DNA from: Nonomuraea rubra
GTDB taxonomy: Bacteria > Actinomycetota > Actinomycetes > Streptosporangiales > Streptosporangiaceae
Assembly: GCF_014207985.1 (NCBI RefSeq)
Contig: NZ_JACHMI010000001.1
Location: 6,555,001-6,619,000 of the forward strand
Reading direction: 5' to 3'
Length of the DNA stretch: 64,000 nt
Position numbers and translations under genes: made by a program. Positions 1-64,000 of this stretch are shown piece by piece. Within the stretch, counting starts at the first letter, position 1; the number at the start of each line of letters is the position of its first letter. Below the pieces are notes generated by a model. The model had not been told where the DNA came from. It made no database searches and was given only the letters and a program-made list of their open reading frames with translations.

Positions 1-579
1 CCCGGTCACACAGAGCTTCAGGAAGGAGGCTCCGCGGCGGAAGGCCTCACGTACGTTGCCTCGCAGCTCGTCCGCGTTGCCCGACATCATGGACAGGGCA
101 CACAGACCCGGAAGGTGATGGCCGCTCCACAGCTCGGTGGGTTCCCAGTCGGCTCCGTAGTAGCCGTGCCCACCGATCTGGCACTGCACCGGTCCGCATG
201 ACAGGACGCGCGGTCCCCTGACCTTGCCCTTCGCGATCGTGGTGACGACGCCACCGTCGATCCCGCCGGTGTCCCGGACGGTCGTGAAGCCGGCGTCGAG
301 CGCTGCGCCGGCCGTGGCGAAGATGTCCGCCGCGATCTCGGCGGCACTGATCTGGAACGAGAACTGCGGCTGGATCGGGCTCGACAGGCCCAGGTGAACG
401 TGCGCGTCGATCAGGCCGGGCGTCATCGTCAGTCCCCCGGCGTCGAGTCGCTCGCCAGGTTCGCCACCGGAGGCCCCGAGCTGGGTGATCCGCCCGTCTT
501 CGACGGTGACGTCGACGTCTATGGGATCGCGCCCCGTCCCGTCGGCGACCACCGCGCCGACCACCTGCAAACGTCCCAC
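1..579 (-). CDS. Amidohydrolase family protein, N-terminal part, runs off the window
   Basis: Metal-dependent amidohydrolase of the imidazolonepropionase/prolidase-like group, predicted cytoplasmic; the substrate cannot be named from this fragment. The GTG start at 579 follows an AGGGA ribosome site, and 193 codons remain open to base 1. The metal-binding DAHVHL motif lies near residues 58-63, followed by FTTVRDTGG and a GGHGYY segment, as expected for the first barrel strands. The rest of the catalytic domain, including the C-terminal metal ligands, lies outside the window. It is divergent from the TetR-type gene at 672, which is a natural candidate regulator (inference). Confidence 0.85.
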   Translation of the reverse strand, partial: MGRLQVVGAVVADGTGRDPIDVDVTVEDGRITQLGASGGEPGERLDAGGLTMTPGLIDAHVHLGLSSPIQPQFSFQISAAEIAADIFATAGAALDAGFTTVRDTGGIDGGVVTTIAKGKVRGPRVLSCGPVQCQIGGHGYYGADWEPTELWSGHHLPGLCALSMMSGNADELRGNVREAFRRGASFLKLCVTG

Positions 580-671
580 GAGTCGTTCCCTCCGCCGTCG
601 CGAGCTGACTGCGACCATGTACGAAGCAACACGGACCGCCAGAAATCTTTTCCAATGGATAAACTGTAGGA

Positions 672-1325
672 GTGATCCTGTCAACCACGGAACGCAAAGG
701 CGACGCACGCGAGCGCCTCCTGGCCCGGCTCCTCGCCACCTTCGACGAGGCCCTTCCCTCACCGGAGGTGTCGCTCCGCGAGATCGCCGCCCGGACCGAG
801 ACCAGCCACGCCCTCCTGCGATACCACTTCGGGTCACTCCCGGGCGTCCTGGCGGCCATGCTCAAGGCACAGCGATCTCGTGACAACGAGGCCCTTTTCG
901 CAGCCGCCCAGCAGGGCACCTTCGCCAACCTCGTTGTGGCGATCTGGCGGACCTACACGCGCCCGGAGCAGTTGTCGCGTGTCCGCGGCTTCTTCCACGT
1001 CGTAGGACTGGCCGCGTACAGGCCGGAGGACTTCGGCGAGTTCATCGACTCGCTCGACGACCTGACCAAAATGCTGGCCTCACTCGCGGAACGCGAAGGG
1101 CACGACACCGGGGAAGCGCTGAACATGGCCACCGTCGCCGTTGCCGCGATCCGCGGCCTGCTCTTACAGGAAGTCCTGACTCCAGGAGTCCACTCGGAGG
1201 ACGCCGTCGACTTGATCCTGCGCATGCTCCCCGGCAACGCGGCCGGTGTTCACTCAGGCGATGGAGTACGCCCGCACCCTCAAGCAGGCCGTCCCGCACC
1301 GGCGCGTGATCGTCATGGTGCATGA
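672..1325 (+). CDS. TetR/AcrR-family transcriptional regulator with altered C-terminus
   Basis: DNA-binding repressor. GTG start at 672. The N-terminal helix-turn-helix covers about residues 10-60 (SLREIAARTETSHALLRYHF), followed by an all-helical ligand domain. The family-like part ends near base 1238 (LILRMLPGNAA). The remaining 28 or so residues to the TGA are the wrong frame of a resolvase fragment that begins there, so the natural stop has been lost and the tail is foreign. At about 190 residues the core is a normal TetR length, so the protein may still fold. It probably controls the divergent amidohydrolase, since the two genes share a 92-base promoter region. Confidence 0.8.
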   Translation: MILSTTERKGDARERLLARLLATFDEALPSPEVSLREIAARTETSHALLRYHFGSLPGVLAAMLKAQRSRDNEALFAAAQQGTFANLVVAIWRTYTRPEQLSRVRGFFHVVGLAAYRPEDFGEFIDSLDDLTKMLASLAEREGHDTGEALNMATVAVAAIRGLLLQEVLTPGVHSEDAVDLILRMLPGNAAGVHSGDGVRPHPQAGRPAPARDRHGA

Positions 1326-1480
1326 GATGAAGCGAACTTCGATCTGGGCCCCAAAGAGGGCCAGTTCATGTTCGCGGTCCTGGCTGCGGCCGCGGACCAC
1401 GAACTGCAGCTGCGAGCCGAGCGCCAGTCCGAGGGCATGACCGCCGCCAAGCGCCGCGAGGCCACCGGTGGAGCGCAGAG
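1240..1480 (+). pseudogene. Serine resolvase/invertase remnant
   Basis: Two short pieces of a resolvase catalytic domain in different frames. The first (about 1249-1335) reads EYARTLKQAVP...VMVHEMKR, matching the segment just before the conserved LGR of resolvases. The second (about 1338-1480) reads LGPKEGQFMFAVLAAAADHE and corresponds to the long E-helix region. The core between them is deleted and there is no N-terminal serine. It resembles the intact recombinase at 11564-12679. It has replaced the end of the TetR gene. Confidence 0.6.
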
Positions 1481-1495
1481 GGCGACGCCCACGCG

Positions 1496-2330
1496 CTGGC
1501 TGACATGGTCCGCACCCGCCGCCACCAGTTGCTGGAGGGGGCTGGGGACTCCGAGGTCGCCGATGCGGTCAAGGTCGTCACGCGGGCCCACCAGACGCTG
1601 TTGTGGGAACGCACCCGTCACCTGCTGCGGTTGCGGGTCGCCTTGCGCGATGACTTCCCCGCCGCGCTGGAGGCCTACAAGCCCCTTGGCCTCACCTCCG
1701 AGGCAGTGTTGCGGCTGCTGGTCAAGGCGCCTGCCCCCGCGACCGCGGCCAAGCTCACGATCAGTCAGATCGGCGCCGCGCTCAAGGGTCGCCGGGACAT
1801 CCCGGCCAAAGCCGAGGCCATCCAGAACGTGCTGCGCTCCGAGCAACTCGGCCAGGCCGACCTGGTCACCAACGCCTATGCCTCGACAGTCCGGGCCCTG
1901 GCCGCGGTCATCACCACCCTCAACGCCGAGATCAAGACACTCGAAGGCGAGGTCGAGGCGCATTTGGTCAGCACCCGGACGCCGAGGTCATCCTCAGCCA
2001 GCGCGAAGGCACGCAAGCACTACGCCGGAACCTCCCCGATCACCCGCCAATCCGACAAGATGTGCACCGTTCACGCCCGGTTCGGGCACAACGACCGGCT
2101 CGTCGACGCCCTTCGCCTCCAAGCTTCCTGCGCCGTCCTGCACGACCTCGAGGTCCGCGCTTACCACGACGAGCTCCGCGCCCGCGACGTCGGGCACAAC
2201 GCAGCGCTCAGACAAGTCAGCAACCGCCTTGTCGGCGTCCTTCACTGCTGTCTGAAGACCCGCAGCCACTACGACCAGACAACCGCCTGGTCATACCGAT
2301 CCCGACACCTCGCAGCTTGGCATCGAAGCT
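1496..2330 (+). pseudogene. IS110-family transposase remnant, N-terminally truncated
   Basis: Reads as the middle and C-terminal parts of an IS110/IS116/IS902-type DEDD transposase: RTRRHQLLEG, a helical segment with TLNAEIKTLEGEVEAHL, then a frame change near 1975 (PDAEVILSQ is in another frame). After an internal deletion come ARKHYAGTSPITRQS, NDRLVDAL, YYDELRARDVGHNAALRQ-like and NRLVGVLHCCLKTR. The N-terminal RuvC-like domain with the DEDD residues is missing, so it cannot be active. No element ends were identified. Confidence 0.75.
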
Positions 2331-2552
2331 CCAGGGATGTCTGACCCCCCACGGCTCGTAGACCATGTTGACGCCACCGTGCTGCCACTCGTTGATCCAC
2401 ACGAGAGCGGCGTTGATCTCCCTGCAGTGCCGCAGGTTCTCGGGGGTCGAGGAATAGACCGTCGCCGCGAGTCCGAAGCTTGTGGTGTTGGCCAGGTCGA
2501 TGGCTTCGGCGAAGGAGCCGACCACGGTGACGGGGGCGACCGGCTCCGCTTC
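2310..2552 (-). pseudogene. Aldehyde dehydrogenase C-terminal fragment
   Basis: About 80 residues of the C-terminal region of an NAD(P)-dependent aldehyde dehydrogenase: EPVAPVTVVGSFAEAIDLAN, FGLAATVYSS, then ALVWINEWQ and VYEPWGV. There is no catalytic Cys/Glu domain, start or proper stop. It is cut by the IS110 remnant on one side and the tyrosine recombinase on the other. It is a different paralogue from the collapsed gene at 40564-40771. Confidence 0.7.
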
Positions 2553-3345
2553 ACCGCCTACTGCGACGGCGAGATCGGCGAGCTGGGCGCCGCGCCCATC
2601 CGGGCTTTCCTCGCCGACCTTGGCCAGTTGTCGGCCGCCACCCGCAAGCGCACCGCGATCGCCTCCTTCTGCCGCTGGGCCGTCAGGCACGACCTGCTCG
2701 ACGCCAACCCGATGGACCGCATCGACACCATCAAGGTGCCCAAGACGCTGCCCCGCCCGGCCGCGGCTGCCGACATCGCCAAGGTTCTGGCCGCGATCTG
2801 CTCGCGGCGGCCGCGCAAGGACCTGCCGCTGGACCGGCCGCGGGACCGGGTGCTGTTCGAGACCGCCTACGTCTGCGGCGCCCGCGCCTCGGAGGTGTGC
2901 GGCCTGTACGTCGAAGACCTGGATCTGCACCTGGACGACGAACACGTCCGCATCCACGGCAAAGGCGGCGGTGTGCGCACCGTCCTGCTCGACGACCGCG
3001 GCCACGTCGCTCTGCTCAAGCTGTACCTGGCCCGCGCCGGCTACACCGCCGGGCCGCTGTTTCGCGCCTCCATCAACGGCCGCGGCGGGCCTCTGTCGTA
3101 CGACGCCGCCCACCACCGCTGGCAGACCTACTGCGTCGCTGCACGCGTCGAGATCGACATCCACCAGCTGCGCCACGCCCACGCCACCGAGCTCATCAAC
3201 GCCGGCGTCTCAATCGAGGCCGTCCGCGGCCGCCTCGGCCACGCCTCGGCCGAGACCACCCAGCTGTACGCGCTGCTGGATGACAAGGTCGCCGACGCCG
3301 AAATCCGGGCCGCCCACCTGGCGGCCCGGTGGAGCTCAACCGCTG
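2552..3345 (+). pseudogene. Tyrosine recombinase/integrase, N-terminally truncated
   Basis: Phage-type integrase. A core-binding segment (IRAFLADLGQLSAATRKRTAIAS) leads into the catalytic domain, which carries the first Arg in CGARASEVCGL, Lys in HGKGGGVRTV, HQLRHAHATEL, LGHASAETTQLY with the second His, and the Tyr nucleophile. The catalytic set is complete. The frame continues upstream into antisense aldehyde dehydrogenase sequence, so the natural start and the first 40 or so residues are gone. The 3' end runs into the stop of the converging gene at 3336. Without its own start it is probably not expressed. Confidence 0.75.
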
Positions 3346-4013
3346 GCCTTCAGTTTCTTGTACATGTCCCGGCAGCCGGGTGTTCGTCTGTCATCGGGTG
3401 CGCACAGCTCGACGACCAGGGAGAAATCGACGGTCCTGCGCTGTCCCGCCGAGGCGTAGGTGAGCCGGACACCTTCGGAGCGGGCTGTGGTCCTGCTCGT
3501 CTTGGCGTACTGCAGGCCGAGCTCGGTGTACGGCCATCCCGTATCCGGATCTTCGCCTGGCTTCGCTCACACGCTGGTGATGGGTGAGCCGAGGGCGGGG
3601 AAACCGAGTTCCGTCAGCGCCGCCTCAGCGTTGCCCAGCATGGGATGCTCTCTGCTCTGCGGGCGCGTGGAGAAGGCATGCAGGACGATCCCGCCCTGCT
3701 TGCCCAGCAGTTCGGCCTTCTCCAGGGTGGCCGAGCCTGGCCGGTCCAGGCACATGACCCAGCTGCCGAACGAGTAGGACTGATCGGCGACGGTGTCGGG
3801 CAGGGTGGCGACGATGATGACCGGTTCACCTGTCTCCCGGTCCTGCCCGATGGACAGCCGCGCGCTCTCAGCCGTGTTCTCAGTCGTGTTCTCGACCGTG
3901 CATGCGGACGTGACCGCCACCGGGAGCGCGGCCACCATGGCCGCGATGGCGACCCAGACGATGGCGACCCAGACGATGGCGACCCGGACGAGGACGCGGA
4001 GGAGAGCGCGCAT
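3336..4013 (-). pseudogene. Secreted or membrane-anchored hypothetical protein with one in-frame TGA
   Basis: The ATG at 4013 follows AAAGGAG with good spacing. The N-terminus is a signal/anchor segment built from tandem VAIVW repeats (bases about 3948-3985), then a Cys at the end of the hydrophobic stretch. The frame runs to a TGA at 3567-3569 (148 codons). It then continues in exactly the same frame for 76 more codons (PDTGWPYTELGLQYAKTS, DFSLVVELCAPDD) to a TGA at 3336. Both halves have coding character, so one 225-codon gene carrying a premature stop is the simplest reading. If the first stop is genuine, the product is 3567-4013 only. No family was recognised. Confidence 0.6.
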
Positions 4014-4033
4014 CTGGTGCTCCTTTGCGAGGG

Positions 4034-5097
4034 TCAGTATTTGTGCGCTTCGGCGATGCGGGAGTTGGCATCGGCCCAGCCGTAGGGCGTGTTGCCGCAC
4101 AACCAGGACTTCTTGGTGACCGTCCAACTGATCGACGATGAGGTGTTGAAACCGGACTGCGCGCTGACCTTCAGGACTCCCAGATCGATGCCGGTACTGA
4201 AGGTGGCGTTCGGCCCGCGGATGCCGACCTGGTGATCGACGCCGTACTTCTGGCCGATCTTGGCTTTCGCGCCGCTCCACCGCCACGCCGGCGGCCTGGT
4301 CGCCGGCCGCCGCGCCGAGGGTGGTGTCCTGCCACTCCGGTACGGTCTCAGGATCGGGGTCAGGCTGGATCTCCGTGACGGGATCGATTTCATCGCCTTC
4401 CGGCCCTGGATCGACCCATGCGGCCGGGGTGTCGGCCCGGGTTTCGGCGATGCGGGCTTGTGCGCCCGGATCGATCGCGAGAGTGGCGGGGCCGCTGGTG
4501 CCGGCCGCGTCGGCCGGGAGCGTGGACCACAGCGGCGTGACGATAGTGGTCTCGGCCGCCGTGGCCGGTGCCGGGCGGGTGGCAGTGTAGTGCCAGCGGG
4601 CTTCGCGGGTGGCATCGGCGATGGCCAGTTCCACGTCCACCGAGCCGTCGTCGGCCACGTAGTCGGCGGGCAGCGCGTCGGGGTCGACGGCGAGGACGAA
4701 GCGCCCCCGGGAGTCGGCCTTGGCCACGCCGATGGTGTGCGTGGGCACGTCGGCGCCGTCGGGGAGGCCGTCCAAAAGCTCCTTCTTCGGCCAGGCCATG
4801 GCCAGCACGTCGGCGCCGGGCACCGGAACGCCGTCGATGGCGGCCACACCGGTCGCGGCGCTCTCGGGGATGGTGCCGTCCGGGTTGGTCGGCGGGGTGT
4901 AGTCAACGATCAGCTTCGGGATGACGGCGGGGTCGCCGGCCTCGGACGAGCGGTACATGCGCCAGTTGGTGGCATCGCTCTCGTTGGCGGCGCGCAATTG
5001 AACGCCGTGGTTGGCCATGCCGTTGGCCCAGTCCTGGACGATGCCCTCGATGGAGTAGTAAAGCTCGGCCTCGGCGCAGTTCGGGGCCAACGGCGCT
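4034..5097 (-). pseudogene. DNRLRE-domain-like extracellular protein, truncated and frameshifted
   Basis: The N-terminal remainder has the end of a DNRLRE-type domain (YYSIEGIVQDWANG, VIPKLIVDYT), found in large secreted proteins. Then come a beta-rich segment and a Pro/Asp-rich linker. Near base 4272 the frame changes by one base: upstream codons end GVAVE, and the next frame continues AKAKIGQKYGVDHQ to SRIAEAHKY and TGA at 4034. The 5' end is lost where a Tn3 transposase fragment begins at about 5097. It lies just upstream of, and on the same strand as, the secreted protein at 4013, so the pair was probably one operon. Confidence 0.65.
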
Positions 5098-7651
5098 GTT
5101 CGATCAGTCGGTGGCATGGCTTCGCCGGCACCGAGTGCTGCTACCGGGGGCGACGGTGCTGGAGCGGCTGCGGCAGGCGCCCAAGCGGCAGTCGGGCACG
5201 GAGATGGCCAAGGCGCTCAAGCGGGTGGACGACATCGCGGCGTTCCGGCTGGGGCGGGTGCGGGTGGACAAGGTGCCGGTCCGGCGGATGAAGACGCTCG
5301 CCAAGTACGGGGCGGTTACCAAGGCGCCGCTGCTGGCCCGGCTGTCCAAGCCGCGCAAGACGGCCACCATGTTCGCGGTGACCCGGTCATTGGAGGCCGA
5401 GGTGATCGACGACGCCCTGGATCTGTTCGCGCTGCTGATCTCCAGCAGGTTGATCTCGCCCGCGCGGCGCAAGTCGGCGGGCGAGCGGCTGGCGATGCTG
5501 CCGAAGCTGGAGAAGGCCTCCAAGCCGCTGTCGCGGGCGGGCCGGGTGCTGGTGGAGCAGCTGGACCTGGTCGCCGAGGTGGACGCCGATCTGGATGTGG
5601 CCGCGTTGTGGACGGTGGTCGCCGCGCAGGCCGGCGCGAGCAAGGAACAGGTGCTGGCCGCGCTGGAATCGGTCGAAGAGCTCGTGCCGGAAGACGACGG
5701 GGCCGCGGAGGCGGCGCTGCGCGCCGCGCTGGTGGACAAGTACAACACCGTCCGCCCGTTCTTGAAACTGCTGGGCGAGAAAGCGCTGGGGGCCGCGGCG
5801 GGCGGCCGCAAGGTGCTGGCCGCGGTGCGCAGGCTGCCGGAGCTGGCGCGCCGGCACGTCTCCCGCAAACCCCTGCTGCCGAAGGAGATCGACGCCTCGC
5901 TGGTGAGCGCGGCGTGGAAACGGCCGGTCTTCGCCAACCCCGACCTGCCGGCGGGGACGGTCGATCGTGATGCCTATGTGGTGTGCGTAATGGAGGCCCT
6001 GTTTCGGGCGCTCCAGGTGCGGGACGTGTTCGCCGCGCCGTCGCTGCGCTGGGCCGACCCGCGCGCCCATCTGCTGGACGGCGCTGCGTGGGAGGCGATC
6101 AGCGAGGACGTGCTGGCCTCGCTGTCGCTGACCGACCCGGTCGAGGCGCACCTGGACGCCAAGCTGCTGGCGCTGGACGCGGCGTGGAAGCAGATGGCCG
6201 GCCGCCTGGCCGAGGCCGGTGACGACGCCCTGGTACGGGTGGTCACCCCGGCCGACGGGCACGCCCGGTTGTCGGTGGAAAAGCTCGGCGCGCTCGGCGG
6301 GAGGCCGTCGCTGAAGTGGCTGCGCGGCGCCTGCCAGGCGATGCTGCCGCGCATCGACCTGCCCGAGCTGCTGCTGGAGGTGCACTCCTGGACCGGTTTC
6401 CTGGACGCCTACACGCATCTGGCCGACATCTCCACGCGCATGCACGACCTGCCGCGATCGCTGGCGGCTCTGCTGATCAGCGAGGCCTGCAACGTCGGCC
6501 ACACCCCGGTGACCAAGGACGGGGACGAGGCGCTGACCCGCGGCCAGCTCTCGCACGTCGACCAGAACTACGTGCGTGCCGAAACCCATGCCGCCGCCAA
6601 CGCGATTCTCATCAAGGCCCAGCGCGGCGTGCCGATCGTGAAGCTGTGGGGCGGCGGGCTGCTGGCCTCGCTCGAGGGGCTGCGCTTCGTCGTCCCGGTC
6701 CAGACGATCAACGCCGCGCCCTCCCGAAGTACTTCGGCTACAAACGCGGCCTGACGCTCCTCAACGCGGTCAATGATCAAGTGATGGGGATCGGGCAGAT
6801 GGTCGTGCCAGGCACGCCGCGCGACTCCCTGTACATCCTCGACACCCTGATCAACATCGACGCCGGACCCCAGCCCGAGGTCGTCACCACCGACCAGGCC
6901 TCCGAGTCGGACATGGTGTTCGGGATCTTCTCCATGCTCGGCTACCGGGTTCGCGCCGCGCTTCGCCGACCTGGGCGACCAGCGGTTCTGGCGCGCCGAT
7001 CCGCCCGACGGGAGCACGCCGACGTACGGACCGCTGGACGCGATCGCCCGCAACAAGATCAACCGGCAGAAAATCGCTACACATTGGTCGGACATGACCC
7101 GGGTCGCCGGATCGCTGGTCACCAACCAGGTCCGCGCCTACGACCTGCTGCGCATGTTCGCCCGCAACGGGCGCCCAACCCCGCTGGGGCAGGCGTTCGC
7201 CGAATACGGCCGCATCGACAAGACCCTGCATCTGCTGTCCATCCTGGACCCGATCGACGACACCTACCGGCGGCAGCTGAACAAACAGCTCACCGTGCAA
7301 GAATCCCGGCACCGGCTGGCCCGCAAGATCTGCCACGGCGCGAGCGGGCAGATTCGGAAGGCTTCTCGGGAGGGCCAGGAGGATCGACTAGCCGCGCTCG
7401 GCCTGGTCGTCAACGCGGTCACGCTGTGGAATTCGAGGTATTTGTCGGCCGCCGTCGACCAACTGCGGGCCCAGAGCGTGCCGGTCAAGGATGAGGACGC
7501 CGCCCGGCTCAGCCCGCTCGGCCACGCCCACGTCAACGTCCTGGGCCGCTACGCCATCGCCTCCTCCGCCCCGGCCGAAGGCCTGCGCCAGCTCGGCGAG
7601 ATCCCCGACCTGCCCGACGGCGAGGGCACGGTGGAGGAAGAGGGCGTGTAG
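5097..7651 (+). pseudogene. tnpA: Tn3-family transposase TnpA, N-terminally truncated, two frameshifts
   Basis: About 850 of roughly 1000 residues of a Tn3-family transposase. It starts inside the N-terminal DNA-binding region (FDQSVAWLRRHRVLLPG) and ends with a normal C-terminus at 7651. The DDE domain is recognisable (DLPELLLEVHSWTGFLDAYTH, NYVRAETHAAANAIL, YGRIDKTLHLLSILD). One base is missing near 6720 before PKYFGYKRG, and one extra base near 6953 after SMLGYR restores the frame, so about 230 bases are read out of frame. No terminal inverted repeats or adjacent resolvase were found. Confidence 0.85.
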
Positions 7652-7894
7652 AGCTTTGCCTTTGCGACGGCTGTCACCCCTGCCGGATCCGGCGAATCGT
7701 CCGCGGCGGGCGGCCTGGCTGCGCGATTGCGGCCCTCTGCCGGTCTTTCAGAGGATGTGGGGATGAGCGAGGACAGGCACCCGGCCTTCGACACGTCGTC
7801 GACGAGCTGGACGAAGGCGAGCAGGAGGTGGGGGTCGTCATCGTCGAGCTCGTCCTCGGGACGTGCGCGGAGGCCGGCAGGTGCCGCCTATCCG

Positions 7895-8734
7895 TCAGGC
7901 CGACGCCGCGCCGAAGGCGGCGGCGTGGTCGGCGACCCACTGTGCGTAGGTGAAGGGCGGTCTGCCGGTGACCTGTTCGACCGTCGGCAGGACCTCCGTG
8001 GGCTTGCCGACTCTCGCGGTGAGCAAGTTGACGTAATCGTCGATCCCCGGGGCAGGCATGTCGGCGCGGGCCATCTCGTCCCGGAACCAGTCCTCGGACT
8101 GCTCTTCCCACCGCAACGGCCGCCCGATGGTCTCCGCGATGACGCGCACGCGGTCGATCTGGGTCAGCGACTGCGGTCCGGTCACCGAGTACCCCTCGCC
8201 GGCGCGGCCGTCGAGGAGGCTGCGGACGGCGACCGCGGCGATGTCGCGCGGGTCGATCGGGGCCGTCTCGGCCTCGCCGTAGCGTCCGCGTACGACATCG
8301 CCCTCGATGATCTGGGGTGCCCAGACCAGGTCGTTGGTCGTGAGCCCGTCGGGCCGCACGAAGGTCCACGCCAACCCGGACGCTTCGACGGATCGTTCGA
8401 GCCGCAGGTGCACCTCGCCGACCCAGCCGGGCTCGGGCCACGTGACGGACACCGAGGACAGCATCACGACATGCCGCAGGCCGGCTCGCTTGGCCACGTC
8501 GAGGAATCCGTCGACCCCCTGGAAAACGGGGAACAGGAAGGCCCGCTCGATGCCGGACAGTGCCTCAGACAGGGTTTCCGGCTGGGTCAGGTCGCCGGTC
8601 ACGACCTGGACCTGGTCCGGGAACGCATGGCCGCTGGGGTTGCGGCTCATGACGCGGACCTTCTCACCTTCCTCCAGGAGTTGGCGGACGACGTGGGAAC
8701 CGACGTTTCCGGTGGCACCGGTTACCAGGATCAT
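7895..8734 (-). CDS. NmrA-like NAD(P)-binding oxidoreductase/epimerase
   Basis: Atypical short-chain dehydrogenase of the NmrA/NAD(P)H-binding group, 279 aa. The ATG at 8734 follows AAGGAGATCCCCACC, which decides the start over upstream in-frame codons. The dinucleotide motif TGATGNVGSHV is at the N-terminus, followed by GDLTQPETL and HVVMLSS; no YxxxK catalytic pair is evident, which is usual for this group. It is divergent from an ECF41 sigma gene. Oxidoreductases/epimerases of this kind are known partners of ECF41 sigma factors, and a candidate promoter lies at 8886-8912. The substrate is unknown. Confidence 0.85.
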   Translation of the reverse strand: MILVTGATGNVGSHVVRQLLEEGEKVRVMSRNPSGHAFPDQVQVVTGDLTQPETLSEALSGIERAFLFPVFQGVDGFLDVAKRAGLRHVVMLSSVSVTWPEPGWVGEVHLRLERSVEASGLAWTFVRPDGLTTNDLVWAPQIIEGDVVRGRYGEAETAPIDPRDIAAVAVRSLLDGRAGEGYSVTGPQSLTQIDRVRVIAETIGRPLRWEEQSEDWFRDEMARADMPAPGIDDYVNLLTARVGKPTEVLPTVEQVTGRPPFTYAQWVADHAAAFGAASA

Positions 8735-8885
8735 GGTGGGGATCTCCTTTAGTTTCTTGGTTTCTTTGAGCCGGGGGCCGGTCGATGACGATCGCGTCAC
8801 TCGACCAGCCGTCCGGTGGATTCGAGGTCAGCGGTAAGTTCCACGAGGCGCGTGGATCGTTTGCGCGGCGTCCTGACGACCATGA

Positions 8886-8912
8886 GGCGCCGGCGACCCG
8901 ATCCCTGTGACA
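8886..8912 (-). promoter_or_regulatory. Candidate ECF41-type promoter for the NmrA-like gene
   Basis: On the minus strand TGTCACA (8912-8906), a 16-base gap, then CGCC (8889-8886). The described ECF41 promoter is TGTCACA about 16 bases upstream of CGTC, so the -35 matches fully and the -10 has one mismatch. It lies about 150 bases upstream of the start at 8734. Confidence 0.45.
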
Positions 8913-9007
8913 TTGCGGTCTCCCATCAGGACGCACGCCGAACGGTTACCTCGGCACCTTCGGTCGCGTCATGACCATGACGGAATTCGCGCGAGGAAGG
9001 TAACGAC

Positions 9008-9889
9008 GTGGCCGGATCAGGTCCTCACGAAGCACTGGCGGGAGCCTTCCAACAGCAGCGCGAGCGCCTGGTGGCGGTCGCCTACCGGATGCTGGGGTCG
9101 CGGGTGGACGCCGAGGACGCGGTGCAGGAGGCGTGGATCCGGCTGGCGCGGCAGGACGCGGCCGCGATCGACAACCTGGCCGCCTGGCTGACCACGGTGG
9201 TCGGCCGGGTCTGCATCGACGTGCTGCGCGCCCGTAAGAACCGGGCCGAGCTGTCGTACGAAGACTGGCTGCCCGAGCTGGTGGTGACGGTGGACGGCGG
9301 GGCGGCGCCCGAGGAGGACGCGGTGCTCGCCGAGTCGGTCGGGCTGGCACTGCTGGTGGTGCTCGACACCCTCACGCCCGCCGAGCGGCTGGCGTTCGTC
9401 CTGCATGACATGTTCGCGGTGCCCTTCGCCGAGATCGGCGAGATCATCGGCCGGTCCGCCGACGCGACCAAGATGCTCACCAGCCGGGCCCGCCGGAAGG
9501 TGCAGGGCACATCGCGGCCGGAGGAGGAGCCGCGGCGGCAGCGCGCCGTGGTCGACGCATTTCTTGCCGCGGCTCGGAAGGGGGACTTCGAAGGGCTCGT
9601 ACGGCTGCTTGATCCGAAGGTGACCTGGCGCACGTACCACCCGCAGGGCGTGATGACCACGGTCGGGGCGGCCGAGGTGGCCGGTCCGGTCCTGCGCGGC
9701 ATCCGGTCGATGACCTCGGCGCTGGCGGTTCTGGTCAACGGCGAGCCTGGGTTCGTGGTCTGGGGTGCGAAAGGCAAGGTGCTCGGCGTGGTGGGGTGCA
9801 CCGTGGTCGACGGCCGGATCGTCGAGCTCCTGACCGTGAGCGACCGCAAGCTCCTCGACGCCATGAATCTGCCCGCGCGACCCGAGTAG
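9008..9889 (+). CDS. sigJ: ECF RNA polymerase sigma factor, ECF41 (SigJ-like) group
   Basis: Alternative sigma factor of 293 aa. The GTG start at 9008 follows GAGGAAGG. Sigma region 2 spans about residues 14-80 (LVAVAYRMLGSRVDAEDAVQ) and region 4 about 115-170 (LTPAERLAFVLHDMF). The C-terminal 110 residues form a SnoaL/NTF2-like extension, which marks the ECF41 group and replaces an anti-sigma factor. Group-specific motifs are visible: DWLPE in the linker, VNGEPG, and a degenerate SDRKLL near the end. It is flanked by an NmrA-like gene, an AhpD-like gene and a DoxX gene, the classic ECF41 targets. It probably activates them, and perhaps itself. Confidence 0.92.
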   Translation: MAGSGPHEALAGAFQQQRERLVAVAYRMLGSRVDAEDAVQEAWIRLARQDAAAIDNLAAWLTTVVGRVCIDVLRARKNRAELSYEDWLPELVVTVDGGAAPEEDAVLAESVGLALLVVLDTLTPAERLAFVLHDMFAVPFAEIGEIIGRSADATKMLTSRARRKVQGTSRPEEEPRRQRAVVDAFLAAARKGDFEGLVRLLDPKVTWRTYHPQGVMTTVGAAEVAGPVLRGIRSMTSALAVLVNGEPGFVVWGAKGKVLGVVGCTVVDGRIVELLTVSDRKLLDAMNLPARPE

Positions 9890-9910
9890 CGCACGCCTGT
9901 CGCATGGGGT

Positions 9911-9937
9911 TGTTACGTCTTGGCGGAGGGCTTCGTC
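9911..9937 (+). promoter_or_regulatory. Candidate ECF41-type promoter for the AhpD-like gene
   Basis: TGTTACG (9911-9917), exactly 16 bases, then CGTC (9934-9937). This differs from the ECF41 consensus at two -35 positions but keeps the exact -10 and spacing. It sits 38 bases upstream of the ATG at 9975, between the sigma gene and its putative target. Confidence 0.45.
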
Positions 9938-9974
9938 GTAGTGGTGCAAGTATCCGAAGACGAAGGAGATTGAG

Positions 9975-10448
9975 ATGGAAACCCGGATCAACTGGATGGG
10001 CACCGAGGTCGGATCGAAGTGGGCCAAGTACATCATCTCGTCGAACAAGGTCATCACCGACTCGGCACTGCCGAAGGCGGTGCAGGAGCTGGTGAAGATC
10101 CGCGCCAGCCAGATCAACGGCTGCGGCGGCTGCCTTGACATGCACACCAAGGACGCCGCGGCCGCCGGCGAGAGCATGGTGCGGATCAACCTGGTCGGGG
10201 CATGGCGGGAGACGACCGTCTACACCGAGGCGGAGCGGGCGGCGCTGGAACTCACCGATCAGGGCACCCGCCTCGCCGACTCCAGCGGCATCACCGATGA
10301 GGCGTGGGCGAACGCGGCCAAGCACTTCGACGAGGATCAGATGATGGCTCTGGTGGCCCTGATCTGCACGATCAACGCCTTCAACCGACTGAACGTGATC
10401 ACCCGGACGCCCGGCGGCGACTACCAGCCCGGACAGCAGTTCATCTGA
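9975..10448 (+). CDS. Carboxymuconolactone decarboxylase family (AhpD-like) protein
   Basis: Small all-helical protein of 157 aa, CMD/AhpD fold, probably a thiol-disulfide peroxidase-type reductase. The ATG at 9975 follows AAGGAG. The core motif is NGCGGCLDMH, giving the CxxC pair plus the nearby His of AhpD-like enzymes. Members next to ECF41 sigma factors are the best-established targets of that group, and a matching promoter lies directly upstream. A DoxX gene follows on the same strand about 100 bases later. Its physiological substrate is unknown. Confidence 0.9.
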   Translation: METRINWMGTEVGSKWAKYIISSNKVITDSALPKAVQELVKIRASQINGCGGCLDMHTKDAAAAGESMVRINLVGAWRETTVYTEAERAALELTDQGTRLADSSGITDEAWANAAKHFDEDQMMALVALICTINAFNRLNVITRTPGGDYQPGQQFI

Positions 10449-10552
10449 CGCGGACATTCCCCTCTCAGGCTCTCAGGCGGACCCGGGACCCCGGGTCCGC
10501 CCCGCGGCCACCACCCCCAGACACCCCAGACACTCTGCCAAAGAGAAGACTC

Positions 10553-10939
10553 ATGAACATCGCACTGTGGATCATCACCGGCCTGCTGACCGCCCTCTAC
10601 CTGTTCTCCGGCTTCGGGAAGCTGTTCGTGCCACGGGAGAAGATGGCCCAGATGGCCAACGCCGCGCGCTGGGTCCTCGACTTCAAGCCCGGCACCCTTA
10701 AGGCCATCGGAGCGCTCGAGGTCCTCGGTGCCGTGGGCCTGATTCTGCCCGCCTTGCTCGGCATCGCGCCGATTCTGGTACCGCTGGCGGCTAGCGGCCT
10801 GACGCTGATCATGACCGGCGCCGTGATCATGCGGATCCGCCGTGGCGAGACCAAAGCCGCGCTGGGGGACGGGGGCTACCTTGCCCTGGCCGCCTTCGTG
10901 GCGATCGGCCGCTTCGTACTGGAACCCTTCACCGGCTGA
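10553..10939 (+). CDS. DoxX-family integral membrane protein
   Basis: 128 aa with four predicted membrane helices: IALWIITGLLTALYLFSG at the N-terminus, LGAVGLILPALLG, LVPLAASGLTLIM and YLALAAFVAIG. ATG start at 10553. It matches the short DoxX-like group often found with oxidoreductases and ECF sigma factors, where a role in membrane redox or thiol balance has been suggested. It probably belongs to the ECF41 group here by position, though no separate promoter was seen. Confidence 0.85.
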   Translation: MNIALWIITGLLTALYLFSGFGKLFVPREKMAQMANAARWVLDFKPGTLKAIGALEVLGAVGLILPALLGIAPILVPLAASGLTLIMTGAVIMRIRRGETKAALGDGGYLALAAFVAIGRFVLEPFTG

Positions 10940-11163
10940 CCGGCCCGTCACCCGGGCGGGATGCGGGCCGCGATCCGTCGATCCCTTCCGAAAAGGGTCA
11001 ATGCACCCGAGATCGCGAAATGCCCACGGGAGCGTCTGGCTCCTCGCGCCAATCAACATGCATTACATGCCTGAGAAAGATCATCTCACTCTGACCTGCG
11101 AGAAGAGTTCAAGAACCCAACGATGGGCTGCGCACTCATTTCCGCTTTCACGAAGGTTCTCCC
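10940..11163. other. Gap with no supported gene
   Basis: No open frame with coding character. A short CCCTT...AAGGG hairpin near 10984-10999 could help end the DoxX transcript, but it lacks a T-tract. Confidence 0.4.
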
Positions 11164-11229
11164 ATGAGCGAAGACACGACGACGGCGCGGATGCGCGCGA
11201 TCATTCAGGAGTCCGCGGGCGGTGCCTGA
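11164..11229 (+). CDS. 21-codon open frame coupled to the IHF remnant
   Basis: ATG at 11164 to TGA at 11227-11229, sharing the A with the next ATG (TGATG), an arrangement typical of coupled genes. It could be the last trace of an upstream gene or a leader peptide. No homologue was recognised. Confidence 0.25.
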   Translation: MSEDTTTARMRAIIQESAGGA

Positions 11230-11539
11230 TGGCCCTGCCGGCGATGACGGCGGAGCAGCGCGCGATGGCGTTGGCGAGGGCAGCCGAGGCGCGTACGGCG
11301 CGTCGTGCGCTGTTGGCGGAGGTGGCCTCCGGCGCGGTGAGTGTGGCGGCGGTGTTCGAGCGCCGCGGGCAGGATCTGGTCGGCAGGACCCGGGTGGTTC
11401 AGGTCCTGCGGGCTGTTCCTGGGTAGGGGCCGGCCAGGGTCGCGGCGTTGATGGCCACCTGCGGGGTGGTGGAGAACAGCGTGTTGGCGTGCTGAACGAG
11501 CAGCAGCGCGAGCGACTCTTGCGGTCTTTGATCAGCTGA
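11229..11539 (+). pseudogene. Actinobacterial integration host factor (mIHF-like) remnant
   Basis: The N-terminus MALPAMTAEQRAMALARAAE and the following helices match the mIHF family, whose proteins are about 105 aa and bind and compact DNA. The frame stops at 11426 right after VLRAVPG, where family members continue with the DNA-binding VG.. helix-hairpin. That region is found in other frames (GPARVAALMATCGVVEN, then VGVLNEQQRERLLRSLIS), so at least two indels break it. The divergent sequence suggests a mobile-element paralogue rather than the housekeeping copy. Confidence 0.55.
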
Positions 11540-11563
11540 CGGCGCCAGGGCTGATCGTGTGAG

Positions 11564-12679
11564 TTATCGCAGCTCCGCGTCCGGGTGGGGTTGGTTTTGC
11601 AGGCGAAGGCGAAGTTCGGCCTCCTGCGCTGTCAGCGTCTGGCCCGGGCGTCGGACGCGGGCCGGGCGGGGTCGGGGGATGTCTTCGCCGTGCAGGAGGG
11701 CGAAGTCGGCGTGGGCCGCCTCGACGGCTTCGGGGTAGGCCTGGGTCTTGTCGTGCTCGGCGAGGGCCCGGTAGATGCTGGCCAGGGACGGGTTGTGGCC
11801 CTTGCGTTTCCCGGTCGGGATGATGAGGTCCTGGCGGATGTCCTCGACGCGTTCCCCGGCGGCCTTGCGGCGCAGCACGGTGTGCAGCATGTCGTCGGTG
11901 ATCACGGCGGGGCGGCCGCCGTGCTTGCCCTGGCGGGCGGCGGCGTCCAGGCCCTCGAGCGTGGCCTCGCGGATGGCTTCGCGTTCGGTCTCGGCCATCG
12001 CGGCGAAGAAGGCGAAGAGCATCCGGCCCGGTCCGGACGGGTCGTAGATGCCGGCGAGCGGCCCGGCGAGCATCTCCAGCACCAGGCCGTGCGCGGTCAG
12101 GTGGTCGGCCAGTGCGGTCAGCTCGGCGGCGTCGCGGCCCAGCCGCTTCATCTCGTACACGGTCAGGATGACCCGGCAGTGCGGGGCGTGTGCCTTGATC
12201 TGCCGGGCCAGCGCGAGCGCCGCCTCGAACTGCGGACGGACTTTCACCCGGGTCGAGATCTTCTCGGCGAAGATCTTCTTGCGCGGAATCCCGTGCGCGG
12301 CGAGCGCGTCCAGTTGCGACTGCAGTTCCTGGGTGAGGGCGGAGCAGCGGGCGTAGCCGATCCGGATGTCCGCTGACGGCCCATCGTCACTGAGCGGGGC
12401 GGGCGGTGGCGTGCCCGGCCGCCACGGCTGGCCCGGGTTCCGGTCGGTCGGGGTGATCACCCGCAACAACTTGGCCAGCCGTGGCACCTTGGTGAAGCGG
12501 CCGGTGTGGTAGCTGCCGGCCACCGCGCCGGAACGCGCTCGGCACGGCGAACCGGGCGCGACGGCGCATCGCGGGCACGGGTGACGCTCGACCTCATCGG
12601 CGTCACGGGCGCGTTCCTCGCCGATGACGGACATCGGGGCGGATTCGGTGTGTTCGCGGGGTTCCGAGGCCTCGGCCAT
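11564..12679 (-). CDS. Serine recombinase/resolvase with N-terminal zinc-binding segment
   Basis: 371 aa from the ATG at 12679; the ribosome site is weak, so the start is uncertain. About residues 25-65 hold a zinc-finger-like CPRC...PC...H pattern (HPCPRCAVAPGSPC). The resolvase catalytic domain follows (about 115-260): the nucleophile Ser is in YARCSALTQEL, then VYEMKRLGRDAAEL, LEMLAGPLAGIYD and AETEREAIREAT. A C-terminal helix-turn-helix begins GGRPAVITDDM. A Ser in an intact catalytic core suggests it is active. The zinc segment is unusual for a Tn3-type resolvase. A 10-base inverted repeat lies in the upstream region and may be part of a recombination site. Confidence 0.85.
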   Translation of the reverse strand: MAEASEPREHTESAPMSVIGEERARDADEVERHPCPRCAVAPGSPCRARSGAVAGSYHTGRFTKVPRLAKLLRVITPTDRNPGQPWRPGTPPPAPLSDDGPSADIRIGYARCSALTQELQSQLDALAAHGIPRKKIFAEKISTRVKVRPQFEAALALARQIKAHAPHCRVILTVYEMKRLGRDAAELTALADHLTAHGLVLEMLAGPLAGIYDPSGPGRMLFAFFAAMAETEREAIREATLEGLDAAARQGKHGGRPAVITDDMLHTVLRRKAAGERVEDIRQDLIIPTGKRKGHNPSLASIYRALAEHDKTQAYPEAVEAAHADFALLHGEDIPRPRPARVRRPGQTLTAQEAELRLRLQNQPHPDAELR

Positions 12680-12690
12680 GCCCCAGATGT

Positions 12691-12833
12691 TCTCACAAAC
12701 ATTTCCAACAATCTGGCGATCCGCCGACTTGCATGAGAACGAGTTCTGAGAAGAAATCGGCCTCTCTAGCGAGCGCATCAGGGGCCCATGAAGCCTTCTG
12801 GTGATCTTCTCTGACAATCGAGCGTTTGTGAGA
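12691..12833. repeat. Inverted repeat pair upstream of the serine recombinase
   Basis: TCTCACAAAC at 12691-12700 and its exact complement GTTTGTGAGA at 12824-12833. The position directly upstream of the recombinase start fits resolvase sub-sites or an element end. Chance cannot be excluded for a 10-base match. Confidence 0.4.
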
Positions 12834-13089
12834 CCGTCGAGGCGCTGACGACAGCCTGATCGCCGTGGTCGAGGACGGCGAGAGCCAGAGCGCGGCCGAA
12901 CCCGGACGAGCAGCCGGGGCAGGCGTGTGCGACCGGTGTTCCGGTCGGGCCCAAGTCCACTACACGACCCGCTCGCGGGGCGGCGGGGCGCGATGAGGTC
13001 CCCTGTTGTTCCTGGTCAGATGGCTCCCGGAACGAAGCGTCCTACGTTGCGGGCGGGTCAGGCGCCTCGGGCGGGGGCAGCATGGAGTT
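12834..13089. other. Gap with a possible zinc-knuckle remnant
   Basis: On the plus strand near 12925-12985 a short frame reads VCDRCSGRAQVHY, like the start of small DUF7455-type actinobacterial proteins, but there is no start and a stop follows soon after. Otherwise no gene is visible. Confidence 0.25.
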
Positions 13090-13488
13090 ATGGACCGAAA
13101 TGTGGAGTTGAGTGAGTTTCTGCGCCGCTGCGGGGCCCGGATGAGTCCGGAGTCGGCCGGGTTGCGGGAGCGGGGCGCCTACCGGCGGGTGCCCGGCCTG
13201 CGGCGTGAGGAGGTCGCCCAACTGGCCGGGGTGAGCACCGACTACTACGCGCAGCTGGAGCAGGGCCGGCCGATCAGCCCGTCCCCGGGCGTGCTGGAGG
13301 CAATCGCCGCGGCGCTGTGGCTGGACGACGCCGAGCGCGCACACCTGAGCGACCTGATGGGCACAGCGGCCGGGCCCGCCGCGGCAGGCCCGTGGTGCAG
13401 CGGGTCCGGCCGGGCCTGCACCGGTTCCTGGACTCCTTCACTGACCAGGCGGGGTTCATTCTCGGACGGCACGCGGCCACGTGATTGA
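13090..13488 (+). pseudogene. XRE-family regulator (MmyB-like), frameshifted and truncated
   Basis: ATG at 13090. The N-terminal helix-turn-helix is intact: ELSEFLRRCGARMSPE, then VPGLRREEVAQLAGVSTDYY and LEQGR. The family continues with a ligand-binding MmyB domain of about 180 residues. Here the frame changes near 13390: the expected VRPGLHRFLDSFTDQAGFILGR is read in another frame, which stops soon after. Only the DNA-binding half and a trace of the second domain remain. Confidence 0.7.
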
Positions 13489-13520
13489 CGACGACGCGTC
13501 TCATACGGAGTGTCATTCTC

Positions 13521-13538
13521 ATTATCGATAGTGATAAT
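13521..13538. promoter_or_regulatory. Palindromic operator before the HTH regulator gene
   Basis: ATTATC, six bases, GATAAT is a perfect inverted repeat ending 8 bases before the GTG at 13547. AT-rich dyads like this stand out in the GC-rich surroundings and overlap the probable -10 region. Autorepression by the product at 13547 is the likely role. Confidence 0.6.
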
Positions 13539-13546
13539 ATGTCGAT

Positions 13547-14089
13547 GTGAGGTCTTCGACAGAGCGCTGGGCCGAGTTGGCGCTACATCCCGTACGCATC
13601 CGCATCCTGGGCGCCGTGGCCGGCGGCCGTCGCACGGCAACCGATCTGGCCGGCCTGCTGCCCGACGTACCGCAGGCGACGCTGTACCGGCAGATCGGCA
13701 CGCTGGCCAAGGCGGGTCTGCTGGAGGTGGTGGAGGAACGCAAGGTCGGCGGAGCGACGGAGCGGGTATACGCGGTGCCGGAAGGCGGGGTGACGCCTAC
13801 CGCCGAAGTGCTTGCCTCGGCCTCCCCGGAAGATCACGCGCGGTATTTCACCGCGTTCATCAGCAGCCTGCTGTCGGAGTTCTCGCGCTACCTCGCCAGG
13901 GAGCATATCGACCTGGTAGCCGACGGCGTCGGCTACCAGCAACTGGTGCTGCACCTGGATGACGAGGAGTTCATCCGCTTCGCACAGGGGTTCGCCGAGC
14001 TGATCCGGCCCCTGCTCGCGAAAGAGCCGGGAGAGGATCGCACGCCCCGCCTGCTGGCGACGATTCTCCTCCCCTTGACGAAAGGTTGA
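13547..14089 (+). CDS. ArsR-like winged-helix transcriptional regulator
   Basis: 180 aa. GTG start at 13547, with no clear ribosome site and close to the operator, so probably a near-leaderless message. The winged helix covers about residues 8-75 (LHPVRIRILGAVAGGRRTATDLAGLLPD, VPQATLYRQIGTLAKAGLLEV). The C-terminal helical half (YFTAFISSLLSEFSRYL) is typical of the HTH_20-type regulators that sit in front of ABC exporters. Three genes follow with gaps or overlaps of only a few bases, so it is the first gene of an exporter operon and probably its sensor. Confidence 0.85.
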   Translation: MRSSTERWAELALHPVRIRILGAVAGGRRTATDLAGLLPDVPQATLYRQIGTLAKAGLLEVVEERKVGGATERVYAVPEGGVTPTAEVLASASPEDHARYFTAFISSLLSEFSRYLAREHIDLVADGVGYQQLVLHLDDEEFIRFAQGFAELIRPLLAKEPGEDRTPRLLATILLPLTKG

Positions 14090-14092
14090 CCC

Positions 14093-14455
14093 ATGGCAAC
14101 AGTAATGATCACTGACGGTTCGATCACCATCGAGTTCGGCCTGTGGGACCGGCTGTTCACCGGCCGCGCCCGGCACGCGATTCCCGTGGCGGCGATACGA
14201 CAGGCGACCGTCACGGAGCACCCGCTGCGTGTTCCACGCGGCGGGAGAAAGGGTCTGACCGTGTCGGGCCACACCAAGATCGGCGTGTGGGGCCTCCTCG
14301 GCGGCCCGCGGCAGCTGGTGTCGGTCAACCGCAACCTGCCCGGAGTGCACCTGCTGCTGGACCGCAGGAGCTCCGGCGGCGAATTCGACGAAATCGTCAT
14401 CTCGACCCCCGACGCCGACCGGCTCGTCGAGGCCATCAGGGCCGTGGCCACGTGA
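14093..14455 (+). CDS. Small hypothetical protein, bacterial PH-like
   Basis: 120 aa from the ATG at 14093, three bases after the regulator stop. Predicted mostly beta strands ending in an amphipathic helix (DADRLVEAIRAVAT), the layout of bacterial pleckstrin-homology-like proteins; the assignment is tentative. No membrane segment or signal is visible. Its stop overlaps the GTG of the ABC ATPase gene (GTGA), so translation is coupled and a role with the exporter is likely. Confidence 0.7.
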   Translation: MATVMITDGSITIEFGLWDRLFTGRARHAIPVAAIRQATVTEHPLRVPRGGRKGLTVSGHTKIGVWGLLGGPRQLVSVNRNLPGVHLLLDRRSSGGEFDEIVISTPDADRLVEAIRAVAT

Positions 14456-15345
14456 GCGGCATCGAGGTCCGCAACCTGACCAAGAGGTACGGCTCGCTCA
14501 CCGCCGTCGACGACCTCAGCTTCACCGTCAGACCGGGAGCGATCACCGCCTTCCTCGGCCCCAACGGGGCCGGCAAGACCACGACCATGCGTATGATGAT
14601 CGACCACGTCGCACCCACCTGCGGCAGTGTGACGATCGGTGGACGGCGCTACCGCGACATCCCGCGCCCCACCACCGTGGTGGGGGCGGTCTTCGACGCC
14701 GCCTCCTTCCACCCGCAGCACTCAGCCAAGGACCACTTGAGCATCTACGCCGCGATGGGCAGATACCCCAGCGGCCGGGTCGACGATCTGCTCGGCCTTC
14801 TGGGCTTGGCCGGGGCCGCCGGGCGCAGGACGGGCGGCTTCTCCACCGGCATGCGGCAGCGGCTCAACCTGGCCACCGCCCTGCTGGGGAACCCCCGCGT
14901 CCTGCTGCTGGACGAGCCGAGCAACGGCCTGGATCCCCAGGGCATGGCATGGCTGCGCTCGTTCCTGCGCGACCTGGCCGATGAGGGCCGCACGATCCTG
15001 GTCTCCAGCCACGTGCTCAGCGAGGTGCAGCAGATCGCCGACGACGTGGTAGTCATTGGACAGGGACGGCTGCTGACCGCCGCCTCTTTTCGCGAGCTGT
15101 CCGGTACGACGCAAGACGTCCTGGTACGCACTCCCGACGCTACTGAACTGCACCCGATCCTGTCACGCCAGGCGCAGCGAGTAGACGCGACTGGCCCGCA
15201 AGGCCTGCGCGTCCGCGGCCTCGACCCGGCCCAGATCGGCGATCTGGCCACCGCTCACGGGTTGCGCATCCACGGCCTGGCCACCGAACACCGCAGCCTG
15301 GAGGATCTCTTCCTCGACCTGACCGGCGAACGGACGGACGCATGA
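14452..15345 (+). CDS. ABC transporter ATP-binding protein
   Basis: 297 aa nucleotide-binding subunit of an exporter. Walker A is FLGPNGAGKTTT, the signature is FSTGMRQRLNLA, and Walker B is LLLDEPSNGLDP with the D-loop; the H-loop His is in VSSHVLSEV. The C-terminal 80 residues form the extension usual for drug or antimicrobial-peptide exporters. The GTG at 14452 overlaps the preceding stop, and its own stop overlaps the permease ATG at 15342. With the permease it makes a half-size two-gene exporter under the regulator at 13547. Confidence 0.95.
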   Translation: MSGIEVRNLTKRYGSLTAVDDLSFTVRPGAITAFLGPNGAGKTTTMRMMIDHVAPTCGSVTIGGRRYRDIPRPTTVVGAVFDAASFHPQHSAKDHLSIYAAMGRYPSGRVDDLLGLLGLAGAAGRRTGGFSTGMRQRLNLATALLGNPRVLLLDEPSNGLDPQGMAWLRSFLRDLADEGRTILVSSHVLSEVQQIADDVVVIGQGRLLTAASFRELSGTTQDVLVRTPDATELHPILSRQAQRVDATGPQGLRVRGLDPAQIGDLATAHGLRIHGLATEHRSLEDLFLDLTGERTDA

Positions 15346-16139
15346 AGCCCGTTCTCCACGCGGAGTTCCGTCGACTGTTCGCAACCCGGATGTGGCTGGG
15401 CACTCTGCTCGTGGCCGCCCTCCTCGGCGGCGGCCTGATCGGCCTGCTGGCTGTCGTCGGGCCGGAGAACTTCGAGCCCCCGATGCCGGGGCTGCACACC
15501 GAAGCCGGAGTACGGGCCGTCCTCGGCTTCCTCGGCTTCACCGCCTTCATCCCGGCCGCGATCGGCACCCTGGCCGTGACCTCGGAGTACCGGCACCGGA
15601 CCGTCAACTTCACGTTCCTGTTCGCGCCGGACCGCTGGCGGGTGCTGGCCGCCAAGCTTGTCACCTACGGTGTGGCGGGCATGGCCTACGGGATCGTCCT
15701 GTCGGGCACCGCCGCGGTGGCGTTGTTCGGCGCAGCTGCGACCCGCGGCGTCAGCCTGGGGCTGCCCGCCGGGACCATCGTCGAACTGCTGGCCCGCCTG
15801 GCGGTCGCGATGGTCGCCTACACGGTGCTCGGCGTGGGCATGGGCGCGCTGATTCGCCACCAGATCGCAGCGTTGTGCGTGGTGATCGGCTACCTGTACG
15901 GCGCGGAGCTGCTGCTCATCATGATCCCTGGTGTCCGCAACCTGTATCCCTGGCTGCCCGGCGGCGCGACCGCGGCACTGACCGACTTCACCGCCGTAGC
16001 CGACGCCCTGGCCCAGCAACTGTCCAGCGAACCCGTCCAGTTGCTGTCTCCGATGGCCGGAACGCTGATCCTGCTCGGATACACCGCGCTGGCGAGCACG
16101 GCCGCGCTGCTCAAGCCCATGCGCCGTGACCTCGCCTGA
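15342..16139 (+). CDS. ABC transporter permease
   Basis: 265 aa, about six membrane helices (MWLGTLLVAALLGGGLIGLL near the N-terminus, FLGFTAFIPAAIGTLAV, AMVAYTVLGVGMGALI, TLILLGYTALASTAALL at the end). ABC-2-like: the motif SEYRHRTVNFTFLFAPDR between helices 2 and 3 is characteristic of these permeases. ATGA overlap with the ATPase gene. Substrate unknown; families of this layout often export peptides or lipophilic drugs. Confidence 0.9.
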   Translation: MKPVLHAEFRRLFATRMWLGTLLVAALLGGGLIGLLAVVGPENFEPPMPGLHTEAGVRAVLGFLGFTAFIPAAIGTLAVTSEYRHRTVNFTFLFAPDRWRVLAAKLVTYGVAGMAYGIVLSGTAAVALFGAAATRGVSLGLPAGTIVELLARLAVAMVAYTVLGVGMGALIRHQIAALCVVIGYLYGAELLLIMIPGVRNLYPWLPGGATAALTDFTAVADALAQQLSSEPVQLLSPMAGTLILLGYTALASTAALLKPMRRDLA

Positions 16140-16478
16140 CGGGAGCTCCGCCGACTCCATCGCCGTCCCGATCTCCAGGAGCAACCATCTTCTAGTCGGC
16201 CAGGTACCGCCGCGACCCGCTCCGGTGTCTGGCCTGACCCGCTCCGGCCGCGGCGAAGATCCCTGCGTCACTCCACCCTCGGCCTCGCCGTTGCGCCGGT
16301 CGTCATGCCGCCCGGGCGCCCGGCTGATGGCCAGCCCGACGACGCCGAGCGTAGCGCCGCGCTGCTCGATCCCCCATCAACGAGCGGACGGCCTGATGAT
16401 CAACCATCACGCGCCCTCCCGCCCCACCCCCATCGGCCCAACGTGTGGCCGCAATCCCCAACTTTGATCGGAAACGCG
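16140..16478. other. Intergenic stretch without a supported gene
   Basis: Frames here have no recognisable motif or ribosome site. It must hold the promoter of the CPBP gene at 16479, which could not be placed. Confidence 0.4.
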
Positions 16479-17363
16479 ATGATCCCTCGATACGGCGACT
16501 TCATGGTGTTCCTCCTGGGCGCCTTCGGCTTGTCTTGGCTATTCATTGTCCCGCTCTGGCTCGGTGACGGCATCGCCTCCCCGCTGCTGCAGCCGCTAGC
16601 CGCAGCAATGATGTTCACTCCCACGCTCGGCGTCCTGGCCGTGTGGCTCCGCAAGCGCGCGGCCCCCGCCGAACTGGTCGCACAGACCGGTCTCGGACTC
16701 GGCCCGAGCAAGACCCGCACGTTCGGCCTTGCCGCAGTCGCCTGGCTCAGCGTGCCCGCGTTCGCCGCCCTCACCCTTGCCCTCGGCGTCGTACTCGGTC
16801 TGGTCACGCTGGACCTGTCCGGCCTCAGCCTCTATCGCGACACGATGGGCGTGCAGGGAGCCAACCTGCACGCCGCCTGGGCCGGCCAGGTCCTCACCGG
16901 TCTCACCCTCGGCACCGTAGTCACCATGATCCCCGCTTTCGGCGAGGAGTGGGGCTGGCGAGGATGGCTGGTGCCCTGGCTCAGCGCCGAGGCGGGGGTG
17001 AGCCGCGGACTGCTGATCTCCGGCCTGATCTGGGGGCTGTGGCATGCGCCCCTGACCCTGCTCGGCTACAACTATCCGAACCTGGGTGCTTGGGCCGCGC
17101 TGGTCTTCGTTGGCTTCTGCGTGACGTTCGGCCTGGTCCTGGGCTGGCTGCGGTTGCGCACGGGCAGCATCTGGCCAGCCGTCGTAGCGCACGCCGCATT
17201 CAACGCCACCGTTCCAACGTTCCTCATGCTCGGCGACGCCACCACGCCGCCGAACTTCGCGATCGCCGGCCCTATCGGCCTCGTCGGCTGGGCCGTCCTC
17301 GGCTTGCTAGCGGCCGCCCTGCTCAAGCTCCTTCCAGTGTGGCGACCCGCACCGATCAGCTAA
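16479..17363 (+). CDS. CPBP-family intramembrane metalloprotease
   Basis: 294 aa with about eight membrane helices. The CPBP (CAAX protease and bacteriocin-processing) motifs are present: GEEWGWRGWLVP carries the EExxxR signature near residue 150, then WGLWHAPLTLLGY with the second His-bearing motif, and a late helix with HAAFN. Members cleave within membranes and act in bacteriocin self-protection or processing. Start ATG at 16479. It follows the ABC exporter on the same strand but 340 bases away, so probably a separate unit; a shared role in peptide resistance is possible. Confidence 0.88.
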   Translation: MIPRYGDFMVFLLGAFGLSWLFIVPLWLGDGIASPLLQPLAAAMMFTPTLGVLAVWLRKRAAPAELVAQTGLGLGPSKTRTFGLAAVAWLSVPAFAALTLALGVVLGLVTLDLSGLSLYRDTMGVQGANLHAAWAGQVLTGLTLGTVVTMIPAFGEEWGWRGWLVPWLSAEAGVSRGLLISGLIWGLWHAPLTLLGYNYPNLGAWAALVFVGFCVTFGLVLGWLRLRTGSIWPAVVAHAAFNATVPTFLMLGDATTPPNFAIAGPIGLVGWAVLGLLAAALLKLLPVWRPAPIS

Positions 17364-17431
17364 GCCTCAGCGAAGCGAAATGCACGCTCCTCGTGAACCT
17401 GTCAGTCCTGATGAACGACAGCCAGCCGAAG

Positions 17432-17479
17432 GTCAACAGAAGTTGACGCCCTCTTGGTCGTCAATGTAAGTTGACGACC
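17432..17479. promoter_or_regulatory. Two matching operators before the alpha/beta hydrolase gene
   Basis: GTCAA-N6-TTGAC occurs twice: 17432-17447 (spacer CAGAAG) and 17458-17473 (spacer TGTAAG). The second extends to a 9-base perfect arm, GGTCGTCAA at 17456-17464 with TTGACGACC at 17471-17479. Same half-sites, same spacing and centres about 26-28 bases apart suggest binding of two repressor dimers. The regulator is not next to it in this window. Confidence 0.65.
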
Positions 17480-17507
17480 AATCTATCGACTACATCGGGA
17501 GTTCGTC

Positions 17508-18287
17508 ATGCGATGGAACAGGCGTATCGTCATAGGCAAGGACGCTCAGCTAGCCGTCCGCGACTCTGAAGGAGACGCGCCGCCTGCAGTGCTGATCCAC
17601 GGGCTCGGCACGCCGCAACGATCTTGGGATCCCGTCGCACGCCTTCTCCAGCCGACTTTCCGCGTCATCACCCTTGACCTGCGTGGACATGGCAGATCTT
17701 CGGTCGCTCAGGACTACTCGATCGACGCCTACATCGAGGACGTCCTAGCGGTTATAGACGCCGTCCATGTGCGACGTCCTCTCCTGGTCGGACATTCCTT
17801 CGGCGCCCTGCTTGCGCTCGAAAGCGCGGCCAGGAGGGAATGCCGCGCCGTGGTCGCGGTGGACGGCGGCCTGCCCCTCCAGCGCCCTGCCGAGGCCAAG
17901 GACCGGCACACTTTCGACACCGAGATGCGGCGCCCCCATGTGCGCCTCCTCATGGCCGTCAGCACCCTACTCGGGAGGGGAGTACGGCTGTCGCCCGATC
18001 AGATGTGGCAGGTCATACAAGAAACCGAAGATCGAGAGCAGGCCTTGGATTCCATCTATGCACGCCTACGCTGCCCGATATTGCAGGTTCTCGCCGAAAG
18101 AGCAGAGCCGGTGCCGTGGGGCGAAGAGATGCATGCCGCCGCGAAGACGGCTGCCGACCGGCTCTATCTGACCCACTCCCATGTGGGACAGGTGTGGTTG
18201 GACAGCGGCCATGCCATTCCTCTGGAGCAACCACAGCAACTCGCCGAGCGAATCGTCACGTTCGCCGCCGCCCACTCGACCCCGTAG
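17508..18287 (+). CDS. Alpha/beta hydrolase
   Basis: 259 aa, predicted cytoplasmic. Oxyanion segment LIHGLGTPQRSW, nucleophile in VGHSFGALLAL (Ser about residue 94), and the catalytic His in LDSGHAIPLEQP near the C-terminus. ATG at 17508. Two copies of an inverted repeat lie 29-76 bases upstream, so the gene is probably inducible. Esterase, lactonase or haloperoxidase-like activity cannot be separated from the sequence. Confidence 0.88.
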   Translation: MRWNRRIVIGKDAQLAVRDSEGDAPPAVLIHGLGTPQRSWDPVARLLQPTFRVITLDLRGHGRSSVAQDYSIDAYIEDVLAVIDAVHVRRPLLVGHSFGALLALESAARRECRAVVAVDGGLPLQRPAEAKDRHTFDTEMRRPHVRLLMAVSTLLGRGVRLSPDQMWQVIQETEDREQALDSIYARLRCPILQVLAERAEPVPWGEEMHAAAKTAADRLYLTHSHVGQVWLDSGHAIPLEQPQQLAERIVTFAAAHSTP

Positions 18288-18310
18288 GGGCCCCAGACTG
18301 GCGGCGTACG

Positions 18311-18910
18311 TCACGCCCCCCGCTCCGGCGGGCAGTTCACCGCCAGCACAACTGATCTCTGCCTACAGGTCAACAGCGTGCCGCACACGTGCCAGCCCGG
18401 TTCGGCCTTGCGCCAGATCGCCTGCCGGAAGGCGAGCGCGGTGGACAGCGCCGAGGGCGCCTCCAGGTTGACCGCGTACCCGGCGATCGCACGGGAGTGG
18501 TCGTCCTCGATCTCGGTCAGCCACGGCCGCGCCGGCTGCCCCCTGGGATCCCGCACCCAGATGGCCAGCTCGGTGTGGTCGGCCTGCCAGATTTGGTTCG
18601 GCTTGGACGCCTCTCTGCGATGCACCAGCTCATACATCTCCCGGTAGCGTTTGCTGCCCTCCACCCCGAGCGCGACGAGTGCCGGATCGAGCTTTCGGAC
18701 GATCTCGTGCACGGTGGAGTAGCCGGGGACCGGCCACCTCTGCGCGGTGGCGACGCTCACCGCTTGCCGGTGGATCACCGCGATACTTCGCCGGGGCGGC
18801 CGCAGCGCCAGGCGCTCGATCGCGGCCAGGCGCTGAGCGTCACTGAAGCCCGTCAGCGGGCCGGGGTGGTCGCCATCGTGCGCAGCTGCTTGCACCATCC
18901 GTTCCTCCAC
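18311..18910 (-). pseudogene. Mu/TniA-type DDE transposase fragment
   Basis: About 170 recognisable residues of a retroviral-integrase-fold transposase: a helical DNA-binding part (RSIAVIHRQAVSVATAQRWP) and the first part of the catalytic domain (KPNQIWQADHTELAIWV with the first Asp, WLTEIEDDHSRAIAGYAV). The sequence loses similarity after KAEPGWHVCG, before the second Asp and the Glu. The 5' end is also lost. Inactive. Confidence 0.7.
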
Positions 18911-19061
18911 CGTCCCTTCCTGGCCGCCATGGCCCCCGCTGCGCTGGCCTCGTTCGGAGTGGGGATCTTGGGACCACCCAGCCGGAATTGAACGCTAAGC
19001 CTCCCGCCGCAGCTCAGGCAGGGTTGCGAAGGGGTGTAGGTGGATAGGGCGTCCACCCACG

Positions 19062-19646
19062 GTGCGACACGTCTGTCCGATCTGTACGTCATCGGCTGGA
19101 TACGACCAGTACGATCGGGAGGAGATCACGAGCTGGCGCGCGGGCGTGGCACGAGGAGACTGGTTGAGCGACAGCGTGGCCGCCGACACTGAGGGCGAGG
19201 CCAGCGAGGCGGCTGCGCCGCCTCCGTTCGAGCCGGCGCGGATGGTGCCGACTCGGCCGGATGGCTGGCCGGATTGGCTCGGTCGCAGGCCGATCAGCTC
19301 GGTCGACCGGGACAGGATTTTGAAGGATCTGAGTGCCGATCAGGAAGAGTTGGACGCTGCCAAGCGACGGGATGGCCTGCGCCTCGCACCGCTGTTCTCG
19401 TCCGTGACGATCGAAGGGGTTGGCGGGCAGGGTGATCCGCGGAAGGTGGCCCGGCTGCGAGCCGCCATCAATGCGGCGTGCCGGGTGGCCGCGGGTGACC
19501 GGCGGACCAGTTATCACGCGACCGATGTGCGCATCACGATCGGGATCGCGGGGCCGGACGCGCATGAGCGGATCGCGGTGCTGCGCCGGCAGCTCCCCAA
19601 GATGGGCGGTAGCCGCGGCTGGACGATCACCGAAGATCTGAACTGA
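19062..19646 (+). CDS. Hypothetical protein
   Basis: Up to 194 aa from a GTG at 19062; a TTG at 19163 preceded by GAGGAG is an equally good start (about 160 aa). The longer form begins with a CPIC motif. The middle is Pro-rich (PPPFEPARMVPTRPDGWPDW) and the C-terminal 110 residues are charged and soluble (KVARLRAAINAACRVAAGDRR to GGSRGWTITEDLN). No known family was recognised. It lies between transposase and aquaporin remnants and may be part of a former mobile region. Confidence 0.5.
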   Translation: MRHVCPICTSSAGYDQYDREEITSWRAGVARGDWLSDSVAADTEGEASEAAAPPPFEPARMVPTRPDGWPDWLGRRPISSVDRDRILKDLSADQEELDAAKRRDGLRLAPLFSSVTIEGVGGQGDPRKVARLRAAINAACRVAAGDRRTSYHATDVRITIGIAGPDAHERIAVLRRQLPKMGGSRGWTITEDLN

Positions 19647-19974
19647 GCCAGCTCTCTCAGAGTGAGAGTGGTGACTGCGCGTGTTCCAGAAATGAACGTT
19701 ATCGAGACGCGAGCAGTCGATCTTGCCGCTTCTGCGACGCCTCAGGTCGATCATTCTCAAGAGTGAGGGGCCACGGAGATTCCGACAACCAACTGACACG
19801 GAGGCGTGGATTTCGACAGCAAAACGCGGACCCTACACGAACTCAGGTCCGCTGGGTCGGCGTCCTCCTCCCGATGGTTATCTGGGGTTGTCAAGCGAAG
19901 TAGCTAGGAGGCCGGTGCCCAGGCGGGTGATCTGGTGGATCACCATGTTGGCGTGGCGGGTGCTGGTGATCAGT
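19647..19974. other. Stretch without a supported gene
   Basis: Slightly lower in GC than its neighbours. No convincing frame on either strand; a short minus-strand frame near 19878-19960 has no known motif. Confidence 0.35.
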
Positions 19975-20228
19975 CCAGCGTGTTGCGATACCTTTTGATC
20001 GGCTCGGCCATCGTCCTGCTCGGTACGGCGACAGGAGGCTCGGTCAATCCGGCACGCCAGTTCGGACCGGCCGTGGCGTCCGGCCGCCTCGACCTTCTGT
20101 GGGTATACATGCTGGCGCCCCTGGTCGGGGCGGGGATCTCCGCCGCCATCCTGAACCGTGTGCACAAGCGCCGCGAAGTGCTGACGCACCGGCTCTGCGG
20201 TACACATCCGAATGGTTCCCCGCTGTGA
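19975..20228 (+). pseudogene. Aquaporin (MIP family) C-terminal fragment
   Basis: Carries the second NPA box in its usual context (GGSVNPARQFGPAV) and the last membrane helix (WVYMLAPLVGAGISAAIL). The first four helices and the first NPA box are absent, so no channel can form. The tail after NRVHKRRE looks non-native. Confidence 0.7.
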
Positions 20229-20329
20229 ACATGGGCCGACGTTCCGGCCAGCACACCACCCCTGCCGCGCCCATCCTGCTGGCCACCACCGGCTACCCAC
20301 CTCCACCAGTGATCTCGCCAGGAGTCCCC

Positions 20330-20469
20330 ATGCCCACCAGCACCCTCCCGCCCGCCACAGCACCAGCGCCTGAGCTGATGACGCCTTCAACCGCGACGGC
20401 TACGCCATCATCCGCGACGCCTACGACCCGCTTCTGTGCGCCGAACTGCGCCCGCGTCTCATCCACTGA
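20330..20469 (+). pseudogene. Phytanoyl-CoA dioxygenase-like N-terminal remnant
   Basis: An ATG at 20330 with GGAG upstream opens about 14 codons, then a one-base shift near 20372 leads into FNRDGYAIIRDAYDPLLC, which matches the first conserved segment of PhyH-type oxygenases. A stop follows at 20469. The Fe/2-oxoglutarate-binding HxD region is absent. The ATG of a 47-codon frame of unknown meaning (20469-20612) overlaps this stop. Confidence 0.4.
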
Positions 20470-20619
20470 TGGACATCGTGCAGGTCAGTGCCCAGGTCGA
20501 TGCCGAGCGCCGGGTGTCCAGCCAGGAACTCCTGCGCTCGCTCGCGCACGACCACGGGGTGGCCGTCTTCTCCGCGCGCGACCTTTGGAGACCGTTCGAT
20601 TACACACGGTAGCTACGAT

Positions 20620-21558
20620 ATGGTCATGGAGCTCTTCCCTGCCATGCCGCTCGCGGAGTGGGCTGAGGCCAAGGAGACCTTTCACCGGTTCACGCAGATT
20701 GTCGGCAAGATCCGGCTGTCGGTGAGCAACCGGCGCAACCACTGGTGGCACGTGCCCTTTCATCTGACCGGGCGCGGGCTGACCACCCGGCCGATGGGTG
20801 GGCTGGGTGAGCAGCCGCTGTTCAGTATCGACTTCGACCTCGTACGCCACCGCCTGGTGGTGGACGTGCTGGACGGCCGCAGTGCGGAGTTCAGCCTGAT
20901 CGGCCGGTCGGTGGCGTCGTTCCACGAGCGGCTGTTCGAGACGCTGGCGGGGCTGGGGATCCGGCCGGAGATCTGGGCGGTGCCGTTCGACCTGAGCGAC
21001 GACACGCCGTTCGCCGAGGACACCCTGCACGCGCGTTACGACCCGGTGCTCATCAACCGGTACTGGCGGATCCTGTCCCAGGTGGCGCAGCTCCTCGACC
21101 GGTTCGCGGCGGACTTCTCCGGCAAGATCAGCCCCGTGCACCACTTCTGGCACACGTTCGACATTGCCGTCACCCGGTACACCGGGCGCGCCGCGCCCGT
21201 ATCGCCGGAGACCGATCCGGTGACGCGCGAGGCGTACAGCTGGGAGGTCATCAGCTCAGGGTTCTGGTTCGGCGACGAGGAGCGGCCGTGGCCGGCCTTC
21301 TACTCCTACACCGCGCCGGAACCCGAAGGGCTGGAGCGGGAGCCGCTCCGTCCCGAGCAGGCCGAGTGGATCGCCGCGCGCGGCAGCCACCTGGCGGTAC
21401 TCCGGTACGACGATGTCCGCGCGATGGGCGATCCAGTCGCCGCCGTGCTGGAGTTCCTTGACAGCGCCTATCAGGCGGGTGCCCGGCTGACGGGGCTCGA
21501 TGTGCACGCGCTGGCCTGTCCGGGGGGCGTCACGGACCCGCATGACGCGAAGGCCTGA
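20620..21558 (+). CDS. DUF5996 family protein
   Basis: 312 aa from the ATG at 20620 (a second ATG lies two codons on). Start-proximal ELFPAMPLAEW, then QIVGKIRLSVSNRRNHWWHV, FHLTGRGLTTRP and FDLVRHRLVV, the ordered motifs of the DUF5996 family, whose function is not established. The C-terminal half has conserved Trp/His clusters (KISPVHHFWHTFDIAVTRY, SGFWFGDEE) that could bind a ligand or metal. Soluble, no signal peptide. A strong hairpin follows the stop, so it is probably a single-gene transcript. Confidence 0.85.
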   Translation: MVMELFPAMPLAEWAEAKETFHRFTQIVGKIRLSVSNRRNHWWHVPFHLTGRGLTTRPMGGLGEQPLFSIDFDLVRHRLVVDVLDGRSAEFSLIGRSVASFHERLFETLAGLGIRPEIWAVPFDLSDDTPFAEDTLHARYDPVLINRYWRILSQVAQLLDRFAADFSGKISPVHHFWHTFDIAVTRYTGRAAPVSPETDPVTREAYSWEVISSGFWFGDEERPWPAFYSYTAPEPEGLEREPLRPEQAEWIAARGSHLAVLRYDDVRAMGDPVAAVLEFLDSAYQAGARLTGLDVHALACPGGVTDPHDAKA

Positions 21559-21566
21559 ACACACGA

Positions 21567-21598
21567 GAGCGCCCGCCCTCCAGGGAGGACGGGCGCTC
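21567..21598 (+). terminator. Hairpin terminator after the DUF5996 gene
   Basis: GAGCGCCCG and its complement CGGGCGCTC enclose a second CCTCC/GGAGG stem; the hairpin starts 9 bases after the stop codon. There is no T-tract, which is usual for actinomycete terminators. Confidence 0.7.
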
Positions 21599-21838
21599 AA
21601 CGAGTGCGTACCGGTGCGCAGGTCGCCTCTCGGCGAAAGGCGCAACGCCCACCTCGCACGGTCGCATGGACGTCGTCTCCCAGTCCGACGACGGACGGTC
21701 CCTGGTCGCGGACTACCATGACGACACATGGGCACCGCCTCGATGTTCACCGTCGTCGGCGGGAAGGCCGGCCGAATCGACACCGGTCAGGCGGACCGGG
21801 TACGCGGCCTCCGACTCTGACGATCGTAAGGGGAACGG

Positions 21839-23062
21839 ATGACGCGCGATCGGCGATCGGCGAACCCGACTCGGGCCAGGCGATGGCTCCGCACGATGCG
21901 GGCGCGGGATCCGCGCGAGGCACACCGCGCTGCTACCCCGCTGGAGCTGCTGTTCGACCTCTGTTTCGTGGTCGCGGTGGCGCAGGCGGCCGCCCAGTTG
22001 CACCACCACGTGACCGAAGCCCACCTCGGCGTCGGGCTGTTGGGCTATGCGATGGTTTTCTTCACGATCTGGTGGGCGTGGATGAACTTCACCTGGTTCG
22101 CCTCGGCCTACGACACCGATGACGTTGCCTATCGGCTGCTGACTCTGCTCCAGATGGCGGGTGCTCTGGTACTGGCGGCCGGGGTGCCCGCCGCCGCGAC
22201 CTCCTATGACCTCACCGTGATCACCATTGGTTATGTGGTGATGCGCGTGGCGCTGGTCGCCCAGTGGCTGCGGGTAGCTCGGCAAGATGCCACCGGCCGC
22301 CCTGCGGGGATCCGGTACGCCGTCGGCATCATGGTGGTCCAGGCAGGCTGGCTTGTTCGGTTGGCGCTGCCGCATCCATGGGACTACACGGGGCTCGCGG
22401 TGCTCGTGATCGCCGAACTACTGGTGCCGATGTGGGCCGAGTTCCGGGGCACGGCCACGTCGTGGCACCCTGGCCACATTTCTGAACGCTACGGGCTGTT
22501 CACCATCATCGTCCTCGGCGAGGTCATCTTCGCTAGCCTTACCAGCATCCAATCCGCATTGTCCGAACACGGCGTATCCGGGCAAATGCTGCTGATAGCC
22601 GCTGGCGGCCTCATCCTGGTGTTCACCATGTGGTGGATCTACTTCATGGGCCCGGACGCCGCCCTGAGCACGCCGCGTATCGCATTGCTCTGGGGTTACG
22701 CCCATTACCTGCTGTTCGCCGCGGTCGCCGCACTCGGCGCAGGCCTACAGGTCGCCGTTGACGTGGCCGTGCATCGCGCCCACGTGGCCGCGACGACCGC
22801 GACGTTCGCCGTGGCGGTTCCCCTGGCCGGGTTCCTCCTGGTCATGTGCTGGCTGCGCCGACTGACACACACCGGCCTGGCACATCCGAGCCTGATGGTT
22901 ACCGGGGCAGTCATCGTGCTGGTGCTGGCGCTGGCCACCCCCGTCCTAGGCGTCGGCGGGGTGATCCTGTCCATCGGCATCGCCGCTGCGGCCACGCTGA
23001 CAGCAGCTCTTGTGGCCACGCACCGCGACGGGGTACCCCACCCTCCACCGGAGGCACGGTGA
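21839..23062 (+). CDS. ltrA: Low temperature requirement protein A (LtrA) family membrane protein
   Basis: 407 aa, about 11-12 membrane helices. Begins with the family's ATPLELLFDLCFVVAVAQAA segment and the following WWAWMNFTWFASAYDTDD motif. A central ERYGLFTIIVLGEVI motif with acidic and His residues inside a helix is also characteristic. ATG at 21839 follows AAGGGGAA. Its biochemical role is unknown; the name comes from a cold-sensitive Listeria mutant. The LysR remnant just downstream may once have been a partner. Confidence 0.9.
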   Translation: MTRDRRSANPTRARRWLRTMRARDPREAHRAATPLELLFDLCFVVAVAQAAAQLHHHVTEAHLGVGLLGYAMVFFTIWWAWMNFTWFASAYDTDDVAYRLLTLLQMAGALVLAAGVPAAATSYDLTVITIGYVVMRVALVAQWLRVARQDATGRPAGIRYAVGIMVVQAGWLVRLALPHPWDYTGLAVLVIAELLVPMWAEFRGTATSWHPGHISERYGLFTIIVLGEVIFASLTSIQSALSEHGVSGQMLLIAAGGLILVFTMWWIYFMGPDAALSTPRIALLWGYAHYLLFAAVAALGAGLQVAVDVAVHRAHVAATTATFAVAVPLAGFLLVMCWLRRLTHTGLAHPSLMVTGAVIVLVLALATPVLGVGGVILSIGIAAAATLTAALVATHRDGVPHPPPEAR

Positions 23063-23063
23063 C

Positions 23064-23144
23064 ATGGTGCTCGATCTCCATCGACTGGCACACCTCATTG
23101 CCGTGGCGGAGGACGGCGGCATCGCCACAGCCGCACGCGCCTGA
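23064..23144 (+). pseudogene. LysR-family regulator N-terminal remnant
   Basis: 26 codons reading MVLDLHRLAHLIAVAEDGG then ATAARA and a stop, matching the start of a LysR helix-turn-helix. A further piece in another frame (TRPSIAITL) matches the recognition helix. Nothing else of the gene survives. Confidence 0.5.
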
Positions 23145-23545
23145 CAAGGCCCAGCAAGCATCGCGATCACGCTCATGCCGAGAGGATGCTCGATGGGTCA
23201 GTGTCCTGTCAGCCGCGCGCCGTGGTAGGCCTTCGCTCCCAGCGGCGGGCACGTCGGCGGCGAACTGCTTATTGAATGGCGCCACCCTTGGAGACGACGC
23301 GGGCCCGACGAAACTCCAGATACGTCCGCCTGGGTGAGGAGACCTCCGCGTGTATCACCACCGAAGCCGACCCCGTCCAGCGCCGCCGTCCCCGCTGAGC
23401 TCGGCCCTTCAGCCGGATGAACTCACCAGGTCACGTGATCGGCCACACTCGCAGCACCTGATCGTCGTCGGGATCGAGCGCCACCCGGTAGCCGACCGCG
23501 TGCAGCGCCTCCTCATGCGCCGCTCACGCCTGTCCCGGCCGGACG
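23145..23545. other. Stretch of degraded sequence
   Basis: No gene can be supported. A minus-strand piece near 23432-23525 (EEALHAVGYRVALDPDDD) looks like the C-terminal end of a lost protein, without a start. Confidence 0.35.
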
Positions 23546-23548
23546 GGA

Positions 23549-24000
23549 TCAGGCGGGCGGGTCTGCGTAGACGTCGTGCAGCATGCCGGTGGCTTGGCCG
23601 ACCTCGATGAGGTGCCCGTCCGGGTCGCGCATGTAGCAGCGGATCTCGGCCTTGCGGTCGATCGGCTCGGTGAGGAACCGGGCGCCGAGCGACGTCGCGT
23701 ACGTGTGAAAGGCGGCGATGTCGGCGACGCGGACGTTCATGAAGGCGGTCACCGGGTCGCCGGGCTCGGGCGCCCGCAGCGTAACGTCCGGTTATCCGGG
23801 GTGGGGCCGCCGCCGGGGTTCATGATGATCCACGTGTTGGCGACCTTCACGATCGCCGGGTTCTCTTCAAGGACAACCTCGCCGCCCAGGACGTCCGCGT
23901 AGAACGCGCGCGAGCGGGCCACGTCCCGGACAGTCAGAAAGTGCGTGACTACGAGCCCCTCGACGGGCGCGGGCAGTTGTTCGCGGTCGACCATGCTCAT
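23549..24000 (-). pseudogene. VOC (glyoxalase/bleomycin-resistance fold) protein with one frameshift
   Basis: ATG at 24000 with GAGGGG upstream. The first beta-alpha-beta module (VVTHFLTVRDVARSRAFYAD, VVLEENPAIVKVANTWIIM) and the second (VTAFMNVRVADIAAFHTYAT, IRCYMRDPDGHLIEVGQA) are both complete, including the metal-binding Glu of the LIEVGQ strand. They are in different frames, and one base is missing near 23797. Corrected length is about 150 aa, normal for the family. A single sequencing error would also explain it. Confidence 0.75.
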
Positions 24001-24261
24001 CCCCTCACAGGTTGTGGTGCGCTTTGTGCGCCCAGCGGGCGGGGTCGGCTCCAGGGCGTCCCGATCCCAGCGGGCGACCTCGGCAGCGGGCCTCACTGCA
24101 AGGTGTCACGGGTCTCGTGCGAGTCGGCCACGCGCAGCCGCGGCCAGACCTGCCGCCCCATCGCCGTCCCCCCTCGGCCGGATCGGTCGTGCGCCGTTCT
24201 CGCGCAAGGGGGTCATGCCCGGCCGGACGGGGGTTAGTCAGGCAACGAACGTCACATCTGG

Positions 24262-24455
24262 CCGACGTCTTGGTCTGCTTCGCGACGTAGTCGACCACCT
24301 CGTCAGGAAACTCCGCCCGCCCGCGCGGGAACCGCCCGTGCTGCGTGAAGTACTTCAGCAACAGCGCAAAGGCCAGACGAGTGCCCTCCTGCTTCGCACT
24401 GGCCAGGCCGACCTCATCGCTCAGGACGGTCCAGTGCTCAAGGATGTCGGCGTAC
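24262..24455 (-). pseudogene. tnpA: Tn3-family TnpA N-terminal fragment (DUF4158)
   Basis: About 62 residues: YADILEHWTVLSDEVGLASA, TRLAFALLLKYFTQHGRF and FPDEVVDYVAKQTK, the DNA-binding start of Tn3 transposases of the DUF4158 type. No start codon; similarity ends abruptly at about 24262. The ISL3 element begins 30 bases away and may have disrupted it. Confidence 0.7.
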
Positions 24456-24484
24456 GGCTACCAGTGCCGGGAGTGTCAAAAACT

Positions 24485-26119
24485 TAACGGCTCTGGCCCG
24501 TAATCGGTGGTGGCGTTGAGTGATCTTCACGGCAGCAGGATGCGGTGGCGCAGAAGGTCGAACCCGGCGCGGCCGTGCATCTGGCGCATGATCCTCTTCG
24601 TGCGGGTGTTGACGCCTTCGGTTCGGCCGTTGTGGTGCGGGAGGGTGAGGGCGGCGTTCACGGCGTCGCGATCGAGTTCGATGCCGTTGGCGAAGCCGTG
24701 CAGGTGCGGCAGATCAGCGGCTCGGAGGGTGGTGATCCAGGCGGTGAGCTTGGCGTCGTTGCCGTCGGCCGGGGTGAGGAGCTCGGCGAAGCTGCGGACA
24801 TGGCGGGCGAGTTCGGCCAGTTCGGGGCAGGCGGCTGTGAGCTCCTGCACCAGCTGGGTGTCGCTATCACGCAGCCGGTCGGGGTGGGTGAGCAGGAGAC
24901 GGGCCAAGCGGCGCGGCGTGATGACGGGCCGCTCTCCTTCGGCTCGGCCCTGGGTGATGTAGCGGTAGAGCAGGTTGAGGCTGCCGGTGTAGCCGAGCTC
25001 TTTGATCTCTCGAAACAGCTGCTGGACGGCAACGGCCGGATCGGCGGCGCGCCGTTCTCGCAGGTGATCGCGGTAAGGATCGACGAGAGTGGGTCGATAG
25101 CGCGGAGCGCGGCGCAAAGCCTCGGGCTTGTGGGTGCGGGCGTAGCGCTTGACGGTGTTGAGGGACAAGTTCAACCGACGGGCGCACTCCAAGAGGCCGA
25201 CGCCCCGCTCCAGCAGGTCGTGGATCTTCTGCCAACGCTCACGGGTAGTCTGTTCATGGACGCCGGCGGGCCGCGACGGGTTAACCGTGGCCCAGCAGGC
25301 GCTGTGGGAGCGAACCTCAGCAAGGGTCTTGTCGCAGAAATTCGCCCACAGGTGCCACCTGTCCCCGACCTGCACTGCATCCGGCAGAGCGCGTCGAACC
25401 GCCTCACCGTACGCGCCCGACCCGTCGCGGCAGACGATCTCGACCCCAGGGTGGGATCGCAGCCACGTCTCCAGCACATCGGCACCGCGGCCGGGCAGGA
25501 CATCGATCCGCTCGCCGGTCTCGGCGTCGATCAGGATGGTGGCATAACGGTGCCGGCGCTTGAGCGCGAAGTCATCGACACCCAGCACGCGCGGGATCCG
25601 CAGCGCCGGCAGCGGCAGCCGCGCCGACAGGCGCAGCGCTGTGGACCTCGAAATCGTGACGGCCAGGACCGCCGACAGCCGCGCACCCGCCCGACCGGCC
25701 AGTTCCTTCACCACCGCGCCCAGCTGGCCGGTGAGCCTGCTCGTTCGACGCTGGTAGCGCTCGAGCAGCCCGGGCACCTGCTCACGGAACGTCTGCCGAG
25801 GGCATCCCCACGCCGGGCAGACCAGACGCCGTACCTGTAGCGACACCACCACCCGCCGCCCGTCGACCGGGACATCCGTGACCGTCCGGCTCACGTAGCC
25901 GTGCACCCGACCGCTCAGCGCCCCGCACACCGGGCACGGCACCGGCTCGTCGCGAGTACGGGCCATGACCCGAATGAGGTCGTCCTCGTCCTCTACTGCC
26001 TCGATGACCAGGGCAGACAGCCCCGCAAATACCACACCCACAAGATCGTCGATCTTCAGCATGGCCCAGCCTGGCAGGGATCACTCAGTGCCACCACCGA
26101 TTACGGGCCAGAGCCGTTA
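24485..26119. mobile_element. Complete ISL3-family insertion sequence
   Basis: 30-base perfect terminal inverted repeats at 24485-24514 and 26090-26119, beginning TAACGGCTCTGGCCCGTAAT. One intact transposase gene on the minus strand fills the element. Similarity continues weakly just outside (A-rich, AGTTTT), so the ends may lie a few bases further out. No clear 8-base target duplication was found for either choice. The element is intact and potentially active. Confidence 0.85.
24527..26062 (-). CDS. ISL3-family transposase
   Basis: 511 aa, full length. The N-terminal zinc-binding part has CPVCGALSGRVHGY and a later CPAWGCPRQTF. A helix-turn-helix region follows. The DDE domain shows VLGVDDFALKRRHRYATIL (first Asp), VCRDGSGAYGEAV (second Asp) and, after a long helical insertion, NGRTEGVNTRTKRIMRQMHG with the catalytic Glu. 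ATG at 26062. Uninterrupted, in contrast to most transposases in this window. Confidence 0.95.
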   Translation of the reverse strand: MLKIDDLVGVVFAGLSALVIEAVEDEDDLIRVMARTRDEPVPCPVCGALSGRVHGYVSRTVTDVPVDGRRVVVSLQVRRLVCPAWGCPRQTFREQVPGLLERYQRRTSRLTGQLGAVVKELAGRAGARLSAVLAVTISRSTALRLSARLPLPALRIPRVLGVDDFALKRRHRYATILIDAETGERIDVLPGRGADVLETWLRSHPGVEIVCRDGSGAYGEAVRRALPDAVQVGDRWHLWANFCDKTLAEVRSHSACWATVNPSRPAGVHEQTTRERWQKIHDLLERGVGLLECARRLNLSLNTVKRYARTHKPEALRRAPRYRPTLVDPYRDHLRERRAADPAVAVQQLFREIKELGYTGSLNLLYRYITQGRAEGERPVITPRRLARLLLTHPDRLRDSDTQLVQELTAACPELAELARHVRSFAELLTPADGNDAKLTAWITTLRAADLPHLHGFANGIELDRDAVNAALTLPHHNGRTEGVNTRTKRIMRQMHGRAGFDLLRHRILLP

Positions 26120-26287
26120 GTAGTTTTACAGTCCCACAGGCCCCAAAGTAGCGCTGGTAAAAACAATCACGCGAGGCAGTCGGACACCCGGAAGGTTACG
26201 ACTTGAACGTGGCGGGATAAGTCTGGCGCTATAACGATCACCAGTATGTTTCCCAGGTCGTGGTGCTCGATGTTCCTGTTTATGTCA
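26120..26287. other. Short gap after the ISL3 element
   Basis: No gene seen; AT-richer than its surroundings. Confidence 0.3.
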
Positions 26288-26336
26288 AGCCGCCCGGGAG
26301 CTCCGGGTTGCGCACCGTCGCTTTGGCCGGGCGGCT
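26288..26336 (-). terminator. Hairpin after the small secreted protein gene
   Basis: Ten-base perfect stem AGCCGCCCGG (26288-26297) with CCGGGCGGCT (26327-26336), 29-base loop, starting 20 bases past the stop at 26356 on the minus strand. No T-tract. Confidence 0.55.
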
Positions 26337-26355
26337 CGATTCTTATCGGCACCCC

Positions 26356-26706
26356 TTATACGGGGCCACAGTCCGATGCCAGGTAGATTCCTCGTCCGCG
26401 AGGGGCTCCGGCGCCGGCGTATCGAAACGACTTGTAGAGGTCCGCGCCGGAGATTGTGAAGGGCCCCTTGTCGGGCCAGTTGTTGATCTCCACGCAGAAG
26501 GTCTTGGACGTCGTGCAGGTGTTCTTCACCTCAACGTAGCGGCTGTTATTTTCCGTGTACCACTTCGAGACGGAAATGCCGCATGCGGCTGTGACAGCGG
26601 TTCCCGATGAGAGGTTGGCAGATGCCAGGGCGGGGGTGGTTCCGCCCATGAGCACAGCCGCTGCGATGAGTCCCCCTGCCAAGGTGCCGATCTTACGTCC
26701 TAGCAA
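26356..26706 (-). CDS. Small secreted four-cysteine protein
   Basis: 116 aa from a TTG at 26706 preceded by AAAGGGG at ideal spacing. This start gives a clean Sec signal peptide (RK, then GTLAGGLIAAAVLMGG, cleavage after ALA or ASA). An ATG at 26754 is possible (132 aa), but a palindrome lies between the two. The mature part of about 85 residues has four Cys, pairable as CGISVS...NTC and FCVEIN...ASDC, and aromatic residues (SKWYTENNSRYV). The size, Cys spacing and a Trp-Tyr pair faintly recall alpha-amylase inhibitors of the tendamistat type; that is a guess. Otherwise it is an unassigned exoprotein. Confidence 0.75.
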   Translation of the reverse strand: MLGRKIGTLAGGLIAAAVLMGGTTPALASANLSSGTAVTAACGISVSKWYTENNSRYVEVKNTCTTSKTFCVEINNWPDKGPFTISGADLYKSFRYAGAGAPRGRGIYLASDCGPV

Positions 26707-26727
26707 CTTGTTCCCCTTTCCGAGGCG

Positions 26728-26745
26728 CCCAGTCGGTCGACTGGG
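26728..26745. promoter_or_regulatory. Perfect 18-base palindrome upstream of the secreted protein gene
   Basis: CCCAGTCG, GT, CGACTGGG, ending 22 bases before the TTG start. Its place in the probable leader supports the TTG start and suggests an operator or an RNA hairpin. Confidence 0.5.
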
Positions 26746-26759
26746 ATGGGTCATGAGCC

Positions 26760-27299
26760 TCAGGCTAGGGATCGGCGGTATAGAGCCGGTATGCCGCCTA
26801 CGGCGGTGGCCACCTGCGCCAACGCTCCACTTTGGGGCACATCGTAGCTACCCGAGAGCAGGCCCAGGTAGGCGGGGCTGGTGAGCCCGTGCGGCGGCAG
26901 CGACGGCGCTATCCCGATCGGCGACGGCGTGCACTGCAGCGCCAGGATCGCCGGGGTGTCGCCCAGCCCGAGGGCCAGCCTGGCCAGGAAGTGCAGGCCG
27001 GCCGGACAGACGAGGACCGTGTCCGGCCAGAGGCTGAGCTCCACGTGGGGCGCCCCCTTGGTGACATGGGCCGGCCACTCGTCGGGCATGGCCGGCTGGC
27101 CGCACAGCGTGCTCAGCGCGTCCAGGGTGATGAACCGCTGGGCGCTGCGCGTGACGACCGGCCGGATCTCCAGGTCCGGGTAGCCCGCGCGCAGCCACGA
27201 CAGCCAGCCGGGCAGGAAGGCCGCCGACAGGGCGCCGGTCACGATGAGGAGCAGCCGCTCGCCGGAGAAGGCCGGATGGGTGAGATCAGTGCGTGGCAT
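26760..27299 (-). CDS. LanD-like flavoprotein (peptidyl-cysteine decarboxylase type)
   Basis: 179 aa flavin-binding protein of the HFCD family. Motifs: LLLIVTGALSAAFLPGWLSW (phosphate loop), PVVTRSAQRFITLDAL, HVELSLWPDTVLVCPAGLHF (the conserved H and A-type segment), and SPIGIAPSLPPHGL. This subgroup, with its Pro-His at that position, is typical of enzymes that oxidatively decarboxylate the C-terminal Cys of ribosomal peptides, rather than of CoaBC. Its ATG overlaps the end of a luciferase-like F420-type oxidoreductase gene by 14 bases, so both were one operon. No precursor peptide or synthetase is nearby. Confidence 0.8.
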   Translation of the reverse strand: MPRTDLTHPAFSGERLLLIVTGALSAAFLPGWLSWLRAGYPDLEIRPVVTRSAQRFITLDALSTLCGQPAMPDEWPAHVTKGAPHVELSLWPDTVLVCPAGLHFLARLALGLGDTPAILALQCTPSPIGIAPSLPPHGLTSPAYLGLLSGSYDVPQSGALAQVATAVGGIPALYRRSLA

Positions 27300-28092
27300 C
27301 GCCTCTCCCCAGGCAGGTAAGGATCTCTTCGGCGTCGCGGACGGCGGCGCGCGGGCCCTCGGCGAGCCAGACGCCGGCGGTGTTGACGACCACCTCGTCC
27401 ACCCCCGCCGCGTGGTACGCCGCCAGCCGCCCGGCGATCTCGTCGGGGCTGCCGGTGACGAACAGGCCCGAGCTCACCAGCGCCCGCGCTCCGCCACGGG
27501 GGTCGGACGGATCGACGTCGATGCCCGCCGTGCGCAGCATGCCGGTGTAGTGCGCCGCCTGCAGATGGGCTCCCGCTGCGAGATGGGCCAGGTGCGCGGG
27601 ATCGCGCCCGGGCCGCGTGACGGCCGCGTGCACCACGGTGACGATCCGCGGCCCTGCCCCCGGCGCGGGGGCACTCAAAGCGGGGCCCTCAGAGCGGGGG
27701 GCCTCAGAGCGGGGGCCAGGACGTCCCTGACGTAGGACGGCGGGGTCAGCCAGGTGATGGCGGCGTCCGCGCGCGTCCCGGCGGCGCGGGCCATGCCCGG
27801 CCGCAGCACCCCGCCCCCACCTCCACCGGCGGGTGACGCAGCGGCGGCAGGGTGAAACCGCGCACGTCCCCGCCGTCCAGCAGCGTGCGGACCGCCGCAG
27901 ATACTCGCCCGCGGCCGTCGCCGGCCGGGGGGGAAGCACCGGTGAGCTGGGCGACCAGAGCCGGGCAGGCGGCGCCGAACCCCGCCACCAGGCGATGCCC
28001 GGTGAGCACGGCCAGCGACCGCGCCTGCGCCGCCGCCTCGGCGGGATTGCGCAGCGCCATCAGCGACACCGACGTACCCACCGGGACGCGGT
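27286..28092 (-). pseudogene. Luciferase-like (F420-dependent type) monooxygenase/reductase, broken
   Basis: Pieces of a bacterial-luciferase-fold protein in three frames. 28085-27880 reads GTSVSLMALRNPAEAAAQA and LTGHRLVAGFGAACPALVAQ (early barrel strands). About 27840-27690 holds PLRHPPVEVGAG and AITWLTPPSYV. 27650-27286 holds IVTVVHAAVTRPGRD, GLFVTGSPDEIAGRLAAYHA and VDEVVVNTAG. The N-terminus is cut by the IS3 end at 28093. Several indels or deletions separate the pieces. It is the partner gene of the flavoprotein at 26760. Confidence 0.7.
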
Positions 28093-28424
28093 TGAATCGT
28101 CCCGGGTTTGGTGGAGACTTGATCTCTTGAGAGGATCGAGTCCATGCCTGGTAAGTCTCCCTACCCCGCTGAGCTGCGCCGCCGGGCGGTGCGGATGGTC
28201 GCCGAGGTGCGGCCGGATTACCCGACCGAGTGGGCCGCGATCAACGCGGTGGCGACCAAGCTCGGCATCGGCACCGCGGAGACACTGCGTACCTGGGTCC
28301 GCCAGGCGCAGATCGACGAGGGCAGCCGGCCCGGCCGCAGCACAGAGGAGTCGGCCGAGCTGAAGCGGCTGCGCCGGGAGAACGCCGAGCTCCGGCGGGC
28401 CAACGAGATCCTGAAGGCCGCGTC
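28093..28424 (+). mobile_element. IS3-family element, left part
   Basis: Left end TGAATCGTCCCGG at 28093, imperfectly repeated in inverse at 30285 (TGAACCGCCCCGG), about 27 bases of similarity. Contains orfA up to the point where IS30 copy A inserted. The right part of the same element is at 30285-31276 in inverted orientation. Confidence 0.8.
28144..28424 (+). pseudogene. IS3-family OrfA, truncated by IS30
   Basis: ATG at 28144. Reads as a complete helix-turn-helix OrfA: YPAELRRRAVRMVAEVRPDY, AETLRTWVRQAQIDE, then the leucine-zipper-like end ELKRLRRENAELRRANEILK. The natural continuation into OrfB (AASAFFAAELDRP) is split between base 28424 and 31276. Joining these with one copy of the duplicated TC restores the reading frame. 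Confidence 0.85.
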
Positions 28425-29627
28425 CTTAGGTTCAGAGAGTCAAGGCAACGCATTGGGCGGGGGTCTGGTAGCCGAGGCATTTGCGGGGGCGGTTGTTCAG
28501 CCGGGCGGCGATGGCGTCGAGGTCAGCTTGGCTGTATAGGCTCAGGTCGGTGCCTTTCGGTAGGTATTGCCGGATGAGTTTGTTGGTGTTCTCGTTGGTG
28601 CCTCGCTGCCATGGGCTGCGCGGTGCGGCGAAGAAAACGTCGATGCCGGTCGCTTCGGTGAGCAGCTGGTGGCCGGCGAGTTCCATGCCGCGGTCCCAGG
28701 TCAGAGTGCTGCGTAAGCGTGCATCCATCTGTGAGAACGCCTGCTGCAGGGCGGGGATGACGGTTGTGGTGTGACGGCTGGGTAGCGCGACCATGGTCAG
28801 GTAGCGGGACTTGCGGTCGACCAGCGTCGCGATCTGGCTGTTCTTGGCGCCGATGATGAGGTCGCCTTCGAGGTGGCCGAGCTCGGTTCGGGCGTTGGCG
28901 GCGTCAGGCCGTTCCTCGATCGGCCGTGCCCCGGTGATCTGAGAACGCCATTGGCCCTTGACCGTGTTCTTCTTGTTCTTGCGGATGGGACGGCGCGTGC
29001 GCAGCTTGGTGCACAGCTCACGCGGGATCAGCTTCCACCGGGTCGTGTAGATCGCACGGTAGATGCTTTCGTGGCTGATCCGCATGAGCGGGTTGCCGGC
29101 GTGCGTCAGCCGCAGATGGCCCACGATTTGCTCCGGCGACCACTCGTTGTCGAGGAGTTCGATCACCAGCCGGCGCAGCACCGAGTTGTTCTGCAGGGCG
29201 GACGGTTTTGGGCGGCGTGCCTGCTCTTGGGCGCGTTGCTCGGCGGCGAGCGCACGGTACTTCGCCCGGCCGCCGTTGCGGGCGACCTCCCGGCTCACCG
29301 TGGACGCCGAGCGGCCGATCGACACGGCGATCGACCGTAGTGAGGCTCCTGCCTCCAGGCCGCGGGAGATCGATTCCCGCTCCTCGGCGCTCAATCGGTC
29401 GGCCCGGCGTACCCGCGCGGCCGGCGCGATGCCGCCATGGTGCTTCAGCACCGTGAAAACCGACCCCGGAGGCTTGCCCAGCGCTCGGGAGATCACGCTG
29501 ATGGACTCACCGGCGCGCCACCGCCGCCACAAGTCCTCTTTCATCGCGTCTGACATTCCCGGCCGACCCATCCGAGCCACGATCCACCCATCCACTTGCA
29601 GTGTTGCGTTGATCGTTTGAATCTAAG
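28425..29627. mobile_element. IS30-family insertion sequence, copy A
   Basis: 1203 bp, ends CTTAGGTTCA (28425) and TGAATCTAAG (29627). Copy B at 31277-32479 has the same length and an identical predicted protein, in opposite orientation. Flanks: ...GCGTC on the left and TCGACC on the right. These do not belong together but pair correctly if the DNA between the copies is inverted, giving a 2-base TC duplication. Confidence 0.92.
28432..29595 (-). CDS. IS30-family transposase (copy A)
   Basis: 387 aa, full length. N-terminal helix-turn-helix regions (SISVISRALGKPPGSVFTVL, then a second one at LRSIAVSIGRSASTVSREVA). The DDE core carries GHLEGDLIIGAKNSQIATLV (first Asp), TLTWDRGMELAGH (second Asp) and SPWQRGTNENTNKLIRQYLP (catalytic Glu). 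Identical in protein sequence to copy B. It ends only 7 bases inside the element end, as usual for IS30. Confidence 0.95.
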   Translation of the reverse strand: MDGWIVARMGRPGMSDAMKEDLWRRWRAGESISVISRALGKPPGSVFTVLKHHGGIAPAARVRRADRLSAEERESISRGLEAGASLRSIAVSIGRSASTVSREVARNGGRAKYRALAAEQRAQEQARRPKPSALQNNSVLRRLVIELLDNEWSPEQIVGHLRLTHAGNPLMRISHESIYRAIYTTRWKLIPRELCTKLRTRRPIRKNKKNTVKGQWRSQITGARPIEERPDAANARTELGHLEGDLIIGAKNSQIATLVDRKSRYLTMVALPSRHTTTVIPALQQAFSQMDARLRSTLTWDRGMELAGHQLLTEATGIDVFFAAPRSPWQRGTNENTNKLIRQYLPKGTDLSLYSQADLDAIAARLNNRPRKCLGYQTPAQCVALTL

Positions 29628-30190
29628 TCGACCCAGGTCGCAGCCAGAGTGGGGTAGGCGCCCTTGGCCTGGTCGAGGACCTGGATGCCGGCCTGGTTCT
29701 CCGAGACGGAGGCGGCGCAGACGACCACGGCGAGGAGTAGGCCGAGGGCGTCGGTGGCTACGCTCCGCTTGCGTCCGACGATCTTCTTTGCGGCGTCGGT
29801 GCCCTGTGAGGCGGTCGGCGGGTTGGTGGAGGTCTTGATCGTCTGGGTGTCGATGACGGCCGCGGTGGGCTGGGGGTCGCGTCCTTCCTTGACGCGGGCC
29901 ACGCCAGTGAGGTCGTAGTTGAGCTGGGCGAAGATGCCCTCTTCGCGCCAGGCGGCGTAGGAGGAGTAGACGGTGCCGTGGGGTGGGAAGTCGTGCGGGA
30001 GGTAGGCCCAGGCGACGCCGGTCCGGTTCAGATACAAGATCGCGTTGAAGATGTCTCGCAGGTCAGTGGGCGCGGGTGCGCCGGTTGGACGGCGGTCGAG
30101 CCGGGCCTGTCGCCAGGCGGTGAGGGTCGGTTCGGTTAAGGCCCAGCGGGCGTCGGAGAGGTCGGAGCGGTACGGGCGTCGGGGGTTCAT
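29628..30190 (-). pseudogene. IS5-family transposase, N-terminal part (inverted segment)
   Basis: About 188 residues: MNPRRPYRSDLSDARWALTE, FNAILYLNRTGVAWAYLPHD, TAAVIDTQTIKTSTN (first Asp), GRKRSVATDALGLLLAVVV, up to AATWVD where IS30 begins. The next part of the protein (DTGFKKRFAEHA) is at 32480 on the other strand, after IS30 copy B. Joining them with one copy of the GA duplication restores the frame. Confidence 0.88.
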
Positions 30191-30284
30191 ATCCGAGCCC
30201 TACGCCCAACCCTTCGTCATGCCTGACATCTGGCGAAACATGGCGTGTCCAGGACATGTCTACGCCAGACGGAATCGGGAGCTG
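30191..30284. other. IS5 leader and IS3/IS5 junction
   Basis: Between the IS5 transposase start and the IS3 right end. A clear IS5 end could not be fixed. Confidence 0.4.
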
Positions 30285-31276
30285 TGAACCGCCCCGGCTT
30301 TGATGGAGACCTCAGCGGTTGATTGCTAGGGCTTCGTTGGGCTGGTGTCGAGCGTAGTAGATCGCCTCGAACTCCTCAGGCGGAAGGTGTCCGATGGCTG
30401 AGTGCAGGCGGGCGGTGTTGAACCAGGCCACCCATTCGGCGGTGGCCAGTTCCACCTCGGCCAGGCTGCGCCAGGGGCCTCGGGGCTTGATCAGCTCGGT
30501 CTTGAACAGGCCGATCTGCGATTCCATCAGGGCGTTGTCGAGCGCGTCGCCGACTGTGCCGATGGAGGCGTCGATGCCGGCCGCCAGCAGATGGGTGGTG
30601 AACCGGAAAGACGTGTATTGACTGCCCGCGTCCGAGTGATGAATCAACCCCGGCCCGGCCGGGTGTCCGGTGCGCTCGCGTCGCCACAACGCCATGTCCA
30701 GGGCGTCCAGCACGAGGGTGGTGTGCTTGGTCAGCGAGGCGGCCCAGCCGACGATCGCCCGGGAGTAGATGTCGACGACGAACGCGACGTAGACCACCCC
30801 GCACCAGGCCGGCACGTGGGTGAAGTCGGCCACCCAGGCGGCGTTCGGCCGGGAGGCGGTGAAGTCGCGCTGCAGCCGGTCGGCCGCCCGCTCGTGCCCG
30901 GGATCGGACGTGGTGGTGCGGATCTTCTTACCGCGGCGGGCGCCTTGCAGGCCGAGTGCGCGCATGCGCCGCTCGACGGTGCAGCGGGCCACCCGATGCC
31001 CCTCGCGCAGCAGCTGCTGCCAGACCTTGCGGGCGCCGTAGACGCCGTAGTTGTCGGCGTGGATGCGCTGGATGTGGGCGTCCAGCTCGGCGTCGCGCAT
31101 CGCCCGTGCCGAGGGCGGGCGGTTCTTGGCGGCGTAGTAAGTGCTGGTAGAGATGGGGCAGCCGTGCTCGGTCAGGACACGGCAGATCGGCTCGACACCG
31201 AACACGCCGGCGTGCTGGTCGATGAAGGTCACGAGTGCGTGTGTGGCCGGTCGAGCTCGGCCGCGAAGAAAGCCGA
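30285..31276 (-). mobile_element. IS3-family element, right part (inverted segment)
   Basis: Carries orfB and the right inverted repeat (TGAACCGCCCCGG at 30285). The break at 31276 is the IS30 copy B junction. Confidence 0.8.
30312..31276 (-). pseudogene. IS3-family OrfB transposase, separated from OrfA
   Basis: A GTG at 31232 opens 306 codons; coding similarity starts at the break (FFAAELDRPH), as expected for the OrfAB frameshift product. The catalytic core is intact: AAWVADFTHVPAWCGVVYVA (first Asp), LIHHSDAGSQYTSF (second Asp) and DNALMESQIGLFKTELI (Glu). Without OrfA in reach it cannot make the normal transposase. Confidence 0.85.
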
Positions 31277-32479
31277 CTTAGATTCAAACGATCAACGCAA
31301 CACTGCAAGTGGATGGGTGGATCGTGGCTCGGATGGGTCGGCCGGGAATGTCAGACGCGATGAAAGAGGACTTGTGGCGGCGGTGGCGCGCCGGTGAGTC
31401 CATCAGCGTGATCTCCCGAGCGCTGGGCAAGCCTCCGGGGTCGGTTTTCACGGTGCTGAAGCACCATGGCGGCATCGCGCCGGCCGCGCGGGTACGCCGG
31501 GCCGACCGATTGAGCGCCGAGGAGCGGGAATCGATCTCCCGCGGCCTGGAGGCAGGAGCCTCACTACGGTCGATCGCCGTGTCGATCGGCCGCTCGGCGT
31601 CCACGGTGAGCCGGGAGGTCGCCCGCAACGGCGGCCGGGCGAAGTACCGTGCGCTCGCCGCCGAGCAACGCGCCCAAGAGCAGGCACGCCGCCCAAAACC
31701 GTCCGCCCTGCAGAACAACTCGGTGCTGCGCCGGCTGGTGATCGAACTCCTCGACAACGAGTGGTCGCCGGAGCAAATCGTGGGCCATCTGCGGCTGACG
31801 CACGCCGGCAACCCGCTCATGCGGATCAGCCACGAAAGCATCTACCGTGCGATCTACACGACCCGGTGGAAGCTGATCCCGCGTGAGCTGTGCACCAAGC
31901 TGCGCACGCGCCGTCCCATCCGCAAGAACAAGAAGAACACGGTCAAGGGCCAATGGCGTTCTCAGATCACCGGGGCACGGCCGATCGAGGAACGGCCTGA
32001 CGCCGCCAACGCCCGAACCGAGCTCGGCCACCTCGAAGGCGACCTCATCATCGGCGCCAAGAACAGCCAGATCGCGACGCTGGTCGACCGCAAGTCCCGC
32101 TACCTGACCATGGTCGCGCTACCCAGCCGTCACACCACAACCGTCATCCCCGCCCTGCAGCAGGCGTTCTCACAGATGGATGCACGCTTACGCAGCACTC
32201 TGACCTGGGACCGCGGCATGGAACTCGCCGGCCACCAGCTGCTCACCGAAGCGACCGGCATCGACGTTTTCTTCGCCGCACCGCGCAGCCCATGGCAGCG
32301 AGGCACCAACGAGAACACCAACAAACTCATCCGGCAATACCTACCGAAAGGCACCGACCTGAGCCTATACAGCCAAGCTGACCTCGACGCCATCGCCGCC
32401 CGGCTGAACAACCGCCCCCGCAAATGCCTCGGCTACCAGACCCCCGCCCAATGCGTTGCCTTGACTCTCTGAACCTAAG
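31277..32479. mobile_element. IS30-family insertion sequence, copy B
   Basis: 1203 bp, ends CTTAGATTCA (31277) and TGAACCTAAG (32479), inverted relative to copy A. Flanks AAGCCGA and GACACC become a matching 2-base GA duplication only after the intervening segment is re-inverted. Confidence 0.92.
31309..32472 (+). CDS. IS30-family transposase (copy B)
   Basis: 387 aa, identical to the product of copy A with the same helix-turn-helix and DDE motifs. Intact. Two identical transposases here mean that short reads would not place the inverted segment by themselves. Confidence 0.95.
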   Translation: MDGWIVARMGRPGMSDAMKEDLWRRWRAGESISVISRALGKPPGSVFTVLKHHGGIAPAARVRRADRLSAEERESISRGLEAGASLRSIAVSIGRSASTVSREVARNGGRAKYRALAAEQRAQEQARRPKPSALQNNSVLRRLVIELLDNEWSPEQIVGHLRLTHAGNPLMRISHESIYRAIYTTRWKLIPRELCTKLRTRRPIRKNKKNTVKGQWRSQITGARPIEERPDAANARTELGHLEGDLIIGAKNSQIATLVDRKSRYLTMVALPSRHTTTVIPALQQAFSQMDARLRSTLTWDRGMELAGHQLLTEATGIDVFFAAPRSPWQRGTNENTNKLIRQYLPKGTDLSLYSQADLDAIAARLNNRPRKCLGYQTPAQCVALTL

Positions 32480-32602
32480 GACACCGGTTTCAAGAAACGG
32501 TTCGCCGAACACGCCGCCACTCTCGGAGTCAACGCCGAGGTTGTCCATCGCGACCCCGAAACCCGTGGCTTTCACGTCCTCAAGCGACGCTGGGTGATCG
32601 AG
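32480..32602 (+). pseudogene. IS5-family transposase, middle part
   Basis: 41 residues (DTGFKKRFAEHAATLGVNAE, then VHRDPETRGFHVLKRRWVIE), continuing exactly where the fragment at 29628 stops. Cut after VIE by the serine-recombinase element; the rest resumes at 35060 with ERTFAWL. Confidence 0.88.
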
Positions 32603-32623
32603 ACGTGTCAAGCACACTGCACT
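32600..32623. repeat. Left attachment junction (attL-like) of the serine-recombinase element
   Basis: IS5 sequence ends with GAG at 32600-32602. The element arm CAAGCACACTGCACT lies at 32609-32623 and is the exact inverse of the arm at 35038-35052. With a GA crossover the arms are both 22 bases from the centre. Confidence 0.75.
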
Positions 32624-34766
32624 CATGGATTCGGTTCGGCTGACGTGTTGTCGTCCTCGGTCCATAGGCGTCGGCTGTACCAGCCGGGCGGACGGGCTCG
32701 GCGCTCCCGTAGTTCAGCGAGTTCTCGCTGGTCAGCGTGGGCGATGAGCCGATGCGGCCAGCAGCTCTCCCGGCGCGCTGTGATCCAGCCCCGGTTGATC
32801 CAGGCGTAAAGGGTGGAGGTGGTCATCTGTAGCTCGGCAGCCAGATGCTTGAGCCACCGCTCATCCGGTCCGGGCTCCTCGCCGGCGGGAGCGGGGCGAT
32901 GACGATGGACACGGCCTGCCGGACAGCCGAGACGGCGCATGAGGTCGCGGACGGTGGTCGCGGTGATCCGATCGCCGCCCTTCGCCGGCCGATAACCCTC
33001 GGCTGCCAACCGGTCGGCGATCCCACTGGCGCCGATGCCCTGGGCCGCCAATTCACGGATCCGACCGATCATCGCAGGGTAGTAGGACAATTGGTCGAGC
33101 CGCTGCACCGGGCGAACAAGTTCACCGCAGGTGGTGGCACCTCCCGCCCAGACGATGCTCGCCTGCACGCGTTCGCTGGTCCCGGACACGGTGACGATGA
33201 CCTTGTCGACGATCGCGCGGACGATCTCCTTGCGATCGTTGATCGTCGTTGTCGGCGCGTGCCACAAGCCGGCGATATCGCCGGCCAGCGCAGTGATGGT
33301 GTGCCGCTCAGCCGCTGTGAGGGTGCGCGGGCTGGTGCGGGTGAAGCGGGCGTGTTCCTCGCGGAGTTTCTGCTGGTGAGCCAGGGCGCTCTCCCAGTCC
33401 TTCTCCAGTTGGCGGACCACCAGACGGTTTTCGGGTTCGGCCAGGTGGTAGCAGCGCCGTGCCCGGTCAGCTTCGTAGGCGGCTCGCTCCAGCCGCTGAG
33501 ACCACAACCGCTCCAGCTCGGCCCGTTCGGCCACCACCTGGTCCGCGGCCCGCAGCGAAACCTCCACGGCAGCGGGGGCGAGCGCGGCCAGTACCTGCCC
33601 TTCGACGAAGGCGTCCACGCAGGCCGCGTTCAGAAGCTGGCAATTGTGGGCTGCTCCGTAGTTGGTGGCCTCCCGGGAACACACGTACTCGGGTACGGCT
33701 CTGCTGCGCTGGGTGTGGTAGCGCACGATCACGCAAAAAATCAACCCAGCGGCCAGAGCGGGCCCGTTCCGCACCGAGCCCGTCGCGTCGGCGCGAGCCC
33801 GGTTGGCGGCGAGTTTCGCCTCGTTGGCCTCGAACTGGGTCACCGTGATGTAGGCAGGCAGCACGTCGGGGATCATCACCAGCCACTCGTCCCTGGCCTG
33901 GACGACCCTGCCCGTGCTGGGCCGGGCAGGGTCCTGGCGGCGCGGGTCGGCCCGGCGGCGACCGTAGGCATAGATCCCGGCATAAGCGGGATTGTGTAAC
34001 AGGGTCTGCAGGGTCATCCGGTTCGGCCTGCGCCACTCCAGCGTGCCCTTGTCCGGCCCCTCCCGCAACCGGATGCCCAGCTGGATGCCGTTCGCGACGA
34101 GATAGCGGAGCACCCCGTGCAGGGTGCCGATCCGCTCGAACTGCGCGAAGATCAGCCGGATGACGCTCTGAACCTGCTCGTCCGGGTCGAAGACCACCTC
34201 GCCCGAGGGGCGGCGGAGATAGCCGCTGGGCAGCGCGAAGGACAGCTCACCGCGGCGGGCCTTGTTGATCCGGCCGTTCCGCATCCGCTGTTTGATCAGA
34301 TGAAGTTCGGCCTCGCTGATGGTGCCCTTGAGCCCGAGCAGGAGCCGATCGTTGTAGTCGCCCGGGTCGTAGATGCCATCCAGATCCGCCAGCACCGCGC
34401 CCGACAGCGCACACAACTCGATCAGCTGGTACCAGTCCTTGCCCGAGCGAGCCAAGCGGGACATCTCGATGCCCAGCACCAGCCCGACATGGTCCAAGCC
34501 GATCTCGGTAACCAGTCGTTGAAACCCGTCCGCGCCGTTGCTGTGGTCGCCGACATCCCCAGGTCATCGTCGATGACCAGGACCCGGTCCGCCGTCCATC
34601 CCAACGCCACGGCTCGCTCCACCAGCGCGTACTGCAGCTGGGTCGACTCCTGGTGATGGACCACCTGCTGCTGCGTCGACTGCCGGACATACACCACCGC
34701 CAGACGCTGCAGATGACGATCACACACCTTGCCATGGGCCCTCTCCCAGGGCAGCACCGTGATCAC
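32623..34766 (-). pseudogene. Large serine recombinase with one frameshift
   Basis: About 714 codons from a GTG at 34766. The catalytic N-terminus has the Ser in VVYVRQSTQQQVVHH, then one base is lost near 34520 (GF.QRLVTEIGLDHVG). The remaining 624 codons are open: IEMSRLARSGKDW, LADLDGIYDP, ISEAELHLIKQRM, the recombinase domain (YAGIYAYGRRRADP), a degenerate zinc ribbon (YVCSREATNYG but no clean first CxxC), a coiled coil, and two C-terminal helix-turn-helix segments. The stop lies within the element's left arm. The GTG overlaps the partner gene's stop. If the frameshift is real, the element is locked in place. Confidence 0.85.
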
Positions 34767-34894
34767 CGTCGGCTCCGCTCACCCGCAGCCGTGGCCATCG
34801 CGCGCCCGGCCAGCCTCGTCAACTGCCGCACGACCAGCCGCCGGTTCGCCTCCGGCAAACTCGCCCACACCGGGGTGTTCAGCGTCGTCTGCAC
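34763..34894 (-). CDS. Small protein coupled to the serine recombinase
   Basis: 43 aa from a GTG at 34894 (start uncertain). Reads NTPVWASLPEANRRLVVRQL then TRLAGRAMA; the LPEANRRL pattern recurs in short proteins encoded just upstream of recombinases in actinomycete elements (recalled, not checked). Its TGA overlaps the recombinase GTG (GTGA), so translation is coupled. Candidates are a directionality or accessory factor. An alternative frame over the same bases is open from 35035 but shows no conserved look. Confidence 0.5.
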   Translation of the reverse strand: MQTTLNTPVWASLPEANRRLVVRQLTRLAGRAMATAAGERSRR

Positions 34895-35037
34895 CCTCGC
34901 CTGGGGCCGACATCGCGTTCCTCTCGCATGAGGACCCGTCCCTCTCCTGGACCCGAAGCCGCTCGGCCACCCTGACCAGCCGCCGCAGCCCCTCACGCCC
35001 GATTATCGGTCCCCGCCGACCCTCTTGACCATCCATA

Positions 35038-35062
35038 AGTGCAGTGTGCTTGGACGATGGAG
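35038..35062. repeat. Right attachment junction (attR-like) of the serine-recombinase element
   Basis: Arm AGTGCAGTGTGCTTG at 35038-35052, seven bases, then GAG at 35060-35062, where IS5 coding sequence resumes (GAG CGG ACA). Confidence 0.75.
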
Positions 35063-35446
35063 CGGACATTCGCCTGGCTGGTCCGCTACCGCCGACTGGT
35101 GCGCATCTACGAACGCAAGCCCGAACATCATGAAGCCATGATCTGGTGGGCCACCGTGCACCAGATGACCCGCCGCCTGACACGCGAACTGGCCGGCCAG
35201 CCATCCCCTGGCCGCTGGGGCAGCTCGCCACCTCTACCGATCTTGACCAGCTCCGACCGGCGCGGCAAGGTCCTGCAAGTCCTGGCCGCTCAGCCCTGGC
35301 ATGCCTGGAAAGGAAGCGAATTGGCCGCCATCCTCGGCATCGAGAACGTCAACAGCTTCCGCGTCCAGCTGTCCCAATGGTCTCACCAGGGTTACATCAA
35401 CAAGATCGGACCAGCCCTCTACGGGCCCATGCCTGCAAACACGTAA
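35060..35446 (+). pseudogene. IS5-family transposase C-terminus with an extra helix-turn-helix-like tail
   Basis: ERTFAWLVRYRRLVRIYERK and WWATVHQMTRRLTREL complete the IS5 transposase (the catalytic Glu lies in the first segment). The frame then continues for about 75 residues (RGKVLQVLAAQPWHAWKGSE, LAAILGIENVNSFRVQLSQW) that look like a small winged-helix DNA-binding unit not found in standard IS5 proteins. Stop at 35446. Separated from the rest of the gene by the serine-recombinase element and IS30. Confidence 0.8.
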
Positions 35447-35489
35447 GCCTTTGTCAGCAGGCTCTAAGAGGTTTCGCCTAAGCAGGCCG

Positions 35490-36155
35490 TCACTTGTCCT
35501 GCTCGTCCTCGGGGACGAGGCGGGCCTGGTGGGCAAGCAGGCCCGCCTGGGTGCGGTTGGCCAGGCCAAGTTTGTCGAGCAACCGCGAGACGTAGCTCTT
35601 GACCGTGGTTTCCGAGAGGAACAGTCGCGCCGCGATCTCGCTGTTGGTCAGCCCATCGCCGAGGCAGCCGAGCACGTCGCGCTCGCGCTCGCTCAGCGCG
35701 TCGACCTTCTCCTGCGCGGCTCTGGTGTGGTCGTCGGTCCTGGCAGAGCGGGAGACGAGGTGGCGGGCAGCGGCCGGGGACAGCACGGTGTGCCCCTGAG
35801 CCGCCACCTTGACAAGGTCGATCAGGTCCTCCGGCGGGGTCGACTTAACCAGGAAGCCGCTCGCCCCGGCCGCCAGCGCCCGCAGTACGTGGGTGTCGGA
35901 GTCGAATGTGGTCAGGGCGACCACCGCCGGCGGGCTGCTCAACCTGGCGATCTCAGCTGTGGCGATGATCCCGTCCACGCCCGGCATCCTGATGTCCATC
36001 AGCACGACATCGGGAGAGGTGCGCAGGACGGCTTCCACCGCGTCGGCGCCGTCCTCGGCCTCCGCGACGACCTCCACTTCTCCTCCTGCGGCGAGGATCG
36101 TGCGCAGATGGCGGCGGACCATGGGGTCGTCGTCGGCCACGAGCACTCTAATCAT
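35490..36155 (-). CDS. LuxR/NarL-family response regulator
   Basis: 221 aa. Receiver domain residues 1-120: VLVADDDPMVRRH (acidic pocket), VVLMDIRMPGVDG with the phosphorylated Asp, VVALTTFDSD and FLVKSTPPEDL with the Lys. The C-terminal LuxR helix-turn-helix has LSERERDVLGCLGDGLTNSE and FLSETTVKSYVSRLLDKLG. ATG at 36155 overlaps the kinase stop at 36148, so kinase and regulator are cotranslated. Third gene of an operon that begins with an esterase lipoprotein. Confidence 0.95.
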   Translation of the reverse strand: MIRVLVADDDPMVRRHLRTILAAGGEVEVVAEAEDGADAVEAVLRTSPDVVLMDIRMPGVDGIIATAEIARLSSPPAVVALTTFDSDTHVLRALAAGASGFLVKSTPPEDLIDLVKVAAQGHTVLSPAAARHLVSRSARTDDHTRAAQEKVDALSERERDVLGCLGDGLTNSEIAARLFLSETTVKSYVSRLLDKLGLANRTQAGLLAHQARLVPEDEQDK

Positions 36156-37416
36156 CCGGTCTCCCGCCGTTCGATGTGCTGGGGGCCTCGTCGGTGGGAA
36201 CGGAGGCGGGCAGGGCAGCCGACACCCGGAACCCGCCGCAGAGAGCCGGGCTCGCTTCGAAGGAGCCGCCGAGCAGCAAGACACGGCGCCGCAGCCCGTC
36301 GAGACCCGTTCCGGAGCCGCTCGCCGCCAGGAAAGTGTCGCTCGAGCGCGGTGGAGGGGCGTTGGTCACCGTCACCGTCACGGCGCCGTGGTCGTAGGTC
36401 AGCTCGACGTCCACGCGGGCTCCATGCGCGTGCTTCATGGCGTTGGTGAGCGCCTCCTGCAGCACCCGGTACGCGCCCCGGGCAACGGCCGGGGTCACCG
36501 CCTTCGGCTCGCCGGTGACGTACAGGGAGGTCGGGTTGCCCGCCGAAACGGCCGCCTCCACCAGGGCGCACACATCGGCGGGGGCCAGCATGACGTGCGG
36601 CGGCTCGCCGCGCTTGTCCTCGTGGCCGTATTCATGGCTGTGCTCGTGGCCGTGGCGCAGGATACCGATCAGGTCGCGCAGCTCGGCCAGAGCACGCGAG
36701 CCGGTGCTGCGAATCTGCTCGGCGGCGGCCTGAGCTGCGCGATCCGTCGTGGACACCTTCAGCGCGCCGGCGGCCAGCACCATCTCGGTGACGTGATGGG
36801 TGACGATGTCGTGCATCTCACCGGCCAGCCGCTGCCGCTCCGCCGCTGTGGCCCGCTCGGCCAGCAGGTGTTGCTCGCGTTCGGCGCTCTCGGCCCGTTG
36901 ACGGAGCGATCCCACCAGCTCGCGGCGCGCCCGCACGTACAGGCCGAGCACGGCCGGCAGGACGACGGTGGTGCTCCCGGCGTACGCGGTCTCCCAGGAC
37001 GGGACCCACGGCCGGGTGGCAGCCACCGCCAGGACCGCCACGTACGCCAGCACCTCGCGGCGCGGCAGCGTGTGGGCCAGGAACCACACGATCACCGGCG
37101 TGCACAGTGGCGCGGTGACCGGCGTCGCAGGGTTCACGGGAGTGAACGTCCCCGGAACGAGCGTGTCGCCCACGGCCGCCACGACCGTCGCGATGATCGC
37201 GATCACGGCTACCGCTCGGGGGAAACGGCACAGCGCCAGCAGGCAGGCGTCCACGACCAGGCTGAGCACCAGCCCGGCGGCCGGCCCCAGCGGGCCGCCG
37301 GTGCGCTGCACGTTGAGGTAGATCGCGACGTCGAGCAGCGCGAACACGGCCATGGCGACGGCCAGGAAGACCGTAGCCCTCCTGGCCTCGCCCGGCTGCG
37401 GTGCGGTGGTGGTCAC
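36148..37416 (-). CDS. Two-component sensor histidine kinase (NarL-type partner)
   Basis: 422 aa. Five to six membrane helices in the first 150 residues (ATVFLAVAMAVFALLDVAIY, VAVIAIIATVVAAVGDTL). The HisKA_3 helix carries the phosphorylated His in RQRLAGEMHDIVTHHVTEMV, and the ATPase domain holds YRVLQEALTNAMKHAHG (N box) and GTGLDGLRRRV (G box). A His/Glu-rich loop (HGHEHSHEYGHEDK) just before the ATPase could bind metal. The GTG at 37416 overlaps the esterase stop (GTGA), which fixes the start. Confidence 0.93.
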   Translation of the reverse strand: MTTTAPQPGEARRATVFLAVAMAVFALLDVAIYLNVQRTGGPLGPAAGLVLSLVVDACLLALCRFPRAVAVIAIIATVVAAVGDTLVPGTFTPVNPATPVTAPLCTPVIVWFLAHTLPRREVLAYVAVLAVAATRPWVPSWETAYAGSTTVVLPAVLGLYVRARRELVGSLRQRAESAEREQHLLAERATAAERQRLAGEMHDIVTHHVTEMVLAAGALKVSTTDRAAQAAAEQIRSTGSRALAELRDLIGILRHGHEHSHEYGHEDKRGEPPHVMLAPADVCALVEAAVSAGNPTSLYVTGEPKAVTPAVARGAYRVLQEALTNAMKHAHGARVDVELTYDHGAVTVTVTNAPPPRSSDTFLAASGSGTGLDGLRRRVLLLGGSFEASPALCGGFRVSAALPASVPTDEAPSTSNGGRPDD

Positions 37417-39080
37417 GGTCCGTTGAGGCGGTCGCACGCGGGCACCGGCGTGGTGGCGGTGCTCCCCGGCCGGTCGGTGATCAGGTGAGCCACCGGCCCG
37501 GTACCCGCCGTCGCCGCCCAGCGCGGCCACGGCTTCCCGCTCACCGACGGCGTGCCGGTCCGCGCGAACGATGTCCAGGCGGCCACCATATCCCGGGCCA
37601 CGGACTGCTGGAGGGCGGTGAGCGGGACAGGCTTGCCGTCCAGGCTGATCGGCTTCTCCTTGACGTCGAACAGATACAGCAGTTCGGAGGCGTGCCCGGC
37701 CCCGGCCGGGAACCCGGGCGGGGAGGGGATGAACGGCGGGACGGTGTCATCGCCGAACACGTAGGCGTACACGGGCACGCGGCGGGCCAGGGCGTCGCGG
37801 TCCTCGGCGTGGGGGCAGGCGAAGACGGCGTCGGTGTAGGGGGCCGCCCAGGCCTCGCTCGCGGTCGCGTAGTCCTCGCGCCGATAGCGGCGCGCGATGC
37901 CACCGGCCCTGCTCCCGAAGCCCTCGCGCAGGAGAGCGGGCAGGTTCTCATCCGTGATCGGCATGCCGGCCAGGCCGAGCGTCCCGGCGAACAGCAGCGC
38001 CTCCTTGCTCGTGTGCCCGGACAATACCGGCACGCGGGCGAAGTCGCCCGTACGCAGCGCCCGTTCCGGGGAGGTGGGCAGGGTCGGGCCGCCGTACGCC
38101 GCCGCCTGGAACAGCCCGGTCTGCGGCAGCAGATCCTTGACCGGCTTGCCGCGCAGACAAGCGAGGATCCTCCCCGCGTCCCTCCCCGCCGGGCAGCCGA
38201 GTCGCGTCGCGGCCGTCCGCGTGGCGGCGTGAGTCTCCTTCACCGAACGCCAGAACGGGGATCGCGGCGCTCCAGGCATCGCCAGCAGGACAGTTCCGCA
38301 GGTGCCGCTCTGGATGATCGCCTTGGCGAACAGGCCCCTGCTGTCGGGGGCGGTGAGGTGGCCGCAGGTGGCGACGCCGCCGCCCGACTCGCCGAACAGC
38401 GTCACGTTGCCCGCGTCGCCGCCGAACGCCGCCGCGTTGCGCCGTACCCAGCGCAGCGCCGCCTGCTGGTCCTGCAGCCCGAACGTACCCCCGCCGACCA
38501 TCCCCGGCAGTGCCAGGTAACCCAGGACGCCCAGCCGGAATTCCACCGTGACCACCACGACGTCCCCCTGGACGGCCAGCCGGCGCGGGTCGTAGTCGGC
38601 GCCCCTACCCGCTACGAACCCGCCTCCGTGCAGCCAGACCATCACGGGCTTGCGCTTCCCACCCGCCTTCTCAGGGCCCGCTTTCTCGAGGCCCGCTTTC
38701 TCGAGGCCCGCCTGCTTGGGGACGGTGACATCGAGCGTCAGGCAGTCTTCGACGTCGCTGCGCTCTTTCGGATTGACGTTGTCCTGCGGGCAGGCGGGGC
38801 CGGACGCTGTTGCGGGCACGACCCCCCGCCACCTGGCCACCGGCTGCGGTGGCCGCCAGCGCAGCTCCCCGACCGGCGGGCGCGCATAGCGGATGCCGCG
38901 ATACCTCAGCACATCCCCATCCTCGACCCCTCGGATCATCCCGCTGTCCAAGGCAACCTCCAAGCCCGGGACCGTCGACGGCTCGGCCCGGGCCTTCGCC
39001 GCGCCACATCCCTGGACGAGCAGCAGCGCCATGGCGCTCAAGCAGGCCACACCTCTGGCGATCACGTTTCGTGAACTCAT
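37413..39080 (-). CDS. Type B carboxylesterase, lipoprotein
   Basis: 555 aa. The signal peptide ends in a lipobox (LLVQGC), so it is probably anchored outside the membrane. Carboxylesterase motifs: YRGIRYARPPVGELRW, EDCLTLDV, VWLHGGGFVAG (oxyanion hole), nucleophile in VTLFGESGGGVAT, and a C-terminal HASELLYLFD with the catalytic His. A tandem KAGLEKAGLEKAGPEKAG segment (near base 38700) precedes the oxyanion strand. ATG at 39080. It is the first gene of an operon with the kinase and regulator, which may sense its product or substrate. Confidence 0.92.
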   Translation of the reverse strand: MSSRNVIARGVACLSAMALLLVQGCGAAKARAEPSTVPGLEVALDSGMIRGVEDGDVLRYRGIRYARPPVGELRWRPPQPVARWRGVVPATASGPACPQDNVNPKERSDVEDCLTLDVTVPKQAGLEKAGLEKAGPEKAGGKRKPVMVWLHGGGFVAGRGADYDPRRLAVQGDVVVVTVEFRLGVLGYLALPGMVGGGTFGLQDQQAALRWVRRNAAAFGGDAGNVTLFGESGGGVATCGHLTAPDSRGLFAKAIIQSGTCGTVLLAMPGAPRSPFWRSVKETHAATRTAATRLGCPAGRDAGRILACLRGKPVKDLLPQTGLFQAAAYGGPTLPTSPERALRTGDFARVPVLSGHTSKEALLFAGTLGLAGMPITDENLPALLREGFGSRAGGIARRYRREDYATASEAWAAPYTDAVFACPHAEDRDALARRVPVYAYVFGDDTVPPFIPSPPGFPAGAGHASELLYLFDVKEKPISLDGKPVPLTALQQSVARDMVAAWTSFARTGTPSVSGKPWPRWAATAGTGPVAHLITDRPGSTATTPVPACDRLNGP

Positions 39081-39417
39081 GTGTGGCACATTAGAAACGG
39101 CCGGCCCTCCGCCGGTACGCCCGCGGGTTGCGGTTCGCTGACCGATGGTTGTCTCCCGTATGGCTCGGCGGCGTAGCCGCAGACCGCGGCCAACGAAATC
39201 GCGTGTACAGGCGTTAACGGCAGTCCCACCGGCGCCCCGACGCTGAAGGCGCCGTTGACGACGACCGGCCCCCGCACCGTCTGAGAGGCCTCGATGTGGT
39301 CCTTTGGGAAATTCCAACAGATTTCCTGACCTGCGACGACGCCCGGCATGTTCCGTTTGTTGATCGCTTCCGCTACGGTTCGTGCGGTCCCGACCGGTTG
39401 CGGTGTGGGAGTGTTCG
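39081..39417. other. Upstream region of the esterase operon
   Basis: Must contain the esterase promoter. A minus-strand frame (39077-39349) reads GPVVVNGAFSVGAPVGLPLT and could be a lost gene end, but it overlaps the esterase start and has no known relatives. Confidence 0.35.
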
Positions 39418-40273
39418 ATGTCGACCCGGATGTTCTCCGAAGACCAGCTGGAGCGGTTGCAGTCCTACCCTGACATCGGCCGCGACAATGTGATCCGGTA
39501 CTTCGCCCGGACGCCCGCCGACGTCTCCTTCATCGACCCAGGCCGGGGTCGTGACCCGGCCGACCGATGAGGGCTTGCCGTTCAACTGGCCGCCTTGCCC
39601 TGGTTGGGGTTCGTGCCGGACGAGATGAGCTCAGTACCGCCGGTGGCGGTGGCCAGCTGGCCGAGCGGCTGGGGGTGGATCCGGCTGGTCTTACCGAGTA
39701 TGGGCAGCGGGAGCAGACACGCAGGGATCATCTACGGCTCGCGGCCGGATATCGGGGCTGGAAGAGTGCGCTGGCCGACAGCACGGCGATGAAGGAGCTC
39801 GAGCAGTTCCTGCTGGACCGGGCGATAGAGCACGACTCGCCGACGCTGCTGTTCAACCTGGCGCGCGAGTATCTGATGGCGGCCAAGGTGCTCCGGCGCG
39901 GCGTGCTCATCTTGGCCAAGATGGTCGGCACGGCCCGCAAGGCGGCCGCTGATCTGACCTCGCAGTTCGTGGGGCACCTGCTGACCACTGAGGTCCGCGC
40001 CGATCTGGAGCGGATGCTGGTCGTGGATGCGGGGTTGGGGAAGACCCGGCTGGAGTGGCTAGTCACTCCAGCCAGGGACGCCTCGACCACGTCGGTGAAG
40101 ACCGAGATCGACAAGCTGACCTGGTTGCGCGCGATCGACGCGCACCAGATGGATGTGTCGGTGCTGCCGAACGAGCGGCGCCGGTTCCTGGCGCAGGTCG
40201 CGCGCCGCTCTACCAATCAGGGGCTGGGGTGGCGCAAGGAGCGGAAGTTCCCGATCCTGCTGGCGTTGGCGGT
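39418..40273 (+). pseudogene. tnpA: Tn3-family TnpA N-terminal fragment, multiply frameshifted
   Basis: ATG at 39418: MFSEDQLERLQSYPDI and VIRYFARTPADVSFID are the DUF4158 start. Frames then shift near 39567 (LAVQLAALPWLGFVPDE) and again near 39650 before LAERLGVDPAGLTEYGQREQ. A long open part follows (EYLMAAKVLRRGVLILAKMV, LRAIDAHQMDVSVLP) ending at KFPILLALAV, where similarity stops. It overlaps in family position with the 5097-7651 copy, so they are not halves of one gene. Confidence 0.8.
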
Positions 40274-40284
40274 GCCGACGCCAG

Positions 40285-40546
40285 CAGACCAGCGCGTCGG
40301 TCTCGCCGAGCAGCTCGCGCGCCCGCGCCGCCAGATGGTCGCAGTCGTCCTGTGAGCACAAGTCGGCGGTCACGGCGTCGCCGCCGCCCGCCTCCTCGCA
40401 CGCCTCCTTCAGCCGTTCCAGGCGGCGGGCCGCCAACAGCATGCGCGAGCCCCACCGCGTACCGCGCACACGGCCAGCGCCCGCCCGATTCCCGCGGACG
40501 CGGACGCCACCAGGATCCGCATGCCTGCCGGGGTCTTGTCGCTCAT
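40285..40546 (-). pseudogene. Short-chain dehydrogenase N-terminal fragment
   Basis: ATG at 40546 follows GGGGAGGA. MRILVASASAGIGRALAVCA carries the cofactor loop (an odd SASAGIG), then a frame change near 40450 leads to MLLAARRLERLKEACEEAGG and VTADLCSQDDCDHL. Cut by the Tn3 fragment before the catalytic Tyr/Lys. Confidence 0.7.
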
Positions 40547-40563
40547 GACGGCTCCTCCCCGGT

Positions 40564-40771
40564 CTACACGCCCTCGGCGATGGTCTTGATCTCCAGGTAC
40601 CCTGCTCCGCCGGTAGCCGCTAAAAGGGGTCGTGGGTCGGCACGCACTCCACCAGCAGGGCCGACTTGCCCGCCCAGCTCCAGGAAGGCCTTCTTGATGC
40701 TCTCCGCACCCGCGGTCATGACCTGCCTGCCGGTGGCCGGCGATCAGCATCCGCCCCTCGCCGTCCGGCAT
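40564..40771 (-). pseudogene. Aldehyde dehydrogenase collapsed by internal deletions
   Basis: Start with ribosome site (GGAGGACTC ATG at 40771), MPDGEGRMLIAG as the family N-terminus, then only one internal piece (QVMTAGAESIKKAFLELGGK, the segment before the catalytic Cys) and the natural C-terminus YLEIKTIAEGV with stop at 40564. About 1.2 kb of the usual 1.45 kb gene is gone while both ends remain. The SDR fragment follows directly, so they were one operon. Confidence 0.65.
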
Positions 40772-40863
40772 GAGTCCTCCGCTCGCCGCTTGTAGTGATG
40801 TATAAACGACCGAATATGGTTCCGCGATGTGCGGAGAGCGCCCCGAACCCAACAACTGAACGC

Positions 40864-42444
<1,581 letters not shown>

Positions 42445-42584
42445 CTATAGATTGAAGTGGAAGGAGTGTGTAAACCTCCTTGCCCCTGTCTTTGGAGCAC
42501 GTCTTCTAAATCCCCCGACGCGAGGCGGTCAGCGCTCGCCATGATCGAGCGGCTGACCGCGCCGCGATTGGTCCCGGGAACTCG

Positions 42585-43004
42585 CTAACCCGTGACGAAG
42601 AAGAACGCCTGGTTGTGGATGACGGTGTCCTCATCGGAGAGGGTGACGAGGAAGGTCTCGGTGAACGGGATCGTCTCCTGGTCGCCCTCGTGCCTCAGGT
42701 GGCCCACGCTCACGATCAGTTGCGGGCCGTACGGGGTTTGCTGCTCGGAGCAGACCTGGGGCTCCAGGGTTAGGGACGGCAGGTTGGCTAAGTGTGTGGC
42801 GATGGCCTCTCTTCCCCGGTTTTCGCGGCCTTTGGCGATGAGTACTGAGTCGGCGGTGTAGTAGGCGGTGAGCGCCTTGCGGGGGACAGCAGCGGGCAAC
42901 GTCCATGCCCGGCGCCAGGCCAAGTCCGGCGGCGCGGGGGCATCGGCCACAGCCACGGCACACACGGCCAGCAGCAGGGCCATCCCGATCACGGCGCCCC
43001 GCAC
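42585..43004 (-). CDS. Exported NTF2/SnoaL-like protein
   Basis: 139 aa from a GTG at 43004 (an ATG seven codons on is possible). Signal or anchor segment VIGMALLLAVCAVAVADAPA, then an NTF2-like fold: LTAYYTADSVLIAKGRENRG (cone-forming helix and first strand), EGDQETIPFTETFLVTLSDE, and the last strand HNQAFFFVTG. The start lies three bases after the stop of the gene at 43008, so they form an operon. Ligand unknown. Confidence 0.7.
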   Translation of the reverse strand: MRGAVIGMALLLAVCAVAVADAPAPPDLAWRRAWTLPAAVPRKALTAYYTADSVLIAKGRENRGREAIATHLANLPSLTLEPQVCSEQQTPYGPQLIVSVGHLRHEGDQETIPFTETFLVTLSDEDTVIHNQAFFFVTG

Positions 43005-43007
43005 CGC

Positions 43008-43869
43008 TCAGCACCCCTCCGCCGCCGGACGGTCCGCGCACACCTGCTTGCGCGGGACCGGCTGCCAGCCGCCCAGCGGAGACTCGTGGTATGAGGAACG
43101 ATAGGTCTTCGCGGGCCCAGTGATCCTAAAGGGTCGCCCGCCGGGCCCCTTCACGACGACCTGCTCGGCGCGCGCGTCGGCCAGCACGGTCGTCAGCAGG
43201 TCGAACTCGTAGAAGGCCTTGTCACCCTCGATCGTCATGCTCAGGGTGACCCGCTCGTCCCGCTTCAGATCGATCTGCTTGCTTCGGAAGTAGGTCACGT
43301 TCGGATCCTCGGCCATTCGGAAGCGGGGAGCCCGATCGTCGAGGTCGGCCGAGACCTGGATGGTGGCGGCCTCACCGGCGCCCGCCGACACCAGTAGCGC
43401 GCCCCGTGACACCGGCTCTCGGGTGAGCACCCGCGGCTCGATGTCGACGATGCGCACACTGCTGCGGTTGCCGACCAGCACGACGGTGAGGTTCACGCCA
43501 CCGATCGGGGCGACCCGGTGGCGGGCCAGCACCGCCTCGCGCTCGGCATCCGCGGCGTCGGCCTGCAGCACCGCCCGTTCCTGCGGATCGGTCACGGGCT
43601 CGCGCAGCGAGATGGCGCAGGCCGGTGTCCACTGCCACGTGCCCGATGGTGAGCGGGCCCTGACCCGCGATGCGACCGATGGTGTCCGAGCCGCGTGCGT
43701 TGTACCTTTCGGTGAAGACGACGCCGACCGCGGCGATGAGCACCGCACTCAAGACACCCGCCAGCCACGCGCGGGGTCCCTTCCACCACCCGGCCCGCTC
43801 CTCAGGTACCGGATCGCTGACCTGGCGAACGTCGTTGGCGGGGCGCCTGCCCCGGCGAGCTCCGGCCAT
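43008..43869 (-). pseudogene. Membrane-anchored hypothetical protein with one frameshift
   Basis: ATG at 43869. A basic N-terminus, one membrane helix (WLAGVLSAVLIAAVGVVFTE), then an extracellular part. Near 43625 the frame changes by one base: ...HVAVDTG is followed in the next frame by PACAISLREPVTDPQERAVL, with beta-rich sequence (VNLTVVLVGNRSSVRIVDIE, RVTLSMTIEGDKAFYEFDLL) to the stop at 43008. Corrected length about 285 aa. Both parts are strongly coding, so a sequence error is possible. Confidence 0.65.
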
Positions 43870-43984
43870 CCGACGCCTCCCACCCCAGGCGACAACGGCT
43901 ACACAGGAACCTTGGCCCGCTCCATCGAGGGCGTCAACGGCGCCCGGCGCAGACCAGGGAAATCCCAGCACCGCGAGCAGGCGA

Positions 43985-45263
43985 TCATATGGATCGAGGC
44001 CAACGAGAGCGCGAGAACGGGCTGATCATCGGTAACCCTCGTGCTTGCAGCAATCGGCGGGCCAAGGCCACACCGCGCTCCACCGCACCTGCGCCGGTTG
44101 ATGTCTGTGCTGCTGCGGGTGGATTCGCGGCGTCGGGCTGCCCTACCCATGGCGCGGACGCATCCACAATGCCGGTCGCCACCGCTCGCGCTCGCCACTC
44201 GTGCTTGCGTGCTTCCTGCGCGGCTCGTCGCTGTGCCGTGTCCGCCGCTGCGCGGTGGGACGGCAGCGGGCGCACCCGGCCGTCGTGGCCGGTCCATGAT
44301 TCCAGCCGGTGCCGGACCCAGCCGGGGACGTGACGGATCTCGTTCGTGCTGGACCAGGTGTAGGTCCATCGGCTGTCGTCCGGTCGCACGTCCAGGGCGT
44401 GCAGCACGTCGTGCGCGGTGGCGCCCGCGAGGAAGAAGGGCTTGAGCAGCCACCGCAGGTAGCGGGCCGTCATGCGGCGCAACAGCGGCGCCTCGTGTCG
44501 GAGCCGTTCGCAGGCCTGTAACCGCTCTCGCTTGGTCCGCGGCTTGAGATGCAGCGGCCATGTCGGCGAAGCACGAGAGGGGGCGAGGGGTGGGTGGGGT
44601 GTCTCGCGCGTGCGCGTGGGACCGGCTCTTTCTCCCCCACGGGGAGAAAGAGCGGGGGGCTCACTTGATCGTTGTTGCTGCTCGGTCAGTTGCCTGCGTC
44701 GAGCGTCGGTTGGGGGACGTCGCGGCAGGCACAGCACCCACAGCGCCGCCCGGTTGCCGAAGCCGTCGTCGTCCAGGCCGGCGTTGGTGCCGTTGCGGTA
44801 GCGCGCGGTGGAGCCTGGTTCGACCACGCCCAGCCAGCCGCCGTTCGCGCAGCCAGCGCACCCACCGCTTGACCGTGGCTTTCGCCAGCCCTGTCCGCTC
44901 CACGAGGCGCGCGATGGTCGGCCGGGAGCACAGCGTCTTCCAGTCCGCGCTCCAGCAGATGATGGCCGCGATCAGCATCAGGTTCCGGGAGCCGTCGCAG
45001 CGGAGCGTGAGAACGTCGGGGTGCTCCTTGAGGCTGCGTAACCAGGCCTGCTGCGTCGGCGTGCGCCGCATGCCGTCGGGCACAGATGCGAGGATGAGCG
45101 CTTTGGACGGCGGTTCTGCCCGGTTGGGCATGCTCAAGGTGCCAGCGACCCGCCGCCATCGGGTGTGGGATGTGACCGTGCGGCTGGTTGGTAGGCGCGC
45201 AGCGCTCAAGCGCGCGAGATGCGGCGTCTCCTTGGCAGGTGTGACCGCCATGACGGCATCCAT
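43985..45263 (-). pseudogene. Plasmid replication-type winged-helix protein with one frameshift
   Basis: Start ATG about 45263. N-terminal DNA-binding part: AIICWSADWKTLCSRPTIAR, LVERTGLAKATVKRWVRWLR. An extra G near 44838 shifts the frame; the continuation WLGVVEPGSTARYRNGTNAG, ALWVLCLPRRPP, RYLRWLLKPFFLAGATAHDV and EIRHVPGWVRHRLESWTGHD matches the replication-associated proteins of actinomycete plasmids and integrative elements. About 425 codons when corrected. With the xis- and int-like genes downstream it suggests an AICE-type module. Confidence 0.55.
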
Positions 45264-45396
45264 GCAGTGTCCCGTGGAAGGGGGTTGGGGTGAGCGTCAC
45301 CACGTGCACTTCTCCGCTGTGGTGATCACTTTGACCGGGGGTGAGTTTCGGACGATCGGCGCCTGGCCGACCACGCCATGCAGGCTCTTGCCGCTG

Positions 45397-45609
45397 CTAG
45401 CCAGTGGCCAGGGGGTCGGTCACCACGGCGAGTTCCAGTAGTCGCCCTCTCGCAGTCGCAGCGGGCCCTCTCGTCAGGAGCCTAGTCGGCGATGTGCTCG
45501 TCACCGTCGCTTTCCACGTGTCCAGGTCCTGCCGGTACTGGTTCCGACGAGGCCATAGGGCGATCTTGGGCACGACGAGGGATTCAACGCCGCGGCGTTG
45601 GTTGGACAT
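45397..45609 (-). CDS. Possible small protein
   Basis: 70 codons, MSNQRRGVESLVVPKIALWP to TDPLATG. It reads somewhat like coding sequence (RRNQYRQDLDTWKATV) but lacks a clear ribosome site and a known family. The region 45610-45838 next to it shows nothing convincing. Confidence 0.25.
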   Translation of the reverse strand: MSNQRRGVESLVVPKIALWPRRNQYRQDLDTWKATVTSTSPTRLLTRGPAATARGRLLELAVVTDPLATG

Positions 45610-45838
45610 GTGAGGCTGCAAGGGCAGATGAGCAGGAGTTCGCCATCACCAGTTGTCGCCAGGCGTATGTCGCGGTTGCCCGTCCTTGTGAGCGTGGCGG
45701 CGTGGCGCTGGTTCGACCATGGAGCGGCAGGGGCGTTCCGTTTCATACCGTGGAGTGCGCAGGATCAGCTCATGCGGCGCTCATGGAGGCTTTCGCACCT
45801 GGTGATGGCCGGTATGGCGGGCTGGTTACGCGGGGCAG

Positions 45839-46103
45839 TCAGGAAGTAACTCGAATGGTCTGCCCCCTGTCCGTGGCCGGTGCCGGTTGTAGCGCCGGGT
45901 CCTCGATCTCGAGGCGGCGCAGGATGGCGGCCCGGCCCACCCGGTAGGTGTGACCGATGCGCAGGACGGGGCAGGGAAAGGCGCCGCTGCGGGCCAGTTC
46001 GTGTGCTTTAGTCCGGCCGATGCCGAACGCCTTGCCCGCCGTTGGGCAGGTCGACGGTGGCGGGCAGCAAGAGCAGTTCCTCGATGGTCAGGGCCTGTGC
46101 CAT
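45839..46103 (-). pseudogene. Excisionase/helix-turn-helix protein with one frameshift
   Basis: ATG at 46103: MAQALTIEELLLLPATVDLP, then one base off near 46040, continuing GKAFGIGRTKAHELARSGAF, PCPVLRIGHTYRVGRAAILR to the TGA at 45839. This is the MerR/excisionase-like fold (HTH_17) of AICE Xis proteins, about 87 codons. It is divergent from the XRE regulator. Confidence 0.65.
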
Positions 46104-46272
46104 GGGCGTGCCTTTCCGTGAAGGGAAGCCTGGGGCCGCGACGGGGGTGTGCCGAGCAGTGCCGTCGATGCGCGGCGGGCTGGCGCTCGTGATCAGAGTG
46201 ACACAAGAGACGCTAGACGGGAACCATTCCGCGAGTAAGGTTCATCCCATTCGGATAGAGCGAGGAGCGCCG

Positions 46273-47322
46273 ATGGGTGACGACCGATCCACCAGCAGCG
46301 AGCAGCCCGAACTATCCCCACACCACCGCGAGCACGACGTCCGCCACTACAGCGAGGACAACGTCGCCCTGCGTCTGGCCTGGGAGATGCGCCGCCGGGG
46401 CTGGTCACAAGAACGCATGGCCCAGGAACTCACCAACGCCGGCTGCCCCACCCACCAATCAGCCATCTCCAAGATCATCAACCCCAAGACCGACGGCAAC
46501 CGCCGCACCATCAGCGTCGACGAAGCCATCGCCATGGCCCGCGTCTTCGGCATCCCCCTGGAAGAACTCCCCCTCCCACCCGAAAGCGGCGAGGGACGCG
46601 ACCTGCACGACCTCACCCGGACCATCACCCACGAGGGCCGCAACACCACCCACCAGTACGCCCAGTACCTGCTCGCCTGGGCCCGCCTGCGCCACCGCCT
46701 GTCCAGCGACGACAGCCGCACCGCCTACGAGGACTTCCTGACCGCACGCAAGATCGACGCCGGCACGGCCCGGCACGCGATCACCTTCTGGCTCGATGCG
46801 TCTTCATGGCAGCACGCCACCACCGCCTACCAAACCCTGCACCACACCTTGCAAGCCATGGGCACCGGCCACGACCTGACCCCACCCACCCAGGACACCC
46901 GCGAACGCGCCAGCAGGGTGCCCGACCTCCTGCGACTGCGCGACCTGTTCACCTCAAGAATCCCCGGCACCCCGGCCCGGGTGGTCCCGGACCTCATCTA
47001 CCACTTCGCCGACCTCCTGGTCCGCACCGCCATGCTGGAAACCGCCGTCCCGGTCATCGACTCCTACGCCCGCGGCATCCCCCATCCGGCCGACGACGTC
47101 GTCGCCGAGATCGACCGCCGACTGCAGGAGATCGCCGACCGGAAACCGCACGACCGGGCCGACTACCTGGAAAGCCTGGCCGCCCGCATCGGGCTGCGGC
47201 ACCAGGGTGTCCAGCCGCAGGAGCCGGTGCTTGAACTGGCCGCCCAACTGGGCGTCCCCGCAGAGGACTACCGCGAGGCCAAGAAGATCAGTGAACGACA
47301 TCGAGAAACGGGGGTGAGATGA
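46273..47322 (+). CDS. XRE-family regulator of the integrative module
   Basis: 349 aa from the ATG at 46273 with GAGGAG upstream. Helix-turn-helix about residues 30-100 (LAWEMRRRGWSQERMAQELT, THQSAISKIINPKTDGNRRT, MARVFGIPLEELPLPP). The remaining 240 residues are helical and carry no known domain (FLTARKIDAGTARHAITFWL, VVPDLIYHFADLLVRTAM). The integrase begins 5 bases after its stop, so it probably controls integration or excision. Intact, unlike its three neighbours. Confidence 0.82.
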   Translation: MGDDRSTSSEQPELSPHHREHDVRHYSEDNVALRLAWEMRRRGWSQERMAQELTNAGCPTHQSAISKIINPKTDGNRRTISVDEAIAMARVFGIPLEELPLPPESGEGRDLHDLTRTITHEGRNTTHQYAQYLLAWARLRHRLSSDDSRTAYEDFLTARKIDAGTARHAITFWLDASSWQHATTAYQTLHHTLQAMGTGHDLTPPTQDTRERASRVPDLLRLRDLFTSRIPGTPARVVPDLIYHFADLLVRTAMLETAVPVIDSYARGIPHPADDVVAEIDRRLQEIADRKPHDRADYLESLAARIGLRHQGVQPQEPVLELAAQLGVPAEDYREAKKISERHRETGVR

Positions 47323-47326
47323 ACCC

Positions 47327-48864
47327 GTGATGACCGGCAACGGCTACAAACGCTGCAAATGCCGCCAAGACGGCCGCGAGCTCGGCGCCAGATGTCCCAA
47401 GCTGCGGCGTGCGAATGGCTCCTGGAACCCACATCACGGCACCTGGCATGGCAAGGAAGAAGTGCCGGCCGGACCCGACGGCAAACGCATCTACCTGCGG
47501 CTGGGCGGTTTCGCCACCGAGACGGAGCTGGTCGCCTTCTACGAAGCTGCCGGACGTCTGCTCGACATCCCCGAACCCGGCCCTGAGGGTCACGAGGCGC
47601 GGATGGAGATCCTCTCCATGGTCAAAGCGGCGCACAGGAAGAGAGCACCGCTGCCCGCTCACGAAGAACTGCAGCGCAAATTCCAGGCCGGACAGCCGTT
47701 GCGCTCCATCACCTTCGGCGAGTACTGGAACAGGTGGGTGGAGCGACGCCGACAGCTCAAGGACATCCGTAAATCCTCGTTGATCGTCTACCTCTGCCAT
47801 CATGACGTGCATTTCGGTGAAATCCTTGATCATGTTCGTCTGGATCGCATCTTCGTCTCCACCGTCGAGCGCGTCTTCACCCGCATCGACGAGAAGAACG
47901 CCGAGATTCTGGCCGCCCGCCGGTCCGAGGACCCCGACGTCCGCAAGTCCGTACGAGGACCCGGATCACCGGGCCCGCGTCAAAACAGCGAGTACAGGCC
48001 ACGATCAGAATCGTGCTGGCCGCCGTCATGCGCGAACACCTGGTCTCCTTCAATGCCGCCGCCCTGGTGAGCCTGCCTGCCAGCAAGAAGGCCAAGGGCA
48101 TGGTGTGGACCAAACCCCGGGTGGAGGCATTCAACCGAGCGTTCCGCGAACGCCTGCAGGCGGCATTCGCTGACCCCGACCACCCACCCGCTTCTGCCAT
48201 TCACATATGGACGCGAAGCGAGCTGCGCCCGTCCCCCGTCATGATCTGGACACCGGCCCAGCTCGGCGCGTTCCTCGACCACGCCGCCACCGACCGGCTG
48301 TATGCCTTGTTCCACCTGATCGCCTTCCGCGGACTACGCCGCGGAGAGGCGTGCGGCGCCCGCTGGATCGATCTCGACTTCGATGAGGGAGTGCTAGCGG
48401 TGGCCAAGCAGCTCACCGTCGTCGACGGCCGAATCGAGGAGAGCGATCCGAAAACCGAATTCTCCGATGGGGTGGCAGCCCTCGACAAGGGGACTCTTGC
48501 CACCTTGCGCTCGCACCGCCAACGCCAGCTCGCGGAGAAGCAGCACTCGGGCCATGCCTGGCAGGACAGCGGCCGGATCTTCACCAAGCAGGACGGCTCA
48601 AATCTCCACCCGCACCGGGTGAGCAGACACTTCGAACGGCTTGCGTTCTCCGCTGGTCTGCCGCCGATCCGGCTGCACGACCTGCGCCACGGCGCGGCCA
48701 CGCTCTCACTCGCCGCGGGCAACGACATGAAGATCACCTCAGCGATGCTGAGGCATGCCAGCCTCGCAACCACTTCCGACCTCTATACTGCAGTGCTACC
48801 CGAGGTGGCCCATGCGGCGGCCGAAGCGAGCGCTGTTTTGGTACCCCGGACGACTCCGATGTAA
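47327..48864 (+). pseudogene. int: Tyrosine integrase (AICE/phage type) with one frameshift
   Basis: GTG at 47327 (ATG at 47330 possible). The N-terminal part has the actinobacterial arm-binding look (YKRCKCRQDGRELGARCPKL, RIYLRLGGFATETELVAFYE). The core-binding part starts EYWNRWVERRRQLKDIRKSS. One base is missing near 47956; the next frame continues RTRITGPASKQRVQATIRIV. The catalytic residues are all present: FRGLRRGEACGARW (Arg), RLHDLRHGAATL (His-x-x-Arg), MLRHASLATTSDLYTAVL (His and Tyr). About 511 codons when corrected. Confidence 0.8.
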
Positions 48865-49507
48865 GCGTCCTTGACCGACGGTCTCCCCTCGGTCTCCCCC
48901 GCCCATACCGCCGCCTTGATCGGCTGTCCAGGGTCGACGAACGGCCAGGTCAGGAGCCTGATCACAGGGCTCGTCGGAAGGGTTCATGGTCCCTTTCTAC
49001 AGACAACCAATCCATATCCAGGACACTACAATGAAAACCGTTGTCGTTTCCAATCGAGCCGCATGATGGGCAACGCCACAGCCGCACCCAGGAAGGTCAC
49101 GGCCACCAAACCTGCCCTGAGCAGGCCATCGATCCGGTCCCGCTCGGGCCTCACACACTGTCCTCAGCCCGAACGGGTCAGAGCACCTCGACGCCGAACC
49201 ATGCCGAACGGTGTCCCCACGCACGCGCCGAGCCGGGGATGTTCACGCCGTCCGGCCCCCCTGCGGTTTCCCCCGTCCGGCCGATCCCCGCTGTACAAGC
49301 CTCCTCTCCGGCTGCACCGCATGGTGGATGCACTCGCCTAGCGCCTCAGTGGAGCCCCTTCGCGCGAACTGGGGAAGCGCTCCTGGACCACCACCCAGCA
49401 GGAGGACGACAGCGGACCGCCCTTCAGTACGTTGCGGCATTGCGCCTGCCGATGATTCGCCCGCGATCGTTGATCAGGCCCGGGGCGGGACACAGTGGTG
49501 CCGAGCA
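48865..49507. other. Region downstream of the integrase without a supported gene
   Basis: Likely place for an attachment site, but no tRNA remnant was recognised. At 49032-49052 an imperfect dyad TGAAAAC-N7-CGTTTCCA resembles Zur boxes of actinomycetes; no zinc-regulated gene follows. Open frames here lack motifs. Confidence 0.35.
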
Positions 49508-49655
49508 CACGGGCACCTTGATACCGAGCATGGTGAGCTCTCCGTGGGCCCGCCGATGGCCCCAGCCGGGGTTCTCTCCGACCAGCCGCAGGATGAGAGC
49601 GCGGATGGAGCGGACGTGGGCGGGCGCCCGGGCCGCTTCGGTCGGCAGGTGAGGT
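49508..49655 (-). pseudogene. rve-type transposase N-terminal fragment
   Basis: LAYLTCRPKRPGRPPTSAP, then after one frame shift IRALILRLVGENPGWGHRRA and HGELTMLGIKVPV: the helix-turn-helix linker of IS481-like integrase-core transposases. No catalytic part. It abuts the end of the gene at 49688. Confidence 0.5.
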
Positions 49656-49687
49656 AGGCCAGGCGACGCGACTGCCCTCGAACCGCC

Positions 49688-50827
49688 TCACTCAAGCCTT
49701 CGAGCTATGCGGCCCACCTCGGGTGGCGGCGGGAGACGTGGCATCGCCGTGAACATGCCCTCGTCTCCGGAGGTGCTGAAGAGGCCCCGTTCGGTGCCGT
49801 AACGGATCGCCCCGCGAATCTCCTCTTCTGTTGCCAGTAACTGATGGGAGAGCTCCTCTAGCGTTGCCGAGACGGTGCAACCCGGGCTCCACACCGCAAC
49901 GGCGGCCAGGTCGGCGGCGAATGAGGTGTAGCGATGGAATGCGTCCTGGCGCCGGATCATGGTCACTTGTTCGTCTGGCAGGCGCAGTACTTCCTCAACA
50001 TACGGTGAGCGTGCGGGGGGATGATAGCGGGTCACCTCGGCGGAGGTTTCAGCGATCACAAGGCCGGCCGCCACCAAGAGCTGGAGCAACTCCTGCCGTG
50101 TGGCCGGTGCGGGCACACCCAGTTGGACGGCGTAGTCCGACAGATCCTCAGAGAGAGGGGCGCTCCAGTCGCCTGAGCTGCTGGACCATGGCTGGTAAGC
50201 GGCGGCGATCTGTTCCTCGGTGGCGTCACCGGTGGTGGCTGCGACCTGGACGGCGTGCAGCACCTCCTGACATGGGAGCCCGAGAACAGCCTCCCAGCCA
50301 GTACGCCCGGACCGTACGGCGGGCTGGCTCCGCGCTAACCAGCGGGGAGGCTGAGGAGTCCCGGGAGCCGCCCAGAACTGCATCCGCCAGAGATCACCCT
50401 CCGATGCTTCGAATCCGGGGATCTCCGGCGGAGTCCTGCGGCAGGAGACGCGGACTCGATACATTCCCGGCGCTCCGAGCCGGAGCGGTCTGTCTGCGTA
50501 GTTTTCGCCGTAGAGCACGGTCGTCAGCATGACGGAACCGGTGTTGGCGTAGTACGGAGTCTCAACCACGTCGTGCCAGGCGTCGTCTGCAGGAGGAGGA
50601 CCGTGATGCGCCTCCAAGCGCACATGATGGCGGGCGTCGCGAGCCGACGCCTGTAACCATCCATCGCCCGCCTTGGCGATGGTACCGCCAGGCTGCGCGT
50701 CCACCGCGTGCTCGTCGAGCAGGGGCAGCCCCGGTCGCGATCTGGATGCCGGATCGACGCCATGAGTGTCCCTGACGACGATCGTTCCGTACTCGGGCCA
50801 ATGATCCCCTACGGCGATGATCCTCAC
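49688..50827 (-). CDS. Hypothetical protein with C-terminal winged-helix-like domain
   Basis: 379 aa from a GTG at 50827 (VRIIAVGDHWPEYGTIVVRD). The first 150 residues are beta-rich (VVETPYYANTGSVMLTTVLY, LRLGAPGMYRVRVSCRRTPP, DLWRMQFWAAPG), faintly like immunity/ComJ-type sandwich proteins. A middle helical part (LPCQEVLHAVQVAATTGDAT) and a C-terminal part with repeated small-domain patterns (LEELSHQLLATEEEIRGAIR) look DNA- or protein-binding. Soluble, no signal. No family was named with confidence. Confidence 0.65.
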   Translation of the reverse strand: MRIIAVGDHWPEYGTIVVRDTHGVDPASRSRPGLPLLDEHAVDAQPGGTIAKAGDGWLQASARDARHHVRLEAHHGPPPADDAWHDVVETPYYANTGSVMLTTVLYGENYADRPLRLGAPGMYRVRVSCRRTPPEIPGFEASEGDLWRMQFWAAPGTPQPPRWLARSQPAVRSGRTGWEAVLGLPCQEVLHAVQVAATTGDATEEQIAAAYQPWSSSSGDWSAPLSEDLSDYAVQLGVPAPATRQELLQLLVAAGLVIAETSAEVTRYHPPARSPYVEEVLRLPDEQVTMIRRQDAFHRYTSFAADLAAVAVWSPGCTVSATLEELSHQLLATEEEIRGAIRYGTERGLFSTSGDEGMFTAMPRLPPPPEVGRIARRLE

Positions 50828-51034
50828 GTATCGACCGTAACGGTCAAGTGGCCGACACGTGAAAGCGTTCGCGTTGATCTCGTTCCGCAACCGCTGACCG
50901 ACCGGCAGCAGGCGATCGATGTGCCGGGGCTGCTCGCCGAGTACTTGGAGGCGACCGCCAGCACTGGGCCCGCAGAGCTTCGCGCGGCCCAGCGGGAGGG
51001 CTGGGTGATCCGCCGCGGGGCACCCTGGTCGTAG
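50801..51034 (+). CDS. Possible small hypothetical protein
   Basis: 77 codons from an ATG at 50801, overlapping the divergent start at 50827. The C-terminal part (RQQAIDVPGLLAEYLEATAS, AQREGWVIRRGAPWS) reads like coding sequence. The start and its reality are uncertain. The 50-odd bases before the ATG show no strong ribosome site. Confidence 0.3.
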   Translation: MIPYGDDPHVSTVTVKWPTRESVRVDLVPQPLTDRQQAIDVPGLLAEYLEATASTGPAELRAAQREGWVIRRGAPWS

Positions 51035-51170
51035 GCGGGCGAGGCGCCCCGAGTTGACCGGGGATCCGCGCCCCACGGCCCGCTGCCGGCGTGTCGCTGC
51101 TACCCGATACGATCCTGCCCGTCCGGTCGAACGGCGGGATCCGTGGCAACAGACAAGGGGACGGGCCCAG

Positions 51171-51800
51171 ATGTCGGATTCCATGTGGCCAGTGCTGAGT
51201 GATGCCGAGCGCGACCAGTGGGATGCCGTCCCGCTGGTCGGGGTCGGGCCGCTGCTGTTCGGCATGACCCGCGGTCAGGTCGACGCCGCCTTGGACTACC
51301 TGCCCACCGTGAGCGGCGGCGACTTCGCCTCGTACAGCTCGCCCCAGATCTGGGGAGACAGGCTCACGGCGTACTTCCGCCCCGCGACTGAGGACGACAC
51401 ACCTCCGGACGCGCCGGGGCGCGCCGTCCCGGGCCAGATCGACGACGGCCACGAGTACTGGCCTGGGCAGAGGTTCGGCGGGGTGCTGGCCGCGGTTGCG
51501 ATCGATGCCCGGGTCGGGCCCCAGGTGCGGTGGGACGGGCTGGCGCTGACCGGGCAGGTGCCGTCCGTGACCGACGACGCGCTGTACGCCCGAGTCAAGG
51601 AGCGGGGCCTCGACCAGGAGATCCGCATCTCGCAGGCCGGCGACTACAGCTACGTGGACGTCGGGATCCTGCTGCGTGTCCAGCGTGCCGGGGACATCCT
51701 CCTCACCCGGCCGGTGTTCGCTGCCCCGGCGTGGACCGATCGCCTCGGCGACACCTCCGAAGGCCCGCTGCCGCCCCAGGAATGGCACACCCATGCGTGA
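51171..51800 (+). CDS. Hypothetical soluble protein
   Basis: 209 aa from the ATG at 51171 with AGGGGACGGG upstream. Features: [20 protein letters not shown] near the N-terminus, a pattern seen in small proteins of immunity or toxin loci; [33 protein letters not shown]; and [20 protein letters not shown] with VFAAPAW near the end. No signal peptide or membrane segment. A 31-codon frame (51793-51888) overlaps its stop and may be a shadow. Confidence 0.6.
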
Positions 51801-52210
51801 CGTCCCCGGAGCCACGCGCAAGGCGTTCCGCACGTACGCCGGCCGCATCGCCGCCGCCCTCACGCAGGCGGCAGGGCGGCGTGCGTGAGCACCGCGGTCA
51901 CAGCAGGTCGTGGCGTCCGAGTTCGCGGTCGGTGGGCAGGAACTCGGCAGGGACACCGTGGCCGCACAGTGGGTGGCAGTCGCCGGGAGGATGCCGGATT
52001 CTCGCGCGGAGGCGTGACCTTGCGCCGTCGCGCGCCGGACGCTTCACGGCCGGGGAGCTGACGGCAACGAGCCTGTTCGGCAGCGTCGCGTCGAACTTCG
52101 GAGACATGTCTGCCGCCCATGAGATCGCCCTGGGCTTGGTTGCCGTGATGAGCGGAGCCCGCCGCAGCCTCTGCCTGTACCGCGTCACAACCAGCCACGA
52201 CGGCTCTGAG
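51801..52210. other. Stretch without a complete gene
   Basis: Probably the ruins of the gene whose end is at 52342. A minus-strand frame ending near 51898 ([19 protein letters not shown]) also looks like a leftover gene end. Confidence 0.35.
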
Positions 52211-52342
52211 CAGGTCTCCGACACCGAGCTGCGCACCTCCGCGTTCCGCTCGACAGTGCTGCGCCAGGCCCTGCTGTCGTACCTGTTCGGGACGGTCATC
52301 GTCGCCCTGACCATCAACCTCGTCGCGGGCCTGGGCCGATGA
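52211..52342 (+). pseudogene. DUF1345 membrane protein C-terminal fragment
   Basis: [20 protein letters not shown] then [20 protein letters not shown] matches the last part of DUF1345 proteins (a QVSD motif followed by the final membrane helix). The upstream part in the same frame does not match. The stop overlaps the ATG of the next gene (ATGA). Confidence 0.5.
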
Positions 52343-52776
52343 CCGCGCCGACGGTACGCGCGAGAGGGTTCCAGCTAGCGGGAATGCCCCGCGCCCTGCC
52401 GGGGTGGGAGCCTGGGGAGGTGGAGTTGCGCTGCCTGATCGTCGATGACAGCCGGCGGTTCGTGGAGGCCGCGAGCCGGCTGCTGGAGCTGCAGGGCGTC
52501 CAGGTCGTCGGCACGGCCGAGACCGGAGGCCAGGCGTTGGAGCTGGCCTCGGCACTTCGGCCTGACGTCGCGCTGGTCGACGTCGGGCTGGGCGAGGAGA
52601 GCGGCTTCGACGTGGCCGGCCGCCTGGAAGCCGTCCCGGTCATCATGATCTCGACCCAGGACGCCGACGACTTCGCCCAGCTCGTGGAGGCCAGCCAGGC
52701 GGTCGGGTTCCTGCCGAAGGCGCGGCTGTCGGGGCCGGCGATCCGCGAACTGCTCAGCGGGCATCGAGGAAGGTGA
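52339..52776 (+). CDS. Stand-alone receiver-domain response regulator
   Basis: 145 aa from the ATG at 52339, or about 117 from a TTG at 52426 preceded by GGGGAGG; the shorter form fits a bare receiver better. [40 protein letters not shown] (phospho-acceptor Asp), [16 protein letters not shown] and [13 protein letters not shown] (Lys). No output domain. Its 3' end overlaps the converging regulator gene by 23 bases. Probably a phosphate relay or sink within this two-component cluster. Confidence 0.85.
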
Positions 52777-53407
52777 GCACGGCCAGCACCCGGCGGTGGT
52801 CGTCGTCGGCCTCGGTCAGGCCCAGCTTGGTGAGAATGCTGCGCACGTGCTTCTCCACCGTGCCCTCGGTCACCCACAACCGGCGGGCGATGCCGGCGTT
52901 CGAGCGGCCCTCGGCCATCAGCGACAACACCTCGCGCTCGCGCGTGCTGAGCGCGTCCAGCGGGTCGTTACGGCGTCGCGCCGACACCAGCTCCTGGACC
53001 AGTGCGGGGTCGACGACCGAGCCGCCCCTGGCGATGCGCAGCGCCGTGTCGACGAAGTCCTCCACGTCGGTCACCCGGCTCTTGAGCAGGTAGCCGATCC
53101 CGCCGCCGCTGGCCAGCAGCTGCATGGCGTGCTCGGCTTCGGCGTGTGCCGACAGCACCAGGATGCCCACCTCGGGGTGCCGCTCGCGGATCTGCGCGGC
53201 GGCTCGCAGCCCCTCGACCGTGTTGGTGGGCGGCATCCGGATGTCAACGATGGCCAGCTCCGGCCGCCGCTCGCGGACCAGGTCCAGCAGCTGGACGGCG
53301 TCGCCGGCCTGCCCGACCACGTCCAGGCCGGAGCGCGCGAGGAGGCTGGCGAGCCCCTCGCGCAGCAGCACGTCGTCGTCAGCGAGAACCACCTGCGTAT
53401 CGGCCAT
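52754..53407 (-). CDS. NarL/LuxR-family response regulator
   Basis: 217 aa. Receiver: VVLADDDVLLREGLASLLAR, LAIVDIRMPPTNTVEG (Asp), ILVLSAHAEAEHA, YLLKSRVTDVEDF (Lys). LuxR output domain: LSTREREVLSLMAEGRSNAG, LWVTEGTVEKHVRSILTKLG. ATG at 53407; it is divergent from the kinase at 53451, with only 43 bases between, so both promoters overlap and co-regulation is likely. Confidence 0.93.
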   Translation of the reverse strand: MADTQVVLADDDVLLREGLASLLARSGLDVVGQAGDAVQLLDLVRERRPELAIVDIRMPPTNTVEGLRAAAQIRERHPEVGILVLSAHAEAEHAMQLLASGGGIGYLLKSRVTDVEDFVDTALRIARGGSVVDPALVQELVSARRRNDPLDALSTREREVLSLMAEGRSNAGIARRLWVTEGTVEKHVRSILTKLGLTEADDDHRRVLAVLTFLDAR

Positions 53408-53450
53408 GTCGGCATTATGGGACCTTGTCCCCGATCGGTACACTCCGGGC

Positions 53451-54881
53451 ATGCACGATGGCCGGTCAGGCGCGGTCAGGAACGATCCAGGCCGCGGTCT
53501 CACCCTCCGCACCGTGACGGCCGGCGCCGTGCTGGCGCTGATCGTGGGCGCTGCCTTCGCCGTCCTGCTGGTCTCGATCGGCGACCTGCGTGAGGCCTGG
53601 CGTCGCGAGCAGCGCTCCGCACAGGTCCTGACGACGGCCAACCGGCTGGAACGTCTGATCATCGACATGGAGACGAGCCAGCGCGGGTTCGCCCTCACCG
53701 GCCAGGAGAGCTTCCTGCAACCGTGGCAGGCGGCCGTCGGGGCCTTCCCCGGGCAGGCGAGCGAGCTGGAGCGGCTGGTGGCCGACGACCCCGCCCAGCA
53801 CGAGCTCGCCCGGAGGATCGAGGCGGAGGGCACGTCGTACATCGACGCCTACTCCGTCCCGCTGGTGCGGGCCATGCGCAGTGACCGGGCCGTGGCGAGG
53901 GCGGCCGAGACCGCGGAGGGCAGGCGCCGGGTGGACACGATGCGCGGGGAGTTCGACGCGCTGGTGGCGGTCACCCTGTCCGCGGCCCGGACCGAGCAGC
54001 GCCAGTCCGACACGGCGGCCCTGCGCGCCATCACCAGCGGCGTGGCCGGGCTGATCGCGTCGGTCGCCCTGATCGGGGCCTACTCCCTCTACCTGGCCCG
54101 CGCGGTGGTCACCCCGGTGCGGCGGCTCGCCGGGGCCACGCGGCAGCTGGCCGACGGCGACCTGCGGGCCCGGGTGCCCGAGCGCGGGATCGGCGAGATC
54201 CGGGTCCTGGAGCGCGGCTTCAACACGATGGCGGCCACGCTGGACGGGCAGCGGGAAGAGCTGGCCGCCTCCCGCTCGCGCATCGTCACCTCCGCCGACC
54301 AGGCCCGCCGCCGCATCGAACGCGACCTGCACGACGGCATCCAGCAGCGGCTGGTCTCGCTCGTGCTGGACGTGCGCACGACCCAGGCGACGCTGCCGCC
54401 GGACCGTCCCGACCTCGCCGAACCCCTCGACCGGCTCGCCGACGGGCTCGGTGAGGCCGTGGACGAGCTGCGCGAGATCTCCCGCGGCATCCACCCGGCG
54501 ATCTTGAGCGAGGCCGGGCTCGGCCCGGCGTTGAAGACCCTCGCGCGCCGCAGCCCGGTGCCGGTCGAGCTGGACGTGAACGTGCCGGGCCGGCTGCCGG
54601 AACCCGTCGAGGTGGCCGCCTACTACGTGGTCTCCGAAGCGCTCACCAACACCGCCAAACACGCCCAGGCCGCGACCGTGACGGTGCGGGCGTGCCTGGA
54701 GGAGGGGACGTTGCGGCTGCGGGTGAGCGACGACGGCGTCGGCGGCGCCACGTCCGGTACGGGCTCGGGACTGCTCGGGCTGGCCGACCGCGTCGAGGCG
54801 CTGGGCGGCACGGTCACTGTCGACAGCCCGCCCGCCCAGGGCACCACCCTGCACGCCGATCTGCCGGTCACCGGAGGCTGA
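53451..54881 (+). CDS. CHASE3-domain sensor histidine kinase
   Basis: 476 aa. First membrane helix TAGAVLALIVGAAFAVLLVS. CHASE3 sensor about residues 45-185 (LERLIIDMETSQRGFALTGQ is its hallmark). Second helix AGLIASVALIGAYSLYLA. HAMP about 210-265 (VTPVRRLAGATRQLADGDLR). HisKA_3 with the phosphorylated His in RRIERDLHDGIQQRLVSLVL. ATPase domain with YYVVSEALTNTAKHAQA and GSGLLGLADRVEALGG. ATG at 53451. The natural partner is the divergent NarL-type regulator at 52754. Confidence 0.95.
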   Translation: MHDGRSGAVRNDPGRGLTLRTVTAGAVLALIVGAAFAVLLVSIGDLREAWRREQRSAQVLTTANRLERLIIDMETSQRGFALTGQESFLQPWQAAVGAFPGQASELERLVADDPAQHELARRIEAEGTSYIDAYSVPLVRAMRSDRAVARAAETAEGRRRVDTMRGEFDALVAVTLSAARTEQRQSDTAALRAITSGVAGLIASVALIGAYSLYLARAVVTPVRRLAGATRQLADGDLRARVPERGIGEIRVLERGFNTMAATLDGQREELAASRSRIVTSADQARRRIERDLHDGIQQRLVSLVLDVRTTQATLPPDRPDLAEPLDRLADGLGEAVDELREISRGIHPAILSEAGLGPALKTLARRSPVPVELDVNVPGRLPEPVEVAAYYVVSEALTNTAKHAQAATVTVRACLEEGTLRLRVSDDGVGGATSGTGSGLLGLADRVEALGGTVTVDSPPAQGTTLHADLPVTGG

Positions 54882-54974
54882 CCGGGATCCCGGGATTCCA
54901 GCCAGCCGGTAGCCGGGATGGCCGCTGGCCGGGGCGACACCGCGGCGGGGCCCGCGGATCCTGAAGGGGAAGCC

Positions 54975-55973
54975 TTGAGCACTCCCCGGAAGGAGCCCGC
55001 GGTGAAGTCACACCCGGCAGTTTTCCCTGATGTCGCATTCGTCCACGAGCCCAGAGCGCGACACTCCGGCCCGAGCTGGGTCCGGATCCTCCTCGGAGGG
55101 CTGGCTCTGTGGGTGGCGACCGTGGTGGTCACGTTCGTCACCGGCAACGTCAACCTGGTGCCGACGATCATCCTGGTGGGCAGTTTCCTGGTCCCCGTCA
55201 CGTTCGTCGCGTTCGCGTTCCGGCGCGCCGACGCGGTGATCACCACCCAGCGCATCTTCTCCGCGTTCGTGTACGGCGGCGTGCTCGGCGTTCTGGGCGC
55301 CTCGATCCTGGAGTCGGCGCTGCTGACGAACATGTCGAGCTGGGGCTACCTGGCGATCGGGGCGATCGAGGAAGGCGTCAAGCTGGCCGCGCTCTGGCTG
55401 CTCGCCCGCCGGCTGCCCTTCTACACCCCGCGCGACGGCATGGTGCTCGGCGCGGCGGTGGGCTTCGGCTTCGCCGCGTTCGAGAGCGCCGGGTACGCCT
55501 TCAACGCGCTGTTCACCTCGAGCGGCGGCCTGTCGCTGCTCAATCTCGTCGAGACCGAGGCCCTGCGTGCGGTGCTCGCCCCGGTCGGGCACGGGTTGTG
55601 GACCGCGCTGCTCGGCGGCGTGCTGTTCGCGGCCGCGGCGCGCAGCCGCGGCGGCCGGCCCCGGCCGGACCTCCCGCTCCTCGGTTGGTACGCCGTCGTG
55701 GTCCTGCTGCACGCCCTGTGGGACGCCGCGCAGACCATCGCGGTGTGGCTGACCCTGCTGGTGACCGGCACCCCGGCCCAGTGGGTGGCGATCATCCGGC
55801 TCGGGCAACTGCCCGGCGTCACCCAGACCCAGGTCCACCTGTTCACGACGCTGAACTGGGGGCTGCTGATGGCCGACGGGCTGATCGGGATGGCCCTGCT
55901 CCTCGTACGCTGGGTCCGGCTCGGCAGGGGACGCGCGACCGCGCCCGTCCCGCTGACCGGCAGCCTGCGGTGA
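54975..55973 (+). CDS. prsW: PrsW-family intramembrane metalloprotease
   Basis: 332 aa from a TTG at 54975 with AAGGGGA at good spacing; upstream starts would add unlikely sequence. About nine membrane helices. Family motifs: IGAIEEGVKLAALWLLAR (EExxK), VGFGFAAFESAGYAF, VGHGLWTALLGGVLF and VLLHALWDAAQTIAVW with the metal-binding His residues. PrsW proteins cut within membrane proteins, classically an anti-sigma factor in Bacillus; the target here is unknown. It follows the sensor kinase by about 90 bases on the same strand and may be cotranscribed. Confidence 0.9.
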   Translation: MSTPRKEPAVKSHPAVFPDVAFVHEPRARHSGPSWVRILLGGLALWVATVVVTFVTGNVNLVPTIILVGSFLVPVTFVAFAFRRADAVITTQRIFSAFVYGGVLGVLGASILESALLTNMSSWGYLAIGAIEEGVKLAALWLLARRLPFYTPRDGMVLGAAVGFGFAAFESAGYAFNALFTSSGGLSLLNLVETEALRAVLAPVGHGLWTALLGGVLFAAAARSRGGRPRPDLPLLGWYAVVVLLHALWDAAQTIAVWLTLLVTGTPAQWVAIIRLGQLPGVTQTQVHLFTTLNWGLLMADGLIGMALLLVRWVRLGRGRATAPVPLTGSLR

Positions 55974-56065
55974 CCGCGGCTTCGCCATCGCAGACGGCGG
56001 TTTGCGGCCGGGCCCGTCAAGGATCGGGGGAACGGCTGAGCGTAGGGGCTGTCGCAGGCGCATCT
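55974..56065. other. Short gap between converging genes
   Basis: No gene seen. Confidence 0.4.
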
Positions 56066-56640
56066 TCACGTCGCCCCTGCAGCCTCTACGGCGGCAGCGA
56101 CGAAGGAGGCGACCAGGCGGCGGCGGTCGTCCTGTGACCGCGCAAGGACACGTGCGCTGCTGGGAGCATCGGTCACGGGCCGGTAGACGAGATCGGGGTG
56201 CATGGGCTGGACCAGCGAGCGAGGCAAGATCGCGATGGTGCGTCCCAGCCTGCAGCACTTCGGCTGCGTCCGTGACCTCGGGCCCCTGCCCGGCCTCAGG
56301 TGCTCCCGTCCAGCGCACGCCTTTCCAGCGCGGCAGGGTTTCCTGGGCGAGGTCGGCGAGAGTGACCTCCGTGCGAGAGGCGAGCCGGTGGTCCGGCGGC
56401 AGGATCGCGACACGTCCTTCGACGATCAGGGTTTCATGGTCCAGCCCGGTCAGGTCGTCGAACGGCGCGTACAGCAGGGCGACGTCGGCGCGGCCGTCGC
56501 GGACGTGATCGGCGCGGTCGGTGGCTCCGCCGAACAGGATGTCCACCTGGCGCGCGTCGGGCCGGCCGGCGTAGGCGGCCAGGATGCCGGACAGGAGGTT
56601 CGCATCACCGCCCGGCTTGATCACCAGGCGCAGGTGAGCT
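56066..56640 (-). pseudogene. LysR-family regulator, N-terminally truncated, one frameshift
   Basis: Effector domain only: LLSGILAAYAGRPDARQVDI, DVALLYAPFDDLTGLDHETL, VAILPPDHRLASRTEVTLAD, then a one-base shift near 56250 and RTIAILPRSLVQPMHPDLVY, ARSQDDRRRLVASFVAAAVE to the stop at 56066. The helix-turn-helix is missing. It is divergent from and just upstream of mdcA, the position of MdcR in other species, but the sequence does not prove that identity. Confidence 0.75.
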
Positions 56641-56847
56641 TGCTGATCGCCGCTACCCGTACAAGGCGATCTGGGTCAACCACGAGCCGCTGGCATGAGC
56701 GGCATCGGGTGCGCCGGCGCGGGGACGATGCCGCGGGATCAGCCGTGAGTGAGGTGGGGGTGCCACCGGACGACAGGCCGCGCTCGTTTGGGGAACTGCT
56801 TCTGAGGTAGGAGAACACCCTGGTCAGCGCACTACGGGGGGTGAGCG
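56641..56847. other. Region upstream of mdcA with leftover gene ends
   Basis: A plus-strand tail (YPYKAIWVNHEPLA, stop near 56697) and a 21-codon frame (56745-56810, PPDDRPRSFGELLLR) are remnants of unrelated genes. The mdc promoter must lie here. Confidence 0.4.
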
Positions 56848-58500
56848 ATGGCCTCCACGGCGACGGGCGCCCGGGATTGGGCCCGGCGCAGGACCGCGAA
56901 ACGCGAGCGGCTCGAGGCGGTTCGCCCGTACGTTTCGGGGCGGGTACTGGACGCCGGGCGTATCGGCGGCGCGCTCCAGGCCCTGCTGCGTCCCGGTGAC
57001 CGGGTGGCGATGGAGGGCGACAACCAGAAACAGGCTGACTTCCTGGCCGAGGCGCTGGCCGGCTGCGATCCGGACGTCGTGCACGACCTGCACCTGCTGA
57101 TCTCCTCGATCAGCCTGCCGGAGCACCTTGACGTGTTCGAGCGTGGCGTGGCTCGCCGTCTCGACTTCGCGTACGCCGGCCCGCAGAGCGTCCGCATGGC
57201 GCAGCTGCTGGCCGATGGCAAGGTCGAGGTCGGTGCGATTCACACCTACGTCGAGCTGTACGCGCGCATGTTCGTGGACCTCACGCCGAACATCGCGCTG
57301 CTCTGCGCGGAGCAGGCCGACCATGACGGGAACCTGTTCACCGGGCCCGGCACCGAGGACACGCCGACCATCGCCGAGGCGGTGGCGTTCTCCGGCGGCG
57401 TGATCGTGGTCCAGGTGAACGAGCTGGTGGACAAGGTTCCCAGGGTGGACATCCCGGGCGACTGGGTGGATCTGATCGTCGAGAGCCCGCGGCCGTTCGC
57501 GCTGGAGCCGCTGTTCACCCGCGATCCCCGTCACATCGGTCAGGTGGAGATCCTGATGGCCATGATGGCCCTGCGCGGGATCTACGAGCGGCACGGCGTG
57601 GTCACGCTGAACCACGGGATCGGCTACGACACCGCGGCGATCGAGCTTCTCCTGCCCACCTACGGTGAGGAGCTGGGACTGCGGGGGAAGATCTGCCGGC
57701 ACTGGACGCTCAACCCGCATCCGACGCTCATCCCCGCCATCGAGAGCGGCTGGGTGGACTCGGTGCACTGCTTCGGAGGCGAGCCCGGCATGGAGCGGTA
57801 CGTCGCCGCCCGGCCGGACGTGTTCTTCACCGGCCACGACGGCTCACTGCGGTCGAACCGGGTCCTGTGCCAGCTCGCGGGGCAGTACGCGGTGGACCTG
57901 TTCATCGGGTCGTCGCTGCAGATCGACGCGGACGCGAACTCCTCGACGGTCACCGAGGGCCGGCTGACCGGGTTCGGCGGAGCGCCCAACATGGGGCACG
58001 ACGCGCGCGGCCGCAGGCACCCGTCCGCCGCCTGGCTGAACCTCCTGACCGGGCAGGCGCCGGCGGTGCGCGGGCGCAAGCTCGTCGTGCAGATCACGCA
58101 GACCTTCCGCTCGGGCGGCACTCCGGCGTTCGTGGAGTCGCTGGACGCGGTCCAGGTGGGCGAGGAGGCCGGCATGCCCGTCCCGCCGATCATGATCTAC
58201 GGCGAGGACGTGACCCACGTGGTGACCGAGGAGGGCGTGGCCTACCTCTACAAGGCCGAGGGTCCGGCCGAACGGCGAGAGGCGGTGGCCGCGGTCGCGG
58301 GCGCCACCCCGGTCGGCCGCCGCGCCGACGAGCGGCGCGTGGCGGCACTGCGTCGTGACGGCCTGGTAGCGCTGCCCGAGGACCTCAAGGTGGACGTACG
58401 CAAGGCGCGGCGCTCCCTGCTGGCGGCCCGCAGCATCGAAGATCTCGTGGCCTGGTCCGGAGGACTCTATGACCCGCCCGCCCGGTTCCGGACCTGGTGA
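56848..58500 (+). CDS. mdcA: Malonate decarboxylase alpha subunit (acetyl-S-ACP:malonate ACP transferase)
   Basis: 550 aa. Transfers malonate onto the enzyme-bound carrier protein in exchange for acetate, in the biotin-independent, cytoplasmic malonate decarboxylase. Two CoA-transferase-like halves: LQALLRPGDRVAMEGDNQKQ, DLHLLISSISLPEHLDVFER, AYAGPQSVRMAQLLADGKVE, and later FFTGHDGSLRSNRVLCQLAG, FIGSSLQIDADANSSTVTEG, GGAPNMGHDARGRRHPS. The length equals known MdcA. ATG at 56848 with a GGGGGG stretch upstream. Its end overlaps mdcB by 32 bases. Confidence 0.97.
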   Translation: MASTATGARDWARRRTAKRERLEAVRPYVSGRVLDAGRIGGALQALLRPGDRVAMEGDNQKQADFLAEALAGCDPDVVHDLHLLISSISLPEHLDVFERGVARRLDFAYAGPQSVRMAQLLADGKVEVGAIHTYVELYARMFVDLTPNIALLCAEQADHDGNLFTGPGTEDTPTIAEAVAFSGGVIVVQVNELVDKVPRVDIPGDWVDLIVESPRPFALEPLFTRDPRHIGQVEILMAMMALRGIYERHGVVTLNHGIGYDTAAIELLLPTYGEELGLRGKICRHWTLNPHPTLIPAIESGWVDSVHCFGGEPGMERYVAARPDVFFTGHDGSLRSNRVLCQLAGQYAVDLFIGSSLQIDADANSSTVTEGRLTGFGGAPNMGHDARGRRHPSAAWLNLLTGQAPAVRGRKLVVQITQTFRSGGTPAFVESLDAVQVGEEAGMPVPPIMIYGEDVTHVVTEEGVAYLYKAEGPAERREAVAAVAGATPVGRRADERRVAALRRDGLVALPEDLKVDVRKARRSLLAARSIEDLVAWSGGLYDPPARFRTW

Positions 58501-59365
58501 CCCGTCGGTGCGGGCGGACGTACTGGCTGACACGGCCGTGCGGGCCCTGCGGGCGGAGGCCCTGCTGAGCCCCAAGCCCGGCCTGGTCGACGCGCGGGGC
58601 AGCGGCGCGCACGACGACATGGACCTGCCGCTCCTGCTGGCCTCCGCCGAGGCGCTGCGCCCCACGTTCCGCGCCGTCGCGGACACGGCGAAACGCCTGG
58701 TCTTCGGCGCCGAGCTGCGGGAGGAGCTGGGCCGGATCGGCCGTGCGGGAGACCGGGCGATGTCGCGGGCCACCGGTGAGGTCAACACCCATCGCGGGGC
58801 GTTGTGGGCGCTCGGCCTGCTGGTCGCCGCCATCGCGCGCGGCGCCGGCGATGAACGGTGCGCGGCCGGCGGTGCGGCCGGGCTGGCCGCGATTCCCGAC
58901 CGGTGGATCCCGGCGGGACAGGCTTCCCACGGCGAGCTGGTCCGGCGGCGGTACGGAACGGGCGGTGCCCGCGGTGAGGCCGAGGCCGCCTTTCCTCACG
59001 TCATCGAGGTCGCGCTGCCGCGGCTGCGCCGGGCGAGGGCGGACGGCCGTAGCGAGGAGGTGGCCAGGCTGGACGCGTTGCTGGCGGTGATGAGTCTCCT
59101 GAACGACACGTGCGTCCTGCACCGTGGCGGCCGCGCGGGCCTGCGCGTCGTACAACTCGGGGCCTCACGTGTCCTGGCCGAGGGAGGCACGGGCACGGAC
59201 CGCGGCCGATCCGCGCTCCTTGAGCTGGACCAGCGGCTCCGCGGGCTGCGGCTGTCGCCGGGCGGGAGCGGTGACCTGCTGGCCGCCGCGCTTTTCCTGG
59301 ACATGCTGCCATGGCCGGGGCGACGGCTCCGCGCCGAACGGGAGGTTACGGCATGCAGACGCTGA
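58469..59365 (+). CDS. mdcB: Triphosphoribosyl-dephospho-CoA synthase
   Basis: 298 aa. Makes the prosthetic-group precursor 2'-(5''-triphosphoribosyl)-3'-dephospho-CoA from ATP and dephospho-CoA. CitG/MdcB motifs: ALLSPKPGLVDARGSGAHDD near the N-terminus, GEVNTHRGALWALGLLVAAI, LLNDTCVLHRGG and a late LSPGGSGDLLAAALFLD. ATG at 58469 with GGAGG five bases upstream lies inside mdcA. It overlaps mdcC by 13 bases. Confidence 0.95.
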   Translation: MTRPPGSGPGDPSVRADVLADTAVRALRAEALLSPKPGLVDARGSGAHDDMDLPLLLASAEALRPTFRAVADTAKRLVFGAELREELGRIGRAGDRAMSRATGEVNTHRGALWALGLLVAAIARGAGDERCAAGGAAGLAAIPDRWIPAGQASHGELVRRRYGTGGARGEAEAAFPHVIEVALPRLRRARADGRSEEVARLDALLAVMSLLNDTCVLHRGGRAGLRVVQLGASRVLAEGGTGTDRGRSALLELDQRLRGLRLSPGGSGDLLAAALFLDMLPWPGRRLRAEREVTACRR

Positions 59366-59643
59366 CTTACGAGTTCCCGGCGGATCGGCCGCCCGCCCGG
59401 CGTACGCATGTGGGGGTGGTCGGCTCGGGCGATCTCGAGGTCTTGATGACGCCGGCGAACGGCACCGCGCGAGTGCGGGTGCGTACGAGTGTGGACGGGT
59501 TCGACACGGTGTGGCGGACCGTGCTGGAGCGGTTCTTCGCCCGGCACCCCGTCTCCGCGAGCTTCGAGCTCAACGACTTCGGGGCCACACCGGGCGTGGT
59601 CACGCTGCGCCTGTGGCAGGCCATCGAGGAGGGCAGGTCATGA
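59353..59643 (+). CDS. mdcC: Malonate decarboxylase acyl carrier protein (delta subunit)
   Basis: 96 aa carrier with the phosphoribosyl-dephospho-CoA arm. The attachment Ser is residue 25 in VGVVGSGDLEVLM, the same position as in the Klebsiella protein. C-terminal part RHPVSASFELNDFGATPGVV. ATG at 59353 after GGAGG; the stop overlaps the next ATG (ATGA). Confidence 0.95.
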   Translation: MQTLTYEFPADRPPARRTHVGVVGSGDLEVLMTPANGTARVRVRTSVDGFDTVWRTVLERFFARHPVSASFELNDFGATPGVVTLRLWQAIEEGRS

Positions 59644-61289
59644 CGTCCGCCACGGACTGGGCGGCGCGACTCGCGCGTACCAGCTTCATCGAACTGGACG
59701 CTCGCGCCCGGGCCGCGGCGCTGCTCGACGCCGGCGCGGCCCACGAGCTGTGCGGTCCGTTCGACCGCATCGAGTCGCCCTGGCTGGAGCCACAGGGCGT
59801 GGTCCCGCAGTCCGACGACGGGGTCGTGGTGGTCAGGGGACGGCTCGGCGGACGCCCCGCGGTCGTGATCGCGATCGAGCAGGCGTTCCAGGGCGGAGGC
59901 ATCGGCGAGGTGTCCGGCGCCAAGATCGCGACCGCGCTGTCCCTTGCGGCCCGCGACAGCCGCGGTGGCGCCACGACCGCCGCCGTACTGCTGCTGGAGA
60001 CCGGGGGCGTACGCCTTCAGGAGGCCAACCTGGGCCTGGCCACGGTCGCCGAGGTGTGCTCCGCCCTGCTGGAGCTACGGCCCCTCGCACCGGTCGTCGG
60101 CGTCATCGCCGGAGCGCTGGGCTGTTTCGGCGGCATGAGCATCGCCGCCGGGCTGTGCAGCAAGCTGATCATGACCGAGGAGGGCCGGCTCGGGCTCGAC
60201 GGCCCGGCGGTGATCGAGTCGGAGGCGGGGGTGGCCGAGCTGGACGCCTCGGACCACCCGCTCATCTGGTCGATCACCGGCGGGGAGCAGCGCACCCGGA
60301 CGGGCTTTGCGGACGAGCTGGTCCTCGACGACGTCGCCGCGCTGCGATCCGCGGTGATAGGCGCGGTGGCGCAGGGCGTACCGGCCGAGCACCGCTCCCA
60401 GCGCATCGGCGAGCTGCGGGCGGGTATCGAGGCCGCCCGCCCGCCCGGGCCGCACGACGTCGTGGCCGTGGGAGCCCCCCCGATGAGCCGCGGGCGGGCC
60501 TGGACCCAGGCGCTCGCCGACGGGGGCGTGAGCGGCGGCGTCCCGTCCCTGATCACCGCGGACCTCACCCTGGGCGACGACATCGCCCGCATCCTCGCCG
60601 TCGTACCCGACCCGCACAGCCCGTACCATCGGGCCCGCCGGGGTGAGGTCGGCCTCCGCGAGGGGCTCGCCCTCGCCTCCGAGGTGACCCGGACGGTCGC
60701 GGAGGACGCGCACCTTCCTGACGAGCGCCACCGCCCGATCATCGCGCTCGTCGACCTGCCCAGTCAGGCGTACGGGCGCGTCGAGGAGACGCTCGGCATC
60801 CACCAGACGCTGGCCGCCGCCGTGGACGCCTACGCCACCGCCCGCACGGCCGGGCACCCGGTGATCGCCCTCATCGTCGGCACGGCGCTGTCCGGCGGAC
60901 TGCTCGCGCACGGCTTCCAGGCGAACCAGATCCTGGCGCTCGACGACCCGGGCGTACTGATCCATGCCATGCACAAGCAGGCGGCGGCGCGGGTGACCTT
61001 GCGCACTGTGGCCGAGCTCGAGGAACTGGCCGGGCGTATCGTGCCGCTGTCCTACGAGGTCACCGACTGGGCGGGGCTCGGCCTGTGCGACGAGCTCCTG
61101 ACGGTGGAGAACGCCGGCGCCCCGGCCGACGGGGACGTGCGCAAGGCGAAGGACGCGCTCACCGCGGCGGTCGCACGGGCGCGGCGGGGCCCGCGTGACC
61201 TGAGCAACCGGCTCGACTCGCCTGGTGCGCGCCGAACCCGCGCGGCCTCCCGCCGCGTCCGCGAGGCGTTGACCTCCCAATGGGACTGA
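59640..61289 (+). CDS. mdcD-mdcE: Malonate decarboxylase beta-gamma fusion subunit
   Basis: 549 aa, a fusion of the two carboxyltransferase-like subunits that decarboxylate malonyl-S-ACP to acetyl-S-ACP. Residues 1-280 match MdcD (WAARLARTSFIELDARARAA, AFQGGGIGEVSGAKIATALS, LGCFGGMSIAAGLCSKLIMT). Residues about 290-545 match MdcE (HRPIIALVDLPSQAYGRVEE, GHPVIALIVGTALSGGLLAH, VLIHAMHKQAAARVT). In Klebsiella and Pseudomonas these are separate genes. No linker of low complexity is evident, so the fusion looks like an established fold arrangement. ATGA overlap with mdcC, and its end overlaps mdcG. Confidence 0.95.
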   Translation: MTSATDWAARLARTSFIELDARARAAALLDAGAAHELCGPFDRIESPWLEPQGVVPQSDDGVVVVRGRLGGRPAVVIAIEQAFQGGGIGEVSGAKIATALSLAARDSRGGATTAAVLLLETGGVRLQEANLGLATVAEVCSALLELRPLAPVVGVIAGALGCFGGMSIAAGLCSKLIMTEEGRLGLDGPAVIESEAGVAELDASDHPLIWSITGGEQRTRTGFADELVLDDVAALRSAVIGAVAQGVPAEHRSQRIGELRAGIEAARPPGPHDVVAVGAPPMSRGRAWTQALADGGVSGGVPSLITADLTLGDDIARILAVVPDPHSPYHRARRGEVGLREGLALASEVTRTVAEDAHLPDERHRPIIALVDLPSQAYGRVEETLGIHQTLAAAVDAYATARTAGHPVIALIVGTALSGGLLAHGFQANQILALDDPGVLIHAMHKQAAARVTLRTVAELEELAGRIVPLSYEVTDWAGLGLCDELLTVENAGAPADGDVRKAKDALTAAVARARRGPRDLSNRLDSPGARRTRAASRRVREALTSQWD

Positions 61290-61879
61290 TCGTCCGTCCT
61301 CACGACTTGCTGCTTCTCGCCGTCGGCGGGTCGTGGGAGGCCGCGCTCTCCGGCTGGGCACGCGCGTCGCTCGCCGGCTGCCCCTGGGCCGTCGTACGCC
61401 GGGCGCCGTGCCCGCCCGGCCTGATCCCGGTCGGCGTACGCGGTCCGAGCCGGTCGCAGCGCCACGCCGCCCTCGTCCCCACCGCAGCGGTGATCCGCCG
61501 CGTACCGCCGGAAGCCCTGCGCTCCCGCCCGCGCCTGCCCCATCTGGCGGCCACCCTGTCCGCCGTCGCCCGGCTGCTGGACGGCGTCGCCCTCTGGGGC
61601 CCGACCGGCGGCGTCGGCTTCGAACTCGCCACCGGGCGCCCGGCCACGCACGCCGCGAGCGATCTCGACGTGCTCGTCAGAGCCCCGTACAGGTGGGACC
61701 GGACCATGGCCACTCGCCTCGCCGAGGCGTTCGCGGCGCTGCCCGCCCGGGTCGACTGCCTGCTGGAAACCCCGCGGGGCGGTGTCAACCTCGTGGAATG
61801 GTCCCGTGCCGGCGGTTCCGTCATGGCCCGCACCGCCCGCGGTCCGCAGCTCGTGACCGACCCGTGGGACGCGGCATGA
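61280..61879 (+). CDS. mdcG: Phosphoribosyl-dephospho-CoA transferase (holo-ACP synthase)
   Basis: 199 aa. Attaches the prosthetic group made by MdcB to MdcC. The nucleotidyltransferase core motif is AASDLDVLV (Asp-x-Asp) near residue 130, preceded by GPTGGVGFELATG and followed by RVDCLLETPRGGVNLVEW. ATG at 61280 lies inside the end of the fusion gene, and the stop overlaps mdcH (ATGA). Confidence 0.93.
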   Translation: MGLIVRPHDLLLLAVGGSWEAALSGWARASLAGCPWAVVRRAPCPPGLIPVGVRGPSRSQRHAALVPTAAVIRRVPPEALRSRPRLPHLAATLSAVARLLDGVALWGPTGGVGFELATGRPATHAASDLDVLVRAPYRWDRTMATRLAEAFAALPARVDCLLETPRGGVNLVEWSRAGGSVMARTARGPQLVTDPWDAA

Positions 61880-62838
61880 AGGTCGCCTTCCTCTACCCCG
61901 GCCAGGGCACCCAGCGCCCCGGGATGCTGCACGACCTGCCGGCCCATCCGGCCGTCGCCGAGACCCTCGCCGAAGCCGAACACGTCCTGCCCGGCTCGTC
62001 CCTCCAGGACGGCGCGGAGGCGCTGAGATCGTCCGTCACCACGCAGGTCGCGCTCTGCATCGCCGGGGTGGCCGCGACCCGCGCCCTCGATCGTGAAGGC
62101 GCCACGCCCGACGCCGTGGCCGGCCACTCCGCCGGGGCGTTCCCCGCCGCCGTCGCCTCCGGGGCCCTGACCTTCGCCGAAGCTCTCACGGCCGTGCGTA
62201 AACGCGGCGAGTTGATGCGGGACGCGTATCCCCGCGGGTACGGCATGGCCGCCGTCCTCGGCCTGAGCGTGCCCCAGGTGCGCCGCGTGGTGGCGAAGGT
62301 GGCGACCGAGGCCGGCCCGGCGTACGTCGCCGTCATCGACTCCGACCAGCAGGTCGTGGTCGCGGGCGGGACGCACGCGCTGGAACGCCTCGCGGCGACG
62401 GCTGCCGAGGCCGGCGCGCGGCACGTACAGCGCCTGGACATCGCCGTCCCCTCGCACTGTCCGTTGCTCGCCGGCGTCGCCGACGCCATGACGGACCACC
62501 TCGCCGCGGTACCGCGGCGTCGCCTCACCGTTCCGTACCTCAGCGACTCCACGGGCAGGCTGCTCCACGACGCCGGCGCCGTCTTGGACGACCTTGCGCG
62601 CGGCGTCGCCACCACGGTGCGATGGCGCGACGTCACCGCTCTGCTCGGCGAACTCGGCACCACCCTGTTCGTCCAGACACCGCCAGGACACGTCCTGGCC
62701 CGGCTCGCCCGCGCGGCCCACCCGGACGCGCGGGTCGTGGCTCTGGCCGGCACCCGCATCGCTGATGTGGTGTTCCTCGCCCGCCGTGCCCGGCGAGCAC
62801 CTCAGAAACACGATCCGGTCAAGGGGGAAGGACGATGA
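61876..62838 (+). CDS. mdcH: Malonyl-CoA:ACP transacylase of malonate decarboxylase
   Basis: 320 aa, primes the carrier protein with malonyl groups. FabD-like fold: FLYPGQGTQRPGMLHDLP, nucleophile in VAGHSAGAFPAAVASG, RGELMRDAYPRGYGMAAVLG and DIAVPSHCPLL with the catalytic His. ATG at 61876. Its stop overlaps a further ATG at 62835, so another gene originally followed in the operon. Confidence 0.94.
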   Translation: MKVAFLYPGQGTQRPGMLHDLPAHPAVAETLAEAEHVLPGSSLQDGAEALRSSVTTQVALCIAGVAATRALDREGATPDAVAGHSAGAFPAAVASGALTFAEALTAVRKRGELMRDAYPRGYGMAAVLGLSVPQVRRVVAKVATEAGPAYVAVIDSDQQVVVAGGTHALERLAATAAEAGARHVQRLDIAVPSHCPLLAGVADAMTDHLAAVPRRRLTVPYLSDSTGRLLHDAGAVLDDLARGVATTVRWRDVTALLGELGTTLFVQTPPGHVLARLARAAHPDARVVALAGTRIADVVFLARRARRAPQKHDPVKGEGR

Positions 62839-63060
62839 GCCCGTCCAGGCCCCGGAACGACGATCGCATGCCTCACGGTGCGTACGCTCCATCGGCAACC
62901 CGCTGCGCAACCTGGACGACGACGCGGCGACCGTCGCGGACTTCCTGAGAACCGTCTCCGGCCCGGTCGTCCTGGCGGAGGCCGACCGGACCGGCGCCCG
63001 CTGTGATCAGCATCCTGACCTGGTGCTTTGCCGCGCAGCCGGAGGCGCCCGGCGAGGTCT
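62835..63060 (+). pseudogene. Destroyed gene after mdcH joined to an alpha/beta hydrolase remnant
   Basis: ATG at 62835 overlaps the mdcH stop and opens 37 codons (MSPSRPRNDDRMPH...). From about 62890 another frame reads NPLRNLDDDAATVADFLRTV and SGPVVL, the segment just before the nucleophile elbow of an alpha/beta hydrolase, but the GHSYGG motif is absent. Two unrelated broken genes appear joined near 62875. Confidence 0.55.
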
Positions 63061-63553
63061 GCCCGGCTGACATCTCCTGATCCGCCCGCCCCGGAGCGGC
63101 GGGGTCACGGCTGGTGCTGTGGCGTGGCAGCGGACGCGGGCCCGCATGGCACGGACGTCGTGGCCGGGCAGGAAATCACGATCGGTGTTTTGTTCGCGCC
63201 CACAGTGGCATCGCCGCATCAGGTAGGCGGCTTCTTCGCGGAGGTCGTAGTAGCCGACCGGATTCTGCGAGCCGTTGGTGACGGGGTCAGGGGCACCGAG
63301 GTGGGCGTCACGAATGGGATGCCCGGTCTCCAGCGGGTGTCCCACCCAGCGCGATCCGGTCTTCGTGGACGCCAAATCCGGTCACCTGTGCGACGGCGCG
63401 GACGACGCCTTCGCCGACGATGAGGGCGCAGCATTGCCGGACGCAAAGGCCGATCTGGGGATCGGTGATGGCATGTCGCCAGATGTCATGGACGTGAAGG
63501 CGGCAGGCGAAGACGACCCGGCTGAAGTGGGGATCCAATCCCGACCCGTGCAT
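63007..63553 (-). pseudogene. Hypothetical protein with one frameshift
   Basis: ATG at 63553: DPHFSRVVFACRLHVHDIWR, IGLCVRQCCALIVGEGVVRA, AQVTGFGVHEDRI, then a one-base shift near 63345 to GHPLETGHPIRDAHLGAPDP, VGYYDLREEAAYLMRRCHCG and FLPGHDVRAMRARVR. Both frames are strongly coding and join naturally, about 150 residues in the good part. The end beyond about 63080 looks foreign. Cys/His-rich and possibly metal-binding. No function known to me. Confidence 0.55.
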
Positions 63554-63574
63554 GACAGAGAGCGATCCCAAAAA

Positions 63575-63712
63575 TCACGTCACCCAACGATCCAAGTCAC
63601 ACCAGGACATTGACCACCGTCCGGCCAGTCCACCGGGTCGCAGCCGGGCGAGAAGCCATCCCAGCACGCCACCGGCAAGGCAGACAATTCCATCCCACAG
63701 GCCCACCTCCAC
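63575..63712 (-). CDS. Possible small membrane protein
   Basis: 45 codons from a GTG at 63712: LWDGIVCLAGGVLGWLLARL is a likely membrane helix. The stop is 21 bases before the ATG of the gene at 63553, so the two may form an operon. The start has only a weak ribosome site (AGTGGAG). Confidence 0.35.
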   Translation of the reverse strand: MEVGLWDGIVCLAGGVLGWLLARLRPGGLAGRWSMSWCDLDRWVT

Positions 63713-64000
63713 TAACCACGCGGGGCGTTCCTCGGCCAGGGGGTGCAGCGCGGTCGGCGAAGGCTCCTACGCTCCGGAATCTTCCACTCGGACAAGGCCC
63801 GTAGCCGTCGAACTCCACAAGAGACGATCACAGAGCCGGGCGCAGTCTGCAGGAGAAGGGAACTCAAGGAGGGCCCTTCGTCGCGGCAGGCAAGATTCAC
63901 CTCCTGCACATCGCCGCCACGTGATCGATTGAGCCTTGTCAGAGAAGGGTGGCGTCCTTCGGCTTCTCTGCGTCGACCGGCTCCCAACGCTAGAGGTAGT
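63713..64000. other. Window end without a supported gene
   Basis: Open frames here lack motifs. It presumably holds the promoter of the small genes on the minus strand. Confidence 0.35.

Follow-up and report, generated by a model that had tools for sequence, protein, structure and literature searches.

Inteins and homing introns are parasites that settle in the best-conserved codons of an enzyme gene, and they splice out, with the gene spared. A nitrogen-fixation gene is interrupted by XisF elements, which leave it by excision during development. The group II intron RmInt1 is described as having an abundant insertion sequence, ISRm2011-2, as its natural target (PMC8914252). The serine integrases include PhiC31 and Bxb1, and thousands have been predicted (Durrant et al., 2022; PMC10083194). 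Where that paper discusses targets, it lists magnesium chelatase/protease, prolyl isomerase and competence genes, and no transposases. Its quality step retained large serine recombinases (LSRs) of 400–650 aa, and 720-aa recombinases would therefore presumably drop out by length. No account of the targeting of transposase active sites was found in a search of an open-access library, subscription journals lying outside its scope.

The element described here lies in a 64,000-nucleotide stretch of the Nonomuraea rubra genome (the window; contig NZ_JACHMI010000001.1, positions 6,555,001 to 6,619,000), and very probably belongs to a widespread family of ~2.5-kb elements that home into the active-site DNA of the enzymes of other mobile elements. 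Its limits and arms can be read from the DNA itself. The insert comprises 2,460 bases (32603..35062), with the recombinase on the minus strand and one GAG copy assigned to the flank; GAG stands at both edges in the window sequence (32600–32602 and 35060–35062). The upstream part of an IS5 transposase gene (32480..32602, plus strand, attL side) ends ...RRWVIE at GAG, and the downstream part (35060..35446, plus strand, attR side) begins E-RTFAWL. Removal of this insert had been predicted to restore the transposase in frame, and it does: the flanks without the insert read LKRRWVIERTFAWL, a single open frame of 173 aa that matches Pfam DDE_Tnp_1_2 (1e-8) and DDE_Tnp_1 (3e-5). The junction, RRWVI|ERTF, falls on the DDE glutamate codon; GAG at 32600..32602 (plus strand) is this catalytic codon, and its GA is the probable crossover dinucleotide.

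The sequence CAAGCACACTGCACT is found at 32609–32623 and its exact inverse at 35038–35052, and the arms extend to 22 nt at 95% complementarity. One arm (32609..32630, plus strand) lies beside the recombinase stop codon and covers part of it, and the other (35031..35052, minus strand) lies at the upstream end of the element. Both 15-base arms are on the element side of the core, 7 bases from GA each, and the attP rebuilt from the element ends measures 15+7+GA+7+15 = 46 nt. The 46-nt attP of the original prediction, with arms symmetric about GA, was thus recovered in both arms and spacing. Nearby, two identical, inverted 387-aa IS30-type transposase ORFs (28432–29595, minus strand; 31309–32472, plus strand) flank IS5- and IS3-type ORFs, and the right copy ends beside the truncated start of the element-bearing IS5 gene. 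Elsewhere in the same genome, an orphan left end of the element family, without a recombinase, was read by eye at an IS5 Glu codon (L003, position 1563), and a decayed relative of the window's IS5 gene is uninterrupted across the insertion point (L002, about 1480–1560).

The recombinase is encoded in two overlapping ORFs with a frameshift in the catalytic domain, and the window copy is therefore broken. The first part (34422..34766, minus strand) has a GTG start and the resolvase motif YVRQST ahead of the frameshift, while the second (32623..34497, minus strand) holds the remaining resolvase, the Recombinase domain and a C-terminal HTH-like stretch. The two pieces match PF00239 and PF07508, and the intact relatives P0003, L009 and L072 match PF00239, PF07508 and PF13408; judged by this domain order (Resolvase, Recombinase, zinc beta-ribbon), the protein is a large serine recombinase. 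DUF4368 was absent at a Pfam E<=0.1 in these three recombinases and at E<=1 in the window piece. The best NCBIfam match was the fdxN-element recombinase XisF, with 65.7 bits against a cut-off of 375, and no solved structure matched the recombinase.

Two small ORFs precede the recombinase gene. ORF2 (34763..34894, minus strand; 43 residues, VQTTLNTPVWASLPEANRR...) is kept in most relatives of the clade, and the overlap of its stop with the recombinase GTG (34766), noted in the original prediction, is seen in the sequence. ORF1 (MDGQEGRRGPIIGREGLRRLV...; 34779..35036, minus strand) is also small, has its ATG within the arm and overlaps ORF2 in a different frame, and its N-terminal part is conserved. 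In a cross-clade comparison, the z for ORF2 was at least 5 in 16 of 23 loci, with control frames of the same DNA also scoring in close relatives, and ORF2 failed in L062 and L072. Codon-position values were flat for ORF2 (0.247, 0.247, 0.265) and rose over the first 30 codons of ORF1 (0.154, 0.205, 0.252). Either ORF may encode an accessory or directionality factor. No phage or conjugation genes were found between the att sites; the 2.3–2.6 kb elements carry only the LSR and small ORFs.

A scan of genome contigs with the 624-aa recombinase piece as query yielded 23 loci. Nine distinct close relatives (L033–L041, with L008 repeating L041) have 78–83% protein identity to the window recombinase, the same kind of arms, the same arm-core spacing and the same insertion codon, a recurrence beyond chance; both arms are present in each, 2,318–2,478 bases arm to arm. 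The plasmid loci L065 and L066 bring the close relatives to eleven. Recombinase frames of 713–721 aa are uninterrupted in nine of the eleven (L033–L039, L065 and L066), and those of L040 and L041 are broken. A 707-aa protein of Streptomyces luteireticuli (P0005) is another intact relative. All 11 split IS5 transposases that diverge from one another, each at the same codon (RRWVV|ERTF or a variant of it). Although found by recombinase alone, 21 of the 23 loci interrupt a DDE transposase at its Glu codon, as read from one or both sides; the call for L042 was made by eye and is one base short at the junction, and L049 and L053 have no assigned target. Relatives with both ends stand alone at 2.3–2.6 kb and are not embedded in larger elements. 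The expectation that relatives would share the 15-base arms was borne out among close relatives, but distant ones have different inverted arms of their own. Similarly, uninterrupted IS5 relatives exist, as anticipated for empty sites, but the reconstructed sites differ in sequence, the codon being the same.

In total, 47 elements, the window's included, have their junction on a DDE glutamate codon, 27 read on both flanks and 20 on one. Of the 27 two-sided in-frame joins, 26 read E; L039, in which the left-side core is TG, reads Q with that core. The targets are IS5, IS4, IS701, IS630, IS1380 and other DDE transposases, and the hosts belong to the Actinomycetota, Cyanobacteriota and Alphaproteobacteria (among them Streptomyces, Planobispora, Streptacidiphilus, Leptolyngbya, Skermanella, Rhizobium and Rhodovastum). 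Further insertions in IS5 are L063, L069 and L083. Seven elements are in IS701 (L067, L045, L046, L059, L070, L062 and L097), six in IS4-like genes (L009, L011, L012, L068, L051 and L077) and seven in IS630 (L058, L014, L030, L025, L048, L064 and L071). L025, L014 and L030 are on repeat contigs of a single genome, and L025 may represent the opposite end of one of the other two. L057 is in IS1380, L010 is in an ISAs1-like gene, and L043 and L013 are in DDE genes of unsure family. The original prediction had a transposase gene, and not a core gene, as the target, which is correct as to the gene but understates the site, a catalytic-Glu codon common to unrelated DDE families. Relatives at about 47–61% identity have different arms and different targets at the same codon. 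L062 is inserted in the opposite orientation (GA, not TC, in the recombinase sense), and the Glu codon is still split. Some flanks are irregular: the right flank of L013 is another family recombinase gene, unlike the transposase on its left, and reflects either inter-element recombination or an assembly chimera; no transposase was found in the right flank of L059; the left flank of L010 was not found; and the flank of L077 gave no Pfam match.

Inverted-repeat searching alone missed the ends in most 50–60% relatives, which needed a symmetric search about a dinucleotide and direct reading of the flanks. In a blind search of 39 loci for equidistant arms about any shared dinucleotide, with flanking genes ignored, a TC core (GA on the other strand) was returned in 24, with sizes of 2,334 to 2,582 bases. 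The other 15 gave another dinucleotide; they include truncated recombinases and contig ends, and also L011, L045 and L062, whose ends were placed by hand. Scores were tied or close in several further loci. When attP and attB of 23 elements were compared, agreement over the 14 nt before GA was 0.497, against a mean of 0.313 and a maximum of 0.388 in 2,000 shuffles. At the TGG in positions −9 to −7 relative to GA, identity was 0.91, 0.91 and 0.83; at the T in position −2 it was 0.74. Beyond GA the agreement in the same 23 elements was 0.311, not above the shuffled maximum of 0.345. One attP half thus appears to copy the target's TGG...AT.GA stretch, which codes for W-x-I-E; close relatives make up roughly half of these 23, and the likeness is therefore a description more than a test.

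Reading from GA always yields D or E, and the letter alone is therefore not independent evidence; it is the open frame, the motifs and the Pfam matches that point to the Glu codon. Pfam was run on 10 of the 27 joins, and all 10 match DDE families in the joined frame; nine matches span the junction, and L058 does likewise. For IS630, IS1380 and IS701 we take the junction residue to be the catalytic Glu from known motifs, together with Pfam on the joins. L038 splits its target transposase at residue E209, which is invariant in 21 aligned sequences (the L038 join and 20 uninterrupted transposases at 70–79% identity). D94 and D168 are likewise invariant and, assigned by motif, are probably the other two residues of the triad. 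Among the best 120 of 1,874 uninterrupted IS5-type relatives, the closest intact one (P0122) is 79% identical across the whole L038 join, and empty sites are therefore common. An exact Y-2-R-3-E-6-K is present in the IS4-type transposases entered by L009, L011 and L068, and the glutamate of this motif is that of the DDE triad (PMC2266710). No Tn5-like match for the IS4-type join was found among solved structures.

A tree of 68 recombinases was built by a quick method with SH-aLRT support only (L040, L041, L048 and L078 were dropped for stops). Target labels change 27 times on it, against a shuffled mean of 47.7, and as low a number occurred in 0 of 200 shuffles, near copies helping the clustering; within these sequences, target family follows the recombinase tree. 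A 39-row clade (SH-aLRT 100) contains 35 Glu-codon rows, one row in IS66 TnpB (L076) and three without an assigned target (L056, L049 and L075). L076, from Azospirillum, is an exception to the DDE-Glu rule, with its right end in TnpB at KILVWDGSGL (Pfam 3.6e-21). In all, 13 of the 68 rows have no target assignment.

Relatives at 33–40% identity differ in upstream context; their flanks are other mobile-element genes, and they are treated as sister clades. One such clade (SH-aLRT 100) consists of six elements on rhizobial plasmids, all in IS21 istB at VFG|D-xx-MTxALLDRL and in both orientations (L072, L079, L081, L073 and L074 two-sided, L082 one-sided). In L072 the GA is within the Asp codon, and the gene matches Pfam IstB. 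Further rows are close to the third acidic residue in transposases of the rve type (L086 and L088 in IstA, L089 in an IS481-like gene, L017 and L111 in IS3), and of the four on which Pfam rve was run only L111 scored above the curated cut-off. By their right flanks, seven rows are at conserved motifs in group II intron reverse transcriptases, in both orientations (L022, L027, L021, L029, L032, L093 and L105), with RVT_1 matched in both that were tested (L022 and L032). The right flank of L091 is a tyrosine recombinase gene with a weak Pfam match, entered directly after GHSDISTTTIY, near the catalytic tyrosine. It is somewhat more likely than not that a whole superclade of LSRs consists of hyperparasites of mobile elements, each lineage homing into the DNA of a catalytic or near-catalytic acidic residue of another mobile element's enzyme by means of an attP modelled on the coding sequence that it enters (the DDE glutamate, the Asp of IstB VFGDxxMTxALLDRL, or a motif near the first catalytic Asp of the group II intron reverse transcriptase).

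Each member of the family carries a single large serine recombinase (about 720 aa if unbroken) and, besides it, one or two very small ORFs. By analogy with established serine integrases, the two ends of the element would join as attP, presumably in a circular intermediate, and the stretch around the Glu codon would serve as attB. Strand exchange at GA, the first two bases of the Glu codon, would leave a split, inactive transposase. Conservation covers the Glu codon together with the codons next to it, and insertion sequences occur in many copies that the host can spare; such sites would therefore be plentiful and harmless to the host, which may be the evolutionary reason for the choice. Lineages would change IS family while the codon stays the same.

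Relatives are numerous and patchily distributed. At least 7,922 passed 1e-30 among the best 7,999 candidates of a protein search, and 151 of 72,556 plasmid records had matches at E<=1e-60, distant ones included. A search of 50,697 phage records gave no match at E<=1e-40, and viral contigs gave no confirmed match. Counting the window's own genome, matches occurred in 17 of 297 sampled genomes of the family (E<=1e-60) and 8 of 394 of the class (E<=1e-100); with the L009 recombinase as query (E<=1e-100), they occurred in 10 of 396 genomes of the phylum and 18 of 345 of the order.

The original prediction was right in describing a stripped-down integrating element that has a large serine recombinase, an attP with the geometry seen in serine integrases and a target within an IS5 gene. 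On that view it would be an ordinary serine-recombinase integrative element whose single attB fell in IS5 by chance, with no catalytic-codon rule. The attP geometry and LSR domains agree with this, as does the window's own 80% clade, all 10 tree rows of which are in IS5. However, relatives at 49–61% identity use the same codon with other arms and in other IS families, L062 even in the opposite orientation, and this multi-family pattern already makes the explanation quite unlikely. The recombinases could instead be passengers or domesticated genes of insertion sequences that travel with them, and in nearly all cases with an assigned target the elements are indeed inside IS genes. Yet near-identical elements occur in divergent IS copies, closely related recombinases occur in different IS families, and there are many transposases of this kind that carry no insertion. 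One genome carries identical recombinase frames at two different IS630 sites (L014 and L030), which refutes common descent with the insertion sequence for that pair unless both IS copies were converted, and the passenger explanation as a whole is highly improbable.

The transposase is interrupted at its catalytic codon in every case, as would also be expected if the elements were kept by their hosts as anti-transposon devices that silence insertion sequences, and not as selfish parasites. However, no linked cargo or host gene was found, presence is patchy (the 8 of 394 class genomes, for example) and many copies are broken, and the same facts are explained by selfish use of a conserved, multicopy site; a host-serving role is therefore considered unlikely. 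Homing of a selfish family into active-site codons is the preferred explanation. If true, it would reveal a DNA recombinase lineage specialized on the active-site codons of transposons, a hyperparasite that finds safe, abundant and conserved sites. The family may act as a natural brake on insertion sequences, and may supply integrases for sites that recur many times per genome. It would also offer dozens of naturally occurring attP/attB pairs of common ancestry that differ in specificity at a fixed codon, and with these the way in which serine integrases change specificity becomes directly testable.

Several known systems share features with this family. XisF is likewise a large serine recombinase that interrupts a gene, but the window recombinase scores far under its cut-off. 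Inteins and homing introns leave their genes intact, whereas here the transposase is left split. Serine integrases share the Resolvase, Recombinase and zinc-ribbon domains, attP arms symmetric about a dinucleotide and an attB split by the insert; unlike their elements, those of the present family measure 2.3–2.6 kb, lack phage and ICE genes and target the catalytic codon of many transposase families. The LSRs of the TndX/TnpX type also serve as transposases of small mobile elements, but members of that clade are reported to be multi-targeting, to have relaxed specificity and to contain DUF4368 (PMC10083194), whereas the present family is codon-exact and DUF4368 was not found in the three recombinases scanned. 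RmInt1 is a precedent in spirit, its natural home also being an abundant insertion sequence (PMC8914252). However, RmInt1 retrohomes into one IS by means of a ribozyme and reverse transcriptase, while the family described here would use a DNA recombinase to enter many IS families at one catalytic codon.
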